From positions 1-64,000 of the IMG/VR virus record IMGVR_UViG_3300027759_003534: a stretch of DNA of 64,000 bases; one strand, given 5' to 3'. This stretch comes from a virus. Each line of letters starts with the position of its first letter. The stretch's first letter is position 1. The position numbers and the translations under genes were made by a program. Below the pieces are notes generated by a model. It was not told the DNA's origin. It searched no databases and saw only the letters and a list, made by a program, of their open reading frames with translations. Of this stretch, positions 1-64,000 are shown one piece after another.

Positions 1-2
1 TA

Positions 3-266
3 GAGCATTTACCAGACTGGGTCAATGCACTAGATCATTGGACCACTAGATTAAAACCAGGAGGAGTAATGTTTTTGTATTTGCCACACTATGATCAAAC
101 TTACTGGAGACCGTGGATCAATCGAAAACATCTTTCTGTACTAACATCAGAATATCTACGTGACTATTACCAATCAAGGAATTATAAGAATATTTTTGTG
201 ACTCCGGGGTATGATCTAAATCATAGTTTTTATGCTGTTGCAGAAAAACAATGCAAAGTTATATAA
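3..266 (+). CDS. SAM-dependent methyltransferase, C-terminal part (starts before the window)
   Basis: The reading frame is open from the left edge, so only the last 87 or so residues are present. Just before the first ATG in this frame (position 69) the translation reads LKPGG followed by a hydrophobic strand and LPH. This is the post-motif region of class I SAM methyltransferases, where the substrate-side loop follows a 'W..LKPGG' turn. The SAM-binding motif I would lie outside the window. The 3' end overlaps the next gene by 16 nt, so the two are probably co-transcribed. Neighbouring genes concern glycans, so a sugar or nucleotide-sugar methyltransferase is a reasonable guess, but the substrate cannot be read. 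ATG 69 is not the true start because the homology continues upstream of it. Confidence 0.6.
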   Translation, partial: EHLPDWVNALDHWTTRLKPGGVMFLYLPHYDQTYWRPWINRKHLSVLTSEYLRDYYQSRNYKNIFVTPGYDLNHSFYAVAEKQCKVI

Positions 267-865
267 TTTATCTTCCACAATTTGAAACCAGTACAACGTG
301 GGCTGACCACGCACTCGCTACTGGATTAGAGCATGCTTGGAATGTTGAATTGTTTGCAGGGGTAGATGGTAGAACTGTGGCTGATAATGCTGGATGGGCT
401 AGATGGGGTATAGGTATTAACGGTGCCAATGCCAAATGCCGAGATATGATGGAGCGACCCGGGGTCCGTGGATGTTTTCTTAGCCATTATAGGTTATGGC
501 AACAATGCCTAGAACTTAATCAACCTATTGGTATATTTGAACACGACATAGAATTTCTTAAACCTTTTTCTAACAAAGAGTTTGATCACGTGTTAAAACT
601 TGAAGGATTTAATTTAAAAAAGAGTAGACCGGCTGGGGAATGGTATGAAGGTGCCCGGGCTTACATATTAAAACCGGCTGGTGCTCAACGGTTGATAGAT
701 TGGGTACAAACCAATGGTGCAATACCTGCAGATGTTTGCATTGGGTTAAATGTGGTCAGCATTGATCTTGAAAAATTGGGCCTGGTACAAATTGCCACCG
801 AGCAACAAAATAAGTGGGGCAAACACAAACAAAGTTTTACCTGGAACCTAGAACAGATGGTGTGA
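251..865 (+). CDS. Glycosyltransferase family 25-like protein (LPS-type)
   Basis: The protein has 204 aa. It begins with a Rossmann-like strand (SYIIYLPQF), has a VDGR motif near residue 40, a GCFLSHYRLWQQ segment near residue 74 and an acidic FEHDIEF near residue 96. The order 'DG... GC.LSH...W.......... ED/HD' is typical of GT25 (LPS glycosyltransferases). The usual acidic pair appears here as EHD. The start codon overlaps the end of the upstream methyltransferase. The 3' end converges with, and overlaps by 29 nt, the minus-strand gene at 837. It probably modifies a surface glycan (phage or host), but donor and acceptor are unknown. Confidence 0.6.
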   Translation: MQSYIIYLPQFETSTTWADHALATGLEHAWNVELFAGVDGRTVADNAGWARWGIGINGANAKCRDMMERPGVRGCFLSHYRLWQQCLELNQPIGIFEHDIEFLKPFSNKEFDHVLKLEGFNLKKSRPAGEWYEGARAYILKPAGAQRLIDWVQTNGAIPADVCIGLNVVSIDLEKLGLVQIATEQQNKWGKHKQSFTWNLEQMV

Positions 866-1787
866 CATATTGTCGCATGTGTGACCAGCAACGCCCAGAT
901 TTTAAATCTTCAAAGCTCCAATGACATTGGGCTAATTTTCTAATCCATTGCTCGCGGTCTGGCATGTTGGGCGTTTCTAGTTGACTGAAATCAGTATTGG
1001 CGATATCACCACCTTGACTATAACTAGGATCGTCTGTGATAAATGCCGGTATCCCTTCAATTGGTGCAACTGCACTTGGGGTACTGTTGTGACATACCAA
1101 TGCCCAACAGTTTATTAAATCTTCGGTTATATGTCGTTTTTGTGGGCTCATTTTTACACCAAATTTGGAAAAATCCGTACTAGTAGGAAAATTTTTCCAG
1201 TCACCCGGGTGCCAACGTAATACAATAGGTCGGTCACTGTGCTGTCTAATTTTAACAAGTGTATTGTTCAGCCATTCCATTAAATTATATCCACGCATGC
1301 TCCACCCCATGGGTCTTTGTAGACAAATTAATATGTGATTACCGGAAGTGCGCCAAGGTTTTAAATCCATGTTGTAGTCTCTACGCATGTTGTTCCAGTT
1401 GTCATTACCTGGTGCTTCGTTACAATATATTCCTGTTTTAGGAAACACTCCATTAAAACTATAACGCAGGTACTTGTGTGGATTGGTAGCGTCTTTATAA
1501 ATGAACACATTACTATCAATACTAATCCAATATCGATTAAGACGTTGTTGCGTTTCCATCACCATCTTTCGAACTTGATAGTGTCCTAATTTAACTTTTT
1601 TTGGGTTTGAATCAAATGCATTTCCAATAATAGCTGCAACATCACAAGTTTCGTAAGTTTGAGATTTTGTACAGTCAGCGGTATCCCCGCAACGGGCAGC
1701 ACCTTCGGCAAAAAATGTTAGTGCATCGACTTTTTCTTGACCATTAATATGTCGAGGCAAACTGCTGAGATAACTTTTAACTATCAT
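837..1787 (-). CDS. Glycan-transfer-like protein (GT-B/capsule-synthesis type), paralogue of next gene
   Basis: The protein has 316 aa and no motif that names a reaction. Its C-terminal half holds a strand-rich domain with LRWHPGDW (near residue 193), then CWALVCHNSTPSAVAPIEGIPAF and a conserved tail with SQLETPNMPD. The 'H.S....A...GIP.f' arrangement resembles the donor-binding half of GT-B enzymes and capsule polysaccharide export or synthesis proteins. The neighbouring gene at 1784 carries the same C-terminal pattern (N.IAALESVHYGIPAF and SQIETPPMPD), so the two are diverged duplicates. The start ATG overlaps the upstream stop as ATGA, which implies translational coupling. Confidence 0.5.
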   Translation of the reverse strand: MIVKSYLSSLPRHINGQEKVDALTFFAEGAARCGDTADCTKSQTYETCDVAAIIGNAFDSNPKKVKLGHYQVRKMVMETQQRLNRYWISIDSNVFIYKDATNPHKYLRYSFNGVFPKTGIYCNEAPGNDNWNNMRRDYNMDLKPWRTSGNHILICLQRPMGWSMRGYNLMEWLNNTLVKIRQHSDRPIVLRWHPGDWKNFPTSTDFSKFGVKMSPQKRHITEDLINCWALVCHNSTPSAVAPIEGIPAFITDDPSYSQGGDIANTDFSQLETPNMPDREQWIRKLAQCHWSFEDLKSGRCWSHMRQYVTPSVLGSR

Positions 1788-2893
1788 TTAACAGTTAATG
1801 ATTGTTTAATTACAGGTCGTTCGTCATTGCTTAACACAATTTGCCAGGCTTCGCCACTTAGCATTTCAGTTAAAGAAAATTGTCCATAGGCCACAGAACA
1901 TAACCATTTATACACAAAATTTTCATCAGGCATAGGTGGAGTTTCAATCTGACTAAGATCTTTGCTACAAACTGGGTCGGCTGCAGTAGGAGCAAGGGCA
2001 AATGCTGGAATACCGTAATGCACAGATTCTAATGCAGCAATACTGTTATAAGTTACAGTGGCCCAAACATCATTGGCCAATGCGTCGTAGATCGTACTTT
2101 GACTGCGTGACGACCTAGAGGTTTTTTCACGTACTACAATTTCTCTGTCGGTGTATTTTTTAATTTCTTCTATAGTCTGGGCTAGCCACTCTTGGCGGTC
2201 AATTCCGTAATACTTGCAAGGTTTTTGACTGGGTGCAACTACTAAAATTTTTGATCCTGGCTGCCTCCATCCAGCGTATGTTAAATCGTTATTAAATCTA
2301 CACAAGGCCTGCCAACGATCATCAGGTACATCTAGCATGTGATCTTGTTGCATTGCGTTTTTCACAATGCGATGGTATATCTTTTTGCCACCATCATTTT
2401 GATGACTTGGATAGTTTCCTAGATAACCACTTTCCATAAAGTAGTAATCGCGGCCAAGACTTTGAGCATGATTACATATTTTGCCATTGGCTATGCCCCT
2501 AACCAATACAGGTTGTGTAATAGTGTCATAATTGTCCCAATACAAAGACTTGTCCATAAGTTGGGCATCAGTATATGCGGCCATGACCATGGCAGGAAAA
2601 TCACTGTATTTGAGTTGTACACTAAGTTTTTTGCTTTTGCTTACTAACATTGGATCTAGTTGTTTGTTAAATTTATATGACTTTGATTTTTTATTGTCAA
2701 CTGGGAAAAAGTCTGGATCTCTGCGGTGTTTTTCCAGCAAAAGGATTTCGCGATATAACAGTAATGATTCGTGGGTGGTATGTTTAAGGGCCTGTTCTAT
2801 AGTTTCAAACTGATTTTTAATTTCAGTGCGATCTGGTTTTTCGCCATCATAATTACTGGGCCATCGTTCAACTAATGCCAAGGGCAAGATCAT
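1784..2893 (-). CDS. Glycan-transfer-like protein (GT-B/capsule-synthesis type)
   Basis: About 369 aa from the ATG at 2893. An in-frame ATG exists at 2944, but 2893 forms an ATGA overlap with the stop of the upstream glycosyltransferase, the same junction used by the genes on either side, so it is preferred. The N-terminal half is rich in Tyr, Lys and Asp. The C-terminal half contains SKILVVAPSQK, an EIVVREK strand and a TYNSIAALESVHYGIPAFALAP segment, which resembles the nucleotide-sugar-binding side of GT-B or capsule-synthesis proteins. The tail 'SQIETPPMPDE' is shared with the downstream paralogue. The acceptor and donor are unknown. Confidence 0.5.
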   Translation of the reverse strand: MILPLALVERWPSNYDGEKPDRTEIKNQFETIEQALKHTTHESLLLYREILLLEKHRRDPDFFPVDNKKSKSYKFNKQLDPMLVSKSKKLSVQLKYSDFPAMVMAAYTDAQLMDKSLYWDNYDTITQPVLVRGIANGKICNHAQSLGRDYYFMESGYLGNYPSHQNDGGKKIYHRIVKNAMQQDHMLDVPDDRWQALCRFNNDLTYAGWRQPGSKILVVAPSQKPCKYYGIDRQEWLAQTIEEIKKYTDREIVVREKTSRSSRSQSTIYDALANDVWATVTYNSIAALESVHYGIPAFALAPTAADPVCSKDLSQIETPPMPDENFVYKWLCSVAYGQFSLTEMLSGEAWQIVLSNDERPVIKQSLTVK

Positions 2894-3576
2894 AGCATGT
2901 TCCTTTGTAGGCAGTATTCGGTATACATGCGTTCTTTGTGCCACTCGTCTGCTTGTGGTGTATCAGCAAATTCATGAAAGCACGGGGTACCTAGGGTATA
3001 GTGCAATAGTTTAGCGTCTGGGTTAGGGCCGTACTCATCTGGTAACCAGTTCCATTCTTTAGGTAGCTCACCAATCCGCTCATCTGCTAGCCAACTGAAG
3101 CGATGCAAATATGCACCTGTGCTGTGTTGTACAAAATCTGGAGTTAATTTTCTGTTGGGGTGATTACTACAATTCCAAAGTATCACACTCGACCAGTTTT
3201 TTCTAGGATAGTCTTCATTTTTACTGCCAAGATATTTTTCCGTCATTTTGGTTTTGTAATCATGTTTGACTACCATGACATCTTTTGATCCTTCGCGTAG
3301 TTCCCAAAGTTTTACAATATCATCTCGCACAATCATGTCGCCGTCAATGAATATAGCCCAGCCAGTGTAACTCATCAGGTGCGGAACTAGAAATCTGGTG
3401 TAAACAAAATGATTGCTGTTGTCGCCGTGTGTTTCTTCGTAGTCTTGAAACAAATTCAATGCCACAGGCACAATGGCTACAGGTTGACTGGCATGACGAA
3501 TAATTGAATTTACGCAGGTATGATATGCTACAGCTTCTCTAGGGTCGTAGCCAATAAAAATTGGAATTGGCGTCAT
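2890..3576 (-). CDS. GT-A fold glycosyltransferase (GT8-like)
   Basis: The protein has 228 aa. It opens with IPIFIGYDPREAVAYHTC, a strand-loop typical of phage and bacterial GT8-type transferases. It has a clear metal-binding DxD motif in FIDGDMIV (near residue 77) and later WSSVILWNC and LLHYTLGTPCF, the usual positions for the acceptor loop and terminal His of GT-A retaining enzymes. It should transfer a sugar from a nucleotide-sugar in the host cytoplasm. Junctions with both neighbours are 4-nt overlaps, so the block 4313-837 reads as one operon that makes and transfers activated sugars. Confidence 0.7.
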   Translation of the reverse strand: MTPIPIFIGYDPREAVAYHTCVNSIIRHASQPVAIVPVALNLFQDYEETHGDNSNHFVYTRFLVPHLMSYTGWAIFIDGDMIVRDDIVKLWELREGSKDVMVVKHDYKTKMTEKYLGSKNEDYPRKNWSSVILWNCSNHPNRKLTPDFVQHSTGAYLHRFSWLADERIGELPKEWNWLPDEYGPNPDAKLLHYTLGTPCFHEFADTPQADEWHKERMYTEYCLQRNML

Positions 3577-4313
3577 GCTCGTTCAATGTCCTCTTCTACG
3601 CAATTAGGACCATATTGTATCTCTACAATGCGACAAGGTTGATCAAATGGATTATATAGGCGATGCCATTCATTTGTGGGTATGTGATAGCTGTCGTGGG
3701 TTTCTAAAGAGGTTTCTCGCTGGCCTTCGCCTTCTACTACGCATCGACCTTCTGAAACTTGCCAATATTCTGCACGGCTACTATGACGTTGCATACTAAG
3801 TGTGTGGCCTGGATTAATTGTAAGTTCTTTAACTTTTGTTCCAGGCACTTCGTGTAGCACACGATAATATCCCCACGGACGTAGAGTCTTAGGTGCTTTC
3901 CATTCTTGTAGTATCCAACTCGAACTATTAGATTTATCTTCACCGCCAACGCCAAATACAAATTCTACACCGTCGACTGCCATTTCTGGAATATTTTCCT
4001 TTGTGCGGTCACCGCCATTGGCAAATATAATACGATCTGCAGGATAGTGTGCCCGGACTTGTTGCAACAAATGGCAAGCTGTGCTATCTTCGTCGTCAAA
4101 GGTATAAACTTCATCTACACTGCTTAAATTATTTAATAAACACAGGCGTTCTTGCCAAGGCATAAAGGCACGACCTTTTTTACGAGCAAGCCACTCATCG
4201 CTGTTGATGCCCACTATCAGCATGTCACCCAGCAATCGTGCTTGTTTAATTAGTTTAATGTGTCCGGAATGTACAGGATCAAATCCGCCACTGACCACCA
4301 CTATAGTTTTCAT
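3573..4313 (-). CDS. Bifunctional nucleotidyltransferase-cupin (sugar-nucleotide enzyme)
   Basis: A two-domain protein of 246 aa. Residues 1 to about 140 form a cytidylyltransferase-like fold: a GGFDPVHSGH motif near the N-terminus (HxGH active site), GINSDEWLARKKG and a late SSSWILQEW that stands for the usual ISTS-type loop. Residues 145-246 form a cupin like the C-terminal domain of type II mannose-6-phosphate isomerases (RPWGYYRVL, PGHTLSMQRHSSRAEYW). It may activate a sugar phosphate with a nucleotide and isomerise or bind the sugar. An exact TATAAATA late promoter lies 5 nt before the ATG and there is no Shine-Dalgarno, so the message may be leaderless. It heads the glycan operon. Confidence 0.7.
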   Translation of the reverse strand: MKTIVVVSGGFDPVHSGHIKLIKQARLLGDMLIVGINSDEWLARKKGRAFMPWQERLCLLNNLSSVDEVYTFDDEDSTACHLLQQVRAHYPADRIIFANGGDRTKENIPEMAVDGVEFVFGVGGEDKSNSSSWILQEWKAPKTLRPWGYYRVLHEVPGTKVKELTINPGHTLSMQRHSSRAEYWQVSEGRCVVEGEGQRETSLETHDSYHIPTNEWHRLYNPFDQPCRIVEIQYGPNCVEEDIERA

Positions 4314-4318
4314 ACGGA

Positions 4319-4326
4319 TATTTATA
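4319..4326 (-). promoter_or_regulatory. T4-type late promoter TATAAATA (leaderless arrangement)
   Basis: An exact match to the T4 late consensus, read on the minus strand. If it occupies -13 to -6, the transcript would start at 4313, the A of the ATG of the nucleotidyltransferase-cupin gene. Confidence 0.65.
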
Positions 4327-4355
4327 CGCCGTTAATGACCACTCTGCTAGTTTGA

Positions 4356-5111
4356 TTATTTTACAGCCATACTCATTAGGCTGTGATCAATCCAAGGAAC
4401 AACAAGATCCTGTTGGCGTAGATAATTGTGTGCATATATACTTTTCATGGCTGATTCAGGCAATAGTCCAAGTTCTGATAATGCATGCCAGTTAGCGGTT
4501 GCTAGATCCTGCGGACCCTGAGTACTTTTATAAACCACAACATGAATCCAAGGATCTGTAGGTGTTTGTTTAAAAAATCCTGAGCCACAATCCCATCCAG
4601 CAGTGGCCAACTGGTAGATTAAACTGACCATAGTGTGGTGATAATAGCACCCCGAGGGTAGATGATAATCTAACTGACTACGATGTACTCGTTGAGTCGC
4701 TGGCACGGCCAGATACAACATGGCTCCTGGGCTGGCTAGATGCCACCAATTGCTTAATGTCTTTACAGGTGCGTGTGCGTACTGAAAGCTATCATGGCAC
4801 CATAATATATCAAATCCCCCAGGGGGTGCTGGTATTGTATCCTCAAAATTGCCAGATTGATAAAAAACAGTATTGTATTTTTTGGTTAGAGTTAGCTCAG
4901 ATGCTAGATCTACTCCAGTGCAACGTATGTTCAACGGCTGAGGAACTTCATCTCTGGTGGTTCTTGTGGCCCACCACTCAAGGTCATCTCCTGTACCGCA
5001 TCCAAGGTCTAGTACAGTTTTAATACTGGCCATAAAATCGTCGTACTCGTATAATCGATTTAGAGTTTCAAGGCTGTGACGGTGACTATCTTCAGGATGT
5101 GCAAATGTCAT
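4356..5111 (-). CDS. Class I SAM-dependent methyltransferase
   Basis: The protein has 251 aa with motif I VLDLGCGTGDD near residue 34, an acidic GVDLA after strand 2, FDILWCHDSFQY (motif IV region) and a SPGAMLYLAVP turn (LKPGG equivalent). These define a Rossmann-fold methyltransferase of the methyltransferase_11 type. The first residues overlap the end of uvsY as ATGA, so it is the distal gene of the recombination operon and may also be read into from there. The substrate is unknown. Position between uvsY and the sugar genes fits either nucleotide-sugar or small-molecule methylation. Confidence 0.75.
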   Translation of the reverse strand: MTFAHPEDSHRHSLETLNRLYEYDDFMASIKTVLDLGCGTGDDLEWWATRTTRDEVPQPLNIRCTGVDLASELTLTKKYNTVFYQSGNFEDTIPAPPGGFDILWCHDSFQYAHAPVKTLSNWWHLASPGAMLYLAVPATQRVHRSQLDYHLPSGCYYHHTMVSLIYQLATAGWDCGSGFFKQTPTDPWIHVVVYKSTQGPQDLATANWHALSELGLLPESAMKSIYAHNYLRQQDLVVPWIDHSLMSMAVK

Positions 5112-5560
5112 ACTTGTATATCCTCCATTCCGGCGGCTCTGAGCCTAACTATATGCCCCAACATAAAATTCTTTGATTCCATGGCCTTTAATATGCCCAA
5201 ATATCTGTTGCGTAATAGTGCCACTTCGTTGATAATAGTTTCAAAATCAATAACTTCGTCCTCGCCATCCACATACTTTTCTGCATCCCTACTGGTCAAT
5301 GCTCTAGCATATCCTTCAAGGTACTTTTGAAAATGTTTGCGACGAATTTTTCGTAACTGTATATTGAGATGATTCAATACCGCTTCAATTTCTTGTAGTT
5401 GATTAAAACGATGTTCAGTAATGCCAGGCAATGCTGTGATATTTTTTTCAACAAGGCCGCCAATACGCACATCACGCTTGGCGTCCTCTAGCTCTGTTTC
5501 GTAATGAGCTATGAAATCAGGAATGTTGCTAAGATCAGCAATTACTTGGCTATACCACAT
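5108..5560 (-). CDS. uvsY: UvsY-like recombination mediator
   Basis: A 150-aa, charged, helical protein close in length to T4 UvsY (137 aa). The C-terminus has LRNRYLGILKAMESKNFMLG followed by HIVRLRAAG, which aligns in pattern with the T4 UvsY C-terminus (a long helix, then 'IKSRGFAIKHIQDMRA'). The middle 'L..I..LN.QLRKIRRKHFQKYLEGY' also matches the 'Y.SGR' region. UvsY displaces gp32 from ssDNA and loads UvsX. Both gp32 and uvsX are in the same minus-strand block, which supports the call. It overlaps the methyltransferase start (ATGA) and the end of the radical SAM gene by 11 nt. Confidence 0.75.
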   Translation of the reverse strand: MWYSQVIADLSNIPDFIAHYETELEDAKRDVRIGGLVEKNITALPGITEHRFNQLQEIEAVLNHLNIQLRKIRRKHFQKYLEGYARALTSRDAEKYVDGEDEVIDFETIINEVALLRNRYLGILKAMESKNFMLGHIVRLRAAGMEDIQV

Positions 5561-6734
5561 GCGAATCCTTTATATCTAACCATTGTAGCATACTTGTTGG
5601 AAAAATATCAAGTGATAAATTTCTACGAGTGGCAAACTCTTTTATATAATGAGCACATTGCTGACGTTGTGTTTCTCGGCACGGCGCCTGTATATTTGAA
5701 ATAATTTCATTACGTAGGTCAATTTCAGTGTTGTTTAAAATAGTAATTAGTTGCTTTTTGGTGCTATCATCAAGCACATTTACAGCTAAAAAATCCGGGT
5801 CGTTACAAAATTGAAAATTTACAGGAATATCACTAAACGTATTAACAAAATTAACAAGGCCTAACACAGTTAGATTGCTTATTACTGAATTAAATTTAAT
5901 AGCAAACCCAGCGTCTTTAAGCAATTTTAAATTGGTTAAAAAAATCTTGTAACTATTGCCATACCTGTTAAATTCGTATAGTTTACCACAAGTTTCGGCA
6001 CTAACATATATTTGTAAATTGTCTCTTTGTTTAATTTGATTGATTTGTTTTTTTAAACGGTTAGTATCAACTCCAAGGCCAGTATGAAAATTAATACGAG
6101 TAGTAAAATCAAAACTGTTTAGTAACTCTGGAAACTCATTATATAAAAATGGCTCGCCACCAGAAATGTATACCTCTTCTACTGGCCCTAGACGAGCTAT
6201 TTCTTTGTTTATTATTTTGACTACAGGAGATTCAAAATATTCACGGTGGCTTAGTTTAGATATAAGATGATCAATTGGCAACAATTGAAAACGATCTTTA
6301 TTATCGAAATAACTACCATTTTCTTTTAAATCTCTATACCAGGCCGAACTGTATTGTTTACAACAGTATGAGCAAGTTAAATTGCACGTTGACCCTAAAT
6401 TAATATTTAGATGTGTTGGAGTTAATTCGTCAACGTTACTTGGTATTGGATTATAACTTTTCATCATTGTGCGCCGACTAGTCAACCCGTTGCTTTCTAC
6501 TTTCCAACAATTATCATAACAACTCGACACTGGTTTATTTGCTAACATGTCAACACGATCTTGATGTAATGCTGGGGTATTGAATAGTTGCCCAGGATTT
6601 TGTTTTAACCAGTTAATATTAATTTTTTCAGGAGTTGCTGCACAGCACGAGTATAATGATTGTTTTTCTAAATCAATCGACAGCCAAGTAAACTTTTGAC
6701 TACAATAAAAATTAGTTAACGGGTCAAATGACAT
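5550..6734 (-). CDS. Radical SAM protein (twitch/SPASM-like N-terminal Cys cluster)
   Basis: The protein has 394 aa. It has the CX3CX2C [4Fe-4S] motif CNLTCSYC (Cys 117, 121, 124), followed by a GGEPF SAM-binding motif near residue 202. Extra cysteines before the core (11, 30, 31, 72, 76) resemble the auxiliary-cluster arrangement of phage 'twitch domain' radical SAM proteins. A Cys-rich stretch near residue 350 (C..T..QQC) adds more possible ligands. It generates a 5'-deoxyadenosyl radical; the substrate is not evident. It overlaps its upstream gene by one base (TAATG) and uvsY by 11 nt. It is one of four radical SAM proteins here and the most diverged of them. Confidence 0.85.
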   Translation of the reverse strand: MSFDPLTNFYCSQKFTWLSIDLEKQSLYSCCAATPEKININWLKQNPGQLFNTPALHQDRVDMLANKPVSSCYDNCWKVESNGLTSRRTMMKSYNPIPSNVDELTPTHLNINLGSTCNLTCSYCCKQYSSAWYRDLKENGSYFDNKDRFQLLPIDHLISKLSHREYFESPVVKIINKEIARLGPVEEVYISGGEPFLYNEFPELLNSFDFTTRINFHTGLGVDTNRLKKQINQIKQRDNLQIYVSAETCGKLYEFNRYGNSYKIFLTNLKLLKDAGFAIKFNSVISNLTVLGLVNFVNTFSDIPVNFQFCNDPDFLAVNVLDDSTKKQLITILNNTEIDLRNEIISNIQAPCRETQRQQCAHYIKEFATRRNLSLDIFPTSMLQWLDIKDSHVV

Positions 6735-6991
6735 TAATAGTTGTCATCCTTGTAGTACTCATCATCATCATCATTGTCATCTTCGTCAACTTCATCTTCA
6801 TGATCTTTAAGGTAACTTGCCAAAGCAGATTTAACTCCTAAATCACTTTTAAAAACACTTTTGATATCAGCGGCGTCAACATCGTTATCAATAAGAACTG
6901 ACACTAGTGTTTCTGCGGCTTCATCACGATCTTGTGGATTAACATAACGTTTGAGCTCGTCCCAGATTTCTTTGCTTAATTCTACACTCAT
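6734..6991 (-). CDS. Small acidic protein of unknown function
   Basis: An 85-aa protein with a helical N-terminal part (ELSKEIWDELKRYV, then DEAAETLVSVLIDNDV) and a tail of about 20 residues composed almost only of Asp, Glu, Tyr and Lys. A strong Shine-Dalgarno (GAGGAATAATAATG) precedes the ATG. It lies between uvsX and a radical SAM gene and touches both. Acidic tails are common in phage ssDNA-binding or DNA-mimic proteins; that role is only a guess. A modified-peptide precursor for the adjacent radical SAM enzyme is an alternative with little support. Confidence 0.75.
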   Translation of the reverse strand: MSVELSKEIWDELKRYVNPQDRDEAAETLVSVLIDNDVDAADIKSVFKSDLGVKSALASYLKDHEDEVDEDDNDDDDEYYKDDNY

Positions 6992-6993
6992 TA

Positions 6994-8049
6994 TTATTCC
7001 TCCGTGGCTGTGTCTTCAGTACTTACTGTTTTTTGATTATTAAAATCAGTCATAAGTTTGTCTAAGCAACCTGCTTCGTTGGCTTCCCACTTTTTACGGA
7101 ACTGTTTGATTACTTCGCCATCGCTGGTAATAAACGCTAGACTGTTGCCTTCTTTCTTGAGTAGGCCACGTTTCTCAGCCATGTCTACCATGCCCGAGTA
7201 AGGATTCATGCCTGTTTCATAAGGAATTTTGACCTGTACGCCTTCAAACGGTTTTGCATAACGTGTTTTCATTACTTTACAGCCGGCTCGGATGCCCATG
7301 ACATCAGTGATCTTGTTGCCATCTTCGTCTTCCTTGAGTTTCATCTTCTTCATGGCTACAACAATACTCGACGCATAGATGAAGCCTTGACCGCCTGAAA
7401 TTTTGTCATCTGGATCAAACATGTCTTGACTAGCGTAAGTATGGTTTGTGCATACCAGACCCACGTTGTAACTACCAAACATATTTACACAATTACGAAC
7501 TAATGCTGTAAGTGCTTTAGGTTTGCGGCCCAAATCACCTTTCATTTCACCTGCATCAAACTGATTTACGTCAGTCGGTGTCAACAACATACCTAAACTG
7601 TCAATAACAAACAACACCTTTGGCCGTTCACCATCTGGAAGTGCTTTATAGTCACTCATAAATGTTGAGATTGTTTTGGCAACGTCATCGATCATGGCCA
7701 TACTCAGTTTGAGTAACTTGCTATCGCTGGTATCAACGCCAAGTGCTTTAAGCCAATCTTCATCAAGTGCGTTTTCGCTATCAATCAAGATAACAAAGAT
7801 GCCTTGTTCTTGTGCATTTTTAATAATGTTGCCACTACAGAAGTAACTTTTACCTGCTCCGGACTCGCCAGCAAATACTGTAACTTTTCCCAGTGGAATA
7901 CCTTTATTGAAGTCACCCGAGATCAAATAGTTTAAGGCAAAATTACCTGTACTGATCCAATCTGTAGGATCATTAAATCCAATACTGAGTCCATCAATGC
8001 TCTTGGTAATATCCTTGCGGAATTTTGATACGTCAAATGGTTTTGCCAT
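6994..8049 (-). CDS. uvsX: UvsX RecA-like recombinase
   Basis: The protein has 351 aa. It has a Walker A motif GESGAGKS (residues 61-68), a Walker B-type VLFVIDSLGML near residue 146, a loop with NHTYASQDMF and the SGGQGFIYASS segment of RecA L2 regions. The length is a little below T4 UvsX (391 aa). It forms presynaptic filaments on ssDNA for strand exchange and recombination-dependent replication. No intein was seen. It sits in an operon of ATGA and short-gap junctions with radical SAM genes on both sides. Its partners uvsY (5108) and gp32 (11270) are in the same block. Confidence 0.95.
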   Translation of the reverse strand: MAKPFDVSKFRKDITKSIDGLSIGFNDPTDWISTGNFALNYLISGDFNKGIPLGKVTVFAGESGAGKSYFCSGNIIKNAQEQGIFVILIDSENALDEDWLKALGVDTSDSKLLKLSMAMIDDVAKTISTFMSDYKALPDGERPKVLFVIDSLGMLLTPTDVNQFDAGEMKGDLGRKPKALTALVRNCVNMFGSYNVGLVCTNHTYASQDMFDPDDKISGGQGFIYASSIVVAMKKMKLKEDEDGNKITDVMGIRAGCKVMKTRYAKPFEGVQVKIPYETGMNPYSGMVDMAEKRGLLKKEGNSLAFITSDGEVIKQFRKKWEANEAGCLDKLMTDFNNQKTVSTEDTATEE

Positions 8050-8051
8050 GA

Positions 8052-9206
8052 TTAATTTCCTTCTTTAAGTTTGTATAATTCTGTAAAAATCTTACTACTA
8101 TCTACTCCACGTCTCTGATCCATTGCGGCTAATTTTTCAAAAGATCCTAGCAAGTTTTGTGTAATTGGTTGCTCTATATAGTGTAACATGTTTTTGTAAC
8201 TATCTTCAAGTAGATATCCAGGTTGCTCATTGATTTTTGATGTTAATCTTGTCTTTAACGATTTTAACACATTTTTTGGTAAATGTCTAATGTTTAGGTA
8301 ATCTGGGGTCAGCAACGCCCCAATTACAAAACTGTTATTATGAAATCCTAATCCTTTAAGATAATCTACACATCCAAATACTGTATCATAATTTAGTAAA
8401 AACCATAACATATTAAAACTTATCTTGTGGTTTAATTTTCTGATTGTGTTTAAATTATCCAAAAAATCAACCCACCGACCACCAAATCGAATATATTCAA
8501 ATTCTTCTTCTACGGTTTCTACGCTTACTGTCCAATGAACATTTTTAAAACCACAAACAGCATCAAACACACCATTATCAACTTTACTAAGATTAGTGTT
8601 TATCCGTAAATTAACTTCTGGGTTTAATTTTTGAAGTAATTCTAAATTTTCTTTCATTAGCAAAGGCTCACCGCCTGCTAGATAAACATGTTTTAATTGT
8701 TTTGCATTTTTGTAAATATATTGTTGAAAGTCAGCTTGTTGTTTTTCAGATGGAGTTTCTATTTTAATATTTAATTCATTGGCCCATTTGCTACTAAACT
8801 CAGGGCTGCAATATACACAAGCAAGATTGCATAAGTTAGTCCAGCGTACATCAATGGTTTGAAGATCAAAGTTATTAACTCGATATGTATCAAGTGGCGT
8901 TTTTTTAAATTCTCGTATATAAAAAATTCTATCACTGATAATGTCAAATCCTTTTTTACCATGCTCTAACTCATAACAAGTATGACACCCGGCAGCCGGA
9001 GCATTATCTGTGATATTTGTTTGTTTGGTTACATTTTTAGGTCCAAGTAATATTTTTTCAATGGGAGTGTCTTTGATGTTGCCTAGTAGGCCAGTTTTCT
9101 CATCACTGCGAATACAATTTTTAACTTTTCCATCAAGGTTATACATTAGTCCTGTCCACGGCATGGGACAGAAATGTTGATTTGTTAACACATCTTTAGG
9201 TGTCAT
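8052..9206 (-). CDS. Radical SAM protein (twitch type)
   Basis: The protein has 384 aa. The N-terminus has FCPMPWTGL and KVKNCIRSDEKTGLLG, then AAGCHTCYELE: the Cys-PW-...-Cys pattern that precedes the core in phage twitch-domain radical SAM proteins. The radical core is CNLACVYC (Cys 126, 130, 133) with GGEPLL about 50 residues later. The stop lies 2 nt before the uvsX start, so it shares the transcript. Its domain order matches that of the gene at 17914 closely. The substrate is unknown; an N-terminal Cys cluster is often an auxiliary iron-sulphur site. Confidence 0.88.
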   Translation of the reverse strand: MTPKDVLTNQHFCPMPWTGLMYNLDGKVKNCIRSDEKTGLLGNIKDTPIEKILLGPKNVTKQTNITDNAPAAGCHTCYELEHGKKGFDIISDRIFYIREFKKTPLDTYRVNNFDLQTIDVRWTNLCNLACVYCSPEFSSKWANELNIKIETPSEKQQADFQQYIYKNAKQLKHVYLAGGEPLLMKENLELLQKLNPEVNLRINTNLSKVDNGVFDAVCGFKNVHWTVSVETVEEEFEYIRFGGRWVDFLDNLNTIRKLNHKISFNMLWFLLNYDTVFGCVDYLKGLGFHNNSFVIGALLTPDYLNIRHLPKNVLKSLKTRLTSKINEQPGYLLEDSYKNMLHYIEQPITQNLLGSFEKLAAMDQRRGVDSSKIFTELYKLKEGN

Positions 9207-9748
9207 TTATTTGCTGGTCCTAATGATATGTCTGGGATTGATAAATTATTATTTTTAGCCATGTCAAACAAATTTAATAGCGTCCGTGCCCAGTTATTAA
9301 CATCTGCAGCGGGCGGAACAGTTTTATCTAGGCTAGTGGCTATATTGCCAGGACGAACTATGGTAATTTTTACTCCAAGTCTACGATTACGTATCTGACA
9401 AACTGCTTCTTCTAATGCAATTTTTTGCACACGATAATGGTCCATATCTAATCCAGAAAGAACAGATACTGGATCTTGAGTCATCATAGTGCTAATTACA
9501 ATGATATGTTTTTTTGTTCCTTGCCATCGTTCAGCCATTTCAAATAATAGTTCAGTCTGTGCATATCCAGCCTGAGCATTGTTAACAAACATATCACAAG
9601 GGTCAATTTGATCACAAATTTTAGGTATGTTGCGTATATTATTACCGTTACGTTTGCTTAATCCTACAATTTCGTGACCGTCAAGTATGTATTCCTTGGC
9701 AAGAGCTTGTCCAATTCCAGCAGTGTGTCCTGTAATTGCTATTTTCAA
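9203..9748 (-). CDS. Short-chain dehydrogenase/reductase (SDR)
   Basis: The protein has 181 aa. The N-terminal TGHTAGIG is the TGxxxGIG nucleotide-binding motif. MFVNNAQAG is the NNAG-type motif, ISTMMT supplies the catalytic Ser and YRVQK is the YxxxK pair. All catalytic elements of a classical SDR are present although the protein is about 60 residues shorter than usual. The start is a TTG that overlaps the upstream stop (TTGA); no ATG lies near the motif. It should use NAD(P)H on an unknown carbonyl or alcohol. Its place between two radical SAM genes suggests a shared pathway. Confidence 0.8.
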   Translation of the reverse strand: MKIAITGHTAGIGQALAKEYILDGHEIVGLSKRNGNNIRNIPKICDQIDPCDMFVNNAQAGYAQTELLFEMAERWQGTKKHIIVISTMMTQDPVSVLSGLDMDHYRVQKIALEEAVCQIRNRRLGVKITIVRPGNIATSLDKTVPPAADVNNWARTLLNLFDMAKNNNLSIPDISLGPANK

Positions 9749-10620
9749 TTTATACCTCTTAGTTGTTTTTGCTTGCGTATGTATGCATCTCTAGAAACAT
9801 TGTCAGTATTATCAACTGACAATTCGAATGGCAATTTAAGATAAGCATAGCTATGGTCAATTCCGTGTTCCTGGGCAAATGCCTGTACATTGGGCAAGTC
9901 ATCAACATTTAATATGCTAACTGTAGTCCATAAATTTAATTTAACAGGCATGGTTTTATATTGCATTAAGTTAAGATAGAACGTTTCCCAAAGAATGGGC
10001 CACCTCATAAACTCATGTACTGGGCCAATACCGTCGCAACTTACAGTAACAGTAACTTCTATCCCATTGGCCGCAATATCTATTAACTCTTCCAATACTA
10101 CATTACAATTTGTGTTAAGCCTAAGTGTGCGTAGGTTTGGCGGCAAGTTTGCTAGTATTTTTTTATAATTTTTACTGTAACTAGGTTCGCCGCCATTGAT
10201 ATCTAAATGTACAATACGCTCTTGCGGTAAATCCCAAAAGCGATTACTATTATCTACTATAGGAAAAGTTTTACCGGTAAGAGAACCAATGCGTGTACTA
10301 CATTCTGGATTACAAGTTTGACAAGCAGCATTACAAATATTATCTAGCACACCGCCTACTTGTAGGTAATCTTGTTGAGTAGTTTGATTGTCTAACTGCA
10401 TGGCATACATACGTATGCTATTAGGCTCAGTTTCTTGACATCTTACACATTCACTAGGCCATTTGTTTGATAGCATTGTTGCTTTGATTTTTGACAGCCA
10501 CTCACTTGATTCCATATGTTCTAGTGATTCAAACTGTGGAGGTAGCACCATGTGACCACAGCGACTTACTGTGCCGTTAGGATTAAAACGCACAAAGTGG
10601 TCTAACCTAGGACAATGCAT
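9745..10620 (-). CDS. Radical SAM protein (twitch type)
   Basis: The protein has 291 aa. The core motif CNAACQTC holds Cys 96, 100 and 103, and GGEPSYSK follows. N-terminal cysteines at 3, 21, 58 and 61 (MHCPRLDHFVRF, SRCGHM, SECVRCQE) make an auxiliary cluster likely. It is the shortest of the four family members and ends soon after the barrel. The stop overlaps the TTG start of the SDR, and the ATG lies 14 nt inside the end of the sulfotransferase-like gene. Function beyond radical generation cannot be read. Confidence 0.85.
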   Translation of the reverse strand: MHCPRLDHFVRFNPNGTVSRCGHMVLPPQFESLEHMESSEWLSKIKATMLSNKWPSECVRCQETEPNSIRMYAMQLDNQTTQQDYLQVGGVLDNICNAACQTCNPECSTRIGSLTGKTFPIVDNSNRFWDLPQERIVHLDINGGEPSYSKNYKKILANLPPNLRTLRLNTNCNVVLEELIDIAANGIEVTVTVSCDGIGPVHEFMRWPILWETFYLNLMQYKTMPVKLNLWTTVSILNVDDLPNVQAFAQEHGIDHSYAYLKLPFELSVDNTDNVSRDAYIRKQKQLRGIN

Positions 10621-11266
10621 AAGTTGGATTTAATATTCGTTGACTACGCCCAATTACCCAATCGTATGCCGCAACATCTTGCGTGTGAATATGTTGAATT
10701 AATTGATTAAATTGCATGGATTGCCCTATACAATTTACTAAAAGTTGATCTATGCGATGATACATTTCGTTATTTGGCATATTGTTTATTTGAGCAATCA
10801 ATTGTTCTGACGCTGGCAATACACTGCCTGGCTTACGATGAATTTCTGTCAGGTCTATTAGTTGATCCATACCCAAAAAATTTAATTTAGTATCTTGGTG
10901 TAGATATCTTGCTAAATTTATCAACCACAAAAATTGTGGTGCATAATGACGATTTAAAAAAAGATAATTTTGAGCAAACCATAATACCGTTTTGCTATCA
11001 AGCTCGGGGTGGTCTCTTGACATCATTTGAACATAGGTATTAATTCCAGATATTAATCGTTGATGTGGTTCACGTAAAATTATATCAATTGCGTTAATTT
11101 TTTTTATTTGCTCATTAATTAAAATTTGACATTTGTATTTTTCAGCATGGTGGTATAAACTAGACCGACCATTTTTAAAAATAGGATACACATACCGCTG
11201 TGAGGGTGTAACTTCAATAACCTCACAGCGATCTGGAAATATAATGCAATCTAAATGCGATAACAT
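10607..11266 (-). CDS. Sulfotransferase-like protein
   Basis: The protein has 219 aa. Two signatures suggest the PAPS-dependent sulfotransferase fold: YPIFKNGRSSLYHHA near residue 28 (a P-loop-like 5'-phosphosulfate-binding loop, usually 'PK.G.TSL') and IILREPHQRLISGINTYV near residue 63 (the 3'-phosphate-binding 'R.P..R..S' motif). Spacing and order fit. Lys in the loop is followed by NGRSS rather than the usual GxxT, so activity is uncertain. It starts 3 nt after the gp32 stop and overlaps the next radical SAM gene by 14 nt, so it is part of the gp32 transcript. It may sulfate a glycan or small molecule. Confidence 0.5.
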   Translation of the reverse strand: MLSHLDCIIFPDRCEVIEVTPSQRYVYPIFKNGRSSLYHHAEKYKCQILINEQIKKINAIDIILREPHQRLISGINTYVQMMSRDHPELDSKTVLWFAQNYLFLNRHYAPQFLWLINLARYLHQDTKLNFLGMDQLIDLTEIHRKPGSVLPASEQLIAQINNMPNNEMYHRIDQLLVNCIGQSMQFNQLIQHIHTQDVAAYDWVIGRSQRILNPTYALS

Positions 11267-11269
11267 TAC

Positions 11270-12253
11270 TCAGGCCTTTTGACGTGCCCTAATCATTGCC
11301 AAGATGTCTTGTGCTTTGTCTGTAGAAGGTTTAGCTTCTACAGGAGCCGTTGCTACTGCTGGCTCTTCATCATCAAAGTCACTCGATGCCGATGGTGCTG
11401 GTGTACTTGCTACCTGTGGTGCTGGTGTACTTGCCACTGTTGGAGCACTTGAACCTGCTGGTGCTGACACTCCTGCTGGGCGGAAATACTGACCCCAACG
11501 TTCTGTGTCATAGCTTTGACCGTCAACACTTGCTTCAAACATTTCTTTGATTACTCGAACTTCTGCTTCGGTGGGTTTCTTAGGCAAGAATGTTGAGAGA
11601 TCAAATAAACCATGTTCAGCAATGGCCGCTTGTTCAGCTTCTGTAAGTGCTGTTTCTTTACGTGACCATTTACTTCCAGAGTAGTCAGCAAATCCACCTT
11701 TGCTTGCTTTACTAATACGGAAATCCAAGCCACGCATCAAGTCTGTTGGCAATTCTTCCAACTCTGGGTCCATCAATGCTGATTTAATAGTAGTAAAGAT
11801 TTGAGGACCAATGATGAATCTACGGATTGGGTTTGCCGGAGCTTTGTCGTCAGCAATTGGATTCTCACGAACAAAGCCTTGGAAAATGTAACTGCGTTTT
11901 TTCCAATATTTACGACCCATTTCTTCTAGACTCTTGTCTTTGAACCAAGTGCGAACTTCTGTAAGCACTGGACAAGTTTCTTGCCACATTTCCATACACG
12001 GAATCTGGACATAAACTTGTTTGGATTCCATCTCGCCTTTGATTCCATTGAATGGGAGGCGCAACATGGCACGCTCTTGCCAAAAGAATGTATTCTTTGT
12101 ATTGCCATCAGGTAAAAAACGAACCGTGCATGATTCACCTTCTTGAATATTCCAATGAGGATATATTGAGTTGTCTCCACCTGTGGATTGACCGCCGCCT
12201 TGTTTATTCTCGCTGGCAGCGAGTCTTGCTCTAATTTCCGATAAGCTAGCCAT
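11270..12253 (-). CDS. 32: gp32-like single-stranded DNA-binding protein
   Basis: The protein has 327 aa (T4 gp32 has 301). The N-terminal basic stretch MASLSEIRARLAASENKQGG is the cooperativity domain. An OB-type core follows with FWQERAMLRLPFNGIKG and a VQIPCMEMWQETCPVL segment that supplies part of the gp32 zinc site. The C-terminal part is a Pro/Ala/Ser-rich linker with an acidic DFDDEEPA stretch, as in gp32 proteins where the acidic tail contacts partners. It ends in a short helix. It coats ssDNA for replication and recombination. The leader holds a set of repeated GGCAAC boxes (minus strand) that could be an autogenous operator. A homing endonuclease gene lies directly upstream. Confidence 0.85.
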   Translation of the reverse strand: MASLSEIRARLAASENKQGGGQSTGGDNSIYPHWNIQEGESCTVRFLPDGNTKNTFFWQERAMLRLPFNGIKGEMESKQVYVQIPCMEMWQETCPVLTEVRTWFKDKSLEEMGRKYWKKRSYIFQGFVRENPIADDKAPANPIRRFIIGPQIFTTIKSALMDPELEELPTDLMRGLDFRISKASKGGFADYSGSKWSRKETALTEAEQAAIAEHGLFDLSTFLPKKPTEAEVRVIKEMFEASVDGQSYDTERWGQYFRPAGVSAPAGSSAPTVASTPAPQVASTPAPSASSDFDDEEPAVATAPVEAKPSTDKAQDILAMIRARQKA

Positions 12254-12258
12254 TTTAT

Positions 12259-12311
12259 GTTGCCTTTCTAAGTTGATTAAAATGTTGATTTAAGTTGCCT
12301 TAAATGTTGCC
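12259..12311 (-). promoter_or_regulatory. Repeated GGCAAC boxes in the gp32 leader
   Basis: On the plus strand GTTGCC occurs at 12259, 12294 and 12306, with near copies GTTGAT at 12272 and 12284. In the transcript these give AAGGCAACAT repeats spaced 10-13 nt, the last one serving as the ribosome-binding region of gp32. T4 gp32 represses its own translation by binding its leader, so an operator role is plausible. Two more boxes lie upstream of the neighbouring endonuclease gene (13063, 13081). Confidence 0.4.
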
Positions 12312-13055
12312 TTACGACTTATTATACACTATGTCGTCAGTGTTTACTACTAAACTGGTTAAATTGCTTTTACAATTATCATCATGATATCTTTTATAAT
12401 TATTTGCTCCAATCATTTTTTCACAATGTGGACATTTAATTTTTTTAAACCTTGTATGTTGCCAACGCAATCGCATACGTGTTGCTTGCTCTGCTTTGCG
12501 ATCATCTGTCCAATTTTCTTTACTGGTGACGCTTATCCTTGCCCGCTCTTCTGGTCGTTTCATTGGGTGATTTTCTCCTAATGCTAATTGACCTTGTCTA
12601 ATCTTTTCCTGGACTTCTGGGCGACTTGCTGGATTATCAGTTCGCATCCTTTCTTGTCGTTTCTCTAATGCACCAGGTTGTGTATGGATATAATTATTTT
12701 TGCCACCTAATGCTCTTTTAGCTTTTTCTGGATCAATTCGAGCCCAATGTTGATCACCTTTTTGCAAGTAAGGTGCCATACTGTAATGTGTGTTTAACCA
12801 CCGATCAGTGCCAACAACGTTTATCCGTTTTAATACACGATGTTCCCAAAGTCTTGCTGACAATTCATTATTAAACACTTTTCTAATTTGTTTAACCGTA
12901 GGTTCACCATGTTTGATAACAAATTCTTTTACTTTTTTGGAAGATGTAAAATATGTAACCCAAAAATCACTAGGATTGCATTTTTTAGAATAACGGACGC
13001 CGTAATAATAAGTGTTTAACTTGGGCCATCCAATAAGATATGTATATGGTTGCAT
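12312..13055 (-). CDS. Homing endonuclease (NUMOD-containing, GIY-YIG-related N-terminus)
   Basis: The protein has 247 aa. The N-terminus (YTYLIGWPKLNTYYYGVRYS) resembles a diverged GIY-YIG strand pair followed by an Arg. A central region with NPASRPEVQEKIRQG and GENHPMKRPEERARIS is a pair of NUMOD3-like DNA-binding repeats. The C-terminus has a zinc-knuckle-like CPHC...KRYH....C motif, also found at the end of the endonuclease at 19035. The gene sits alone between gp32 and the 728-aa protein, has its own late-type promoters and an upstream hairpin, and shares AGGCAAC ribosome-binding boxes with gp32. It probably invades the gp32 region of related phages. Confidence 0.65.
   Translation of the reverse strand: MQPYTYLIGWPKLNTYYYGVRYSKKCNPSDFWVTYFTSSKKVKEFVIKHGEPTVKQIRKVFNNELSARLWEHRVLKRINVVGTDRWLNTHYSMAPYLQKGDQHWARIDPEKAKRALGGKNNYIHTQPGALEKRQERMRTDNPASRPEVQEKIRQGQLALGENHPMKRPEERARISVTSKENWTDDRKAEQATRMRLRWQHTRFKKIKCPHCEKMIGANNYKRYHDDNCKSNLTSLVVNTDDIVYNKS
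12321..12326 (-). promoter_or_regulatory. Possible -10 element (TATAAT) for gp32
   Basis: A perfect TATAAT on the minus strand lies in the last codons of the endonuclease gene and would give gp32 a leader of about 61 nt. The -35 region at 17-bp spacing is weak (TAGTAA). Confidence 0.35.
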
Positions 13056-13090
13056 TTAATAAGTTGCCTGTTTACTGCTGGTTGCCTGTG

Positions 13091-13116
13091 TAGAGTATGC
13101 ATTATTACATACTCTA
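13091..13116 (-). other. Inverted repeat (9-bp stem, 8-nt loop) in the endonuclease leader
   Basis: TAGAGTATG (13091-13099) and CATACTCTA (13108-13116) are perfectly complementary. It lies 36 nt upstream of the endonuclease ATG and downstream of two late-type promoter motifs, so it would be in the 5' leader. No T-run follows, so it is not a terminator. Confidence 0.6.
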
Positions 13117-13117
13117 C

Positions 13118-13141
13118 TATTTATTACAAGTACTATTTATG
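13118..13141 (-). promoter_or_regulatory. Two late-type promoter motifs for the homing endonuclease
   Basis: On the minus strand CATAAATA (13141-13134) and AATAAATA (13125-13118) lie 16 bp apart, each one base off TATAAATA. T4 homing endonuclease genes are often under late promoters too. Confidence 0.5.
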
Positions 13142-13164
13142 ACACGGTTGTTCAGATTGTAGAA

Positions 13165-15351
13165 TTACTTGTTCAATCCAGACAATTCTTTGAGCCGATC
13201 CAAAAAGCTCAAGTCTTTGGCCACTGGTTTCATTTTGCCTGAATGTCCATATTGTCCTGCTAGTGGACTAGCATCATCGGATCCCCAGCACTCTTCTACA
13301 CCATGCACTGGGCATGATTCGCCAGATTCGGTCATATTGCAAGTGGCATCATCAAACAAGTCAGCATCACTTTCGTTGGTTTCTTCTTTCTCTTTGCCGC
13401 CTAGTTTATCACCAATCATTTGACCAGCTGTTCCACCTAATGCTCCGCCTACTGCAGCACCAATTGGGCCGCCTACTGCTCCTAACGCACCGCCGGCCAA
13501 TGTTCCGACTGTGCCTCCGGCTAACTGACCTTTCCAACCTTCATCAGTTTCTTCGGCTTCGTCTGTTATGTTGTCGCCGGCTATAGCACCAAGTAGTCCT
13601 CCACCAATCGCGCCTGGTAATCCAAACAACGAGCCTCCTAATGCGGCACCACCAACGCCGCCGGCAAGGCCGCCAATAATACCTTCGTCGGTTTCTTCTG
13701 GAGCCATACCAGCTAGCTCACGCATTCTACTCTTTTCTTCAGCATAGTCACCGTGTTCAACGCTTTCGCGTTCCATGCCATAATCTTCGTCTGGGTTACC
13801 GCCCACAATGCCGCCACCTGACAAGTGACTTTCTAAATTTTTTGCTACCCACTCCATTGGATCGCCATCACGTGCCTTTTGTGTGCCGTAAGGAATCTCA
13901 CCAGCATCGTTCCAATAGTCAAACAGGGCATGATATAAGTCATCATCCAGATCACCTGCTTGTTCAAACTTCTTGACTTCGTGTTTGAAACGATTTAGGA
14001 TATGATCAATGGTTTCGCCTGTGGCATCCATTAGACGGCTTTCGTTCATGGGCTCAAGGTCAGCAGGGTTAGTTGCTTCTGGAGGATTCATTTCAGCTGT
14101 AGGATCAATGTTCAATTGTTCAATAACTTTACGCACATCTGGATCGTTGCTTAACATCTGCATGCGATCAAAGATGACTTGGCGAGCATCGGCATTGGCA
14201 TCGCGCTCGGCCAACTCTTCTAATCGATCAAACAATTCGTCGTCGCCTAGGAGATCATACAATTGTTCTGTGACATTAGTAGCGTCAGCGCCCACTGGCA
14301 AGTCTGTGCTCATGAGTTCAAGCAATTCTGCTTGTTTTTCTGGAGTGTCTGGCAACTGCCATGTTCCTTCTACCAGGCGCTCGGCCCAGGCTTCAAATAT
14401 GTTGGCTTCTTTCATTGCTGTTCCTTGTTGTTGTATTTTTGCCAGCAGGGGAAGTGCTGACTCAATTCTTGTGTCAATGCTTTGCTTGACAAAAAGATTT
14501 TTTAAACTTTCAATCACCACATCCTGCTCACTGATATTTGCAGGTTGCCATGATTCAAAATATTTTGTATATCCAGTACGAGTTCCAAGGCCTTTAAGAC
14601 TGCGTTGTAGATTTGATTGATACTGTTGTACCTGTTCTACTAGCTGTGCTGTGTCGCCTTCAAAAATTTGCCCTGTGTTGGCTCTACGGAAACGGCTTAG
14701 TACTGCTAATTCTGTGACCATTTCTGCAATGTGATTGCCACGTGGATCATAAGGGCGGCCACCTTGGCGTACATGCTCTAACATGGCACGGCCAGCAGTC
14801 AAGCTGGTAAATGGTAACTTGTAACGTTCACTATCAGCAGTTTCAATAAACAAACTTTCAATGTGACGGAAACGTGCATCACCTTCGCCAATGGTTTTCT
14901 TGTGGCGGATCATGAGTCTAGCTTCAGTTGCGGCGCCATTCCAACTGGTGGTACGGTTGCCTGTCCAGGATTCAAACAGGCCTTCTTTAATAGCAGCTTG
15001 ACCTTGCATGCTGTAACGCAGACGATTCAAGTTCTTGATGCCAAAACTCATAAAATTACGAGTGGCAAAATTCTTCAATTGTTCAAGGAAAGCAAACCAG
15101 TCATTTTTGTCATCACCTTCCATGCTGCGACCCACATTGTCGCTACAGTAAATTTCAAGGTCATTGTCATTGCCCAGCATGACGACTACTGTGCCATAAT
15201 CTTTGCCCGATCTAGCACGGAAATCAAAACTGAATATTTCAGCTTCTGCAGGGTCTGGTGCAGGACGGCCTGAACTGTCCAACATTTCTGGGTCAAAATC
15301 TCTGCTGATCAATAGATCAAATAGTTTGCGAGCGGGTGTAATATCTGCCAT
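13165..15351 (-). CDS. Large virion-like protein with two glycine-zipper segments, function unknown
   Basis: The protein has 728 aa and is not recognised with a family name. Residues 1 to about 330 are a mixed fold with Arg-rich segments (GIKNLNRLRYS, TEARLMIRHKK). Residues 330-540 are acidic and helical. Two hydrophobic glycine-zipper segments follow (near residues 560-592 and 605-650, with repeated GGxxG and GAxGG spacing), separated by an acidic ITDEAEETDEG linker. The C-terminus has a Cys-rich motif with CPVHGVEEC and ends FLDRLKELSGLNK, similar to MRELAG earlier. Glycine zippers insert in or across membranes, so an ejected internal virion protein is possible. A GATAAATA promoter just before the ATG would give a 2-nt leader. 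Confidence 0.7.
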   Translation of the reverse strand: MADITPARKLFDLLISRDFDPEMLDSSGRPAPDPAEAEIFSFDFRARSGKDYGTVVVMLGNDNDLEIYCSDNVGRSMEGDDKNDWFAFLEQLKNFATRNFMSFGIKNLNRLRYSMQGQAAIKEGLFESWTGNRTTSWNGAATEARLMIRHKKTIGEGDARFRHIESLFIETADSERYKLPFTSLTAGRAMLEHVRQGGRPYDPRGNHIAEMVTELAVLSRFRRANTGQIFEGDTAQLVEQVQQYQSNLQRSLKGLGTRTGYTKYFESWQPANISEQDVVIESLKNLFVKQSIDTRIESALPLLAKIQQQGTAMKEANIFEAWAERLVEGTWQLPDTPEKQAELLELMSTDLPVGADATNVTEQLYDLLGDDELFDRLEELAERDANADARQVIFDRMQMLSNDPDVRKVIEQLNIDPTAEMNPPEATNPADLEPMNESRLMDATGETIDHILNRFKHEVKKFEQAGDLDDDLYHALFDYWNDAGEIPYGTQKARDGDPMEWVAKNLESHLSGGGIVGGNPDEDYGMERESVEHGDYAEEKSRMRELAGMAPEETDEGIIGGLAGGVGGAALGGSLFGLPGAIGGGLLGAIAGDNITDEAEETDEGWKGQLAGGTVGTLAGGALGAVGGPIGAAVGGALGGTAGQMIGDKLGGKEKEETNESDADLFDDATCNMTESGESCPVHGVEECWGSDDASPLAGQYGHSGKMKPVAKDLSFLDRLKELSGLNK

Positions 15352-15358
15352 GGTCTAT

Positions 15359-15366
15359 TATTTATC
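15359..15366 (-). promoter_or_regulatory. Late-type promoter GATAAATA (near-leaderless)
   Basis: Read on the minus strand, this motif places the predicted transcription start at 15353, 2 nt before the ATG of the 728-aa protein. No Shine-Dalgarno lies between them. Confidence 0.5.
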
Positions 15367-15372
15367 GCATTA

Positions 15373-16455
15373 CTATCGCATTACACTGATGAAAGGCATG
15401 GGGGCAATTATAGCATCTCCGTGATCTCTCAGCTGATTATCAATGGTGGTATCGTAGGTTTGTAACAGTTGCATCATACGTACATTTAGCAGGGTAGCCA
15501 TGACCAAATCGTCAGTTTCCCCAGGTTTTGCCGCATAACTTACGCCATGTGCCACAAAGTTTTTGAGCTCGCTAACCAGGCTAGGACTGCGAATTTTCAT
15601 TTTTCCTGATTCTATTAAAGATTTAAGTTTGCTACAAGCAGTCAATTTATTTTTGTTAGTGGTGTTAAATCCTTTGCGATACCTACGACTTCCGCCAGCA
15701 CCGGCGTTGGGATCACTTAAAAAATAGCCCTGGATATTTTCTTCGCCATACTGAGAAATACTGATCAAGGCAGCTTCTCCAATGGTATTGTTCTCCACAC
15801 TGAAATAAACACTTTGTACGTCCTTGACTGTGTCAGTGATATGTTTGCAAATGTCTGCTAAGATACGCACCTGCTCAGGAATTGGTGTACGATTGTGTCG
15901 CCATTCTGCCACTTGTTCTGTAGTATTGGCTTCAAATACCTGGATAGCTGCTGGGTCGCCACCAGTGCCAAGGCTGGGATCCAAGGATACCACATAGGTT
16001 CGGCCAGCACGAGGAGTTTGGAACCAGCGTACTTGACCGGTTCTGTACAAGGGTTCGTGTCCTTGTAGATCTATCAGTTTAGTTGGGGCAATAAGTGTTT
16101 CATCATTTATAATAAATTCACAGTTTGAAACTAAAATATCATTGGCAAAAAATCTACGATTATTTTTTACATTTAACAAATCATATACAGTACTGGTACT
16201 ATCTAGTGTAACACTTACTACTTTTTGCAATCCTGATGCAGTGTATATTTGTGTGCCAACTCGAAGTTGACTAACTGGAATCATATCAAACTTGTTGGTA
16301 TAAATTTTATGATCCAAGGTAGCTTTGATAGAGGTATTGGTCAATTGTAATAAGGCTATCTGTTTTGACCCTTTATCAAGTAATCCTTCAAAATCACTCC
16401 AGCCAGTATCAGTTAGTACTTGTAATCCTAAATTATTTTCTAGTAAGTCTGCCAC
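15373..16455 (-). CDS. 17: Terminase large subunit, C-terminal part preceded by a C-intein
   Basis: A GTG start at 16455 is chosen because AAAGGA lies 7 nt upstream; a TTG at 16482 is also in frame but lacks such a site. The first 111 residues are the C-terminal half of an intein (to Ser-Asn at 16123). The extein begins with Cys at 16122-16120 (CEFIINDETLI) and runs 249 residues. It holds the RNase H-like nuclease domain of gp17: VVSLDPSLGTGGD with the first catalytic Asp, YFSVENNTIGEA and a final DDLVMATLL. Joined to the other half it would give a terminase of about 523 aa (T4 gp17 has 610). It cuts concatemeric DNA during packaging. The start overlaps the HNH gene by 23 nt. Confidence 0.88.
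   Translation of the reverse strand: MADLLENNLGLQVLTDTGWSDFEGLLDKGSKQIALLQLTNTSIKATLDHKIYTNKFDMIPVSQLRVGTQIYTASGLQKVVSVTLDSTSTVYDLLNVKNNRRFFANDILVSNCEFIINDETLIAPTKLIDLQGHEPLYRTGQVRWFQTPRAGRTYVVSLDPSLGTGGDPAAIQVFEANTTEQVAEWRHNRTPIPEQVRILADICKHITDTVKDVQSVYFSVENNTIGEAALISISQYGEENIQGYFLSDPNAGAGGSRRYRKGFNTTNKNKLTACSKLKSLIESGKMKIRSPSLVSELKNFVAHGVSYAAKPGETDDLVMATLLNVRMMQLLQTYDTTIDNQLRDHGDAIIAPMPFISVMR
16123..16455 (-). other. C-intein of a split intein in TerL
   Basis: About 111 residues before the terminase nuclease half. It contains the block B TxxH motif (ATLDHKIYT), block F (TVYDLLNV, then FFANDILV) and a terminal Ser-Asn before Cys+1. The penultimate residue is Ser instead of the common His. 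Most of the Hint fold is on this piece, because the N-piece is only 37 residues. Confidence 0.88.
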
Positions 16456-16972
16456 GAGCAAATCCTTTAGGTTGTTGGTCAACTACAAAATATTTTTCTT
16501 CAACGCCGTTGTTATACCAGGCCTTACCCGTGGCTGCACCAATTTTACCCTTGCTATTTTTACTAATATTGGCATTTCGGATAGGATCAGAATATACAGC
16601 GGCCATTTTTTCTTTATATTCTGTAGTGGATCTCATTTTTTCTTTGGTTGCTCGTTCTTCAGCTGACCATTTAGTGCCTTTCTTGCGTCCACCTACACCT
16701 GGGCGTTTAACACCTCTGTTAGGTGCCGGCTTTCCAAACATTGGATTTTTGTTTCCTTTTTTGCCTTCTGATAACAAAGTGTATATAATTTCAGCGTGGG
16801 GCATGATGCCTGCAAGACCAAGCCATGCTACTTTGTCTTGAGTATGCCCGTGTGTTTCATATAATAACCGATGTGCTTCTGCATGTTCTTCTACAGTAAG
16901 TTCTACAAGATTAGATGGGTCGTTGGATCCGCCCATGTATTTAGGAATAATATGATGTTTATGTTTTTTCAT
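16433..16972 (-). CDS. HNH homing endonuclease lying in the terminase split-intein gap
   Basis: The protein has 179 aa. The N-terminus KHHIIPKYMGGSNDPSNLVELTVEEHAEAH is an HNH nuclease of the phage type: His-His at 6-7, the central Asn and the second His pair at 30 and 34. Further on are NPMFGKPAPNRG and RRKGTKWSAEE-like NUMOD3 segments that contact DNA. It lies exactly between the two terminase pieces, 4 nt after the stop of the first and overlapping the start of the second by 23 nt. This is the 'fractured gene' pattern in which a split intein is interrupted by a free-standing endonuclease gene. It would cut intein-less terminase alleles to spread the arrangement. Confidence 0.88.
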   Translation of the reverse strand: MKKHKHHIIPKYMGGSNDPSNLVELTVEEHAEAHRLLYETHGHTQDKVAWLGLAGIMPHAEIIYTLLSEGKKGNKNPMFGKPAPNRGVKRPGVGGRKKGTKWSAEERATKEKMRSTTEYKEKMAAVYSDPIRNANISKNSKGKIGAATGKAWYNNGVEEKYFVVDQQPKGFARGRLTRK

Positions 16973-16976
16973 AAAC

Positions 16977-17912
16977 TTATTTAGTTGTCATTGATGATAA
17001 ACTCAGCATTTCTTTTAATTCATTGATAGTTTTTTTAAATATTTTTCCAGAACAATCTTTAAGAGTTAACACTGAATCTGGTGATAGACAACCCATCTCT
17101 CGACGGAAGCGGTCTTCGCCTAGCTGTGCTCGCTGTGCTATAGCCCAGGCTTCGTCACGATCTGGATGTTCATTCCAAAAACTACGGAATGCTTTGAATC
17201 CGTTGACCCCTACTGCGGTTGGATTGCCATAGCTGTCCTCGCACTTGTTGGCGCCTTTCCATAGTAGAGCAAATTGATCTTCGTCTGAGTTTGGTGTTGA
17301 TGTAATAATACATTTACCACCAGTGGCCAAGGTAGGACTAATGGAAGTCCAGAATTCACTGGCCACACCGGGGCGTACAAACGCAAACTCGTCAGCGTAC
17401 AGCAAGGATAGACTCATACCACGACCAGTATTTTCTGTGGTTGTCGCTGATACAATACGGCTGCCGTTTTCAAAGTCCAAGTTACCTTTGTTGTAACTGG
17501 TCACGCCTGCACGGATAAAATCTGGACAATCCTCGTAGGCATATCTGATACGTTGCATGATCTCTTGAGAACCAGTGTACTTGTGAGCTGCAATAAGGAT
17601 TGTGGAATCTGGTACAAACATAGCGTACCATAACAAGTAACCAGCGGCACTGGTACTCTTACCTGTTTGTCGCGGCATCATTGAGATTGAAAAACGATTT
17701 TCGTGGTAAACATCAATCAGGCGTTTTTGATAATCATAGGGATGATACATCATCTTGCCTTGAGTTGGGTGTTGTATATAAAAATAGTTGTCCATAAAAT
17801 ACGCCGGTCCGGACACAGGATCAGCACATTTTACAAACTCTGCTAACTGATCGTCAGTAAAGGTTGTATTTTTGTAAGGAGTTTTAACTAGATTTAATTG
17901 ATCTTTACTCAT
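16977..17912 (-). CDS. 17: Terminase large subunit, N-terminal ATPase part followed by an N-intein
   Basis: The protein has 311 aa, of which 274 are extein. Walker A is PRQTGKST (residues 80-87), Walker B is LLYADE (170-175) and the coupling motif is ITSTPN (near 203). This is the packaging ATPase domain of T4 gp17. At Cys 275 an N-intein begins and the ORF stops 37 codons later. On trans-splicing, REMG would be joined to CEF of the downstream piece. The nuclease half is encoded at 15373, with an HNH gene between. The motor domain translocates DNA into the prohead at the portal. No sign of decay is seen in either half. Confidence 0.92.
   Translation of the reverse strand: MSKDQLNLVKTPYKNTTFTDDQLAEFVKCADPVSGPAYFMDNYFYIQHPTQGKMMYHPYDYQKRLIDVYHENRFSISMMPRQTGKSTSAAGYLLWYAMFVPDSTILIAAHKYTGSQEIMQRIRYAYEDCPDFIRAGVTSYNKGNLDFENGSRIVSATTTENTGRGMSLSLLYADEFAFVRPGVASEFWTSISPTLATGGKCIITSTPNSDEDQFALLWKGANKCEDSYGNPTAVGVNGFKAFRSFWNEHPDRDEAWAIAQRAQLGEDRFRREMGCLSPDSVLTLKDCSGKIFKKTINELKEMLSLSSMTTK
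16980..17090 (-). other. N-intein of a split intein in TerL (37 aa)
   Basis: Residues 275-311 of the upstream terminase ORF begin with Cys right after REMG, where gp17 proteins pass from ATPase to nuclease domain. CLSPDSVLTLKD matches intein block A (Cys1, then a strand with a Gly/Asp turn). The piece then ends at a stop. At 37 residues it is far shorter than the roughly 100-residue N-piece of canonical split inteins. Confidence 0.85.
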
Positions 17913-17913
17913 G

Positions 17914-19038
17914 TTAAATTAACTTGTAAATTTCTGGCCATAACTTTTTAAATTGGCCTGTTTGATCTGTGTGATATGTATTTTCAATTTCTACTATATG
18001 GTCGTGTAAACCTGATCTTAGATCATCGTTACCACTAACAATGTGTTGTACATTTTCAAAAAATTGACGCTCATTGTCTAAAGCAATGTTGGCTTTTAAT
18101 AAATTTTCAATCTCGTTACGTGCCAGTTGTGCGATTTCTGGGCCTAATTTTACAGGATCTAAATAATCAGGTTGATATAAACTTTGCCAGTGTATTGTTA
18201 AATTTTGTTCTCTGGCAAAGTTGGTAAGTTCAATCACACGAGTAGCATTGTACAAATTGTAAACTGCATGTATGCCGCCCCATTGACCTTTTTGCATAAG
18301 ATTCTGTATGATATCAAGATTTTTTTCTAATAATGCCCAGGATCCGCCGTGGCGAACATATTCAAAATGTGATCCTATATTATCAAAACTCATTGACCAG
18401 CCAACTTTGGGCCTGTTGATTAACTTGCTGAATACTCGATTGTTATCTAACTCAACATTCATGTTAGTAATCAACGTAACCAGACAATCTTCAGGAATCA
18501 CATCAAGTAGCCGAGTATTTTCAGGTAAGAGCAAGGGTTCGCCGCCAACTAGTACCACTTCTTTGATGCTTGATTTGTGTGTTTCTAAATAATCACACAC
18601 TTGTTCATAGTAGGGTCGTGCTCCAGACTTGAACGGAATATGTTTAAGAGCTGCCCATTTTGAACTGCATTTGTCACCACAATAGTTACAGCTGAGATTA
18701 CAAGTGGTATTCCAGCGTACATCAACTATCACCGGCTGATGTTCAGTTAAACTGGCTGTGGTAGGATCAAACTCAGGACTGACATTGTTGTGCCAGTCTC
18801 GTTCACTGCGCCCGTAGCGTTCTGATTGCACACAATTGTAACAATATTTTGCATGTGGTTGTCCTTGACTGATACTTTGCCTAATCTCCTGCATAACAGG
18901 CCCATGTAAGATTTGTTCAATAGTTTGAGTGTTGAGATTGCCCAACATGTTAGGATCGCCGGCACAGCAGGTTTTAACGTCACCGTTTGGGTTGATATGT
19001 AGGCCGCGCCATGGAGCGGCGCAATAAAAATTGCTCAT
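17914..19038 (-). CDS. Radical SAM protein (twitch type)
   Basis: The protein has 374 aa. N-terminal [20 protein letters not shown] with CC, then [10 protein letters not shown], give the auxiliary Cys pattern. The core motif CNLSCNYC holds Cys 113, 117 and 120, and [10 protein letters not shown] follows near residue 164. It is close in layout to the protein at 8052 (both have a 'DVRW/T-CNL' approach to the motif and an 'EYVRHGGSW'-like segment), so they look like paralogues. Here it stands alone, directly upstream of terL (1-nt gap) and overlapping the GIY-YIG gene as ATGA. The substrate is unknown. Confidence 0.88.
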
Positions 19039-19667
19039 ACAGTAATTATGAGTGTTTTGAGCTTACAGTTATTAAAATGCCATCGTTTAGCATTACTTGA
19101 ATCAGCTGTTGTTTGGCAATGTGGGCAAGTTAAAAGTTTTCTAGTTTTTGTATGCGGGCCCGTTGGCTGTCTCATTTTAGATAAGGCTTCTTCACTATGG
19201 GTCTTGCCCGCAAATGTTCCAGGTTTGCCAAAGCGAGGATTTAGTTCTCCAACAAGCCTGCCTTTCATACATTCAGATTGTTCGGGTCGTTTTTTTCCAG
19301 TTAGCATCTTGCTAAATTCTGGACGCTTTCTGCCATACAGAGGAGATTCTTCACCTTTCTTTGCTATGCGTCCGGATGCCCCGTCACCCCCGTCTGTCTT
19401 GTTTAACAGAATGCCGGTGTTAATGTCTTTACGGCCCCACCATTGTATAAGTCTACGCTCAATGGCAAATGCACCAATTTCAGTTAAATTAGATTCAAGT
19501 ATTATTATTTTGCTACTGTCCTTTGGAACAGTAATATTATGTTTTTCAACTGCCCTGATATCTTTGCCCTTACCTATATAATAAGGTGTCAGGTTAGACT
19601 TTCGTAGATAAGCATAAACATAATAACCAGATGGTGGGTGTTTTTTGTTAAATATCATTGCTGGCAC
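19035..19667 (-). CDS. GIY-YIG homing endonuclease
   Basis: The protein has 210 aa. The N-terminus has the GIY-YIG pair as YVYAYLRK...PYYIGKG with the conserved Arg shortly after and an E-containing helix ([11 protein letters not shown]). NUMOD3-like repeats follow ([36 protein letters not shown]). It ends in a CPHC...KRWH....C knuckle shared with the endonuclease at 12312. A good Shine-Dalgarno (AAAGGAG) precedes the ATG, and the stop overlaps the next gene (ATGA). It is a free-standing mobile endonuclease in the style of T4 Seg proteins. Confidence 0.85.
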
Positions 19668-19719
19668 TCCTTTACAGTGTTAGAGTAGTTGGATGTTGAC
19701 GCATCGCGAACTACACCTT

Positions 19720-19727
19720 TATTTATT
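19720..19727 (-). promoter_or_regulatory. Possible late-type promoter AATAAATA for the GIY-YIG gene
   Basis: The motif overlaps the stop of the secreted nuclease gene and would give a leader of about 47 nt. The first base differs from the TATAAATA consensus. Confidence 0.35.
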
Positions 19728-20436
19728 GCCCTAAGTTAAATTTCATCCCAGTAGCTTGTTCTACAGCAGTCATAGTTGTTTGGTATTTAGGCCAGTCTGT
19801 TGCTGGATTGATAGGACCATTGGGCATAAGATATGCTTGGACTTGACGACTATTTTTTTCAATAATGATTTTGTATAGGCGAGTAGGAATACCAAGTCCA
19901 TTTCCTACAACAGGGTGGCCTTGGTCATAAATGCCACCACTGATAATATAGAAATCTGTTCCAGGTGTTGCGGCCCATTGGCGTTCAGCGGATTCTAGTA
20001 AACGCCACGCACCACGATTGTTGTTGGCCACTTGTGCTACCATGTTGCTTAGAAAGAAGCTTTCACTCATGATAGCATCCGTCTGTGTGTTATTCCCAGC
20101 AGGGGCCATATGCCCACGATCGTGTGTGCGGCCTACAGTGGCATAGTCTGCTAGGGTGGCACTGCAAGCTGGAGTTACCTGTGGGTCTGGGCGAAAGTCA
20201 TTTTTTCGTTTGGCTGGGCCAGTCATGGCGGCCATGGTCAACCGTTCAAACACTGCCACAGGTGCTTTTACACTACAACGATGAATTACCGCATAGTTGG
20301 TGTGGCAAATTTCTTGGTCGCCTGGGCCAGCTTGGTATTCGGGTGTGCCGTTCACCGTAAACTGTGGGCATTGTTGGTTGATCTGTGCTAATGCAATTAA
20401 CGGTGAAAAAAGTAATACAAGTAATAATTTTTTCAT
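19723..20436 (-). CDS. Secreted DNA/RNA non-specific endonuclease (NucA/Serratia type)
   Basis: About 237 aa from the ATG at 20436, which is preferred over an in-frame TTG at 20469 because it puts a signal peptide at the N-terminus (MKKLLLVLLFSPLIALA). DRGHMAPAGN (residues 106-115) is the catalytic ββα-metal motif with the general-base His at 109, and the following NN. and FFLSN segments match the family. Cysteines at 23, 44, 54 and 91 could form disulfides after export. The product should act in the periplasm or outside the cell. It starts 10 nt after the upstream fibre-like gene, so it is late-expressed. It could clear host or competitor DNA. Confidence 0.85.
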   Translation of the reverse strand: MKKLLLVLLFSPLIALAQINQQCPQFTVNGTPEYQAGPGDQEICHTNYAVIHRCSVKAPVAVFERLTMAAMTGPAKRKNDFRPDPQVTPACSATLADYATVGRTHDRGHMAPAGNNTQTDAIMSESFFLSNMVAQVANNNRGAWRLLESAERQWAATPGTDFYIISGGIYDQGHPVVGNGLGIPTRLYKIIIEKNSRQVQAYLMPNGPINPATDWPKYQTTMTAVEQATGMKFNLGQ

Positions 20437-20446
20437 GGTTGGTTGA

Positions 20447-21976
20447 TTAGGCAAAAACTGCTGACGCAAAAATATTGCCGGTAGTGGTTCCAGTGCTGTA
20501 GTAGGTAATTACTGATGTGGTTTGTTGTGTTACTGTTATGGTGTTATCACCTTGCATGTTTACTGAGCTTATACCAGCCGTGACAACGTCAGTGTCGCCA
20601 GCTGATGTGTTGGTAGCAATTAGTGTGATTGTTCTACCTGCAATAATATTAGAAAATCCCACAGTAAAGTTATTGGTGAAGATGCATTTTACAATGTCGT
20701 CTGTGGTCACATTAAGTGTTAGAGTTGTACTGCTAACATCACCTGCATCTCTAACACCTTGTGTGACTAATCCAGTGTAATTAGTGGCTAAAACATTACC
20801 ACCAGTGATGTTGCCAGTGGAACTAATCAAGCCACCAGTTAGAACATTGCCTCCAGTAATATTAGTAGTAGCACTTATAATGCCGCCAGTCAGAATATTG
20901 CCTCCAGTAACGTTGGCAGTGGCACTTATAATACCACCGGTTAGAACATTACCACCGGCAATATTGGCCGCGGAAGTAATATTGCCAGTGGCACTTGCTG
21001 TTCCGGCTGTGGTAAATTTAGTAGCAGTCACGCCATTGGCCACAGTGATGTTGGCTACTTCTACACGATTATTGGCAGTATTTCCAACCGGAGTAACAAT
21101 AAAGTTTAGAGCACTGCCTTGAGCTGTAGTTGTTTGATTTTCAAGAGCACGGAATTGTATCTGCGCCATAGCCACATTACCTACACCAGCGTCTGTGGCC
21201 GCTGTGGCATTGATACGTAGTACATCTTCATTGGCTAGGACCTGAGTTGGCGTCTCCACATTGCCGTTCCATCGGCGTGCTACCAATGCCACATAGTCAC
21301 TGTTACCATCAATGTATGTTCGACATGGAGTATCTAACTGACCGGTAATATGTAACATGGCACCTGTGATGCCAGGAGGAATACTATTGCCGCTAGTGGT
21401 TCCAATAATTTGCATGGCGCCTTGAACATCAGCTGTAGGCACAAGAAATGTTACTTGACCGTCCGCGGTAAATTGTGCATATCTGTTGGCAGTGGCAGGC
21501 GGAAGTCCATCAACTTTATAAAAACCAACATTGCCAACTAACTGTATCTCTGCTGAGCCGTCGGTGGCCAGGATCATATTTTCGTTAGAGTTAACAATTG
21601 AGAGAATGTTGGTATTGGCGTAGAAATCGCCAAACGAGAATTCTAAATTAGCCGAGTCGATTGTAAGCAGGCCGGTGTCTGAAATGTTGGCGCCAGGTCC
21701 GGCGCGAACTCCGCCAATTTTTGTATTACTTGCAGCTGAAATATTTCCACCAATTACCAAATTGCCAGTAATGGTTCCACTGTTGGCAGTGATTGTGTTG
21801 AGTGAAAGATTGGCGCTTGGGGCTAGAGTAATAGGAATACCACCTGCGGTATTACCATTGCTGTAGTAAAAGGCGTTAGTGTCTGGATTCCACCAAATGC
21901 GATCTTGTTGACCTACATAGGTGGCGGCATTGGCATTATTATCTCTGCTGGTGAATAAATTTTGAATGAAGCTCAT
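20447..21976 (-). CDS. Fibre-like structural protein
   Basis: The protein has 509 aa. The N-terminal 50 residues (FTSRDNNANAATYVGQ, RIWWNPDTNAFYYSNG, GGIPI) resemble the small N-terminal domain of phage tropism and fibre proteins, with a Trp-Asn-Pro-Asp-Thr turn and a TPGG-like end. The middle is an irregular β-rich region. Residues from about 330 hold short repeats of the type 'A/STGNITGGNVLTGGI', the same building block as the large fibres at 44661 and 52969. It ends with a DDIVKCIFTNNFTVGF domain. It is likely a fibre or head-tail decoration. Its location far from the fibre block, next to head genes, is unusual. Confidence 0.65.
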   Translation of the reverse strand: MSFIQNLFTSRDNNANAATYVGQQDRIWWNPDTNAFYYSNGNTAGGIPITLAPSANLSLNTITANSGTITGNLVIGGNISAASNTKIGGVRAGPGANISDTGLLTIDSANLEFSFGDFYANTNILSIVNSNENMILATDGSAEIQLVGNVGFYKVDGLPPATANRYAQFTADGQVTFLVPTADVQGAMQIIGTTSGNSIPPGITGAMLHITGQLDTPCRTYIDGNSDYVALVARRWNGNVETPTQVLANEDVLRINATAATDAGVGNVAMAQIQFRALENQTTTAQGSALNFIVTPVGNTANNRVEVANITVANGVTATKFTTAGTASATGNITSAANIAGGNVLTGGIISATANVTGGNILTGGIISATTNITGGNVLTGGLISSTGNITGGNVLATNYTGLVTQGVRDAGDVSSTTLTLNVTTDDIVKCIFTNNFTVGFSNIIAGRTITLIATNTSAGDTDVVTAGISSVNMQGDNTITVTQQTTSVITYYSTGTTTGNIFASAVFA

Positions 21977-21987
21977 GTTAGAGCCCC

Positions 21988-22413
21988 TTAATCGTCAAAG
22001 ACTTCGTCGTTGCTGAGTTCTTGGATTGCGGCTACAGGAACACCGGCCATGCGCTTGATCTGGTCTAGTATATCCAGTTGTGCTGGATCAGGTGCTTCTG
22101 CGTTTTCATCGCTGGCATCGCCTGGGCGTCCGTCATCGTACACGTTTTCTACGCCCACTGCTTTTTTAAGTAACTCTTGTTTTTGCTGTAATGGCGGAAG
22201 GAACAATTCTTCTGGTTCTCGATCGTTGCCACTGGCTGTAGTGCCGTTTGGACTGGGCTTGTCATCTGTGTCTGTGTCAACTACTACTATGTTCTGTCCT
22301 GTGGGGACGGCTTGTAGTTCAGCTGGATTTTGTAGGGCTGGATCAGGTTGACCACCTTGACTGTGTCCATCAATATTGTCGGCTAATCTGCGCAAAATGT
22401 CTGCAATTTTCAT
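21988..22413 (-). CDS. Acidic protein of unknown function, head region
   Basis: The protein has 141 aa. It has a short helix at the N-terminus (MKIADILRRLADNIDGHSQ), then a low-complexity acidic stretch with VVDTDTDDKP and EELFLPPLQQKQELLKKAVG, and a C-terminal ILDQIKRMAGVPVAAIQELSNDE. No family was recognised. A GCTAAATA promoter 20 nt upstream would give a 14-nt leader with AAGGA, consistent with late expression. Confidence 0.65.
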   Translation of the reverse strand: MKIADILRRLADNIDGHSQGGQPDPALQNPAELQAVPTGQNIVVVDTDTDDKPSPNGTTASGNDREPEELFLPPLQQKQELLKKAVGVENVYDDGRPGDASDENAEAPDPAQLDILDQIKRMAGVPVAAIQELSNDEVFDD

Positions 22414-22432
22414 ATCTTTGTCCTTGATCTTT

Positions 22433-22440
22433 TATTTAGC
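22433..22440 (-). promoter_or_regulatory. Late-type promoter GCTAAATA
   Basis: Read on the minus strand; the predicted start at 22427 gives a 14-nt leader containing AAGGA before the ATG at 22413. Confidence 0.55.
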
Positions 22441-22827
22441 TTATCTTGGATAGCCCTTGAATGCCTTTAAAGGACTTGTAGTATCAACAAATGCTGGCTC
22501 TTTACTGTCGGCTGTGCTTACTAGCTCTTTGCCGCCTTGGGTATCAGTCATTGCAAGTGCTTGATCAATAATTTGTTCAATACTGTTGTTCATACCAACT
22601 ACCACTCCGTGTTCACCAAATGCTGTTTTTGCTGTCCACGCTGGCATGTCTTTAGTTAGCCCGTCTGTGCCAGCGTCGCTTCTTGCTCGAGCCATAGCCA
22701 CACCAAAACGATAATTGTTGTAGGGATCGCTAGCACTGAGTCCAGGAATTACATAGGTGTAATGCATTGGATCAGCTAGTTCTGGCGCAAGCTCTCGTTC
22801 TTCAGTGATAAACTCACGGGCTCTCAT
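22441..22827 (-). CDS. Putative internal head protein with capsid-targeting N-terminus
   Basis: The protein has 128 aa. It begins MRAREFITEERE. This resembles the T4 capsid-targeting sequence of internal proteins (MKTYQEFIAE), which the gp21 prohead protease cleaves after I/L-x-E; here the site would be I-T-E at residue 9. The C-terminus LKAFKGYPR matches the end of the next gene (VTGFKGYPR), so the two are tandem paralogues. The middle has GVAMARARSDAGTDG and an EHGVVVGMNN strand. The ATG overlaps the upstream stop (ATGA). It may be packaged in the head and injected with DNA. Confidence 0.6.
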   Translation of the reverse strand: MRAREFITEERELAPELADPMHYTYVIPGLSASDPYNNYRFGVAMARARSDAGTDGLTKDMPAWTAKTAFGEHGVVVGMNNSIEQIIDQALAMTDTQGGKELVSTADSKEPAFVDTTSPLKAFKGYPR

Positions 22828-23195
22828 CTTGGGTAGCCTTTAAATCCTGTAACTGGGCTGCGTTTATTTGTTGAATTTAATTCTTTGCTTTTTAAATCAC
22901 CGTGATTGAGATCTTTGTAATCAGAGCCCACGGCCTGAAATGCTTTTTCTAACATGTCTTGTTCAACATCGGTGTAGGGCATGGCCACGTTGTAACGTCC
23001 TGCCCAAGATTCATGATCTGTATCTGGAACAAATGTACCATCGGTACTGGCCGCAGCCATCATAACACGATTGAGTTCATAAACTCGATCAGCTAGATCT
23101 GTGTCTCTAAACTTGTTAAGTCCAACTGTAGCTTGACTTTTTCGTTGACCAATCTTGCCAGCATGTTTCTCAATGAGAAACTCTTGAGCTCGCAT
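22824..23195 (-). CDS. Putative internal head protein with capsid-targeting N-terminus
   Basis: The protein has 123 aa. It begins MRAQEFLIEKHAGK, again fitting a capsid-targeting peptide, with L-I-E as possible protease site. After it come basic residues (KIGQRKSQATVG), typical of T4 internal proteins, then a helical domain (DLADRVYELNRVMMAAAS). The GYPR C-terminus is shared with the gene at 22441. It overlaps that gene by 4 nt. The T4 comparison rests on motif similarity only. Confidence 0.6.
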   Translation of the reverse strand: MRAQEFLIEKHAGKIGQRKSQATVGLNKFRDTDLADRVYELNRVMMAAASTDGTFVPDTDHESWAGRYNVAMPYTDVEQDMLEKAFQAVGSDYKDLNHGDLKSKELNSTNKRSPVTGFKGYPR

Positions 23196-23197
23196 GA

Positions 23198-23491
23198 TTA
23201 GGTTCCAGCGGCGTTGTAGACACCTGATTGTGCTGAACTGGCTGTGCCCAATGCTCTAGCAGTAAATGTAGTACCTACCATGATCAGGTAGTTGCCGGCA
23301 CCAACATAAATCTCCCGTGTGCTTCCGTTGGGAACACTGACCACGTTGGCGTACAAGTTGCCCACTGGAGCAGCATTACCTAGGCCCTTGGCATACACTT
23401 GATAGGTAACATCTGCACTGTTGGCATTAATTTCTGCTTTGTCTGTGGTCCATGTTACGTTACCTGCAGCGTTGATTACTTGAATAGCCAT
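23198..23491 (-). CDS. Small β-rich protein, probable virion component
   Basis: The protein has 97 aa with no recognised family. It is strand-rich (QVINAAGNVTWTTDKAEI, DVTYQVYAKGL, GSTREIYVGAGNYLIMVG) and lacks cysteine and charged clusters. The pattern resembles small phage decoration or fibre-base proteins, similar in feel to the gene at 62812. It is in tight spacing with head genes on both sides. Confidence 0.65.
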   Translation of the reverse strand: MAIQVINAAGNVTWTTDKAEINANSADVTYQVYAKGLGNAAPVGNLYANVVSVPNGSTREIYVGAGNYLIMVGTTFTARALGTASSAQSGVYNAAGT

Positions 23492-23496
23492 GTTGA

Positions 23497-25449
23497 TTAA
23501 CCTTTATAATTTTTCCAAGTCTTGAATAAACTACGCTCAAGCTCTGCTGATTCTTCCATACTGGCTTGGCGACGTAGCTGGCTAGCAACAACAGGAATAG
23601 TTGTTTGTCCAGTTGATTTAGGACCGTTTAGCCCACCTGAATATGTACGCAATTCCGGTTGGGCTGCCAGTGTTTCTGTGTTGGTTGGCCAGTCTGGATC
23701 GTTTAATGTTTCATCGGTATCGCCGTAGGCTTCATCAACTGTTTGCTCGCACCCACATGGTGATGCACCACATGTTCCGCAGGCTTCTTGTGCCTGGCCA
23801 TGTAGGCCTGCCATTTTTAACAATGCAGCTAATTGATCAGCTTCAGCGCCTTCGGCTGTAACAGTGATACTCTTATGAGACTCACCGTCTTCACCAGCTG
23901 TCATGTTTACTGTAATATTCATGCCTTCAGTAATCATTGACTCGACTTGGTTGTTAAAACCTTCATAAACACCTTTGCCAAATTGCATACCACCAGCGGA
24001 TTTCTTAGCGGTGGTTGGTGCTGTAGCTACTGATCCGGCCACTGTTGTTTCATCAACTTTGTCTTCTTTCTTTTTCTTACCACCCATTTCATCTTTGCCA
24101 AGACGTCCAGCAACAACATCACCTTGTGTAACTTTGTCGTATGGTTTAGCATTGTTGGCCAAGTTGCCATCACCTTTGCCTTCATCGGCCTTTTTGACTT
24201 TTTTAGGAAGACCTTTTTCTTTGGTTGCGGCAAAATCACGTGTGTCACTGGGCTTCATTGTTTTAGCAACTTTTTTCAACTCAGGACTTGCACCTTTGAT
24301 TTTTTCACCTTTTTGGATAGCGTGAGCCATGCCCATAAACTTGCGTTGAGCCTTGCTGACTGATTTTTCAGCCACGGGTTCCATATGTTGTTCCGCATCA
24401 CGCTCGTGTGTGCTCAACATATAATCAGTGACGCTACTCATCATGCCTTTAATTTGGCCAATCTTTTCTTGTACCCACTCTGGCAAGTTTTCGTTACTAC
24501 GCAAGGCACGTTCAAGTTCTTTGGCACTACGAACAATAGTATGCAAAGAGTCTTTGGTCATACCAGCTTCGTCATTGTATTCAGCCTGCTCGCCTGGGTC
24601 AACGTTTTCACTGCTCATATTTGAAGGTCGTGTCATCATAACGCCATCACTGTCTAAATCTTCTTGGGTCTTAGCAGGACGGCCGGCTTTGTACTTGTAG
24701 CTCTTGGCTGTCACACGCTCTGGACCTTTGTCCTTGCCTTTTGGACGGCCACGGCGAGCAGGAGCTCCGCCGGTGGCTTCTGGATCTGTTTCTGGGTCGT
24801 CAAATGTTTCTGGCTTGCGAGTATAAACTGTACCTGTGGATACTTTTCGTTTGTCAAAACGTCCAGTACCTTTTTCTTTTTCACGGCTGGCCAACCAAGC
24901 ATCCATTTCTTTGAAACCTTCTTCAAGATCACCGGTATCTGTAAACTCTTTATTGCCCAACTTGAACTTTTCACCCTTTGGTGTTGCTTTAAGTTTGGCC
25001 GTAAATGCATTGCCTTCGTCAGCTATACCCTGACTCTCATCATACTTGTCATACTTGTTGCGAATGTTGCTCATAGTCTTGGCACTGGCATGCTCACGGC
25101 CGGCTTTTTGTAAAGCCTTCATACCTTGATCGCCGTATTTCTTTTTGCCAATGGCAGCTTGAAAAGCACTTTCTTCCATGTCGCTTTCTTCAACTTGCCC
25201 CTTGGCTCTCATTTTTGCCAACTGTGCTCCGGCAATCCGTGCACCTTTTTCACCGCCGCCTGTTTTCTTAGCCAAGGCTGCAAAACCTGTTGTGGCATTG
25301 TTGTGCTTGCCTAGGTCACGCTCGTTGAGTGCTTGAGCCAACTTGCTCTTGGGCTGAGGAGCCGGTACTGCATGCTCTGCAAGTTGTTCTGCGTCTTGTT
25401 TGCTAGATAGTGTGGCCAATCTCTTGTTTAAGTCGTAAAAAAATGTCAT
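23497..25449 (-). CDS. Large basic/low-complexity head-region protein, function unknown
   Basis: The protein has 650 aa, rich in Lys, Glu, Ala and Gly, with little predicted globular structure. The N-terminus has a helix, then DAEQLAEHAVPAP with an L-A-E site like prohead-protease targets. Segments KTGGGEKGARIAGAQLAKMRAKG and RRGRPKGKDKGPERV (AT-hook-like GRPKG) could bind DNA. Further on is KAQRKFMGMAHAIQKGEKI, and near the C-terminus a Cys-rich CGTCGASPCGC motif. The end has LRRQASMEESAELERSLFKTWKNYKG. The position among putative internal proteins suggests a scaffold-like or packaged protein. No homologue was named. Confidence 0.7.
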   Translation of the reverse strand: MTFFYDLNKRLATLSSKQDAEQLAEHAVPAPQPKSKLAQALNERDLGKHNNATTGFAALAKKTGGGEKGARIAGAQLAKMRAKGQVEESDMEESAFQAAIGKKKYGDQGMKALQKAGREHASAKTMSNIRNKYDKYDESQGIADEGNAFTAKLKATPKGEKFKLGNKEFTDTGDLEEGFKEMDAWLASREKEKGTGRFDKRKVSTGTVYTRKPETFDDPETDPEATGGAPARRGRPKGKDKGPERVTAKSYKYKAGRPAKTQEDLDSDGVMMTRPSNMSSENVDPGEQAEYNDEAGMTKDSLHTIVRSAKELERALRSNENLPEWVQEKIGQIKGMMSSVTDYMLSTHERDAEQHMEPVAEKSVSKAQRKFMGMAHAIQKGEKIKGASPELKKVAKTMKPSDTRDFAATKEKGLPKKVKKADEGKGDGNLANNAKPYDKVTQGDVVAGRLGKDEMGGKKKKEDKVDETTVAGSVATAPTTAKKSAGGMQFGKGVYEGFNNQVESMITEGMNITVNMTAGEDGESHKSITVTAEGAEADQLAALLKMAGLHGQAQEACGTCGASPCGCEQTVDEAYGDTDETLNDPDWPTNTETLAAQPELRTYSGGLNGPKSTGQTTIPVVASQLRRQASMEESAELERSLFKTWKNYKG

Positions 25450-25453
25450 TCTG

Positions 25454-26059
25454 TTATCCTCTTGGGTTTGCGCCGGTGGCCGGACGTGGTGGTCTCTTGA
25501 CCTTGGTCATTGGGCTGTCATTACCCATTGGCAAATCGTTTGTAGTTTCAGCAGGAGGTGTCTTGCCACCAGCCACGGTAAAATCACTACGGTATGTGTT
25601 CTTCAATACTGCATGCTCATCATACGGAGCACTATAATCCGCAATTAATGCTTTTTGTTCTGCGGTGTCAGCAGGGTAATCTGTGTCCAACAAGTTTTTG
25701 TTCTGTGCCGCAACACGCTCACGCTCTGAATCCATACCTTCTTCATGCGGGGTGGTCAACATAATAATTCTGTTTGGATCCATCATTAACAATTGAGCAA
25801 TCTGTTTGATCTGTGGCTCAATAGCTGGATAGCGGAATTCCACATCCATACTAGTCACACTATCGTTGCTGTGCTTAGGAAAGTCAGCTGGTTGCAGTTG
25901 CACCGGTGTAGTTTTTGGCTTGGTGATTTTTACAACGTCAAACTGTGCAAGTTTTTCTTCCAGCTGTTTAACGAAATCAGGAGCAACATCACCTACAATT
26001 TTGATACGATAATTGTAGGTTCTTTCTGATTCTGCGAGGTATTGTTGAAAATTTTTCAT
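25454..26059 (-). CDS. Putative internal or head protein with capsid-targeting N-terminus
   Basis: The protein has 201 aa. It begins MKNFQQYLAESERTY, the best match in this window to the T4 internal-protein leader (MKTYQEFIAE), with L-A-E as likely cleavage site. After it comes a ferredoxin-like α/β domain (YNYRIKIVGDVAPDFVKQLE, KLAQFDVVKIT) and a Pro-rich C-terminus (MTKVKRPPRPATGANPRG). A CATAAATA promoter gives a 14-nt leader with AGGA. It heads the transcript that reads into the 650-aa protein and the two GYPR paralogues. Confidence 0.65.
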   Translation of the reverse strand: MKNFQQYLAESERTYNYRIKIVGDVAPDFVKQLEEKLAQFDVVKITKPKTTPVQLQPADFPKHSNDSVTSMDVEFRYPAIEPQIKQIAQLLMMDPNRIIMLTTPHEEGMDSERERVAAQNKNLLDTDYPADTAEQKALIADYSAPYDEHAVLKNTYRSDFTVAGGKTPPAETTNDLPMGNDSPMTKVKRPPRPATGANPRG

Positions 26060-26078
26060 CGGTTAGGTTCCTATATGA

Positions 26079-26086
26079 TATTTATG
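26079..26086 (-). promoter_or_regulatory. Late-type promoter CATAAATA
   Basis: Minus-strand motif one base off TATAAATA. Predicted start 26073, leader of 14 nt with AGGA before the ATG at 26059. Confidence 0.6.
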
Positions 26087-26087
26087 C

Positions 26088-26579
26088 TTATTCAGTTTTT
26101 TGGTCTCTTGAGGTTGCCAAGCGTTCCAATAAATCGTTACGATTTAATACGTGTCCGTGTGCTGTTTCCATGGTATCTTCGGGTGCATTTTTTGCTGCAT
26201 CTTGATCTAGTTTGAGTTTTTTCATCTGTAGATCCAGCATTTTTAATTTTTTGTTTAGCTTGGTTGTCTTGGCAGTGAGTGCATGCCCTAACATTGTACT
26301 GGCCACTGCAAACAGCTCACTAGCATAACGACTATCCACATTAAAGCCTAAATCACTAAGATTTTGGTAGCTTTCTTTGGCCATGTCAGCAATGTCGTCC
26401 AGCTCGCGATCACTGGCGTCTAAGTCACGGATAGCTGGCAGTGCGGCGTCAATTTTGTCAATGGTGTTGTCTATTTCCACAATGGCAGCACGGGTTTCTG
26501 CTGTGGTCAGGGCCGGCTCTTCCTGGACACTTTCGTCTGTGGGTGGAAAATCAAAAAGAGATTCTAATTTACGAGTCAT
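26088..26579 (-). CDS. 16: Terminase small subunit-like protein (gp16)
   Basis: The protein has 163 aa, the same length as T4 gp16 (164). It begins MTRKLESLFDFPPTD, then an acidic linker, then a central coiled-coil pair: RELDDIADMAKESYQNLSDLG, YASELFAVASTMLGHALTAKT and a Lys/Leu-rich LNKKLKMLDLQMKKLKLDQ helix. This helix-turn-helix layout is that of T4-type TerS oligomerisation domains. It regulates gp17 at packaging start. Separation from terL by about 8 kb is unusual, as gp16 and gp17 adjoin in T4. Start is immediately after the gp4-like gene. Confidence 0.6.
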   Translation of the reverse strand: MTRKLESLFDFPPTDESVQEEPALTTAETRAAIVEIDNTIDKIDAALPAIRDLDASDRELDDIADMAKESYQNLSDLGFNVDSRYASELFAVASTMLGHALTAKTTKLNKKLKMLDLQMKKLKLDQDAAKNAPEDTMETAHGHVLNRNDLLERLATSRDQKTE

Positions 26580-26582
26580 GAC

Positions 26583-27026
26583 CTATTTACCGGTCTTTTT
26601 ATTGCCCTGATGATAAATTTGATCTTCGTTAATCACCCGAAAGGTAAGTCCATTTTTCTTGGCCCATTTAGTTGCCTGGTCCCACTTGGCGTAATTTACA
26701 GCCACAATTGCCCGCTCGTTGGCGTTCATTTTGCTTTCAATTAGACTTTGTTTTTTGGGTTTGATTTCTATCAGTTCTGCCTTGGTGGTGTTATTAGGAC
26801 CGCGATAGGTCACTAAAAAGTCAGGCACATACATGCTTGGCTTGCCAGTGAGCGGATTACGATAAGGTATGCTAACGCTTTCACTGGCCCATTGTAGGAC
26901 ATTTTCGTTGGAATCTAAAAATATCATAAATGTAAGTTCCCAGCCGGATCTGTATCTTGGTGTGCCACGACCCACATACTTGGCGGTGTTCTTGACAGTG
27001 TAAGCGCCTTGACGATAATTGGCCAT
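26583..27026 (-). CDS. 4: gp4-like head completion protein
   Basis: The protein has 147 aa (T4 gp4 has 150). KYVGRGTPRYRSGWELTFMI, VLQWASESVSIPY and MYVPDFLV are the hallmark segments of T4 gp4 and relatives, with the YVPDF...LIEIKPKKQ combination resembling a TnsA or restriction-like nuclease core (Asp, Glu-x-Lys). It acts at the portal after packaging, closing the filled head. It lies in a close row with the TerS-like and neck/tail genes, consistent with a head-completion role. Confidence 0.85.
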   Translation of the reverse strand: MANYRQGAYTVKNTAKYVGRGTPRYRSGWELTFMIFLDSNENVLQWASESVSIPYRNPLTGKPSMYVPDFLVTYRGPNNTTKAELIEIKPKKQSLIESKMNANERAIVAVNYAKWDQATKWAKKNGLTFRVINEDQIYHQGNKKTGK

Positions 27027-27029
27027 GTG

Positions 27030-27389
27030 TCAAATCCTGATGTTTCTAGCGACGTAATAGTTGGGTTGAGTGGGCACATTGAGTCCCAACAAGGTGCTTC
27101 TGCTTCTAATACCGTTTAGATAATAGGCCAAAGACAAGGTAAGTTCAGGAGCACTTTGCCCTTGGAATTGTTGTAACAAGGTCATTACAGGAATTTTAGT
27201 TGCGTGACTAATGCGGAACACACTTACAGTAAAATTACCTGCGGCTTCGGCTGAGCCAAATACTGATCGAAAATAACTCAATACAGCATCATACGCATCC
27301 ACAGGTACCTGCTGTTGATACCCGTAAAATCGATCAAAGATTTGTACGGTTAAATCAGTTTTGTTATTAATGGCATTTACTGAAGCCAT
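27030..27389 (-). CDS. Conserved-looking structural protein of unknown role
   Basis: The protein has 119 aa and no named family. Features: LTVQIFDRFYGYQQQVPVDAYDAVLSYFRSVFG (helical), TVSVFRISHATKIPVMTLLQQFQG, LTLSLAYYLNGIRSRSTLLG. It has no signal peptide. Placed between gp4 and the tube-like genes with 2-3 nt gaps, it is likely a virion or assembly protein. Confidence 0.7.
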   Translation of the reverse strand: MASVNAINNKTDLTVQIFDRFYGYQQQVPVDAYDAVLSYFRSVFGSAEAAGNFTVSVFRISHATKIPVMTLLQQFQGQSAPELTLSLAYYLNGIRSRSTLLGLNVPTQPNYYVARNIRI

Positions 27390-27391
27390 GA

Positions 27392-28714
27392 TTAGTATGC
27401 CGCATCATTGTAAGCATTATACTCAGGCGTGGCCTCAGGTGCAACATCTTCGTCAACTTCGGCAGCACGATATAAGGTTCCATCTTTGAATGTATTGCCG
27501 TTGGTATCAGTGGTATAGTCTGGTGTTGGGAATAGGAATCCGCCAACTGCGCCAGCGGCTTGTCTTGCAGCAGCTATGGTTCCGCCGGCTAGTGCTGGGG
27601 CAAGTCCAGACAATATTCCTTGTGTGAATGCACCACTTCCTGCCAGCGCAGCACCAGCAAATGCTGCAGCTGTTGGTACCAGTCCTTGACCAACTGCGCC
27701 GAGAACATTTTTTAATCCGCCCTGAGAATTGGCTTGTAAGTCTTGTTTGTTACCAGTTGGACTACTTCTAAGAGTGCCCTGGAACATTACAGTGTCGGTG
27801 CTGCCGTTACCGGCAATTGAACTCTTATTGGTATCGTAGTAGGCTCCGTCGGCAAATCCTGGAACCGGATCACTTGGTGTTGCGCCGCCTATTGCGCCTG
27901 AATAATATTTGACATTTTCGTACTTGATGCTCATGGTGTGTGTCATTAGTCCGTTGCCTTGACTATAATCGTAAGTGTCGTGGGTCCACGAATCAATCAA
28001 GGGATTAATCATGGTATACTGTGCATAACTTTTTTGACTCATGCCGTATATGGTAATGTCACGAAAGAATGGTTCTTGACCACTAGCAGGGCCAGTTAGT
28101 AACGAAGTTGATAAACTTTGTAAACTAGGATTATTATAACCTTGACCACTAAGGCCCCAATGCTGTATACTCCTACTAGGAGAATATATATCGTTAGCAG
28201 TATAGCTGGCGCCACCGAACACATCTGGTACCTGTATTTGCCCTAGCGTACCGCTTTGATTAGGAGTGTTGCCATATTTGTAGATAGGATCACTGTAGTA
28301 GTATTGATAGTATTGATACCACATGTTACGCACAAGATCACTTGAATCATCATTGAATACAATTTGACATGGATTATAATTAATCTTTGTCTGGACCAGA
28401 CGCTTGCGATTATACTGGTTCATCTGGGCCACATCAATTGAGTAGCCTGGTAACTGTGCGGTCTTGACCGTAAGGCTAATTAGTGGCCCATTACTGCCAT
28501 TATTAGACACAAAATTTGCTACTGCAGGTATATTAGTGTTTAAATTAAAATAAACATGAAATAAAAACTTGTTGCGAGGAGCAAGAGCATACCCATTGGA
28601 TCTAAAAGTCTTAGCAGCATGAGTATAGTCCATTGCTGGACCAGTCCATTGACCTGGGTCTGGTGGTGCGCTTGGTTCAAGCGGTCTAAGATTGTCTTGG
28701 CCAAAGTAAGCCAT
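27392..28714 (-). CDS. Tail tube/baseplate tube-initiator-like protein (gp48/gp54 or gp19 family)
   Basis: The protein has 440 aa. Residues 45-160 have KFLFHVYFNL, LISLTVKTAQLPGYSID and KINYNPCQIVFNDDSSDLVRNMW, which correspond to the tube-fold elements of gp19-like proteins ('F.V....P....' then 'W.DI...F.DD....V'). A later FFRDITIYGMSQKSYAQYTMINPLI and MSIKYENVKYYSG complete the fold. The C-terminal region is Gly/Ala-rich. T4 gp48 and gp54 are gp19 relatives that begin the tail tube on the baseplate, so one of them is the best guess; an additional tube protein is possible. Directly precedes gp19 in the transcript direction. Confidence 0.6.
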   Translation of the reverse strand: MAYFGQDNLRPLEPSAPPDPGQWTGPAMDYTHAAKTFRSNGYALAPRNKFLFHVYFNLNTNIPAVANFVSNNGSNGPLISLTVKTAQLPGYSIDVAQMNQYNRKRLVQTKINYNPCQIVFNDDSSDLVRNMWYQYYQYYYSDPIYKYGNTPNQSGTLGQIQVPDVFGGASYTANDIYSPSRSIQHWGLSGQGYNNPSLQSLSTSLLTGPASGQEPFFRDITIYGMSQKSYAQYTMINPLIDSWTHDTYDYSQGNGLMTHTMSIKYENVKYYSGAIGGATPSDPVPGFADGAYYDTNKSSIAGNGSTDTVMFQGTLRSSPTGNKQDLQANSQGGLKNVLGAVGQGLVPTAAAFAGAALAGSGAFTQGILSGLAPALAGGTIAAARQAAGAVGGFLFPTPDYTTDTNGNTFKDGTLYRAAEVDEDVAPEATPEYNAYNDAAY

Positions 28715-28720
28715 AGGCTA

Positions 28721-29347
28721 TTAACCTGTAGCTACGTTGTTGACCGTTAACGGAATTGCAGCGCCAACACCAACATCAGCACCGGTGGTGGTCTGCATGG
28801 CATTATCATAGCGGATGGTCATGGCCACTGTCATTGGCTCTGTGCCAGACCCGTAGTTGGCATCGCCATAGTTGACCCCTTGCAAGTAGCAACCCATGAT
28901 GGTCCAGGTTTCTAAGGCAATAGGAGTATTAGCACCATTGCCACCATCTAACACTTCAAATACTGTGGTAAATTTGTAGTCAATGCCTGATGCAGCACTG
29001 CTTTGTTCCATGAAATCTAATTGCTTTTGCAGTTGTTCGCCCACCAAGCGACTTACATTGCCGCCGGCGTCATCACGCAAGTTACAGGTAATATCTTGCC
29101 AACTGTGCTTACCAGCCAAACGAATTGTACTGTTGTATATAGGAAGATCAATATTGTCAAATGTCACATTAGGACGTTGAAAATCCATAACCTGCTTGGT
29201 CAATTCTGTAGTAGGTTGTGTTACGCCCAATCCTAAAAAAGTAACGCGAAAGCGATACTTGAGTTTTGGCATCAGCAGACCTTGTGCCGACGTGCTTTGA
29301 TCGCTGGCTAACGGTACTGTTAGTTTAGTTAATGAAGCTGTTGCCAT
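28721..29347 (-). CDS. 19: Tail tube protein (gp19)
   Basis: The protein has 208 aa (T4 gp19 has 163). The pattern is that of gp19: KYRFRVTFLGLG, QVMDFQRPNVTFDNI, STIRLAGKHSWQDITCNLRDDAGGNVSRLV, ALETWTIMGCYLQGVNYGD and MTVAMTIRYDNA. It polymerises to the inner tail tube. A CATAAATA late promoter gives an 18-nt leader with GGAGAA. gp18 lies just upstream in transcription order, as in T4 where 18 and 19 adjoin. Confidence 0.88.
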   Translation of the reverse strand: MATASLTKLTVPLASDQSTSAQGLLMPKLKYRFRVTFLGLGVTQPTTELTKQVMDFQRPNVTFDNIDLPIYNSTIRLAGKHSWQDITCNLRDDAGGNVSRLVGEQLQKQLDFMEQSSAASGIDYKFTTVFEVLDGGNGANTPIALETWTIMGCYLQGVNYGDANYGSGTEPMTVAMTIRYDNAMQTTTGADVGVGAAIPLTVNNVATG

Positions 29348-29370
29348 TTGTTTATTCTCCTAATATACTT

Positions 29371-29378
29371 TATTTATG
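29371..29378 (-). promoter_or_regulatory. Late-type promoter CATAAATA for gp19
   Basis: Minus-strand motif; predicted start 29365 gives a leader of 18 nt with GGAGAA before the ATG at 29347. Confidence 0.6.
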
Positions 29379-29422
29379 GTGTTTGTGCCAGACAAAAATT
29401 TAGGTATTTGCCTGGCAATTAA

Positions 29423-32400
29423 TTACGCTGCGCCTTGAGCTGCGATGGTTCCTGTGTTCTGAATACGCATTGGTATGTAGATAAACTCCACAGCCTTGAC
29501 TGGTTCAATAGCAATGTCAACATACAGCTCGTTGGCATCAATTGAAGCTGGCGTATTATTGGTCAAATCACAAACAACCAGGTAGTCATACAGACCGCGC
29601 TTGTTAACCAGGTCAATCATGAGTGATGTGATCTGATTGGTAATTGCCGCACGAGTGATTGTATCATTTGGCTCAAACAGGTATTGGTTACCAATGATTT
29701 CCAAACGTCCACGGATAAATGCTACCAAACGTGCCACGTTAATACGATCCAATGCTGTGGCTGTACCTTGTAGGGTATGATTACCAAAGTTGGTAATGCC
29801 TGTACCTGGAATAAATGTAATCGGGTTAACATTGTTTAAGTATAGTACATCACGTAGACCTTGATTTACACCTAGCGGCTGGAATTCACCAGTTTGAGCT
29901 TGTAAATATCCAATTTGTAGTGCATTGTCTACTACACCACGACGTAAGCCAGCAGGTGCAAACCATGGATATGCCACGCTGTCACTGCGGATAATTGTAC
30001 GCAACATCATGTGACTTGGTGCTGTGACTACCACGTTACCTGTTAGATCAGTTGTGGTGCAACTTGGATAGAATGCAGCCGAGTATGCATCCCCTGTAGC
30101 CAAATTACCGTCGGCGGTAGTAAGACCCAGTCCATTGTTGTTAGTGGCCCAGGCAACAATATCTGCTGGATCTAAACGTAGAGGAGTATCAACCACACTG
30201 AACGCGGTGTCGCCACGATCGTTGTTGAGTACCACCATGTTAGGTGCTAACTCTGGATACTGCGGGCAAACAATCAAGTTGTACTGTGCTTGATTTTCAC
30301 GCAGTTGTGTACTGGTGTCAATGGCCACTCTGAGTGCTTGTACAATCAAGGTACGTTGAGCTTGGCGACCCATGTTAGGGCTGCCATCTGCACGATTACC
30401 ACTTGCTGTTAACCAAGTATTGGTTTCACTAGGCAACACTGCTGGTGATGGATAGCTAGTGCTGTTAAAGTAATTGACCTGGAATGATTTAACGTTAAAT
30501 CCAGATCTACGTGTGTTAAACAACAAGATACCTTCTGGATATAGATCCGGATTAGGTGCATCAAGGTCTAGGTAGTTGCTGGTGATCAAAGGTGTTGATC
30601 CTGTGGCAATTGGTGGAATAGGATCTGTGATTGGGTTGGTTGTACCGTTAGGTGCCCAACGTGCATCAGCAAATAACACGCCGTTGGTTGTGATTTGATC
30701 GGCATTGTCAATCTGTACCCATTGATTTTCGCCGTTGACACTTTCCCAACGACTGATCACTGGATAATTTTCTAAATCACTTGTATCGATCCATAAATCG
30801 CCGTAGGCCAATGGACTTTGTGCGTCATCGGTCTGTGTGGTTGGTGCTGTGGCACTGAATATTGGGCCTGCAGCATTGGTCAAAGTTAAATTGTATCCAC
30901 GCACATCACTGGCAACGTTTTGATAACCATACCAGTCACCGTTGTTCTGAATCATGATATCAGCTGTTGTAGCATCACTATAGTACCAGTATGTGCCATC
31001 TGTTGGGTCAATATTTGGCTGACTTGCGGCAGCAGTATAGGTAAATGTTGGTGAGGTGACCCAGTTACTAAGTACCAATCCTGTGACTACACCATTTGCA
31101 TAAAGGTTGCGTATCCCGGTTACCGATGTTGAAAATCCTGCAGCAGTGATTGCATTATATGTGACATTTATCAAATTAATATCACCACCCGTGGCATGTG
31201 TAAAGTAAATTTGTCCAGCATCGTTTATGTTGGCACTGACATTAGGAATATCGGTGGCGCTGACAGCGGCTACAAAATCAGCAGGTGTTGTTCCAGCCAC
31301 AGTAGCTGTGGCATTGGTATAAACTGATGTTCCGGGCTCTGTTGCTTGAATCTGAAATTGAGAGCCAGAAGTAAATGTAGGATTGGCAACTGAACCAGTA
31401 ACAACTGTGGCGCCGGCAGCTAATCTTTCAAGAATCAACAATTCTGCTGTGTTATTGTTGTACGGGTCAATTCGACCATATATGGTTCCAGCTGGGATTG
31501 ACTGGCCACCTGATGTTGGGTCAAGATCGTATATAGCAGTTGCTTGATTGCGAAACACTGGACAGGCCTGCAACACAAATACGCCCAAGGTGCTGTTGTA
31601 GTTCTTAATCTGAATGTTCATGCCTTGATTAGGCGTGTTAGTTTGTTGGAACACACTGCCGGTAGGTTGGGGCTGTGTAGATGTGGAACGCCAATTTGGT
31701 ACTTGGAAACTTGCACCGTAATCGTAGGCTGGAGCAGCATATTGACCGGCTGTGATACCCAATGTTGCCAATGGTGTGCCGCTCACGTTGTTGATAGCAA
31801 TAACGCCTGTGCCTTCTGTACTGCCGTCATTTGTAGCTGAACTATCTGCGTACAAGGTTAATTTTCCACCAATGTTGGCAGCATAAACACCACTAGTGTT
31901 TAATACACTATTGATGCTGGTTACTAGTTGTGTTACAGTGTTGTTAGGACTAGCTAATACTGTAATTGTTGTGTCATTAATAGCAAAACTATTACCCGCA
32001 GTTAAACTAACAGGAGCTAGTGTGCCTTGGATTGTGGGCCAGGATGTTTTCCATTCGTCACTGCCAAGTAGAACCCAAGTGTTATATAAATCTTGGGCTG
32101 TAGCACCATCTTGTAACCATCCTGGTGCTTGATTAACACCGTTAACTGTGGTAGGGCCACCACGCTTGTAGTAAGTTGGATTGAAAGTATTAGTTGCGGT
32201 GACCGCGTAGTTGCCAATACTACCATAACTGTCTAGAGGCACTGTGCTTCCAGTCATTAAAAATGCTGTGTCAGTAATAAAACTAGGTATTTGATTAGTA
32301 AATGCAGATGTGGTTTGATTCCATTCTTTTATACCCCAAGTACTGGTAGTAGTGTCAAACCAGTAAGTGCCGTTGGCAGGTGCGCCAACTGGGCGAGTTA

Positions 32401-32767
32401 AACTGGCTGTAAGGGCAGCCAAGTCAATATCTGCTCGCATCACATAGGCAATGTTGGTTACTCCCAGGGCCGAATATCCAGCCAACAAGCCGTATTCGTT
32501 GAGTTCATATCCGTTAATCGGAGTACCAGCTGTGGTATTGTAAAAGAATGGAACGCCAAATGTACTGAGTAGGTCTCGCTGACTTGTCATCAAATACAGT
32601 TTGTTAGCATTGACTGCCAATGTTCCTGGAGCAATTCCAGTACCTGCGCCAGAGATTTTGTTCTCTGCAGTTGCCAATAAAATAAATGGTACTGAGCTAG
32701 CAGCAGCGGGTGTGTAATTGCTTTGGTCAATTACACTGACTTGTACACCTGGGGAGATTAAGGCCAT
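29423..32767 (-). CDS. 18: Tail sheath protein (gp18), with large insertions
   Basis: The protein has 1114 aa against 659 in T4. The N-terminus MALISPGVQVSVIDQS and the C-terminal domain (GLRDVLYLNNVNPITFI, GRLEIIGNQYLFEPNDTITR, IAIEPVKAVEFIYIPMRI) are classic sheath ends that form the contractile lattice. The extra roughly 450 residues lie in the middle (about 130-730). They include a segment at residues 251-345 like flagellin-hook IN repeats and several 'DGTYWYYS/GDLWIDTS' β-modules, which would project from the tail surface. A GATAAATA late promoter with AAGGA precedes the ATG. The size may reflect surface decoration or glycan contact. Confidence 0.9.
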   Translation of the reverse strand: MALISPGVQVSVIDQSNYTPAAASSVPFILLATAENKISGAGTGIAPGTLAVNANKLYLMTSQRDLLSTFGVPFFYNTTAGTPINGYELNEYGLLAGYSALGVTNIAYVMRADIDLAALTASLTRPVGAPANGTYWFDTTTSTWGIKEWNQTTSAFTNQIPSFITDTAFLMTGSTVPLDSYGSIGNYAVTATNTFNPTYYKRGGPTTVNGVNQAPGWLQDGATAQDLYNTWVLLGSDEWKTSWPTIQGTLAPVSLTAGNSFAINDTTITVLASPNNTVTQLVTSINSVLNTSGVYAANIGGKLTLYADSSATNDGSTEGTGVIAINNVSGTPLATLGITAGQYAAPAYDYGASFQVPNWRSTSTQPQPTGSVFQQTNTPNQGMNIQIKNYNSTLGVFVLQACPVFRNQATAIYDLDPTSGGQSIPAGTIYGRIDPYNNNTAELLILERLAAGATVVTGSVANPTFTSGSQFQIQATEPGTSVYTNATATVAGTTPADFVAAVSATDIPNVSANINDAGQIYFTHATGGDINLINVTYNAITAAGFSTSVTGIRNLYANGVVTGLVLSNWVTSPTFTYTAAASQPNIDPTDGTYWYYSDATTADIMIQNNGDWYGYQNVASDVRGYNLTLTNAAGPIFSATAPTTQTDDAQSPLAYGDLWIDTSDLENYPVISRWESVNGENQWVQIDNADQITTNGVLFADARWAPNGTTNPITDPIPPIATGSTPLITSNYLDLDAPNPDLYPEGILLFNTRRSGFNVKSFQVNYFNSTSYPSPAVLPSETNTWLTASGNRADGSPNMGRQAQRTLIVQALRVAIDTSTQLRENQAQYNLIVCPQYPELAPNMVVLNNDRGDTAFSVVDTPLRLDPADIVAWATNNNGLGLTTADGNLATGDAYSAAFYPSCTTTDLTGNVVVTAPSHMMLRTIIRSDSVAYPWFAPAGLRRGVVDNALQIGYLQAQTGEFQPLGVNQGLRDVLYLNNVNPITFIPGTGITNFGNHTLQGTATALDRINVARLVAFIRGRLEIIGNQYLFEPNDTITRAAITNQITSLMIDLVNKRGLYDYLVVCDLTNNTPASIDANELYVDIAIEPVKAVEFIYIPMRIQNTGTIAAQGAA

Positions 32768-32794
32768 AACTAATTCCTTTTTATTAATTAAAGA

Positions 32795-32802
32795 TATTTA
32801 TC
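32795..32802 (-). promoter_or_regulatory. Late-type promoter GATAAATA for gp18
   Basis: Minus-strand motif; predicted start 32789 gives a 22-nt leader with AAGGA before the ATG at 32767. Confidence 0.6.
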
Positions 32803-32853
32803 GGTTATGTCAAAAAGAACGGTGTTATGACGGCCTATATGTAGGTCCGCTCA

Positions 32854-32861
32854 GCTAAATA
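32854..32861 (+). promoter_or_regulatory. Late-type promoter GCTAAATA (leaderless arrangement)
   Basis: Plus-strand motif diverging from the gp18 promoter. If at -13 to -6, transcription starts at 32867, exactly the A of the ATG of the HNH-like gene. The spacer TCCAT is nearly the same as the TCCGT found before the gene at 4313. Confidence 0.55.
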
Positions 32862-32866
32862 TCCAT

Positions 32867-33214
32867 ATGACCAGGCCTATTTGCCCAGAATGTAAACAAC
32901 GGCCTAGGGCTGTAGCTTATCACAAATATGATCGAATTTATTATCGTAGCATGTGCACCTGGTGTTTGAATAAATCTAAGAAAAAAAAAGCTCCAAAACC
33001 ATTGTGGCAATTAAATGGTTATAAGAAAAAACCCACATGTGATCGATGTGGGTTTAGAGCCAAGTTTGCGGCTCAGCTGTTGGTGTATCATGCAGATGGT
33101 AATTTACACAATACTACTCTTAGAAATTTAAAAACTGTTTGTCAGAACTGTGTGGTGGAAATTGCCAAGACTGATCTGCCTTGGTCTCCAGGAGACCTTG
33201 AACCAGACGTTTAA
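32867..33214 (+). CDS. HNH-like zinc-binding endonuclease
   Basis: The protein has 115 aa, on the opposite strand to its neighbours. N-terminal CPECKQRPRAV and MCTWC, then CDRCGF and VCQNC give four Cys pairs. LLVYHADGNLHNTTLRNLKTVC is the HNH core (His, then Asn-x-x-N-L, then C..C). Such small HNH proteins with paired zinc sites resemble recombination/homing nucleases in marine T4-like phages. The 3' end overlaps the dNMP kinase gene on the other strand by 95 bp. Its late-type promoter is predicted leaderless. Confidence 0.7.
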   Translation: MTRPICPECKQRPRAVAYHKYDRIYYRSMCTWCLNKSKKKKAPKPLWQLNGYKKKPTCDRCGFRAKFAAQLLVYHADGNLHNTTLRNLKTVCQNCVVEIAKTDLPWSPGDLEPDV

Positions 33215-33818
33215 CTTGGGCATATAACGGGTCTAGCCCATCTGCATTGTTGTCAATTACAGCATCAAACTCAGTGCCAATCCATGCCCATTCACTAGGG
33301 TGGATTCCTAGATTATTTAAAATTTCTGTAGAAGCATTAGGTTGTGGGTGCTGATTTGCTACTTGTGCTACGCTGAACCACTCAGGTTCCGATCCACGCA
33401 CTACACGAATTACAATACCACCTGCGTTGCGAACTGCTTGGATTTCGTTAGGAAAACGGACGTCGGTAATAACAATATCGTTGTGTGCTCGATTAAGTTT
33501 ATTTTCAAGGCTGGCAATCCAGGTATCGTCGTGCCAGCTTCTACGGGCCACTTCTGTTCCCCACTTTTGTAGCACCAATCTAGGAGTCAAGTCGGGCATG
33601 TTTAACCGATTGGCCCACCATGGATCTACGGTCTCTCTCCAGGCTCTGCTCTCTGTTGTGCGGCCTTCTAGTAGCTCACGATCCCACCCGAACACAGCGG
33701 CTACAGCGTCTTTGAGCGTGGCGGCAAAACTATCTCGTTTAAAGCCGTAAATATTTTGCAGGTAATCGGCGATGGTATCTTTACCTGATCCTTGAAAGCC
33801 AGCAATACCAATAATCAT
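33120..33818 (-). CDS. 1: Deoxynucleoside monophosphate kinase (gp1-like)
   Basis: The protein has 232 aa (T4 gp1 has 241). Walker A is GFQGSGKD (residues 7-14), followed by DTIADYL as in T4 gp1 (GVKRSGKDTTADF). LVLQKWGTEVARRSWHDDTWI and IVITDVRFPNEIQAVRNAGGIVIRVVR match the family's LID/core with the DVRF..E motif. It phosphorylates dNMPs for phage DNA synthesis. The last 30 or so codons lie beyond the conserved fold and overlap the plus-strand HNH gene. The start overlaps dexA as ATGA, so both are expressed from the dexA promoter. Confidence 0.8.
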   Translation of the reverse strand: MIIGIAGFQGSGKDTIADYLQNIYGFKRDSFAATLKDAVAAVFGWDRELLEGRTTESRAWRETVDPWWANRLNMPDLTPRLVLQKWGTEVARRSWHDDTWIASLENKLNRAHNDIVITDVRFPNEIQAVRNAGGIVIRVVRGSEPEWFSVAQVANQHPQPNASTEILNNLGIHPSEWAWIGTEFDAVIDNNADGLDPLYAQVKRLVQGLLETKADQSWQFPPHSSDKQFLNF

Positions 33819-34336
33819 CTAATTTCCTTCACGTTTAAATGTCGTAATGTGGCCTGTAACATGTCAATCTGTCTGCGACAATCTTCAAGGGCATGATGGC
33901 TAGTAGGTGGTTTAGGCAACTCTGGCCACAGGCTGTAGATGGTTCTGGCATCGCGCACATTGTAAAATTGCCAAGGCAAACTTTTGCCGTAGCTCTTGTA
34001 AGCATGTTCAAGTATGTTCATGTCGTAACATATACCATTGGCCCAGATGAATTTGTGTTGCCAGGCTAACTTGTACAGGCTATCCAAGGCTTGGTCAAGG
34101 TCTACCCGACCTTCTTCCATAAATGCCTCAGCTTGTGCTTCTGGTTGGGTGGCCCACCAATCTATAGTGTCTTGTTGTATAGTACGGTTTTCTTGGCTCT
34201 CTAAGGTAATGCGGGCATAGTATTGGCGATCATAGTGGCCGGTACCAAATGGATCAAAGCTTTGGGCTGCAATGGTTAAAATGGTTGCGTCAGGACCAGT
34301 TCCTAAACCTTCTATGTCAATCATTAATGAGCTCAT
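33815..34336 (-). CDS. dexA: DexA-like 3'-5' exonuclease (DEDDh)
   Basis: The protein has 173 aa (T4 DexA has 227). Asp7 and Glu9 in MIDIEGLG, Asp105 in GICYDMNIL, and His147 with Asp152 in HHALED give a complete DEDDh set. The N-terminus MSSLMIDIEG could also start at the Met at codon 5. A sigma70-like promoter (TAGACT-17-TATACT) puts the start of transcription on the ATG itself, and a 7-bp inverted repeat overlaps the start. It degrades DNA ends and overlaps the dNMP kinase gene. Early expression fits its nucleotide-metabolism role. Confidence 0.8.
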   Translation of the reverse strand: MSSLMIDIEGLGTGPDATILTIAAQSFDPFGTGHYDRQYYARITLESQENRTIQQDTIDWWATQPEAQAEAFMEEGRVDLDQALDSLYKLAWQHKFIWANGICYDMNILEHAYKSYGKSLPWQFYNVRDARTIYSLWPELPKPPTSHHALEDCRRQIDMLQATLRHLNVKEIR

Positions 34337-34353
34337 GCTAAGAGTATAGCATG
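34334..34353. other. Inverted repeat overlapping the dexA start
   Basis: CATGCTA (34334-34340) and TAGCATG (34347-34353) are perfectly complementary, 6-nt loop. One arm includes the dexA ATG, the other overlaps the -10 region. Confidence 0.6.
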
Positions 34354-34371
34354 ATTTTAAGAGTAAGTCTA
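34343..34371 (-). promoter_or_regulatory. Sigma70-like promoter for dexA (leaderless arrangement)
   Basis: On the minus strand -35 TAGACT (34371-34366), 17-bp spacer, -10 TATACT (34348-34343). Predicted +1 at 34336 is the A of the dexA ATG. Confidence 0.6.
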
Positions 34372-34378
34372 GAGGGCG

Positions 34379-35149
34379 TTAGCCAATTACCCAGCTAAGT
34401 GGTTGTGAACCATCCACATAATTCTTGAGTTCTTCAATTAATTTGTCCATACTTGCTTGTGCTTCGGCTTTCATGGCTGTGCCATTAAGTGATGATCCAC
34501 CCTGTGGTCCAGCCAGAGTGGCAAATTTTTCACGTGCTTCGCCAATGATTAATTTGCAGTTGGCGGTCATGTAGTCACGGATCCATTGAACAATTTGGAA
34601 ATCGCTTAGGAGATTAAATTCGGGTTTGAGATTGTAGCACCAGAGCAACACCGCTTCGCCTGTGCCTTTGGGATCACGGATTAGTTGTAGCTTTTTAGTT
34701 ACCGGATTCCAAGTATAATTCATATAAGCACCAAACATACGTCCGGCCAATTCTACATACTGACTGTAGAAGTCATAGGTAGCAAGACCGCCAGCCACGT
34801 TGAAATTCATTAGGTACACGTTCATACTTGCTTGACTGAATGGATCAAAATTTGACGCAAACGGGCCGGTTGAATCGCCGAATGTTCTACGGAAAATCTG
34901 TCTAACTGATTGTACTTCTTGTGGCAGGTCGTAGATATTAACGTTGGTTACCAACTCCATGAAGATATAACTTTCTTCATAGGCGTTTTGTGCTCGCTGG
35001 CGATACACACCAATAGTACGTTGATAGGCCGCTTCGTAGTGTTCAGCATCCAACTCAATGTCAATGATTTGATCGCCTAGTTGTAGACGTACATAATCGA
35101 TGAGATTTTGTTTTAATGTATCTAAGCTGGATTGATTTTCTAAGGCCAT
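34379..35149 (-). CDS. 13: Neck protein gp13-like
   Basis: The protein has 256 aa (T4 gp13 has 309). LKQNLIDYVRLQLGDQIIDIELDAEHYEAAYQRTIGVYRQRA near the N-terminus, VQSVRQIFRRTFG and YDFYSQYVELAGRMFGAYMNYTW have the pattern of gp13 neck proteins in T4-like marine phages (an N-terminal helical part and then a β core with WNPVTKKLQLIRDPKG). It binds the portal with gp14 to form the neck. A GCTAAATA late promoter gives an 18-nt leader with GGAG. gp14 and gp15 follow on the plus strand 1.5 kb away. Confidence 0.6.
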   Translation of the reverse strand: MALENQSSLDTLKQNLIDYVRLQLGDQIIDIELDAEHYEAAYQRTIGVYRQRAQNAYEESYIFMELVTNVNIYDLPQEVQSVRQIFRRTFGDSTGPFASNFDPFSQASMNVYLMNFNVAGGLATYDFYSQYVELAGRMFGAYMNYTWNPVTKKLQLIRDPKGTGEAVLLWCYNLKPEFNLLSDFQIVQWIRDYMTANCKLIIGEAREKFATLAGPQGGSSLNGTAMKAEAQASMDKLIEELKNYVDGSQPLSWVIG

Positions 35150-35172
35150 GTAAGGAAGCTCCGTGTTCCCTG

Positions 35173-35180
35173 TATTTAGC
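35173..35180 (-). promoter_or_regulatory. Late-type promoter GCTAAATA
   Basis: Minus-strand motif; predicted start 35167, leader of 18 nt with GGAG before the ATG at 35149. Confidence 0.55.
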
Positions 35181-35183
35181 TGT

Positions 35184-36329
35184 TTACCAAGCCCACAGTA
35201 TGATCATGTTGTCGTTGCCACGACCATTAAATTTAGTTTCTGTAGCTTTGATTTCACCAAATGCCTTGCGAGCCGCTGGTTTTCCACCGCCAGTAACTGC
35301 TTTGATTTGTTCAGCTGGTTTACGCAGTGTTTTTTGGACTGTAGCTAGTGTGTCAAATCCTGCAATAGCACTACCTTTAATTGTAAAGGTCCCAATGTGG
35401 CTATCTGCCATGACATGAATCAATCGACGTTTGGCCGTGTCATATAACCATGCTTCACTTGCATTTACTAATTTAGTAACTGGCTCTGATTTAAGACCAA
35501 GTTCTTCAAACTCTCGTAAAAACTTGAATTTGCGTGTGAGTTTTTCTGGGCTTACAGCTTTCTTGGCACGTGGTTTGCGTTCTACTTTCTTCAGTTGCAC
35601 ATAACTGCTGCAGTCATTGATCACTGTTTCGCAAAATTTGACACAATTACGAAGTTGTATTTTTGTAAGGTGACTGTAGCCTTCTACTAGGTCAGCATCC
35701 TCACCTGCCAACACTTCTGTAAACTCTGCTAGCCGTAGTTGCCAAACAGCTGATACGGTTCCTGTCATGTTGGGACTGATATTCATGCCACGCATGAGTT
35801 TGATTGGGCTAAAATCTGCACTCATCTTTGCGCCAGCTACTATAAAATCATCAAACATACCTTCAAGTTCGCCACAGCACTCTGATACTTTTTCACGCAG
35901 GTGATCTTGGATTGTGAGTCGGGCTACAGCCGTGTCGGCATCTACTTCACTTTGTTCGCGTTTCTTTTCTTGCTTGACTCGAAGCATCTGACTAATTTGC
36001 TCATCAACAATGCTCTGTTCGTGTTCGTTAAGCACAAGACCTAACAATGTCATTCGACATACCCATGCTGGTGTAAGACGAATCTGGCTGTCCGGAATAC
36101 CACGCATGGTCTTGGCATCTTTGGATCGAGTGTTGTGCTCTAAATAATGACACAGCATATCCTTGGCATCTTTTTTGCCATAGTGATAGTTGTACCACTG
36201 AAACGCATTAGCAAAACTGCTGATGCGATTTTCTTCAGTGGGTTGAAAGTTCCACTCAGGTTCGTGCCCTACATATTTGGTTTCAGCACCCTTGGGGTTT
36301 AGTCTTTTGATTTCGTTTGATTTAGCCAT
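35184..36329 (-). CDS. Protein of unknown function, early-type promoter
   Basis: About 381 aa from the ATG at 36329. A TTG at 36365 is in frame but lies inside the -35 box of the promoter that suits this ATG. The protein is helical and charged: SSFANAFQWYNYHYGKKDAKDML, LEHNTRSKDAKTMRG, a long SECCGELEGMFDDFIVAGAKMS segment, then a basic KKVERKPRAKKAVSPEKLTRKFKF linker and a β-rich C-terminal part (DSHIGTFTIKGSAIAGFDT, KFNGRGNDNMIILWAW). No family name was recognised. TTGACC-17-TACAAT gives a predicted start 1 nt before the ATG. It lies between gp13 and an 83-aa gene, in a block that looks early. Confidence 0.75.
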   Translation of the reverse strand: MAKSNEIKRLNPKGAETKYVGHEPEWNFQPTEENRISSFANAFQWYNYHYGKKDAKDMLCHYLEHNTRSKDAKTMRGIPDSQIRLTPAWVCRMTLLGLVLNEHEQSIVDEQISQMLRVKQEKKREQSEVDADTAVARLTIQDHLREKVSECCGELEGMFDDFIVAGAKMSADFSPIKLMRGMNISPNMTGTVSAVWQLRLAEFTEVLAGEDADLVEGYSHLTKIQLRNCVKFCETVINDCSSYVQLKKVERKPRAKKAVSPEKLTRKFKFLREFEELGLKSEPVTKLVNASEAWLYDTAKRRLIHVMADSHIGTFTIKGSAIAGFDTLATVQKTLRKPAEQIKAVTGGGKPAARKAFGEIKATETKFNGRGNDNMIILWAW

Positions 36330-36336
36330 AGTGTTT

Positions 36337-36365
36337 ATTGTATAGTAAAGTTTGAGTAAGGTCAA
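36337..36365 (-). promoter_or_regulatory. Sigma70-like promoter (leaderless arrangement)
   Basis: On the minus strand -35 TTGACC (36365-36360), 17-bp spacer, -10 TACAAT (36342-36337). Predicted +1 is 36330, one base before the ATG at 36329. No Shine-Dalgarno lies between. Confidence 0.65.
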
Positions 36366-36613
36366 CCAAGCAGGTTGGCCAAGGTTATGTGTTGTTCTAA
36401 ATTGGTCAGCAGATCGGCTACTTGTTTTACCAGCTCACGATAGCGTGGTGTTTCTTTATGCAATCTACGACATTCTACGCTTTCCATGTCAGCAGCTACA
36501 ATGGCTTGATCCACTGCCCTGGTCATTTTGAGCAGGTCGCGGCGAGCTACCTTGTTTTTAACCTGGGCTATGTGCTTTTCAGCCCGATCTAGTCTTTGAA
36601 ATAACTCGTCCAT
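36362..36613 (-). CDS. Small helical protein of unknown function
   Basis: The protein has 83 aa, predicted coiled coil (MDELFQRLDRAEKHIAQVKNKV, then LLKMTRAVDQAIVAADMESVECRRLHK, ending ELVKQVADLLTNLEQHITLANLLG). A near-consensus promoter TTGACT-17-TATAAT puts transcription start at the A of the ATG, with no ribosome-binding site. The last codons overlap the -35 box of the next gene. Function cannot be read. Early expression is likely. Confidence 0.75.
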   Translation of the reverse strand: MDELFQRLDRAEKHIAQVKNKVARRDLLKMTRAVDQAIVAADMESVECRRLHKETPRYRELVKQVADLLTNLEQHITLANLLG

Positions 36614-36619
36614 TTTGTA

Positions 36620-36648
36620 ATTATACTGGCTTTTGAATTTGTAGTCAA
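36620..36648 (-). promoter_or_regulatory. Sigma70 promoter, near consensus (leaderless arrangement)
   Basis: On the minus strand -35 TTGACT (36648-36643), 17-bp spacer, -10 TATAAT (36625-36620). Predicted +1 is 36613, the A of the ATG. Confidence 0.8.
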
Positions 36649-36655
36649 TCTAACC

Positions 36656-36663
36656 GCTAAATA
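36656..36663 (+). promoter_or_regulatory. Late-type promoter GCTAAATA for gp14
   Basis: Plus-strand motif ending 1 nt before the ATG at 36665. With the T4 spacing, transcription would start near 36669, 2 nt before the second ATG (36671), which would then be the real start. Confidence 0.5.
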
Positions 36664-36664
36664 C

Positions 36665-38023
36665 ATGACTATGCCAAGACTTTCCATGTGGCGTCCTAAT
36701 AGGACGAATGATTATCAGTTTTTAGACCGCACAATCTCCGAACAATACACTGTTGGAGGGCTTGACCTCTATATACACAAATACCTCGGGCCACAGGGCG
36801 CAGGTACAGACAATGGCAACAATGATGCCACTATACCAAATTATAATTCGACCAATCCTTTGTTTATTGAGGATTTGTTGCTGTTAGAAAATCGTGATAG
36901 AGTGTATGCCCCTGATGTGTTTGTCATGCGTGGTGTGTATCGCACACAAGACGTAGATTTTGATCTAACACAATTTGGTTTGTTTTTAAACAACGATACC
37001 TTGTTTATTACCTTTCACTATAATGACATGATTGACACGTTTGGGCGCAAGCTCATGAGTGGTGATGTAATTGAAGTGCCAAATTTAGCAGACTACCATC
37101 CCTTGGACAATACCTTGGTCAAAAGCCTGCCCCGTTATTATGTGATCCAGGATGCCAACTTTGCATCAGAAGGATTCAGTGTTACTTGGTTGCCACACCT
37201 GTGGCGAGTCAAGGCTACTCCAATGGTCAATGCTCAAGAGTACAGCCAGATTATCAATCAACCGTTTATGCCGGAGAATATCTGGGACAATGGAAATTTT
37301 TATCCAGCTGGTACCATTGTCAACTATGGCAACACCTATTACCAGGCCTCACAAAATGTACCGGCAGGAACTGATATTACTGATACTGCCTATTGGACTG
37401 TAATTACCAATCCCAACACAGTGGGTGACAAACAAAGCACAAGGCCCAAAGATTTGGCCATCAACGATGCTATACTTACTCAGGCCTATCATGATGTGCC
37501 ACTGTCGGGCTATGACAATGTTAAATTTTATATCTTGCCCACTGGACCCAACGGTGAGCCAGGGCCGGCTGGTCTTACTGCTGATGACACATTCCCCACA
37601 GTAGACACTACTGAATCGGGCGATGGTATCACTCCCAAAGGATTTGGCTATGTTCAAGGTTACTTGACTGGGTCTACTCATGCTCCTAACGGCTTACCAG
37701 TCACACCCGGAGTGGCATTTCCGCCAAATCCAGTGTTGGGCAACTACTGTTTAAGACTAGATTATTTCCCTAATCGCCTGTTCCGTTACAACGGCCGGGC
37801 CTGGTTGGCCATCACAGACAATGTACGCACTGACCTTGACTATGCAACTGAGTCACTGACACAACGATCCAGTTTTGTAAACAATACCTACACAGTACCT
37901 ACCACAGACATTGGCAATATTCCAAGTCGTCAGAGTCTCAGTCAGATACTTGAAATACAACCCGACAACGGTGACCAAGGTGGCAATATTACACCACCTA
38001 ATCCAAGACCTCCAGGGAGATAA
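36665..38023 (+). CDS. 14: Neck protein gp14-like with a carbohydrate-binding-like insertion
   Basis: The protein has 452 aa (T4 gp14 has 256). Residues 65-190 (LFIEDLLLLENRDRVYAPDVFVMR, FGLFLNNDTLFITFHYNDMIDTFGRKLMSGDVIEVPN, YVIQDANFASEGFSVTWLPHLWRV) have the gp14 layout: 'E.L..E.....G.DV.Y.PR' then a β-sandwich. After it comes a short chitin-binding-like module at residues 205-247 (NIWDNGNFYPAGTIVNYGNTYYQ... AYWTVI), and then a Pro/Gly-rich C-terminal tail. The neck proteins connect head to tail and can anchor whiskers. The next plus-strand gene is gp15. ATG 36671 may be the start, given the promoter. Confidence 0.65.
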   Translation: MTMPRLSMWRPNRTNDYQFLDRTISEQYTVGGLDLYIHKYLGPQGAGTDNGNNDATIPNYNSTNPLFIEDLLLLENRDRVYAPDVFVMRGVYRTQDVDFDLTQFGLFLNNDTLFITFHYNDMIDTFGRKLMSGDVIEVPNLADYHPLDNTLVKSLPRYYVIQDANFASEGFSVTWLPHLWRVKATPMVNAQEYSQIINQPFMPENIWDNGNFYPAGTIVNYGNTYYQASQNVPAGTDITDTAYWTVITNPNTVGDKQSTRPKDLAINDAILTQAYHDVPLSGYDNVKFYILPTGPNGEPGPAGLTADDTFPTVDTTESGDGITPKGFGYVQGYLTGSTHAPNGLPVTPGVAFPPNPVLGNYCLRLDYFPNRLFRYNGRAWLAITDNVRTDLDYATESLTQRSSFVNNTYTVPTTDIGNIPSRQSLSQILEIQPDNGDQGGNITPPNPRPPGR

Positions 38024-38025
38024 TC

Positions 38026-39441
38026 ATCGCTCAGTTCTTTTACGATCAGCAACTACGTCGTTTTCTACTACAATTTGCTAGAGTGTTCAGCAACTTTGAC
38101 GTAGAGTATGGTGCCAACCAAGCTGGCCAAGGACCTGGGTCAGAGGAAGATACCCTAATACGTGTGCCGGTACGCTACGGTGATTCTAGTCGTCAGGCAC
38201 AGACTATTTTACAGAACAATTCAGCCAATGACATGCCAGCAACACCCCTGATGACATTTTATATCACAGATTTAAAATATGATCGTCCCAGGATGCAGGA
38301 ACCGTACTTTGTAAACAACATAGCAGTGCGTCAACGTACCTACGATAGTGCCACAGACACGTATGAAACCACACAAGGCAACGCATTTACCATTGAACGT
38401 GCCATGCCTGTTCCGTATGAGATGACTATAAATCTTGACATTTGGACATCAAATACCAATCAAAAAATGCAGTTGTTGGAACAGATTCTGACTTTGTTTA
38501 ATCCTGGGTTGGAAATACAAAGCACCGACAACTACATTGACTGGACCAGTTTAACTGTGCTGTATCTCAAGGATGTACGTTGGTCAAGTCGCACTATTCC
38601 TATTGATGCTGGCAATCCTATCGACGTTGCTACCTTATCGTTTACCCTGCCCATGTGGATCACTCCGCCAGCCAAGGTCAAGAAACTGGGTGTTATTGAA
38701 CGTATTATTGCTAGTGTGTACGATGCTCAAGGTGATCTTACCAACGCCCTAACCGACAGTGATTTGTTATTGGGTACTAGACAACGGTTCACCCCCTACG
38801 GCTACCAGGTCCTATTAATTGATAACAAATTACAGGCTCTTCGGCAACAACAGGTCATTAACGAACCCAATGCCAGCTTGACTCCGCCCGATAGCCCCAA
38901 TAGTAATCTGCTGTGGCACAGTATTGTAAACTTGTATGGCACACTACGTCCTGGCATTAGTTATATTACCCTAGAACAACCAGATGGCACAGACGTAACC
39001 GGAACTGTGGCTTTTGACCCTACTGATGATAGATTTTTATTGTTTACAGTAAATGCTGGTACTGTACCACCAAACACCTTGAGCCCAATTACGGCTGTGA
39101 TTGATCCAATTGCCAGTGGTCCTGGGGCTGGACTTGCTGTGGCCGCACTGGGGCAACGGTACTTGTTTACACAGGCCACTGGATCTTATGATAATCCAGG
39201 CTTGACCAATCCCAATTCTTGGAACGGCGTTGATGGCCAACCCTTGGTGGCCAATGCCAATGACATTGTGGAATACGATGGTGCTCGTTGGGCTGTGGTG
39301 TTTGACAGCACCAGCAGTCCTGCAAACATGCAGTACGTGACCAATATCACCACAGAACTACAGTATCGTTGGACTGGTTCAGCCTGGGTCAAGAGTTATC
39401 AAGGTTTATATCCTGGAGGACAATGGACACTGGTATTGTAA
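38026..39441 (+). CDS. 15: Tail sheath stabiliser/completion protein gp15, non-ATG start
   Basis: At least 453 aa from the GTG at 38083. The in-frame sequence just before it (QFFYDQQLRRFLLQFARVFSN) matches the beginning of T4 gp15 (…YFYNSSFRRYATLMGDLFSN), so the true N-terminus lies upstream. No ATG, GTG or TTG is in frame there. An ATC at 38026, 6 nt after GGAG, or an ATA at 38020 overlapping the gp14 stop (ATAA), is the likely start. The body has EEDTLIRVPVRYGDSSRQ, MTFYITDLKYDRPRMQEP, PVPYEMTINLDIWTSNTNQKMQLLEQIL and LPMWITPPAKV, all gp15 segments. The C-terminal half (residues 270-470) is an extra β-rich domain. It terminates the tail by binding the last tube and sheath rings. Confidence 0.72.
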   Translation: MAQFFYDQQLRRFLLQFARVFSNFDVEYGANQAGQGPGSEEDTLIRVPVRYGDSSRQAQTILQNNSANDMPATPLMTFYITDLKYDRPRMQEPYFVNNIAVRQRTYDSATDTYETTQGNAFTIERAMPVPYEMTINLDIWTSNTNQKMQLLEQILTLFNPGLEIQSTDNYIDWTSLTVLYLKDVRWSSRTIPIDAGNPIDVATLSFTLPMWITPPAKVKKLGVIERIIASVYDAQGDLTNALTDSDLLLGTRQRFTPYGYQVLLIDNKLQALRQQQVINEPNASLTPPDSPNSNLLWHSIVNLYGTLRPGISYITLEQPDGTDVTGTVAFDPTDDRFLLFTVNAGTVPPNTLSPITAVIDPIASGPGAGLAVAALGQRYLFTQATGSYDNPGLTNPNSWNGVDGQPLVANANDIVEYDGARWAVVFDSTSSPANMQYVTNITTELQYRWTGSAWVKSYQGLYPGGQWTLVL

Positions 39442-39863
39442 CAGCCGTGGGTGTTTGGTTTTATGCAATTAACACTCGTCGATACATGTATCTCATGCGT
39501 AATGACCCAAAGCATCCTGGTGCTTGGGGATTGCCGGGTGGCCGAGTAGAAGCAGGCGAAACCTTACTGGCGGCTATGAATCGCGAATGCTGTGAAGAAA
39601 TAGGTTTTGTTCCTGAATATTTTAGGATGATTCCTTTGGAAAAGTTTACCACCGCAGACGCAGGATTTGAGTATCACACTTTTTTCTGTATTGTTGACTC
39701 GGAATTCCAACCCACGCTCAACAATGAACACATAGGCTATGCCTGGATTGATTCAGGCACATGGCCTAGACCTATGCATCCAGGGTTGTGGAGCACTGTA
39801 AATTTTGAAGCTGTGCAAAACAAAATATTAACTATCGAGTCTACTGTTCAAACGTCGCAGTAG
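39423..39863 (+). CDS. Nudix hydrolase
   Basis: From the ATG at 39423 with the overlapping Shine-Dalgarno GGAGGA. The Nudix box reads GGRVEAGETLLAAMNRECCEEIGF, fitting GX5EX7REUXEEXGU completely. Nudix proteins hydrolyse nucleoside diphosphates linked to another group (e.g. dNTPs, ADP-ribose, caps or nucleotide-sugars). The ATG lies 19 nt inside the end of gp15, so it is translated with it. A longer in-frame ORF upstream was not used. The 3' end converges with the gene at 39848. Confidence 0.9.
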   Translation: MDTGIVTAVGVWFYAINTRRYMYLMRNDPKHPGAWGLPGGRVEAGETLLAAMNRECCEEIGFVPEYFRMIPLEKFTTADAGFEYHTFFCIVDSEFQPTLNNEHIGYAWIDSGTWPRPMHPGLWSTVNFEAVQNKILTIESTVQTSQ

Positions 39864-40510
39864 CCAATAAAGTCTCGATAAGTCATGGTCTGGGTATTGG
39901 CACAATTGACCCAGATATCAGGCATGCGAGTGGATTCTCCAACTAGATAAAATTTAGTACCAGAGTATGCGGCAAATATGTTGACAATTTGTTGCATCCA
40001 CTCATTGTGGTTGCCAGCGGTTTCATCTGTATAGCCCAACATGAATATTTCTTTGTGGCCGTCAAATGCCGCTAGATATACTACAGTGGCCAGGTCAACC
40101 AGTCTGGGTCGCAAGGGAATTAGATAAAATTCTCCTGGATGAGCAATACAATAACGTGGACTGGTATAAACAATGTTGTTGGTTTGATAACCAGTTTCTA
40201 AAATTTTAGTTAGGTTATCAATATTGGTTTCCACTGCAAAGTCCAGACGCATTTGTTGAGCAATGTCTCCAGTGCCATAGGTCTGCAATTTTTTACTGCC
40301 CAATAGCCCGCCGCGATGTCGTTGCAGTCTAGTGTAGTCAAAATGTGTGTAATCTAAGGTGCTACCAATGCAGGCCGCACGTCCACTGAGATGGTGGTTA
40401 ACGATAGGATTGTCAATCCATTCGCGAGTTTCAGATTTTTTACCACCGGACCACCGGGTCTCAAGTATGACAAATTCACCAAGGTAATCAGTACGATATT
40501 GTGCTTGCAT
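39848..40510 (-). CDS. Protein of unknown function, one of a two-member family in this window
   Basis: The protein has 220 aa. ACIGSTLDYTHFDYTRL, YQTNNIVYTSPRYCIAHPG and ATVVYLAAFDGHKEIFMLGYTDETAGNHNEWM. The 'IFMLGYTDE..NHN' turn followed by a W..Q...IF..Y...KFYLV segment is also found in the partial protein at 63745. Similar layouts are seen in DUF115 or glycosyltransferase-29-like proteins, but this is not firm. It ends a fibre-side operon and converges with the Nudix gene (16 nt overlap). Confidence 0.6.
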   Translation of the reverse strand: MQAQYRTDYLGEFVILETRWSGGKKSETREWIDNPIVNHHLSGRAACIGSTLDYTHFDYTRLQRHRGGLLGSKKLQTYGTGDIAQQMRLDFAVETNIDNLTKILETGYQTNNIVYTSPRYCIAHPGEFYLIPLRPRLVDLATVVYLAAFDGHKEIFMLGYTDETAGNHNEWMQQIVNIFAAYSGTKFYLVGESTRMPDIWVNCANTQTMTYRDFIGYCDV

Positions 40511-40529
40511 TAAAAGTGTCGATTAACTC

Positions 40530-41003
40530 TCAAACTGGCTCGCCGGGCAGGTCAATCCAAGGGAAGCCAGATTGAGCCGGCACGTCTCTTAATGCTTGGC
40601 AATAATCTTTCCAGGCTTGTGAAGGTGTCAGGTCGCTACGAAAACGCCAATCGGTTTCAGCCAATTTAGCATTACGCTCTTGACGTACAGAATTTGCTTG
40701 GGCCGTGGTTTGTGCATCTTGCTCTTCTTGAGTTAAGGTTTCAATTGACCACCCCAGGGTCCAAACACCGTTGACCAAAGCAGGCACAGTATCTGGAACA
40801 ATTTTTTGAGTTTGTTTATTAAATGTGGGTTCGTCTGCCGGTGTTACACGCACCAGCTCATTGCCATCTAAGTTGTCTTTTGTGCCAGTGTACATCGCAA
40901 GCAGATCGGCTTGATTAAACGCGGTGTAAGGGTTCTTTTTGCATAGCGTGTCGTAGTCGTAAGGAAATGTAACTACCGCTCCATTTTTTATTTCTGCAAA
41001 CAT
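40530..41003 (-). CDS. Tail fibre assembly protein-like
   Basis: The protein has 157 aa. The C-terminus RNAKLAETDWRFRSDLTPSQAWKDYCQALRDVPAQSGFPWI matches the ending typical of caudate-phage tail fibre assembly chaperones (RxxxLxxTDWxx...YRQALRDxPxxxGFP). The N-terminal half has FAEIKNGAVVTFPYDYD and VNGVWTLGW. It helps fibre trimerisation and lies in the fibre block, which supports the call. A good Shine-Dalgarno (GGAG) precedes the ATG. Confidence 0.7.
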   Translation of the reverse strand: MFAEIKNGAVVTFPYDYDTLCKKNPYTAFNQADLLAMYTGTKDNLDGNELVRVTPADEPTFNKQTQKIVPDTVPALVNGVWTLGWSIETLTQEEQDAQTTAQANSVRQERNAKLAETDWRFRSDLTPSQAWKDYCQALRDVPAQSGFPWIDLPGEPV

Positions 41004-41224
41004 ACTTTTTCTCCAATAATTATTGTTGAGGTTTCTTTGTCTACTGTGATAGTACCTTCACAGCACATACTCCAATCTTCGCCTGTCTTTGCGCCCCATG
41101 ATGGCACATTGATCTGTACGTTCTTAACTACATACTCTTTGTTGTTGTCAAATACTCGCCATACGTGGTCAATGGATCCTCGCCCTGGCAGTCCTCGAGT
41201 CTTGTTGTAGCGCACACAAATCAT
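40988..41224 (-). CDS. Small conserved protein of unknown function
   Basis: The protein has 78 aa: MICVRYNKTRGLPGRGSIDHVWRVF, YVVKNVQINVPSWGAKTGEDW, CCEGTITVDKETSTIIIGE. The pattern is recognisable from marine T4-like phages, where it stays a hypothetical. It is strand-rich and has no signal. The ATG overlaps the end of the oxygenase gene, and the stop lies inside the next gene by 16 nt. Confidence 0.75.
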   Translation of the reverse strand: MICVRYNKTRGLPGRGSIDHVWRVFDNNKEYVVKNVQINVPSWGAKTGEDWSMCCEGTITVDKETSTIIIGEKVCLQK

Positions 41225-41817
41225 ACAATTTCCACGATGGGCGCTGGTGCGTCTTCAACACACACATTAAAGTGAATAAACTGGAAAGGGTCATCCAACT
41301 CGTGTCTAGTAAATCCGTGCGGTAACCAACTGTTAAACAACATAAAGTCACCAGCCTTGACATCCAACATAATCTGTTCAGACGCAAAAGTAACTGTTTC
41401 TGGGTTGGCCTGCCGCATTGAGATTTGCTTTTTACCGGGCCTTGGATCAAACACAACAGGCACGCTGCCATTCTCTGGCACGTTAACAAAATAAAACCCA
41501 GTAATCTGCATACCATCGCCATGGATATGTTCTATGTGTTGCCCGTAACGCAAGAACTCTTGGCCCCATAACTCGGCCACTCTAGTCTGTTTGTTAGTCA
41601 TGTTGTAGCCTTGATCTAACATCATATCAAAACTAACCGTTGCAATCGTAGTAAATAAATCATCAAGCCTATCGTCAAGCATTGACTCGCTTTGACAAAC
41701 ATTCCATTGGTTTGGTTTTACTTGAGCAATATATTCAGACAGCACCTTCTTGGCAACTTCTAAATGTTCTGGTTTAGAAAACCGCAAAACGGACGACGGA
41801 AAAAATAGATCAACCAC
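41221..41817 (-). CDS. 2OG-Fe(II) oxygenase-like protein
   Basis: The protein has 198 aa with a GTG start that overlaps the upstream stop. HIEHIHGDGMQITGFYFVNVP (residues 94-114) supplies the HxD-like metal pair (His 97/99 and Asp 101) and the 'SGVYYL' strand of phage P4H-type oxygenases. VVFDPRP and AGDFMLFNSWLPHGFTRH with a distal His at 167 follow. The usual 2OG-binding Arg near the end (RISFN) is replaced in FQFIHFN, so activity or substrate may differ. It would hydroxylate a protein or small molecule. Confidence 0.6.
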   Translation of the reverse strand: MVDLFFPSSVLRFSKPEHLEVAKKVLSEYIAQVKPNQWNVCQSESMLDDRLDDLFTTIATVSFDMMLDQGYNMTNKQTRVAELWGQEFLRYGQHIEHIHGDGMQITGFYFVNVPENGSVPVVFDPRPGKKQISMRQANPETVTFASEQIMLDVKAGDFMLFNSWLPHGFTRHELDDPFQFIHFNVCVEDAPAPIVEIV

Positions 41818-42409
41818 TGATAAGCACCCTGTTGTTAGTTAGCAAACCCATTTTGTCTTTATTTGTACTAATTTTATGTATGACATCGGTGATAAACGGA
41901 ACAATATTAGATTCAAAGTCGGGGTGATTTCGCATGGCATTAAGTTGGTCTTCAGGTATTGTACCATTAGATAACAAAAAATTCTCCGTGCGCCGTTGAA
42001 ATTCTAGTAACCATTCTTCTCTTTGTGCAGCCTGTGACGCTTCTAAAAGCGGCAGGTGTGCGTACTTTCTTTGCGGCTCTAGCTCTGTCATAATAGATGA
42101 AATAGTGGCAAGCTCTTGTTCAGCGCCAAGAATAGCCATTTCTAATAACCCCTCGCCGCTTTGCCACTCAATCAAATCTGCCTGTGCGTTAAGTTGTTTG
42201 ATTTGGTCGGTAGATTCCAAATCTTGCTCAATCTCCATGAGTTTGACTTTGCGTCTTAACAGTTTAGCCTTGGTACTTTCTAACTTTATCTGTATGTCTA
42301 GTTTTTGTTCGTACATTATGCACCAAGCAACATCCGCCGTGTGGCAGTTGTTTGCTACAAAGTAGCGCAGTTGAAAGTCTGAGTTGTTACGATGAGGAGA
42401 TGAGTGCAT
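41810..42409 (-). CDS. Coiled-coil protein of unknown function
   Basis: The protein has 199 aa. It begins MHSSPHRNNSDFQLRYFVANNCHTADVAW (an unusual Cys/His-rich start), then a long coiled coil (LDIQIKLESTKAKLLRRKVKLMEIEQDLE) and a second helix group ending HLPLLEASQAAQREEWLLEFQRRTE. No family was named. It lies at the start of the small-gene operon after the propeller gene. Confidence 0.75.
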   Translation of the reverse strand: MHSSPHRNNSDFQLRYFVANNCHTADVAWCIMYEQKLDIQIKLESTKAKLLRRKVKLMEIEQDLESTDQIKQLNAQADLIEWQSGEGLLEMAILGAEQELATISSIMTELEPQRKYAHLPLLEASQAAQREEWLLEFQRRTENFLLSNGTIPEDQLNAMRNHPDFESNIVPFITDVIHKISTNKDKMGLLTNNRVLISG

Positions 42410-42413
42410 AGTA

Positions 42414-43367
42414 TTATGGTGTGTTTACGCAAGTTGCCCAGGATGTTGCGGCACCGTTTCTTGAACCTGCAGATGACACCGCTACCCCGGAGGCTGTTGA
42501 TGTGTCACATGCGTATGTGTATTTATTTCGGGTGGTAGTAGCAGCACCACAAACAGATCCTATTGCAAAAATTCCTCTTGTGCTATTGCCTGCAGCAGCA
42601 CTATAGAAAGACGCAATGCTTGCAACAGCTACGCCGCAAGCGGTAGAAGTACATGTAGCATAGGTATATTTATTGCGAACATTGGAAGGAACATTGAAAT
42701 AAGGCGTTGCGTTATATCCTATAGCAAATATTCCTCTAGTAGAGTTGCCAGCGGCAGAACCCTGACGACCATAGGCACTTGCTGTACCCACACCACAGGC
42801 GGTTGATGTGTCGCTAGCATACGTATATTTATCACGGACACCGAGCGCATATAGCGAAAATATTCCCCTAGTACTATTTCCTGCGGCAGAACCTTCATAT
42901 GGGCTGGCACTGGATGATGCTACGCCAGAAGCAGTTGAGGTGCAACAGGCATAAGTATATTTATTACGGACATTATTAGTACCTATTGTAAAAATTCCTC
43001 TTGTACTATTGCCTGTAGCACTACTACCGTAGTTGTCAGTACTAGATGATGCTACTCCACAAGCAGTGGAAGAACACGTAGCGTAAGTGTATTTATTTCT
43101 GATTGGTGTGGTGGTAATCCCGTTACATCCCAATTGAAAAATACCTCTTGTAGAGTTACCTGCGCCAGCACCAGAGGTAGTACCTGAACTAACTGAGCCA
43201 ACACCGGAAGCGGTTGATGCGCATGTAGCATAGGTATATTTATTACGGGTGCTTGAGGCGTTCCCCAATTGAAAAATACCTACAGTGCCATCGTTACCGC
43301 CGCTTGCAGCAGCAAAAAGTCCATAACCTTGAGCTGATCCGGCGCCTCTTGTGCTTATTAATGGCAT
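42414..43367 (-). CDS. Repeat protein, probable β-propeller adhesin
   Basis: The protein has 317 aa, made of six near-identical repeats of about 50 residues. Each contains GIFxIG (mostly preceded by GNSTR), then RNKYTYA and STAxGV. The first half-repeat at the N-terminus and a closing one at the C-terminus could complete a seventh blade. Most repeats have a Cys shortly after KYTYA. Such 'RGIF...NKYTYA' repeats occur in phage fibre tips and fit a six- or seven-bladed propeller binding a surface glycan. The gene lies among fibres. Confidence 0.65.
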   Translation of the reverse strand: MPLISTRGAGSAQGYGLFAAASGGNDGTVGIFQLGNASSTRNKYTYATCASTASGVGSVSSGTTSGAGAGNSTRGIFQLGCNGITTTPIRNKYTYATCSSTACGVASSSTDNYGSSATGNSTRGIFTIGTNNVRNKYTYACCTSTASGVASSSASPYEGSAAGNSTRGIFSLYALGVRDKYTYASDTSTACGVGTASAYGRQGSAAGNSTRGIFAIGYNATPYFNVPSNVRNKYTYATCTSTACGVAVASIASFYSAAAGNSTRGIFAIGSVCGAATTTRNKYTYACDTSTASGVAVSSAGSRNGAATSWATCVNTP

Positions 43368-43376
43368 CGCTATTCC

Positions 43377-43937
43377 TTAAGCAAATTTAGTTTGTGACGC
43401 TAACACAGTAAAGGCGGCGTTGCCTGTTTTGATAATAGTGTAAGCATACACGTCAATACTGGACGAATTTCCGGCTGTTGGTGCTGTGCCACCCTGCCAT
43501 TTTGGTGTTACTGCGTTGCCGTCTATTTGAACAGCAGAGTTGTAATAAGCTGTAGCGCCTTGCGTTATCAAGAACGCTACAGTCAAAGATTCGCCTGTGG
43601 CCATTAAAGTATTTAGAGATGTCCCGCTGGATCCACGGAAGTTTACTGTCCAGTTTGCACTTGCATTAGATGTGTAGTACAGCACGGCTTGGGTAGTTAC
43701 ATCATAGTTAATTGTTCCTGTTGCAGCAGTTGCAGATACAGTGACCCCTTCCAGCACGTCAAATATCTTGGCACCTGCCACGCTAGACGATCCTGTGAAA
43801 GTCTGTAGGGCAGTAAAGTTGGTTGCTGTTGAGGAACTTACAATCCCAGTCAACGCCGAGCCGTTTCCAACAAAAAAATTGCCAGTGACATTGCCAGTGG
43901 CTGATATACCAGTTGTACCGTCGAGAGTTAATGCCAT
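43377..43937 (-). CDS. Short tail fibre/adhesin protein
   Basis: The protein has 186 aa. MALTLDGTTGISATGNVTGNFFVGNGSALTG is a fibre-shaft start shared in style with the long fibres (TGNVTGN..VGNGSALTG). The rest is a strand-rich C-terminal domain (AATGTINYDVTTQAVLYYTSNASANWTVNFRG), common to small marine-phage fibre tips. A GCTAAATA motif overlaps the end of the upstream gene. Confidence 0.7.
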   Translation of the reverse strand: MALTLDGTTGISATGNVTGNFFVGNGSALTGIVSSSTATNFTALQTFTGSSSVAGAKIFDVLEGVTVSATAATGTINYDVTTQAVLYYTSNASANWTVNFRGSSGTSLNTLMATGESLTVAFLITQGATAYYNSAVQIDGNAVTPKWQGGTAPTAGNSSSIDVYAYTIIKTGNAAFTVLASQTKFA

Positions 43938-43965
43938 TTTTTGATCCTTGTCATATTTTATGTGT

Positions 43966-44502
43966 TCACGTTATATTTAGCGTACTATCATTAGCAACTG
44001 AAATACTAGTGGCGTTTGCCAAAGTTACAGGGCCTACCAACAGACTATTGGTGCCAGATTCTATTTGTACATTGCTGCTGATTGTTTTTGAGTTTACAAA
44101 AGCTCCAGTTACTACCTGGGTACCACTGGCTGCCAATGTGGCTGATCCCAGCTGTATGGTGTTGCCGCTGAGATACAAATCACGCCAACGCATGTTTGCA
44201 GTGCCCAAATCATAGGTAACATTAGCAGCCGGCAGGATGTTTGCAGTAAATGTGACATTTGCGCCCACTGTCCCAATGATGTTGGCAGTCAATATATTGC
44301 CGCCTGTGATGTTGCCTGCGGCACTTATCAAACCACTGTTCAACAAGTTTCCACCTGTGATATTACCGCTAACGCTGATGCTCACAAAAGAGTTGCTGAC
44401 CGATGTACTCACTGTCCAAGCCGTCAGCGAAGTACTGTAGGTATAAGTTATGCCATTTACATTGGCTTGTTGACCGTTGATTGGTGATTGTGGAAATGCC
44501 AT
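43966..44502 (-). CDS. Short tail fibre protein
   Basis: The protein has 178 aa. MAFPQSPINGQQANVNGITYTYSTSLTAWTV is an N-terminal wedge as in phage fibre adaptors. A shaft of 'SGNITGGNLLNSGLISAAGNITGGNIL' repeats follows, then NVTYDLGTANMRWRDLYLSGNTIQLG, a motif also seen in the large fibres. It lacks the chaperone-like C-terminus of the long fibres, so it may be an adaptor or a partner chain. Confidence 0.7.
   Translation of the reverse strand: MAFPQSPINGQQANVNGITYTYSTSLTAWTVSTSVSNSFVSISVSGNITGGNLLNSGLISAAGNITGGNILTANIIGTVGANVTFTANILPAANVTYDLGTANMRWRDLYLSGNTIQLGSATLAASGTQVVTGAFVNSKTISSNVQIESGTNSLLVGPVTLANATSISVANDSTLNIT
43974..43981 (-). promoter_or_regulatory. Late-type promoter GCTAAATA
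   Basis: Minus-strand motif inside the end of the next upstream gene, 37 nt before the ATG at 43937. Confidence 0.45.
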
Positions 44503-44520
44503 GTTATAATCTTCCTATTT

Positions 44521-44661
44521 TTATACAGACCCGCCAGCACCAGTCATATTTGAGCTGCCGCAGGCAACTGCAAGATAACTTGCTGTTATAGTCGCAGGCG
44601 GTGAGTCAAATAATATTCGAATGCCACCTGAAATTGTTATTCCTGATAATTGCAATGCCAT
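44521..44661 (-). CDS. Very short fibre-associated protein (46 aa)
   Basis: An ORF of 46 codons plus stop fills the gap between two fibre genes. It begins MALQLSGITISGGIRILFDSP, then ATITASYLAVACGSSNMTGAGGSV. The ATG overlaps the stop of the 1311-aa gene (TAATG), which favours expression. The MALQLSG... start and SNMTGAGG end resemble small virion proteins; SNMTGAGG also appears in the Gly-rich protein at 49070. Confidence 0.55.
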   Translation of the reverse strand: MALQLSGITISGGIRILFDSPPATITASYLAVACGSSNMTGAGGSV

Positions 44662-47600
44662 TATAGTCTTCCCACAGCTACTTCAATAATTCCTATTGTG
44701 TCTGAATCGTATGCTTCAAGAGCTTTGCCAATAATACAACCAGGTTCATATTTGGTCATATCTAACCGTGTGGCCACACCCGGGGTTGAGCTGGCTACCA
44801 GTCGATCGCCTTTGGCAATAGTGCCCACTACACAGCATGGAACTCGACCAACTAGGGCCACTTCTACAGCATCGATACAAGCAAGCGTACTGTTCATTAG
44901 ATAGCTAGGATTGGTACTAACAATGCCGGCTATCCTAGTACTGTGTGAAGTTGTTGTTGCTGTGACTTCTTCGTTACCGCCAAAATCAAGCACAGTTCCA
45001 GGCGTATAGATTGAATCAGCACAGTACATTTCTGCCAAGTCAGCGTATTGTGCTGATGTTGCTTTGGCAAATACTGTATCAAAGTATGTGGTTGAGCTAC
45101 CAATATTACCTACACCGTTGGCACTTGAGTTAGTGATGTTGCCAACTATTAATGTATTGGCCGAAATAATGTTGCCACCAGTTATATTGCCTGTGGCACT
45201 TATATTGCCTGTGGTAACTGTTCCTGTGCTACTGATAGTTAATATATTGGCTGTGCCGGCAATACCAACAGTTACATTACTGCTGGCCGCAACAACCACG
45301 TTACTTGTTCCGTTGGTTATTGACGAACCACCACCGCCGCCACTGAAGGCAACACCATTGGCATAGTAATAGCCGTTGGTTAAAATGTTGCCGGTATAGA
45401 TATTTCCTGTGCCTGAAATTATTCCACTAGATCCACTTGTAAGTAAATTACCAGTAGTTATATTACCACTGTACACATTGCCATTAAAACTGGTTGCATT
45501 TACGTTTCCGGTGACACTGACACTCGATCCGGTGATTACACCACCCACTGTACTTGCGGCTGTTTGTGTACCAGTGACACTGACACTGCTACCTGTTATG
45601 ACACCACCCACTGTTGAGGCGGCAGTTTGTGTGCCAGTTACACTTACCGTGGTACCTGTGTGATTGATGGCACTAATATTACCACCAGTGATATTACCAG
45701 TAACACTTAACAATCCAGAAATATATTCACCAGTGGTAGCAAACACAGCCACATTGCTGGTGCCACCAACTCCTATTGTGACATTACCACCTGAACTGAC
45801 CACGGTTACATTACTTGTACCATTGTTGATATTGGCCACACTGGTAATAACTCCAGTGAGCGATGCACCATTTCCTAAAATATAGGCACCAGTTATATTG
45901 CCAGTGGCACTGACAATACCACTTGTTAATAAATTACCAGCGGCAATATTACCAGTACCAGATAGGGCTCCACCTGATCCACCTGTAACTATGTTGCCTC
46001 CAGTGATTGTTCCTGTAGCACTGACAACGCCACCTGTTAATATGTTACCACTGGTAATGTTACCCGATGTAATTGTGCCGGTGGTACTGATTGTGTTTGA
46101 TCCAAACGCAGCCAGTAATGTTGCCACATTGGCATTGCCATAGCTGGCCGGAATACCAGTCATAAATGCCGCATTACCAAGCACATAGTTGCCGGTGATA
46201 TTACCAGTGGCACTGACAACACCACCTGTTAATAAATTACCAGCAACAATATTACCAGTACCAGATAGGGATCCGCCCGAGCCGTTTACAACTAAATTGT
46301 TACCAATGATATTACCAGTGGCACTGACTGATCCACTGGTCACAAGATTGGCACCAGTGATGTTGCCCGTAGCACTTAATATTCCTTGTGATGACAGCCC
46401 ATTGGTTGCCACCCAAATATTAGATGTGCTGTTGTAGGTTAAACTAATGTATTCACTACCAGCTGGTCCAACTCCAATACCGCCTCCGTTGGCGGCGGCG
46501 GCAGTGGCCGCATTGTTGGCCATGTTGATGGTTAGGTCGTTTGTGGTGACATTGTTACTGTTGATATAAGTCACATTACCAGTAACGCTCAAGTTACCAG
46601 TGATGATTACGTTGCCGTCAGTTCCGCCAGATCCGTTTGGATCAATGGTCAATGTTGGGCCTGTGCTGACAATATTTGCACCAGTAATTGTAATGTTACC
46701 ATTGGTTAATGTGGTAGATGCTACAATATTACTACCGTTTACATTGCCAGTTACACTAGCACTTGATCCGGTGATTACACCACCAACAACACTAGCGGCT
46801 GTGGTAGTACCTGTAACACTTGTACTAGTTCCTGTGATTACTCCGCCTACTACTGACGCAGCAGTGACAGCTCCGGTTACAGATACAACTGCACCTAAAT
46901 GACTTGTACCAGTAATGTTACCGCTGGCACTTACAATACCACCTGTTAATAAATTAACACCTGTCACATTACCAGAAGTGATTGAACCTGTAGTACTAAT
47001 TGTGTTTGAACCAAATGCAGATAATAATGATGTTACATTTGAATTGCTGTATGAACTACTAGCAATGCCAGTCAATTGACTGCCATTACCAAAGATATAG
47101 TTACCTGTAATGTTTCCAGTGGTGCTGATCACTCCGGTAGCTGTGGCAGTAACAACATTTAATCCGTTGACTGTAAGCTGAGTGGCGTTGCCTGATAAAG
47201 TCAGGTTTCCAAGATAGATGGTACTGTTAGATAACCAAAGGTCTTTCCAACGATTTGTAGTGTTTCCTAAACTGTAAGTAATGTTTGCACTTGGAACGAT
47301 ATTTCCAGCCCACCCAGCTTCACCATATGATATCACATTTGAGTTACCATAGGTTGCAGGTAATCCAGTTAATTGACTTCCGTTTCCAAAAATATAATTA
47401 CCAGTGACATTACCAGTGGCACTGACCAACCCATTTGTAAGAACATTGCCGCTTTGGATATTACCAGTGACTGATAAGTTGTAAAAACTTGTGGGAGGAC
47501 TTTGATCAACCCACTGGTTGCCAATGCCATCATTTACGTATAGATAATATTTAGAGGCATAAGAATCGTACCAGGCGTCGCCTGGCACTGCATTAGAAGG

Positions 47601-48596
47601 AGCCGTGTTTGCCTGGGTGGTCCATTTATAAGCTCTTACTCCGCTAGATATTACATTACCACCTGTGATGTTGCCCGTGGCACTGACTCTACCTGTGACA
47701 TCTAATCCACTGGTGTTGAACACTGCCACGTTGCTGGTTCCGTTAATACCTACAGTGACATTGCCGTTGGAGCTGACCACTGTGACATTACTGGTGCCAT
47801 TATTGATGTTGGATGAAGTGGTGCTTACACCTGTTAGCAAGGCGCCATTACCTAATACATAATTTCCAGTAATGTTGCCAACAGCACTGACCAAACCATT
47901 TGTAAGAACATTGCCGCCGGTGATATTGCCTGCTGTGATAGTGCCAGTAGAGCTGATAGTGTTGCTACCGTATGCAGCCAAGAATGTGGCCACGTTGGTA
48001 TTGCCATAACTTGCCGCTATGCCAGTTAGTTGACTTCCGTTTCCAAAGATATAGTTACCTGTAATGTTTCCAGTGGTGCTGATTACTCCACTTACAAACG
48101 CACCAGTGTTGCTGATAGTTAACACATTGGCCGTGCCGGCACTGCTTATTGTAACATTGGCATTTGAATTTACCACAACATTTGATGTGCCAGCTGATAT
48201 TGAGTTGGCCATGTAGTTTTGAGTAAACGTCAGGGCTGTGGTATTGATTATGATAGGATCGTCAGTGATCAGTTTCCACTGTGTGTCAGCGTAAATCACG
48301 CCCTCAGTAACCATAACGATCATGCCGGCTTCAATTTCACCGTTTTCGTTGCCGTCGCTGGTTCTAGCCCAAGTTCCGTTTGCTCCTGATCCTAAGGTGG
48401 TTACATAGTAAAGTCCGTTTTGGGTGCCTGTAGTTTGGCCTGTGACCAACACACGATCACCTAGACTTAGCGAAACTCCGTCAACCAAACTGGGTGCTCC
48501 GCCACTCAAGGTGATGTTAGTGGCAGTAACTACTCGCGTGGATTGTTTGTAATCTAAGTTGAATATCTGCGCGGCACGCGGTTTAGTTAAGCCCAT
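44661..48596 (-). CDS. Large repetitive tail fibre protein
   Basis: The protein has 1311 aa. N-terminal 120 residues (TKPRAAQIFNLDYKQSTRVVTATNITLSGG, GDRVLVTGQTTGTQNGLYYV, WARTSDG) form the adaptor domain seen in many T4-like phage fibres. The body is a shaft of short 'S/TATGNITGGNVLTNGLVSATG' repeats and 'YIFGNGSQLTGI' units, with four copies of the 21-aa 'TAASxVGGVITG' module. The last 120 or so residues (YADLAEMYCAD, GTVLDFGG, GIVSTNPSYLMN, GRVPCCVVG) match the end of the 1611-aa fibre and resemble phage intramolecular chaperone or G2-peptidase-type tips. A late promoter precedes it. Confidence 0.8.
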   Translation of the reverse strand: MGLTKPRAAQIFNLDYKQSTRVVTATNITLSGGAPSLVDGVSLSLGDRVLVTGQTTGTQNGLYYVTTLGSGANGTWARTSDGNENGEIEAGMIVMVTEGVIYADTQWKLITDDPIIINTTALTFTQNYMANSISAGTSNVVVNSNANVTISSAGTANVLTISNTGAFVSGVISTTGNITGNYIFGNGSQLTGIAASYGNTNVATFLAAYGSNTISSTGTITAGNITGGNVLTNGLVSAVGNITGNYVLGNGALLTGVSTTSSNINNGTSNVTVVSSNGNVTVGINGTSNVAVFNTSGLDVTGRVSATGNITGGNVISSGVRAYKWTTQANTAPSNAVPGDAWYDSYASKYYLYVNDGIGNQWVDQSPPTSFYNLSVTGNIQSGNVLTNGLVSATGNVTGNYIFGNGSQLTGLPATYGNSNVISYGEAGWAGNIVPSANITYSLGNTTNRWKDLWLSNSTIYLGNLTLSGNATQLTVNGLNVVTATATGVISTTGNITGNYIFGNGSQLTGIASSSYSNSNVTSLLSAFGSNTISTTGSITSGNVTGVNLLTGGIVSASGNITGTSHLGAVVSVTGAVTAASVVGGVITGTSTSVTGTTTAASVVGGVITGSSASVTGNVNGSNIVASTTLTNGNITITGANIVSTGPTLTIDPNGSGGTDGNVIITGNLSVTGNVTYINSNNVTTNDLTINMANNAATAAAANGGGIGVGPAGSEYISLTYNSTSNIWVATNGLSSQGILSATGNITGANLVTSGSVSATGNIIGNNLVVNGSGGSLSGTGNIVAGNLLTGGVVSATGNITGNYVLGNAAFMTGIPASYGNANVATLLAAFGSNTISTTGTITSGNITSGNILTGGVVSATGTITGGNIVTGGSGGALSGTGNIAAGNLLTSGIVSATGNITGAYILGNGASLTGVITSVANINNGTSNVTVVSSGGNVTIGVGGTSNVAVFATTGEYISGLLSVTGNITGGNISAINHTGTTVSVTGTQTAASTVGGVITGSSVSVTGTQTAASTVGGVITGSSVSVTGNVNATSFNGNVYSGNITTGNLLTSGSSGIISGTGNIYTGNILTNGYYYANGVAFSGGGGGSSITNGTSNVVVAASSNVTVGIAGTANILTISSTGTVTTGNISATGNITGGNIISANTLIVGNITNSSANGVGNIGSSTTYFDTVFAKATSAQYADLAEMYCADSIYTPGTVLDFGGNEEVTATTTSHSTRIAGIVSTNPSYLMNSTLACIDAVEVALVGRVPCCVVGTIAKGDRLVASSTPGVATRLDMTKYEPGCIIGKALEAYDSDTIGIIEVAVGRL

Positions 48597-48617
48597 TGTA
48601 GTCCCAATAATATCTAA

Positions 48618-48625
48618 TATTTAGC
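48618..48625 (-). promoter_or_regulatory. Late-type promoter GCTAAATA
   Basis: Minus-strand motif; predicted start 48612 gives a 16-nt leader with GGGA before the ATG at 48596. Confidence 0.55.
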
Positions 48626-48628
48626 CAA

Positions 48629-48656
48629 AAAAAACAGGACCAGTGTCCTGTTTTTT
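48629..48656. terminator. Rho-independent terminator, bidirectional
   Basis: CAGGAC (48635-48640), loop CAGT, GTCCTG (48645-48650), flanked by A-run and T-run. It ends the minus-strand transcript from 49061 and shields the next promoter. Confidence 0.9.
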
Positions 48657-48719
48657 GTACAAGGTATCTGTTAAGTAATGCTGTGTTAATTCCGTTGCCT
48701 GTATAGAATAGCTGTGGTA

Positions 48720-49061
48720 TTATTGTTCTGTTGCTGTCCAAGAAGTTGTTGCTTCATCCCACTGATACAGCTTGCCATCTGTAGGCGCAGGTACGGGCGC
48801 TTCCCATGACCAAGTGGATTGATTTAGCGTCCAGCTTGCGTATGGTTGTGCGGCATAAAACACATCATGAGTTTGATCGTATGTGTACCCAACTCCTGCA
48901 TAATTTCCACGCAGGGGTCTACCCTCTGGATGTTGATTTCCATGGGTGTTGTATGATGTTTGAATCCAACCTGTGCCAAACAGGCCAGAGTCAATGACCG
49001 CTTGTTCAGCCACGATCACTTGTGTTACTGTGTTGTTTTCAATTTTGGCAAAATGACTCAT
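48720..49061 (-). CDS. Small fibre-block protein (MxHFAxI family)
   Basis: The protein has 113 aa: MSHFAKIENNTVTQVIVAEQAVIDSGLFG, WIQTSYNTHGN, YAGVGYTYDQTHDVFYAAQPYASW. The protein at 51147 has the same layout, so both belong to one family typical of marine T4-like phages. The C-terminal Trp-rich part (TWSWEAPVPAP, YQWDEATTSW) may bind a fibre partner. It ends at the terminator at 48629. Confidence 0.75.
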   Translation of the reverse strand: MSHFAKIENNTVTQVIVAEQAVIDSGLFGTGWIQTSYNTHGNQHPEGRPLRGNYAGVGYTYDQTHDVFYAAQPYASWTLNQSTWSWEAPVPAPTDGKLYQWDEATTSWTATEQ

Positions 49062-49069
49062 ATTGTTCC

Positions 49070-49960
49070 TTAAAAAGTTATTGATCCGGAAGCAGTAAAA
49101 GTATAGATAGTGTTGCCACCGGATGTTGTGACTGTTGGTGTGCCTGTTGTAGATGTTGCTGGCGCAGAGGAAGAAATTATAACTACACCAGACCCACCTG
49201 AAGCACCTACACCGTTGGCAGGATCACCTACTGCGCCGCCACCGCCGCCACCGCCGGTATTTGCTGTACCGGCAAAAGAAGACCGGTATGACCCTCCTGC
49301 TCCCTGAGCACCTCGACCACCACCGCCAGCACCGCCAGCGCCGCCGCCACCGTAATACGCAGCGCCTCCTCCGCCGCCAGCGTAAGTTACAGATGTTCCA
49401 GTAATAGACGAAGCCGTTCCAGTACCACCAGCGCCACCCGCATAGCTCCCCGCTGCATTTGATGGGCCACCAACAGCTCCTGCACCGCCGCCACCTCCAG
49501 AACCAGCATTGCTAGTTGATGCTGCAGTACCGCCAGCAAATCCTTGATCTGCTGTTCCAGCACCGCCAGCACCAGTCATGTTTGAGCCACCGCCACCAGA
49601 CCCACCGCTACCGCCCGGTAAATCATAGGCATTAGCACCACGCCCACCGCCGACCGCTGTAACAGTTGTTATATCTGATCCGCTTAATACAGAGTTAGCT
49701 CCGTTGGTTGCATCTGAGGAGTATGCTGTACTTGTGCCGCCTGTGCCGCCACCACCGACTGTAACCGTATATGTTGTTCCAGAGGTTAAACTAGTTGTGC
49801 CTGTTAATAATCCCCCGGCACCACCACCACCGCCAATATAACCACCGGCGCCGGCGCCGCCAGCAACTACTAGGTATTGAGCCGTGACCAGAGGTGGCGA
49901 TAATGTTCCGCCGGTCCATCCTGCTCCTAAAGTCCATCCAGGTCCGATTATTAAGCCCAT
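49070..49960 (-). CDS. Gly-rich fibre-tip adhesin
   Basis: The protein has 296 aa. MGLIIGPGWTLGAGW carries the shared N-terminal motif. Then YLVVAGGAGAGG and many GGGGGAGG and GGSGGGG stretches across residues 35-255 point to a polyglycine-rich tip, as in T-even gp38 adhesins. The C-terminus (VVIISSSAPATST.., TIYTFTASGSITF) is the usual end of this kind of protein (Ig-like strand). The gene at 51551 is a paralogue with the same layout. Probably receptor-binding. Confidence 0.75.
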   Translation of the reverse strand: MGLIIGPGWTLGAGWTGGTLSPPLVTAQYLVVAGGAGAGGYIGGGGGAGGLLTGTTSLTSGTTYTVTVGGGGTGGTSTAYSSDATNGANSVLSGSDITTVTAVGGGRGANAYDLPGGSGGSGGGGSNMTGAGGAGTADQGFAGGTAASTSNAGSGGGGGAGAVGGPSNAAGSYAGGAGGTGTASSITGTSVTYAGGGGGAAYYGGGGAGGAGGGGRGAQGAGGSYRSSFAGTANTGGGGGGGAVGDPANGVGASGGSGVVIISSSAPATSTTGTPTVTTSGGNTIYTFTASGSITF

Positions 49961-49984
49961 GTGTATTAATTTATTAAGTTCTAA

Positions 49985-49992
49985 TATTTAGC
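49985..49992 (-). promoter_or_regulatory. Late-type promoter GCTAAATA
   Basis: Minus-strand motif 24 nt upstream of the ATG at 49960; the predicted 19-nt leader lacks an obvious Shine-Dalgarno. Confidence 0.5.
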
Positions 49993-49993
49993 C

Positions 49994-50024
49994 AAAATAA
50001 TAGGACTTCCTAGAGTCCTATTTT
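49994..50024 (-). terminator. Rho-independent terminator
   Basis: AATAGGACT (49999-50007), 6-nt loop, AGTCCTATT (50014-50022), with a T-rich tail on the minus strand. It ends the transcript from 50776. Confidence 0.8.
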
Positions 50025-50041
50025 GCAGTAAAAATTATAGT

Positions 50042-50776
50042 TTAATATCCAAATCTTGTCCGATAAACACTCCACTGCGCCTGTATCTGTGTTAGGGTCA
50101 GCACACTGTCCCATACTTTGACCAAGCCTACATCAGCAATGGGTACTTCTGTGCTGGTAGTAGGGCTAGCATATCTACCAAACAATCTCAAACCTTCAAA
50201 TCCACCGTTGGTAGTATCAGTACCAAAAGCGGTTGTTGGAACTGTTGAATTAGCAACATAGTTTTGCGAAACCGGTGATCCTGAATTGCCGTTATACGTT
50301 GCCCATATAAATTGCCACGCATTGTCAGCTGGAGTAGTGCCGCCTACAAAGTTACCGTTATAGAAAACGTCTTGAACACCGCCGCTATTACCCCATAGGC
50401 CTGCTAGCCAATCTGGGGCAGCACTGTTGGCGTTTAACAATCTACCCAGTGCTCCGGGTTGCGATCTATAGACCATCATCACTGTATAAGAATCTGATGT
50501 TGCTGAGTAGTTTGGACCAAATGTTAAGAAGTCTGTGTCAGTGTCTGAGATCTTGCGGAATATTCCACCGTTGGTGGCAGACCATGTCATGCTACCACCA
50601 GGATTAAGTGTTGTTATAGTATAGCCGCCTGTGCCTACTATTGTGGTTCCATTCACAGGCATGGCTGAGTAGTTGGCCGCATCAAGACTAAGAACTAGGA
50701 CGGGCTCTGGTGGTCCACCAATTTCCCAACCTGCTCCTATGGACCATCCTGGTCCTATGTTTACTTTTACTGACAT
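50042..50776 (-). CDS. Fibre protein with LamG/concanavalin-like domain
   Basis: The protein has 244 aa. It begins MSVKVNIGPGWSIGAGWEIGG (shared motif), then VLVLSLDAANYSAMPVNGTT, SDSYTVMMVYRSQPG, NAWQFIWATYNGNSGSPVSQ and a C-terminal VGLVKVWDSVLTLTQIQAQWSVYRTRFGY. These elements are the strands of a concanavalin/LamG-type jelly roll, a carbohydrate-binding fold common in phage fibre tips. Confidence 0.7.
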   Translation of the reverse strand: MSVKVNIGPGWSIGAGWEIGGPPEPVLVLSLDAANYSAMPVNGTTIVGTGGYTITTLNPGGSMTWSATNGGIFRKISDTDTDFLTFGPNYSATSDSYTVMMVYRSQPGALGRLLNANSAAPDWLAGLWGNSGGVQDVFYNGNFVGGTTPADNAWQFIWATYNGNSGSPVSQNYVANSTVPTTAFGTDTTNGGFEGLRLFGRYASPTTSTEVPIADVGLVKVWDSVLTLTQIQAQWSVYRTRFGY

Positions 50777-50794
50777 AGTTTATTCCTTAGTGTA

Positions 50795-51154
50795 TTAGTC
50801 CTTGGTTAATGGTACGGTGGCCATTAATTCCCATGCTTGCTCAATTGTAATATCTGGGCTTGCAATACCATCTAATTCATCTTTTTCTCGAATTGCATGA
50901 ATACAGCAAAATACAGTATTAGGCTCTAAAGCGGTAAATTGATGCTTAATTCCTTTAGGAGTAACAATCAAATGAGGAGCTTTATATTCAGCCTCGCCAT
51001 TGTCATGCACCATTTTTACTGAACCATTGGCTAATAAAGTAATGTGGTCAAAGGCATGAGAATGACCTTCATGCGTATCACCAATTCTTAAAAAATGATG
51101 TAATTTAACAAAAACATTATCTACAATTTTAAGGTCTGTTGTTGGATTAGACAC
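50795..51154 (-). CDS. Cupin-domain protein
   Basis: The protein has 119 aa with a GTG start that overlaps the upstream stop. VFVKLHHFLRIGDTHEGHSHAFDHITLLANG holds the His-rich cupin motif 1, and APHLIVTPKGIKHQFTALEPNT motif 2. A metal-binding single-domain cupin. It lies in a fibre operon, not in a metabolic one, so it could be a structural or sugar-isomerase-like protein. Function is open. Confidence 0.8.
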   Translation of the reverse strand: MSNPTTDLKIVDNVFVKLHHFLRIGDTHEGHSHAFDHITLLANGSVKMVHDNGEAEYKAPHLIVTPKGIKHQFTALEPNTVFCCIHAIREKDELDGIASPDITIEQAWELMATVPLTKD

Positions 51155-51551
51155 GGGTCACCTCAATAACTGGCTGTGGTGGGTTGTAATCCCACAAACA
51201 AGCAAATTCATTAAATGTGACATATTGTTCATCTTCGGGTGGCACGATTGGTTTAGGATTAATAAACGCATTACGAGTTAAATCGTAACTGTACTCTTTG
51301 CCAGCATAGTTTTTTCTGAACGCTAGTGATTGATCTGGACTAACTTCATTAGTGCCAGGCACATAGTAAATACCAGCCCTAGTGTTGTAGCTTGTTTGTT
51401 TCCAAATGGTATCTGTGCCATATAAGTTTTGTAAAAACTCAACACCAAGTTGCTCTATACGCTGCCCTTGGTCGTTTTCCATAACAAAATTATCTAAAGC
51501 AAGAACTCTTAAAACAATATTGTTTGAGTCCAATTCTGCAAAATGAGCCAT
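51147..51551 (-). CDS. Small fibre-block protein (MxHFAxL family)
   Basis: About 134 aa from the ATG at 51551 (GGAG 9 nt upstream); a further ATG lies 15 nt earlier. MAHFAELDSNNIVLRVLALDNFVM, WKQTSYNTRAG, RKNYAGKEYSYDLTRNAFINPKPI. This layout matches the protein at 48720. The ATG overlaps the stop of the Gly-rich gene as TAATG. The family's role is unknown. Confidence 0.75.
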   Translation of the reverse strand: MAHFAELDSNNIVLRVLALDNFVMENDQGQRIEQLGVEFLQNLYGTDTIWKQTSYNTRAGIYYVPGTNEVSPDQSLAFRKNYAGKEYSYDLTRNAFINPKPIVPPEDEQYVTFNEFACLWDYNPPQPVIEVTRV

Positions 51552-52492
51552 TATTGGAATCTCCATTTAATTACAACAATACCTGAACCGCCAGAACCAC
51601 CATTCTGACTAGCCGCACCGCCGCCACCACCGCCTGTATTGGCTGTCCCTGAATTTCCTGCGCTAGTAGTAAGTTCAGCATTTCCACCGCCACCTAAACC
51701 GCCTGTTCCAGCAGTTAAAGTTTTTGGTGTGCCATCAGAAGAAGCACTACCACCACCGCCACCAGCATAATAAGTAGAAGTTCCAGTTATTGAAGAAGTT
51801 GCGCCAATCCCACCATTTCCACCTACACCAATAAATGCTGTCGTTATGGTTGCAGATGCGTTACTGCCAACCGCACCTTTGCCACCACCACCACCTGATG
51901 CCCTAACTACTCCACCTTTTTCACTAGCAGAACCGCCAGTACCGCCATTATTTCCTTCTCCAGATGTTCCAGTTCCAAAGCCATCATTTTGACTATTTCC
52001 ACCAGCACCAGATCCACCGCTTCTACCAACATTACCGTTAAAACTGCCACCACCACCAGTTGTTGCAATTAAACTTCCAAAACTAGAAGCATCTCCATCG
52101 CCACCTGCGGCAGTACTTGTTGCACCTGGGCCACCAGCGCCTACAGTAATTGTGTAAGAAGTTGCAGTAACAGTTTGTCCAGTTCCTGATTTCATACCAC
52201 CAGCACCACCACCAGCACTAGGATTAATATTGCTTGGATAAGTTCCACTTTTTCCAGCACCACCGCCACCAGCTACAACTAGGTAATCAACGCTGTTAGC
52301 TTCGGTGGGTGCAGTACCTAATGAATTAACTGTAAAAGAGCCTGTGCCATTAAACACCGCAGTTTTATAATTACCGCTTGTGGTTACCGTTGCGCCTGTG
52401 GCCGTGGCATCAAGATAAGTTAATGGTGTTGATTCAACATCAAATCCCCACCCTGCACCTATGCTCCATCCTGATCCTATTAGTATTGCCAT
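51551..52492 (-). CDS. Gly-rich fibre-tip adhesin
   Basis: The protein has 313 aa. It begins MAILIGSGWSIGAGWGFD (shared motif), followed by a short β-domain, YLVVAGGGGAGKSG and GGGGGKGAVGS-type stretches, and ends with SGIVVIKWRFQ. Paralogue of 49070. The glycine runs suggest a polyglycine-helix tip. It is one of two likely interchangeable receptor-binding proteins. Confidence 0.75.
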   Translation of the reverse strand: MAILIGSGWSIGAGWGFDVESTPLTYLDATATGATVTTSGNYKTAVFNGTGSFTVNSLGTAPTEANSVDYLVVAGGGGAGKSGTYPSNINPSAGGGAGGMKSGTGQTVTATSYTITVGAGGPGATSTAAGGDGDASSFGSLIATTGGGGSFNGNVGRSGGSGAGGNSQNDGFGTGTSGEGNNGGTGGSASEKGGVVRASGGGGGKGAVGSNASATITTAFIGVGGNGGIGATSSITGTSTYYAGGGGGSASSDGTPKTLTAGTGGLGGGGNAELTTSAGNSGTANTGGGGGGAASQNGGSGGSGIVVIKWRFQ

Positions 52493-52534
52493 TAATTATT
52501 TCTTATTTTATAATATTGTTAATTACTAGTGTAT

Positions 52535-52909
52535 TTAACTAATACTCCAGCCTGGACCTATACTCCAGCCTGTACCAATTGATGCAGAACCAGGGGACGA
52601 GGCAATTATTATTGTGCTACTTGTGCCATACACTGTGCCGCCGATTGTTGATTGATGAAGAGCAATAGTGAATGTTTCACCACCTGCAGGCACACCTGTA
52701 GTACTGACTGAAAAACTACCTGTGCTGCTGGTAACTGTAAATGATCCTGATACCGCAGTAAAATCACCATTGACTGATGTACCGTTAGTAATGGTCCAGT
52801 ATATTACACCGCCATCGCTTGTCAAAGTTGTAGTGACGTTAAAAGTTGTTGACGAATTTTTTACGATGCTTGTGGGTTGTGATACAAACGTGTAAACTGG
52901 AACTGCCAT
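52535..52909 (-). CDS. Calx-β/Ig-like fibre protein with shared C-terminal tag
   Basis: The protein has 124 aa. AVPVYTFVSQPTSIVKNSSTTFNVTTT, GVIYWTITNGTSVNGDFTAVSG, SFSVSTTGVPAGGETFTIAL. This is a Calx-β or Ig-like sandwich. It ends with GSASIGTGWSIGPGWSIS, the same IGxGWSIGxGW motif that opens three neighbouring proteins. This points to the motif as an attachment or domain-linking tag. Confidence 0.7.
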   Translation of the reverse strand: MAVPVYTFVSQPTSIVKNSSTTFNVTTTLTSDGGVIYWTITNGTSVNGDFTAVSGSFTVTSSTGSFSVSTTGVPAGGETFTIALHQSTIGGTVYGTSSTIIIASSPGSASIGTGWSIGPGWSIS

Positions 52910-52921
52910 ATGTTATTCCTT

Positions 52922-52949
52922 AAAAAAGATAGGGCCCGAAGACCCTATC
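52922..52949 (-). terminator. Rho-independent terminator with TTCG tetraloop
   Basis: On the minus strand GATAGGGTC-TTCG-GGCCCTATC is followed by six T. A 9-bp stem with one wobble pair and the stable cUUCGg-type loop. It ends the 1611-aa fibre transcript. Confidence 0.92.
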
Positions 52950-52968
52950 CTGTACAGTGTTACCTGTG

Positions 52969-55900
52969 TTAGAAACGTCCGACTACCACTTCTATAGTAC
53001 CTTCTGCACCGTCAAAGTCTTCCAGTGCCTTACCAATCACAGATCCAACTGTTGGAGTTGCTTCAGCTTTGGCACGACCTAACCCAGCGGCCACCATCAA
53101 GTCACCTTTGCGTACTGGACCAACAACCAAAGTTGGAACACGACCTGTTAATGCCACAGTAGCAACGTGATCGCCTTCTAGTCCAGCATTCATAGTGTAA
53201 CTTGGATTTGTACTTACTACACCAGCAACCTTGCGATCACCTTCTACAGCGTTGACTGTAACTTCTGCTGTGCCGCCAAACACTAACACTGTGCCAGGAG
53301 TATAAGCTGCGTCAGCTACATATTTCTCAGCCAAGTCAGCGTACTGAGCTGACGTGGCCTGGGCAAATACAGTGTTGAAGTAGTTGGTTGAACTGCCAAT
53401 GTTACCTGTGGCATTACCGGCTCCGTTTGTGATATTTCCAGTAATAGTAACTCCAGTTGTGGTAAACACAGCCACGTTACTTGTTCCACCAATACTAATA
53501 TTAGCATTACCGCTGGCTGTTTGGATGTCAAAGCTGGTACTACCGTTTTGGATACGATCACCCAAGATGTTACCACTCAATGTGGCATTGCCTGACACAC
53601 TCAAGTTGCCCACAATGTCTACCAAGCCTGGGCTGATGGTCATTACTGTTGTGCCGGCCACGTTGCCGCGGATGTTGCCACCACTGCTGACAATTGCCAT
53701 GTTTGACGTGCCACTAGTGATAGCTGTACTGTTGATATTTCCACCTAGAATACTTCCACTGACACTAAGATCGCCAGTGACGTTGACCTGTGCGGCTATA
53801 GCACTTGCTGCTACTACAGCATTACCAGATTGATTAGAAATACTTGTAACTGAAGTTGTTGTGGTAATTTGACGTACATCAATTAAGTCACCAACTGCTG
53901 GTGCTTCAGTAAATGTCAACACGCATGTTGGGTCGGTTCCAGCAACTGCATAAGCCAGGGTTGGAATCTGTACCACACCGTTGATACTGACAATACAACT
54001 GTTGGTTGTTTGTGTTGAGCTTAATGTAAAGGCTACATTTACACCATCGCCGTTGAACTGTTGATCGGCAATAACTGTAAACACTGGAACACCAACCGAG
54101 ACCCAGGCACTGTTGTCATATACTTCAACTGCGTTATTGGTTGTATTGAAACGTATCATACCTGTTACGCCAGTTGCTGGACGTTGTGCGGTATTACCAA
54201 CCGGAGCCAAGATTGAGTTAGTTGAATTAAATGCTACAATTGCATTGGTTGTTTGTGTTGCTGACCCAAAACTGGCTGTTTCTGTTCCAGCATCAACAAA
54301 AAATACTGTTGTTGTGTCGCCATTGACTGCAAAGTTTACATCTGCACTGGCACCGTTGACTGTGATAGCGGCAGCTGAACTGTTTATGTTGCCGCCGCTG
54401 ATGCTTAGATTGCTTCCACTAACATCACCAGTAACACTCACACTTGATCCTGTAATTACACCACCTACAGTACTTGCAGCTGTTTGTGTACCAGTGACAC
54501 TGGTACTTGATCCAGTAATAACACCACCTACAGTGCTTGCGGCTGTTACAGTGCCACTTGCACTGACTGAGGTACCGTATACATTGCCATTGAAATTTGT
54601 TGCATCAACGTTGCCGCCTACTGCAAGTAAATTTGATGTTTTGGTAAATGTAAATCCTGATACTGCATTAGTTACTCCGCCATCATTAAACAACACGTAG
54701 GTGTTTGCACCTGGTGCGGATACACTTCCTTGGATATTACCGATCAACCAAGCTGCCATCACATTGCCAGTAGCACTTACGTTGCCACTTGTTAAGATAT
54801 TTCCACCGGTGATGTTGCCTGTGCCTGAAATTGCTCCACCGGCGCCGCTTGTAAGCAGATTACCACCGGTTACATTACCTGTAGCACTGACTGTTGTACC
54901 GTACACATTACCGTTGAAACTGACAGCATCTACGTTACCAGTAACACTGACACTTGAACCAGTGATTACACCACCCACAGTACTTGCGGCAGTTTGTGCA
55001 CCTGTTACCGAACTAGAGCTACCAGTGATAACTCCACCCACAGTACTGGCAGCAGTTTGTGTACCAGTAACACTAGAACTTGAACCTGTAATTACACCAC
55101 CCACTGTGCTAGCCGCAGTTTGTGTGCCTGTTACTGATGAACTTGAACCTGTAATTACTCCGCCCACTGTGCTAGCCGCAGTTTGTGTGCCTGTTACTGA
55201 TGAACTTGAACCGGTAATTACACCACCCACTGTTGAGGCTGCGGTTACAGTGCCACTAGCACTGACTGTTGTTCCATATACATTACTATTGGTATTGCTA
55301 GCATCTACGTTTCCTGTAACGCTAACTGAACTGCCGGTGATTACGCCACCCACTGTTGACGCGGCTGTTTGTGTACCAGTAACACTGGTACTTGAACCAG
55401 TGATTACACCACCCACTGTACTTGCGGCAGTAACTGACCCAGTAACACTTAAACTTGTACCTGTTGCAGCACCAATGTTTGGTGTTGTAAGATTTGCACC
55501 GGCTTTGACACTGATATTGCCTAGACCGTCAAATGCTGTGGTGTTGTTATCAACCTTGGCTGAAAATACAGTGCCTGTTAAACTTAAACCAGCTGCGGTA
55601 TTAGCTGTGTAAACTTGGCTTTGACTAAAGATACCAAATCCAATGTTGCTGGTACCAAAGGTAATTGTACCTGTTGGTGCATTAACAATAAAGGCCGTAC
55701 CTGCGTTGACGTTACCACTTGTGGTAAAGAAGTAGTCGTTGTAGCTTAATTCTTCTGTGCTACTAGCACCGTATTGGTCAGTGTCTATGCTTCGTGTAAT
55801 TACTGTGGCATTGGAATACACATACACACCATTTTGTACAGCATTGGCCTGATCTTTGACCAGGATGCGTGTACCTACAGTTTGAACGTTGGCAGTATCA

Positions 55901-57804
55901 ATTGTGGTATATGTGCCAGTTGTGGTCAGTGTTGCGCCAATACCATTGGCAACGCCATTGGGTTGAGCATATGTCACTGTACCACCAGTGGCTGTGGCCA
56001 GGGTGGTGTTGGTGGCTGCGAATACTGCTTCGTGTATGGTTATACCTGTGGTTACAGCCTGGTCAACATAGTATTTGCTGGCTGCATCAGCATCTTGTAG
56101 TGGTTGTAATTGCAAACCATTAATATAGGTATTGTTGATCACAACGTTACCGGTTGGTTCTAAATTAATGTTGCCGGCATTTGTTCTAACTGTAAGTGCT
56201 GTAGGGTTAGTAACTGTGGCTGATACCAAGTTTCCACCAGTTACGTTACCAGTAACACTGACACTTGAACCAGTGATTACACCACCCACAGTACTTGCGG
56301 CAGTTTGTGCACCTGTTACCGAACTACTTGAGCCAGTGATAACTCCACCCACAGTACTGGCAGCTGTTTGTGTACCAGTAACACTAGAACTTGATCCTGT
56401 AATTACACCACCCACTGTTGACGCGGCTGTTACAGTACCACTTGCACTGACTGTTGTTCCATATACATTACTATTGGTATTGCTGGCATCTACGTTACCG
56501 GTGACACTAGTTGAAGTGCCTGTGATAACTCCACCTACAGTACTGGCAGCAGTTTGAGTTCCGGTTACTGAACTAGAGCTACCAGTGATTACACCACCTA
56601 CAGTACTGGCAGCAGTTTGTGTGCCAGTGACACTAGAACTTGATCCTGTAATTACACCACCAACAGTGCTTGCTGCAGTTACAGTACCACTTGCACTAAC
56701 TGTTGTTCCATATACATTACTATTGGTATTGCTAGCATCTACGTTACCGGTGACACTAGCACTTGATCCAGTGATTACACCACCTACAGTACTGGCAGCA
56801 GTTTGAGTTCCGGTTACTGAACTAGAGCTACCAGTGATAACTCCACCTACAGTACTGGCAGCAGTTTGAGTTCCGGTTACTGAACTAGAGCTACCGGTGA
56901 TAACTCCACCCACTGTTGACGCGGCTGTTTGTGTACCAGTAACACTAGAACTTGATCCTGTAATTACACCACCTACTGTTGACGCGGCTGTTTGTGTACC
57001 AGTAACACTAGAACTTGATCCTGTAATTACACCACCCACTGTTGACGCGGCTGTTACAGTACCACTTGCACTGACTGTTGTTCCATATACATTACCATTA
57101 AAATTCTGTGCATCAACGTTGCCACCCACTGTGACCAAGTTTGCTGTTTTGTTGAATGTAAATCCTGATGTTGCATTGGCCACGTTGCCGTCGTTGAACA
57201 GCACTTGAGTGTTTGCTCCAGCTGCACTAACATTTCCTTGGATGTTACCAATAATATAATTACCAGTAATATTGCCAGCGGCGCTGATTAATCCTGGAGT
57301 TAATAAGTTGCCACCAGTTACGTTGCCTGTAAAGTTTGTTGCGCCTAATACGTTGCCAATTAAACTAGTGGTGCCACTTACTACCATATTATTGGTATGT
57401 AAATTAGCATAACTGCTGATGCTTATAACTGTACTGGTTTCACTGGTACTGGTAAATGCTGTTACAAACTCGGAATTAGCTTCGTTCCATACAAAGGCAA
57501 TATTATTTGCTGAGCCGCGCTCGCCAATAAAACCAATATCAACTGCTGGAGCACCAGTTTGGGTGCTGGCTAGTACAATAACTGGATCTTCAATGGTGGT
57601 AATTGTGGTGTCAATTGCGGTACTACTACCTTGAACTGTAAGATTACCAGTAACTGTAAGGTCGCTGCCGTAGGTTAAATTATTTGCAATCTTGTTGGAT
57701 GTGATTGAGAAATTTTGCAGTTTGGCATTAGCGTTGATACCAAGGTATACGTTACCTGCACTTGCGTCAGTTATCTGATTATTATTAATTCTAGTTACGG
57801 CCAT
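52969..57804 (-). CDS. Giant repetitive tail fibre protein
   Basis: The protein has 1611 aa. N-terminal adaptor: MAVTRINNNQITDASAGNVYLGINANAKLQ. A shaft carries 20 copies of a 21-aa module (TxTAASTVGGVITGSSxSVTG) in groups of 5, 3, 3, 2, 5 and 2, separated by NVDASN..NVYG linkers and by an internal adaptor copy (ASKYYVDQAVTT, GTRILVKDQANAVQNGVYVYSN). It ends with a 120-residue tip (YADLAEKYVAD, GTVLVFGG, GVVSTNPSYTMN, GRVPTLVVG) shared with the 1311-aa fibre. The repeat DNA is nearly identical from copy to copy. Likely the long tail fibre; the tip resembles intramolecular chaperones of the G2-peptidase type. Confidence 0.82.
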   Translation of the reverse strand: MAVTRINNNQITDASAGNVYLGINANAKLQNFSITSNKIANNLTYGSDLTVTGNLTVQGSSTAIDTTITTIEDPVIVLASTQTGAPAVDIGFIGERGSANNIAFVWNEANSEFVTAFTSTSETSTVISISSYANLHTNNMVVSGTTSLIGNVLGATNFTGNVTGGNLLTPGLISAAGNITGNYIIGNIQGNVSAAGANTQVLFNDGNVANATSGFTFNKTANLVTVGGNVDAQNFNGNVYGTTVSASGTVTAASTVGGVITGSSSSVTGTQTAASTVGGVITGSSSSVTGTQTAASTVGGVITGSSSSVTGTQTAASTVGGVITGSSSSVTGTQTAASTVGGVITGSSASVTGNVDASNTNSNVYGTTVSASGTVTAASTVGGVITGSSSSVTGTQTAASTVGGVITGSSSSVTGTQTAASTVGGVITGTSTSVTGNVDASNTNSNVYGTTVSASGTVTAASTVGGVITGSSSSVTGTQTAASTVGGVITGSSSSVTGAQTAASTVGGVITGSSVSVTGNVTGGNLVSATVTNPTALTVRTNAGNINLEPTGNVVINNTYINGLQLQPLQDADAASKYYVDQAVTTGITIHEAVFAATNTTLATATGGTVTYAQPNGVANGIGATLTTTGTYTTIDTANVQTVGTRILVKDQANAVQNGVYVYSNATVITRSIDTDQYGASSTEELSYNDYFFTTSGNVNAGTAFIVNAPTGTITFGTSNIGFGIFSQSQVYTANTAAGLSLTGTVFSAKVDNNTTAFDGLGNISVKAGANLTTPNIGAATGTSLSVTGSVTAASTVGGVITGSSTSVTGTQTAASTVGGVITGSSVSVTGNVDASNTNSNVYGTTVSASGTVTAASTVGGVITGSSSSVTGTQTAASTVGGVITGSSSSVTGTQTAASTVGGVITGSSSSVTGTQTAASTVGGVITGSSSSVTGAQTAASTVGGVITGSSVSVTGNVDAVSFNGNVYGTTVSATGNVTGGNLLTSGAGGAISGTGNITGGNILTSGNVSATGNVMAAWLIGNIQGSVSAPGANTYVLFNDGGVTNAVSGFTFTKTSNLLAVGGNVDATNFNGNVYGTSVSASGTVTAASTVGGVITGSSTSVTGTQTAASTVGGVITGSSVSVTGDVSGSNLSISGGNINSSAAAITVNGASADVNFAVNGDTTTVFFVDAGTETASFGSATQTTNAIVAFNSTNSILAPVGNTAQRPATGVTGMIRFNTTNNAVEVYDNSAWVSVGVPVFTVIADQQFNGDGVNVAFTLSSTQTTNSCIVSINGVVQIPTLAYAVAGTDPTCVLTFTEAPAVGDLIDVRQITTTTSVTSISNQSGNAVVAASAIAAQVNVTGDLSVSGSILGGNINSTAITSGTSNMAIVSSGGNIRGNVAGTTVMTISPGLVDIVGNLSVSGNATLSGNILGDRIQNGSTSFDIQTASGNANISIGGTSNVAVFTTTGVTITGNITNGAGNATGNIGSSTNYFNTVFAQATSAQYADLAEKYVADAAYTPGTVLVFGGTAEVTVNAVEGDRKVAGVVSTNPSYTMNAGLEGDHVATVALTGRVPTLVVGPVRKGDLMVAAGLGRAKAEATPTVGSVIGKALEDFDGAEGTIEVVVGRF
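54425..57060. repeat. Interrupted 63-bp tandem repeats in the giant fibre gene
   Basis: Runs of a 63-bp unit (21 codons) lie at about 54440-54560, 54940-55260, 55315-55430, 56250-56430, 56510-56690 and 56750-57060. Copies differ by few bases. Related units appear in the 1311-aa fibre near 45500-45660 and 46740-46900. Confidence 0.85.
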
Positions 57805-57857
57805 TATGGTCTCCAGTTAATGGTTCATGCTACTCGTGGTTTTTCACGGGCTATGAC

Positions 57858-57865
57858 TTATTTAC
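57858..57865 (-). promoter_or_regulatory. Possible late-type promoter GTAAATAA
   Basis: Minus-strand motif upstream of the giant fibre gene, weaker than the usual CTAAATA form. Confidence 0.3.
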
Positions 57866-57898
57866 CGTGGCCGTGCTAAAACACTTATCTGTGCCGTT

Positions 57899-57906
57899 AT
57901 TTAGAA
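57899..57906 (-). promoter_or_regulatory. Late-type promoter TCTAAATA
   Basis: Minus-strand motif that would give a leader of about 89 nt before the ATG at 57804, which has a GGAG ribosome-binding site. Confidence 0.4.
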
Positions 57907-57974
57907 TAAATTAGCTCTGGAGCTGATTTGTGTTGGAAAAACTGTGTTGCTGGCGCCGCTAGACTAGGATTTTG

Positions 57975-59006
57975 TTACAAGAATCTGATGTCAATCACAT
58001 CGCTTGTTTCAGGGGCTTCTGTAAACACCAAGTTTGTGCTGGGGCTAGGAACCATGGAATAGGACTGAGCTGGCACCTGTGTGATACCATTTAATATGAC
58101 TAAGACAGCCGCTGTAGTAGTTGAACGATCCAGTGTAAATGTAGTGGCTGTTCCATTACCGTACAGGACTTGATTAGTAACTGCGGTACTGGTAGAGGCC
58201 CAAGCATTGCCATTGTAAACTTCTAGCAACGTGGTTGTGGTGTTAAATCTAACAGTGCCGGTGGTGCCCGGACTAGGGCGTTGGTCAGTATTGCCCACTG
58301 GCAATATCAATCCTGTTGTGGTGTTTATGCTAACTAACCCTGTGCCAGTGGGTTGTAGTGTAATTGTTGCATTGGCTAAACTGGAGCTAATTGTGGTATT
58401 GCTTATTGTTATGTTACCCAATACAGCGGCGCCACCTACACCAAATGTGCCTACGTACCTGTAGCCTACAATGAACACAGATTTTCCTGTGACTCCACCA
58501 GCAATTACACTTGGAATAGTTGCGCCGTTGAAGTTTAAAACCCCGGCTTGATAATCAAAAAACCAAGTATCATCGCTGCCAGAACCTGCTTGGAACAATC
58601 TAGTACCAGTGGTTTGTGGAGTTGTAGATCCTGTGGTGTCCACGTAAACCACTACCAAATAGTTGTCACCAAACTGTGTGGGTATCCAGTTGGCAAGATT
58701 AGTTTTCCAGGTCTGATTATCAGGTGCTGTTAGATCTTCTGTGCATTGTACTGTAGGGCTGTAACTACCGCCGCCATCTTTGTAGACCTGCACGATTGAT
58801 GTGGTGTTAGCCGGTGGAGTGCTGGGAATATCGCCACTGTTAGTCCAAACCAAGTCACCACGATACAGTAGTGGGCTGGCTATGCTTTCGTTAAACGCTT
58901 CTTTGGAACCAGAACCCGGTGGCGGTATAGAGGTCTTGGCTACTCCGTACCCTAGTTTCTTCCAGAGATAGTCTAGTTTCTGGCTTTCACCAAATGTAGC
59001 AGCCAT
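57975..59006 (-). CDS. Fibre/baseplate-associated structural protein
   Basis: The protein has 343 aa. N-terminal MAATFGESQKLDYLWKKLGYGVAKT with SGSKEAFNESIASPLLYRGDLVW is a defined helical/β start. Middle strands, then QRPSPGTTGTVRFNTTTTLLEVYNGNAWAST and FTLDRSTTTAAVLVILNGI...FTEAPETSDVIDIRFL. This last part repeats in the 1611-aa fibre (TGMIRFNTTNNAVEVYDNSAWVSVG and ISINGVVQIP..) and in the gene at 62414, so it is a common fibre/baseplate module. It overlaps the next gene by one base. Confidence 0.7.
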   Translation of the reverse strand: MAATFGESQKLDYLWKKLGYGVAKTSIPPPGSGSKEAFNESIASPLLYRGDLVWTNSGDIPSTPPANTTSIVQVYKDGGGSYSPTVQCTEDLTAPDNQTWKTNLANWIPTQFGDNYLVVVYVDTTGSTTPQTTGTRLFQAGSGSDDTWFFDYQAGVLNFNGATIPSVIAGGVTGKSVFIVGYRYVGTFGVGGAAVLGNITISNTTISSSLANATITLQPTGTGLVSINTTTGLILPVGNTDQRPSPGTTGTVRFNTTTTLLEVYNGNAWASTSTAVTNQVLYGNGTATTFTLDRSTTTAAVLVILNGITQVPAQSYSMVPSPSTNLVFTEAPETSDVIDIRFL

Positions 59007-62000
59007 TATGCAGCGTCTCCTATTGAAAGCGCAGTAATGGTCTGTCCACTACTTAGTGCTATGCGAACTAAAATATTGTTGCCTGTGCTATTGCTTGAAT
59101 TCTGTGAACCCAATGTCATGGTATAGCCCACGTTGGCAATAGCCGAATTAAGCGGCACTACATCGGCACCAGTTAGGGCGACACCATTACTGCCGTTGCC
59201 GCCGCCTGCAATACTTGCTCCAGGAACACCTGATCCGTTATACTGTAGTGAACAACTTAACCAACCGTCAAGCGTACTTGTTGGACCTGGAAAACCAGGA
59301 GTTGGTGAGCTAAATCCACCTGTATCAATAGTTGTGCCAGGGGCTGCGATCCACATGCCGGCTATGCCTGTGGTAGTTGTAAGCCTAATGTCAAAGTTGG
59401 CCATGGTAGCTCTGCGGAACGCAAACGTAAAGTATTGTAGTCCGCTGCGTCCTGTGGCGAGATCAGGACCTACTGGCAAATATCCCGTACTCAAATTGGT
59501 CACAAAATGTTTAACTACACCATATCGGTCAACTGCTTCGGCGGTACCAGCAACGGTTTGAACACCAGACCACACATTGCCAGTATAGTAGTTAGTAGCG
59601 CCGCTGAATGCTGGTGTATTAGCCGCGGCACCAAAACCAGTTATTCGTAAAGCGTTGTCAGTATATACAGATCCCAAGGTAGCACTGACCGCGATGTTGC
59701 CTTCACTAATGCCGGTGTTGGCTGTGGCATTTACTTGTATTTTGGTTGGTAATTGTACTGTAGTGCTTGTACCAACCACATTGAATATTGTAGCTGTTAC
59801 GTTTGCTACGGCATTGACTGCTCCGTTGATTAGAACATTAACATTGCCCATGGTATAGTTTGATGAAATACCTGTGTTGGCCTTGACATTACTACCAGTC
59901 AACATTGTGCTTGGTCCATCAATCTGGGCCAGAGATTTAGTTTGCGTGGCAATAATTGAGCCAGTCCCTTCTATGGCTGAGCCAGCGGCCAGTGTAAACG
60001 GATCAGCACTACGGAAAGTTTGACCTGTAAAGTTTTGTAATTCTACAGTAGCCACTGTTATACTTGGGCTTCCTGTGGAGCTGTAATATGGTATGCCTGA
60101 AATATAAGCAAAAGTGCCGTTGACATTACCGGCCATGGCCACGTTGCTGGTTATCAAAGTAGGAGCTGAATTTAAATTGTCTTTGACCATGCCTACTGTA
60201 TTGGTATTGCCCGACACCGTGTGTCTCAGTTGGAAATCATTGTAGCCAGTGCCTAGACTGGCTAGTGTGTTGCTGATAGTTGCTGAAAATACTTTGTAAA
60301 ATCCTGTGGGCACAGCGGCATTGGCCACGTGCAGATCTCGATCAGCCGACACTATTAGCGCACCTACAGTGCCTACTGTGTTTCCACCTGTGGTGAATGT
60401 TACGTTACCCGAGGCTGTGTTGTTGACAAAGGCAGATAATGTACCTGTGGTTGCTGTATTGGCATTTTGGACTTGTGTACTTGTGGAAACTGGTGTAGTA
60501 GTAGCCACACGAATTACTGATGTGCCGTTGGCTACAATGTTACCACCAGTGTTGTCTGCAGCGCCAGCGGCCAACAGCGGGCTAGTTCCTTGACTGGCGG
60601 TGGCTATGGTCACATTGGTATAGCCGCTGAGATTAGTGGGCGCAGTAGGATTGGCCAAAATTGTGATATAACTGGTTCGAGTCAGAGTATTGCTTTGTGA
60701 TATGGTTCCAGGAGTGCCGTTGGCTTGTAAGGCCACAGTTTTACTTCCTGTGGTTGGCGAGCCTACTGCACTTTGATATGAATGCGTGATGTTGGCAAAA
60801 GTTATTAGGCCAGTGTTACTTGTTGTGTCGCCCCAGGTCCAGTTGAATACGTTGCCGGTAAAAGCCACGTTAGGCGATGTTTGATTTTGAAAATTAAACA
60901 AACTTCTATCAAGGCCGTTGTAGTCAGTGTATAGGTATCCAACCTGTGCGTTAGAGGTAAATCCTGTGGCATCAGTTTGCGTATTGCTGGTTCCTACAAA
61001 GCCAGCTCTAACTTCTGGTTCAATAGAAACAGTTACGTTGCTTGACTTGAATGGGCTAGTACTATAGCCGGTGTACAACCAAAGATTGGCCACACGGTTT
61101 ACCGTGGTTGCAGCATTTTGTTGCACTGAAGTAAGAGCAAAGGTATGAGTAATATTGGCCGCACTAGGATTACCGGCTAGGCCAGTTTGAATGTTGATAT
61201 TGCTGTTGGCTGTGCTATCGCCCCACTGGAAGTTATACAACTGTTGGGCACCAAAGCTGGCTGTGTTGCCGGGACTGCCCGGAGTGTCGTTGCGGAAACT
61301 TACCACACCACCAGATGTGGCCAGATAGTTAATGGTTGTTGTTACATTGGCTGTAACAGCAGGACTTTGTTGTGTGTATATTTTAACGTTGGTTGCTGAG
61401 GATGTTACGCTGTAGGGTGGTGCGTTACCGGCTGTTTGATTTGTACCTGTTAGTGTGATACTACGAAGAGCATCAACATTGGCTGAATTATTATAGGTAT
61501 GACTATTAGTAGTCCAACTGTTTCCTGGGTTAACCGCTGTGTTACCGTCACCGTAGTTGATTGTATAGGATGTGGCATACAAACTGGTGTTGGTCAATGT
61601 TACACTACTACCAGTGTCTAACGTTGTTGGACTTGTAGTAAATGATGGTAATGGTAGCGGAGTATACAGAGTAATGTAATCGGTGTTGGTCGATGTTGCT
61701 GTTGATCCTTTGGCGCCAAGGGCAGCATTGCCACTATAGGTTCCATTGGTGTTGTAGGCCGTGTAGACCACTGTGAATTGTCCGCCAAGCACATTGCTAT
61801 AGGTGTGTGTTGGATTGGCCGATGTGCTGGTTGTGCCATCACCAAAATTCCAAAGATAGCTATTAGGGTTACCAATGTAGTGTCCAGTAAATGCCACACT
61901 TAATGGACTTGGGCCCGATGTTACGTTGGCAGTGATGTACACATTGCCTACATAGGTATTTCCAGCAATATTCAAAGCCACTTGGTTTAGATCATCCAGT

Positions 62001-62383
62001 CCGTCGGTTACAAATGTAGCCGTGGTCCAACCCGGATAGGCCACGTTGGTAGTTAAACTACCGTCTGTGGGTGTTCCTAGTGGAATGAGATTGCCAGTAA
62101 CATTGCCGGCAACATTGCCTATTGTTTGATCTACATAAAATTTGGTGGTGGCATCTGCGTTGGCTACTGGTTCTGCTAGGTTGTTGATGTTGACATTGCC
62201 AGCACTGATATTACCAATGTTGGAAATTGTCACATTTCCAACTGTAAAAATACCAGCTACTTCAAGTGTGGATGAGGGACTAACAGTGTTAATGCCCACG
62301 TTGGCATTACTAATAGACAGATCAATGCCATCTCGTTCAAGATTGCTTGATAGTATCTGCCCTTTTACGTAGTTAACTGCCAT
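59006..62383 (-). CDS. Fibre protein with PKD-like domains
   Basis: The protein has 1125 aa. The N-terminus (MAVNYVKGQILSSNLERDGIDLSIS) and EVAGIFTVGNVTI are fibre-style, with NADATTKFYVDQTIG. From about residue 150, four PKD-like domains can be picked by 'WNFGDGT...THTY', 'NYGDGN...SHTY', 'QWGDST...THTF' and 'WTWGDTT...THSY'. PKD folds are surface-exposed β-sandwiches that bind polysaccharide or protein. The C-terminal half is a jelly-roll-like tip. A GCTAAATA late promoter (14-nt leader with AGGGA) drives it. Confidence 0.75.
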   Translation of the reverse strand: MAVNYVKGQILSSNLERDGIDLSISNANVGINTVSPSSTLEVAGIFTVGNVTISNIGNISAGNVNINNLAEPVANADATTKFYVDQTIGNVAGNVTGNLIPLGTPTDGSLTTNVAYPGWTTATFVTDGLDDLNQVALNIAGNTYVGNVYITANVTSGPSPLSVAFTGHYIGNPNSYLWNFGDGTTSTSANPTHTYSNVLGGQFTVVYTAYNTNGTYSGNAALGAKGSTATSTNTDYITLYTPLPLPSFTTSPTTLDTGSSVTLTNTSLYATSYTINYGDGNTAVNPGNSWTTNSHTYNNSANVDALRSITLTGTNQTAGNAPPYSVTSSATNVKIYTQQSPAVTANVTTTINYLATSGGVVSFRNDTPGSPGNTASFGAQQLYNFQWGDSTANSNINIQTGLAGNPSAANITHTFALTSVQQNAATTVNRVANLWLYTGYSTSPFKSSNVTVSIEPEVRAGFVGTSNTQTDATGFTSNAQVGYLYTDYNGLDRSLFNFQNQTSPNVAFTGNVFNWTWGDTTSNTGLITFANITHSYQSAVGSPTTGSKTVALQANGTPGTISQSNTLTRTSYITILANPTAPTNLSGYTNVTIATASQGTSPLLAAGAADNTGGNIVANGTSVIRVATTTPVSTSTQVQNANTATTGTLSAFVNNTASGNVTFTTGGNTVGTVGALIVSADRDLHVANAAVPTGFYKVFSATISNTLASLGTGYNDFQLRHTVSGNTNTVGMVKDNLNSAPTLITSNVAMAGNVNGTFAYISGIPYYSSTGSPSITVATVELQNFTGQTFRSADPFTLAAGSAIEGTGSIIATQTKSLAQIDGPSTMLTGSNVKANTGISSNYTMGNVNVLINGAVNAVANVTATIFNVVGTSTTVQLPTKIQVNATANTGISEGNIAVSATLGSVYTDNALRITGFGAAANTPAFSGATNYYTGNVWSGVQTVAGTAEAVDRYGVVKHFVTNLSTGYLPVGPDLATGRSGLQYFTFAFRRATMANFDIRLTTTTGIAGMWIAAPGTTIDTGGFSSPTPGFPGPTSTLDGWLSCSLQYNGSGVPGASIAGGGNGSNGVALTGADVVPLNSAIANVGYTMTLGSQNSSNSTGNNILVRIALSSGQTITALSIGDAA

Positions 62384-62402
62384 AGATTGTCCCTGTATAG
62401 GA

Positions 62403-62410
62403 TATTTAGC
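62403..62410 (-). promoter_or_regulatory. Late-type promoter GCTAAATA
   Basis: Minus-strand motif; predicted start 62397 gives a 14-nt leader with AGGGA before the ATG at 62383. Confidence 0.55.
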
Positions 62411-62413
62411 TGA

Positions 62414-62812
62414 TTAGTTTGTGGTGTGAATCACGTTGATTGGCACAGTATTGGGCGGTGCTGATGTAAATGTAATGTTATATCCACCGTCAACGGTATA
62501 AGACGAAGCCGGGTCTTGGTAAATTGAACCTACAAATACTATAAGTTGTGTTGCTGTATTTTCTGCTACACTCATTAAGAACACTGTGGTGCTACCATCA
62601 CCAACAAAGTCGTCCACAGTGTAAGTAATACTTCCGCCTGTGCTAAGTGTAGTCCAACTGCTACCGTTGAAAAACTCCACCAGGCCCGAATCTGTATTGT
62701 AACGAATCATCCCAAATGCAGCATTATCAGGACGGTTAGCAGAACTGCCAGTGGGCAATACCACACCTGTACTGCCACTTTGCAACTGGCGATTTTTTAC
62801 AAAATATCCCAT
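62414..62812 (-). CDS. Small fibre/baseplate-associated protein
   Basis: The protein has 132 aa: MGYFVKNRQLQSGSTGVVLPTGSSANRPDNAAFGMIRYNTDSGLVEFFNGSSW, then GDGSTTVFLMSVAENTATQLIVFVGSIYQDP and NITFTSAPPNTVPINVIHTTN. The RP..AFGMIRYNTD...EFFNGSSW segment is the same module as in 57975 and the giant fibre. It probably forms part of a fibre-attachment ring. It shares its ATG with the next upstream stop. Confidence 0.75.
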   Translation of the reverse strand: MGYFVKNRQLQSGSTGVVLPTGSSANRPDNAAFGMIRYNTDSGLVEFFNGSSWTTLSTGGSITYTVDDFVGDGSTTVFLMSVAENTATQLIVFVGSIYQDPASSYTVDGGYNITFTSAPPNTVPINVIHTTN

Positions 62813-63129
62813 TAAATTGTAGTATACGAAGTCACTGCGGTTACTGTATTAGCTGTGGCTACTACCTGTACAAAGTCTCCAGCACCTAACAATAATTTTT
62901 CTCCAGCGTTATAAAGTTGATAGGTGTCGCCGCTGGACAGTGACAACGCATATAAAATTTGATTACTGGTTGTTGCGATGTTGCCGTTTGGTACCACAAA
63001 CACGTTGGCAGTCACATTTGCAGCGCCCCAATTGTTTAAACTGAGCCAGGTAATAGCAGTGTTTCCACCACTGGTGTAAACCACGTTACCAACTACTGTG
63101 TTACCGATTACTTGTGTTGTTATTGACAT
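62812..63129 (-). CDS. Small β-rich virion protein
   Basis: The protein has 105 aa: MSITTQVIGNTVVGNVVYTSGGNTAITW, ANVFVVPNGNIATTSNQILYALSLSSGDTYQLYNAGEKLLLGAGDFVQVVA. A compact strand-rich fold similar in style to the protein at 23198. It may be a decoration or adaptor protein. The ATG lies 9 nt after the upstream stop. Confidence 0.7.
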   Translation of the reverse strand: MSITTQVIGNTVVGNVVYTSGGNTAITWLSLNNWGAANVTANVFVVPNGNIATTSNQILYALSLSSGDTYQLYNAGEKLLLGAGDFVQVVATANTVTAVTSYTTI

Positions 63130-63138
63130 TTTTGTTCC

Positions 63139-63744
63139 TTAAAGTATAATTGCGTAAACAATGGCTTTGCCTTTGCTGACCAATTCGTCGTTGGCTGATG
63201 CTGATGTAAAGTACAATCCTGTACCTCCGCCGCCTATCACATTGCTGTAAACAGCCACCGCATTGGCCACATTGGCTGGTGTAGCGGTATTGGCAAACAC
63301 TTGGTGTCCGCTTAAAAAAAGTTTGTTGGTTGCTGTATCAAACGACAAGTTTGCTGTTGCACCAAATGCACCAGAATTGTTAAACTGTATCTGGGTGTTT
63401 GATCCAGCGGCTGCTACTGCGCTAGTAGTGGTAATAATATTGGCGTAACTGGCAATAGGTGCACCCAAACTTGATACACTGTTGCTGATCTGCCAGGCAT
63501 TGGCCACTGAGTTGAATCGTAGTCCAGCAAAGGTAGTGGGTCCAGTTTGCCCAAGCAGGCCCATTTCTGTAACAGTACCGGTGTTGTTGGCGGCAACTAC
63601 AATAAAATCGTCCACTGTTGACAAGTTACCTGTGTAGGTTAAACTACCATTGAAAATGGTGTTGGCATAATTGATCGTAAGAGTGGCAACCCCGTCATCG
63701 CCGGTTAGAGTTAAATCGCCACTGGTGTTCTTGTATGTAGACAT
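63139..63744 (-). CDS. Fibre/structural protein
   Basis: The protein has 201 aa: STYKNTSGDLTLTGDDGVATLTINYANTIFNGSLTYTGNLSTVDDFIVVAANNTG, EMGLLGQTGPTTFAGLRFNSVANAW, AAGSNTQIQFNNSGAFGATANLSFDTATNKLFLSG. The QIQFNNSG segment parallels 'TQVLFNDGNVANATSGFTFNKT' in the giant fibre, so it shares a module. It ends VSKGKAIVYAIIL. Late promoter CATAAATA with AAGGA upstream. Confidence 0.7.
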   Translation of the reverse strand: MSTYKNTSGDLTLTGDDGVATLTINYANTIFNGSLTYTGNLSTVDDFIVVAANNTGTVTEMGLLGQTGPTTFAGLRFNSVANAWQISNSVSSLGAPIASYANIITTTSAVAAAGSNTQIQFNNSGAFGATANLSFDTATNKLFLSGHQVFANTATPANVANAVAVYSNVIGGGGTGLYFTSASANDELVSKGKAIVYAIIL

Positions 63745-64000
63745 CTATAGATCCTTTTTGTTATTTATGCGGTCTACAAAGGTATCTAAATCAACGTGTG
63801 TGAAGTTTGGTACAGCACTAAGCTCTGGTATTAGGGCTGTGGTTGTGCCTTGTACCCGTACAAATTGCACAAGAGGGTGATCTTGTGCAATACGACATAG
63901 TTGTTTGATCCAATTTCCAGTAAAAGTAGGAGGAGCGTCTACTCGTTTGTAAAATTCTGTGCCGGCATACAAGTTGTTAACCGTATTATTTTCTGTAGGA
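63745..64000 (-). CDS. Protein of unknown function, C-terminal part (start beyond window)
   Basis: The reading frame is open through the right edge, so about 84 residues are seen. ENNTVNNLYAGTEFYKR, then NWIKQLCRIAQDHPLVQFVRVQG and a PNFTHVDLDTFVDRI end. The N-N-Y-GT turn, W..Q..., strand and terminal T...F..I are also found in the protein at 39848, so it is the second member of that family. The stop is next to the 63744 start. A TTG at 63972 is in frame but is not needed as the start. Confidence 0.6.
   Translation of the reverse strand, partial: PTENNTVNNLYAGTEFYKRVDAPPTFTGNWIKQLCRIAQDHPLVQFVRVQGTTTALIPELSAVPNFTHVDLDTFVDRINNKKDL
63762..63769 (-). promoter_or_regulatory. Late-type promoter CATAAATA
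   Basis: Minus-strand motif; predicted start 63756 gives a 12-nt leader with AAGGA before the ATG at 63744. Confidence 0.55.

What the first reader, a model, noticed from the sequence alone, without database searches (positions are those of the whole stretch)
15373..17912. Fractured terminase: split intein in TerL with an HNH gene in the break
Seen: the ATPase half ends in a 37-aa intein N-piece beginning with Cys right after REMG; the nuclease half begins with an intein C-piece ending Ser-Asn before Cys; an HNH gene lies between, spaced by 4 nt and overlapping by 23 nt. Known: split inteins with an interposed endonuclease ('fractured genes') are described from environmental phage data, and a TerL split intein with a very short N-piece (AceL-TerL) is known. 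Inference: this is a related, possibly distinct, member with its own HNH gene; the terminase would depend on trans-splicing.
Basis: partly seen in the sequence, partly recalled or inferred. Interest (0 to 1): 0.85.

Follow-up and report, generated by a model that had tools for sequence, protein, structure and literature searches.

The report
Phage terminase split by mobile intein
In this uncultivated phage the gene for the DNA-packaging motor is broken in two by a mobile element (a split intein with a DNA-cutting gene in the gap), and the two protein halves almost certainly weld themselves together after translation; the arrangement is known in outline, but relatives show that the cutting gene comes with exchangeable catalytic heads.

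Summary
TerL is in two pieces: the ATPase half ends REMG|C plus a 37-aa intein N-piece; an intact HNH gene follows after 4 nt; it overlaps by 23 nt the gene for a 111-aa intein C-piece ending SN|CEF, fused to the TerL nuclease half. A near-identical phage (L005) has the same TerL uninterrupted at exactly that bond. Twenty-six viral contigs carry the intein at this site. One (L105) encodes the two pieces as a single contiguous mini-intein; its AlphaFold model (pLDDT 94) is a Hint fold closest to VidaL. Window and L003 share the cassette at 92% nt while their exteins share 73%, with the change at the intein ends: horizontal mobility. The nuclease slot holds HNH (17 contigs), a GIY-YIG head on the same tail (6), or nothing (1). 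Cultured T4-type phages carry equivalent fractured TerL genes (PX29 so annotated; Providencia PSTRCR_127, Serratia 92A1, Vibrio EniLVp02). Verdict: a genuine, apparently functional atypical split intein in TerL, a new member of the AceL/GOS-TerL, 'fractured gene' kind. New here are the nuclease-head exchange, the conserved overlap and the re-fused state. Splicing and cleavage are inferred, not shown.

The parts
17091..17912 (-). TerL N-extein: ATPase half, 274 aa, ends DRFRREMG
   Evidence: Pfam Terminase_6N E 2.6e-13; PHROG terminase large subunit 1.6e-67
16980..17090 (-). Intein N-piece (IntN), 37 aa, starts Cys1; stop codon 16979..16977
   Evidence: 13 of first 25 residues identical to the N-part of the contiguous intein of L105, 0 of 100000 shuffles as good
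16433..16972 (-). HNH homing-type endonuclease gene, 179 aa, in the break; 4 nt after the TerL-N stop
   Evidence: PHROG homing endonuclease 5.2e-17; HNH residues H6/H7, N21, H30, H34 invariant in 12 relatives; dN/dS 0.06-0.15
16733..16972 (-). HNH catalytic head (aa 1-80), replaced by a GIY-YIG head in L006/L007, L109, L111, L115, L119
   Evidence: no match of head to L006 nuclease; GIY head in L006
16436..16732 (-). Nuclease tail (aa 81-179), presumed DNA-binding part, shared by HNH and GIY-YIG versions
   Evidence: 58% identity over 98 aa to the L006 GIY nuclease, E 2e-36; found with GIY heads almost only at this TerL site
16433..16455 (-). 23-nt overlap of the HNH gene end and the C-piece gene start
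   Evidence: exactly 23 nt in 16 of 19 loci measured, 26 nt in L017 and L085, 47 nt in L006
16463..16467 (-). AAGGA, Shine-Dalgarno-like, inside the HNH gene, 7 nt before the GTG start of the C-piece gene
   Evidence: similar purine-rich AGGA/AAGG site at the same place in most relatives
16123..16455 (-). Intein C-piece (IntC), 111 aa: TLDH block B, VYDLLNV block F, terminal Ser-Asn
   Evidence: profile hits VidaL 1.3e-9, CatC 2.7e-5; conserved in 22 relatives; dN/dS 0.03-0.14
15376..16122 (-). TerL C-extein: nuclease half, 249 aa, starts with Cys+1 (CEF); stop codon 15375..15373
   Evidence: Pfam Terminase_6C E 6.2e-7; gp17-type terminase nuclease domains in PDB (3c6a, 3cpe)

Best explanation
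A mobile, naturally split intein of the atypical (short N-piece) kind sits in the large terminase gene, between the ATPase and nuclease domains, with a homing endonuclease gene in the break. Proposed mechanism: the three genes are translated from one mRNA, the third probably by coupling through the 23-nt overlap. The 37-aa IntN docks into the 111-aa IntC to complete a Hint fold. Cys1 attacks the Gly274-Cys bond, the acyl group passes to Cys+1, the terminal Asn cyclises, and the two TerL halves are ligated as REMG-CEF, restoring the 523-aa motor. The HNH protein, aimed by its tail at the conserved empty TerL site, cuts TerL of co-infecting relatives. Repair then copies IntN-HNH-IntC into them. 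Shown by sequence: the parts, the exact empty site, the conserved catalytic residues, purifying selection, and horizontal transfer. Shown by model: the Hint fold of the fused homologue. Inferred: splicing, coupling, cleavage and homing.
For: Exact layout. Empty allele L005, exteins 96 and 98% identical in protein, uninterrupted at the same bond; 73 empty relatives all have Cys at +1. Intein profile hits. L105 carries both pieces as one contiguous 132-aa intein at the same bond, model pLDDT 94.2, best PDB match VidaL, TM 0.87, E 3.5e-10, then other inteins. Cys1, TxDH, VYD, terminal Asn and Cys+1 are conserved in all complete members. Cassette vs L003 92% nt and dS 0.2-0.4, against exteins 73% nt and dS 2.5, with the change at the intein ends; the same for L101/L103/L104. 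HNH motif intact. No Rfam intron. Cultured phages with the same kind of break in TerL exist and were propagated: PX29, PSTRCR_127, 92A1, EniLVp02.
Against: No splicing or cleavage was measured. The penultimate His of most inteins is Ser here (Lys in some relatives). Pfam's intein model alone stays below its cut-off. The halves were not co-folded; the Hint fold rests on a homologue. The HNH model is of moderate confidence and finds no significant PDB match.
Confidence: 0.93

Rival explanations
1. Genes in pieces without ligation: the two TerL halves work as separate subunits held together by the intein pieces or by themselves, as reported for a phage ribonucleotide reductase split by a homing endonuclease (Friedrich et al. 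2007, cited in PMC10448857).
For: The break lies between the two TerL domains: Terminase_6N ends at residue 279 of the N-half, Terminase_6C begins about 45 residues after the junction. The penultimate His is missing.
Against: All residues needed for full splicing, on both pieces and at +1, are conserved across 20-odd diverged members and under purifying selection. L105 keeps the same intein where both halves are already one chain, which makes sense only if it splices out.
Confidence: 0.05
2. RNA-level splicing: the insert is an intron carrying an HNH gene, as for introns that interrupt phage genes such as terL of ICP1.
For: terL of phage ICP1 is joined by RNA splicing, and introns with HNH genes interrupt other phage genes (PMC10448857).
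Against: No Rfam group I/II or other match at E<=1. The flanking 37 and 111 codons are open, in frame with the exteins, conserved as protein and homologous to inteins.
Confidence: 0.01
3. Dead remnant or assembly artefact: the TerL gene is broken and the intein is decaying.
For: L115 has a frame break inside its GIY-YIG nuclease, so decay of the nuclease does occur in the family.
Against: Same structure in 26 contigs from many samples, with dN/dS of 0.03-0.27 for the pieces; no second TerL-N match in the 182-kb record.
Confidence: 0.01

Closest known systems
AceL-TerL and GOS-TerL split inteins (Thiel 2014; Bachmann & Mootz 2015; described in PMC11766414 and PMC13014065) and the Cat consensus intein (PDB 6DSL)
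   Same: Large-terminase host, short N-piece split after the first helix (25 and 37 aa; here 37 aa), Cys+1; IntC profile hits CatC at E 2.7e-5.
   Different: Cys1 here, Ser1 in GOS-TerL; remote in sequence; penultimate Ser. Whether their insertion bond is identical was not tested (their loci are not in the tools).
Fractured genes (Dassa et al. 2009; paper not held, known from citations and memory)
   Same: Host gene broken inside a split intein with an endonuclease gene in the gap.
   Different: This one breaks TerL with an HNH nuclease whose tail is shared with GIY-YIG versions; overlap with the C-gene conserved.
Aeromonas phage PX29 gp17A/17B (GenBank GU396103, annotated 'putative N-intein' and 'putative GIY-YIG endonuclease and C-intein')
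   Same: Cultured T4-type phage with TerL split by an intein in the same region (FQQEH|C...C), endonuclease between.
   Different: GIY-YIG (SegE type) fused in frame to the C-piece; insertion one codon upstream of the window's bond by alignment.
Providencia phage PSTRCR_127 and Serratia phage 92A1
   Same: Three-gene layout TerL-N / nuclease / TerL-C with overlapping ends; 30-32% identical C-piece.
   Different: SegE-type GIY-YIG nuclease with a different tail; canonical THN end; one codon upstream; the nuclease is annotated only as a hypothetical protein.
Vibrio phage EniLVp02
   Same: Same bond as the window by alignment (QEHN|CSF); split N- and C-pieces.
   Different: No nuclease at all: the two intein genes overlap directly.
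VidaL intein (PDB 6VGV)
   Same: Best sequence and fold match among solved inteins.
   Different: Split earlier (16-aa N-piece, PMC13014065); about 20% identity.

Membership tests
Intein (Hint fold, protein splicing) | Hint fold | tested here: met
   On the natural contiguous homologue L105, pLDDT 94.2, VidaL TM 0.87; the window's own two pieces could not be co-folded
Intein (Hint fold, protein splicing) | Nucleophile at position 1, block B T..H, block F Asp, C-terminal Asn, nucleophile at +1 | tested here: met
   C1, TLDH, VYD, SN, C+1
Intein (Hint fold, protein splicing) | Penultimate His | tested here: not met
   Ser here, Lys in five relatives; common but not obligatory in inteins (own knowledge)
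Intein (Hint fold, protein splicing) | Autocatalytic ligation of the exteins | not testable with these tools
   needs expression
Atypical (short-IntN) naturally split intein | Two separate genes, N-piece of about 15-37 aa | tested here: met
   37-aa IntN, 111-aa IntC on separate ORFs; range from PMC13014065
AceL/GOS-TerL group | Host gene TerL and sequence kinship | tested here: met
   TerL by Pfam/PHROG; CatC match E 2.7e-5
AceL/GOS-TerL group | Same insertion bond | not tested
   AceL and GOS loci not held
Fractured gene | Endonuclease gene between the intein pieces | tested here: met
   HNH gene 16972..16433
Fractured gene | Uninterrupted alleles in relatives | tested here: met
   L005 and 72 others
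Homing element | Horizontal transfer of the cassette between diverged alleles | tested here: met
   cassette 92% nt vs exteins 73% between window and L003; L101/L103/L104 likewise
Homing element | Nuclease cuts the empty allele | not testable with these tools
   needs biochemistry
HNH endonuclease (Pfam HNH) | Model score over cut-off and catalytic residues | tested here: inconclusive
   Pfam HNH 19.4 bits against a cut-off of 21.4; PHROG homing endonuclease 5.2e-17; H, N, H residues invariant
Self-splicing intron | Intron RNA structure | tested here: not met
   no Rfam match at E<=1

The most novel reading that the evidence does not exclude
One bond of the phage large terminase is a standing homing site whose whole life cycle is visible: empty; split with HNH; split with GIY-YIG on the same site-specific tail; split without nuclease; and healed into a contiguous mini-intein. 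The tail, which reads the TerL site, stays while catalytic heads are exchanged with free-standing endonuclease genes next door, so that a fractured gene works as a docking slot for interchangeable nucleases.
Probability: 0.6. Interest if true: 0.62.

Novelty: new member of a known kind. Interest (0 to 1): 0.5.

Why it matters
TerL is essential, so these phages must stake packaging on protein ligation. The family supplies some twenty natural, diverged atypical split inteins with short N-pieces, the class prized for protein labelling, plus a natural fused counterpart (L105) that gives a direct test of what splitting costs. The head exchange between HNH and GIY-YIG nucleases on one tail makes it possible to ask which part of a homing endonuclease sets the target and how a split intein keeps its driver. 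Cultured carriers mean that trans-splicing of an essential phage motor can be tested in the laboratory now.

Tried and rejected
Pfam and NCBIfam scans of the single proteins: intein signal below cut-off, so not usable alone. Rfam scan for introns: nothing. Search for further inteins in the rest of the 182-kb record with the C-piece profile and Pfam Intein_splicing: only this one; a differently built intein could be missed. IntC profile in bacterial/archaeal genomes: no relative. PDB search with the HNH model (pLDDT 77): no significant match. Test of a single origin of the GIY-YIG versions on the tail tree: the tree needs two changes, but the AU test does not reject one (p 0.095); so at least one head exchange is claimed, not two. 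Direct folding of the window's two pieces together was not attempted because a joined chain is not a natural sequence of the window. Papers by Dassa 2009 and Bachmann 2015 are not held, so whether HNH/GIY exchange was noted there is unchecked.

Full report
What is there. On the minus strand of the window, which lies in a 182,566-base IMG/VR virus record, the large terminase is encoded in two genes. The first (17912..16977, 311 aa) is a T4-type ATPase half (Terminase_6N, E 2.6e-13). After DRFRREMG it runs on into 37 residues beginning CLSPDSVLTL. Four bases after its stop begins a 179-aa HNH gene (16972..16433; PHROG homing endonuclease, E 5.2e-17). The third gene overlaps the end of the HNH gene and encodes 111 residues ending ANDILVSN followed by CEF and the terminase nuclease half (Terminase_6C, E 6.2e-7). 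The mechanical ORF opens at TTG 16482, but relatives agree on a start at GTG 16455, with AAGGA upstream: in L006 an in-frame stop directly precedes the matching GTG, and in L017 an ATG stands at that place.

Is it an intein? Single curated models are weak (Pfam Intein_splicing E 0.03, under cut-off). A five-member profile of the C-piece finds VidaL (E 1.3e-9), DnaX, NrdJ-1, gp41-1 and the consensus TerL intein CatC (E 2.7e-5) in the PDB, and ordinary inteins below them. The decisive object is L105. There, at the same TerL bond, IntN and IntC are one uninterrupted 132-aa chain without nuclease: REME|CLALNSML...DLYNNTERLQVLTDTGW...LCSN|CEF. Its IntN shares 13 of 25 residues with the window's (none of 100,000 shuffles did as well) and its IntC about 63%. 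AlphaFold2 gives pLDDT 94.2 and pTM 0.86; Foldseek returns VidaL first (TM 0.87, E 3.5e-10) and then inteins and hedgehog-type Hint domains. So the two pieces in the window are the halves of a Hint domain.

Empty site and mobility. L005 is a phage whose TerL halves are 96 and 98% identical to the window's and are uninterrupted at exactly Gly274|Cys275. Of the 80 best TerL relatives, 73 have the contiguous site, all with Cys at the would-be +1 position. Window and L003 share the whole cassette at 92% nt (dS 0.2-0.4) although their TerL exteins are 73% identical (dS about 2.5); the change in identity falls at the intein ends. L101, L103 and L104 show the same. This is the mark of horizontal movement into diverged alleles. 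All pieces are under purifying selection (dN/dS 0.03-0.27).

The family. Two scans (IntC profile and HNH protein) give 26 viral contigs with this intein at this bond: 17 with HNH, 6 with GIY-YIG, one without nuclease, two cut off before the slot. The gene overlap is exactly 23 nt in 16 of 19 loci measured and 26 or 47 nt in the others (for L085 the start is one codon upstream of the computed one). I infer translational coupling.

Exchange of nuclease heads. The L006 nuclease is a chimera. Its tail is 58% identical to the tail of the window's HNH protein (E 2e-36). Its head has no similarity to the HNH head but is 64% identical to the GIY-YIG head of a free-standing gene in the window itself, 19667..19035, a little upstream of the terminase. 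L109, L111, L115 and L119 have the same kind of protein. In a scan for the GIY-YIG nuclease, 600 stretches matched a pattern (limit reached) and 575 encode relatives. Among the best 80 loci the tail goes with the head almost only at the TerL break, and several intact TerL genes have a GIY-YIG gene near by (L133, L144, L162). HNH heads likewise occur elsewhere with other tails (L088, L089). The simplest reading is that the tail reads the TerL site and heads are swapped in from neighbours. The tail tree asks for two swaps, but one is not excluded (AU p 0.095).

Cultured relatives. Aeromonas phage PX29 was deposited with gp17A 'contains putative N-intein' and gp17B 'putative GIY-YIG endonuclease and C-intein'. 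Providencia phage PSTRCR_127 and Serratia phage 92A1 have TerL-N, a SegE-type GIY-YIG gene and TerL-C with overlapping ends; the nuclease is annotated as a hypothetical protein. Vibrio phage EniLVp02 has a split intein with no nuclease. In PX29, PSTRCR_127 and 92A1 the insertion lies one codon upstream of the window's bond by alignment; in EniLVp02 it is the same bond. As these phages grow and TerL is essential, ligation must work in them, or the halves must work unligated; the conserved splicing residues and L105 favour ligation.

Known and new. Short-N-piece split inteins in TerL are known (AceL-TerL 25 aa, GOS-TerL 37 aa; PMC11766414, PMC13014065), and split inteins with an endonuclease in the gap have been called fractured genes since 2009 (cited in PMC10448857; original not held). 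The window's locus is therefore a new member of a known kind. I found no description in the held papers of the HNH/GIY-YIG exchange on a common tail, the conserved overlap, or the healed copy beside split ones; the 2009 and 2015 originals could not be read, so priority is uncertain.

Noticed in passing
window 19035..19667 (-): Free-standing GIY-YIG endonuclease gene whose head is 64% identical to the GIY-YIG head found inside the TerL break of L006: a possible donor of nuclease heads.
   Followed up: partly
window 17914..19038 (-): Radical SAM/SPASM gene directly upstream of TerL-N; L003 has a similar gene in the same place. Its role next to a terminase is unexplained.
   Followed up: no
L061, L072 (TerL around MPRQTGK and CDEF): TerL with two inteins: a large contiguous one in the P-loop (MPRQTGK|ALDVNTP...THN|STSAAG, apparently Ala1, perhaps LAGLIDADG-bearing) and a split one at the Walker B site (|CDEF) whose break holds a different endonuclease in each locus.
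   Followed up: partly
L105 and L118: TerL with inteins at two sites, Walker B and the window's bond; in L105 the second is contiguous, so one protein would need one trans- and one cis-splicing event.
   Followed up: partly
L128 (NC_054928, Escherichia phage vB_vPM_PD112) 115..2706: Cultured T4-like coliphages have TerL fractured at the Walker B motif (IDE|C...SHN|CAF) with an endonuclease gene between; a laboratory system for TerL trans-splicing.
   Followed up: partly
L090 and L093: The same HNH head family lies antisense inside what look like fractured RecA-like and gp41-like helicase genes with split intein pieces.
   Followed up: no
L115 3344..3678: GIY-YIG gene in the TerL break with a frame break: nuclease decaying or assembly error.
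   Followed up: no
L126, L127, L121, L122: The insertion bond is shifted by one codon between most T4-family carriers (QEH|C) and the window's family and EniLVp02 (one residue later), apparently following a Cys at +1.
   Followed up: partly
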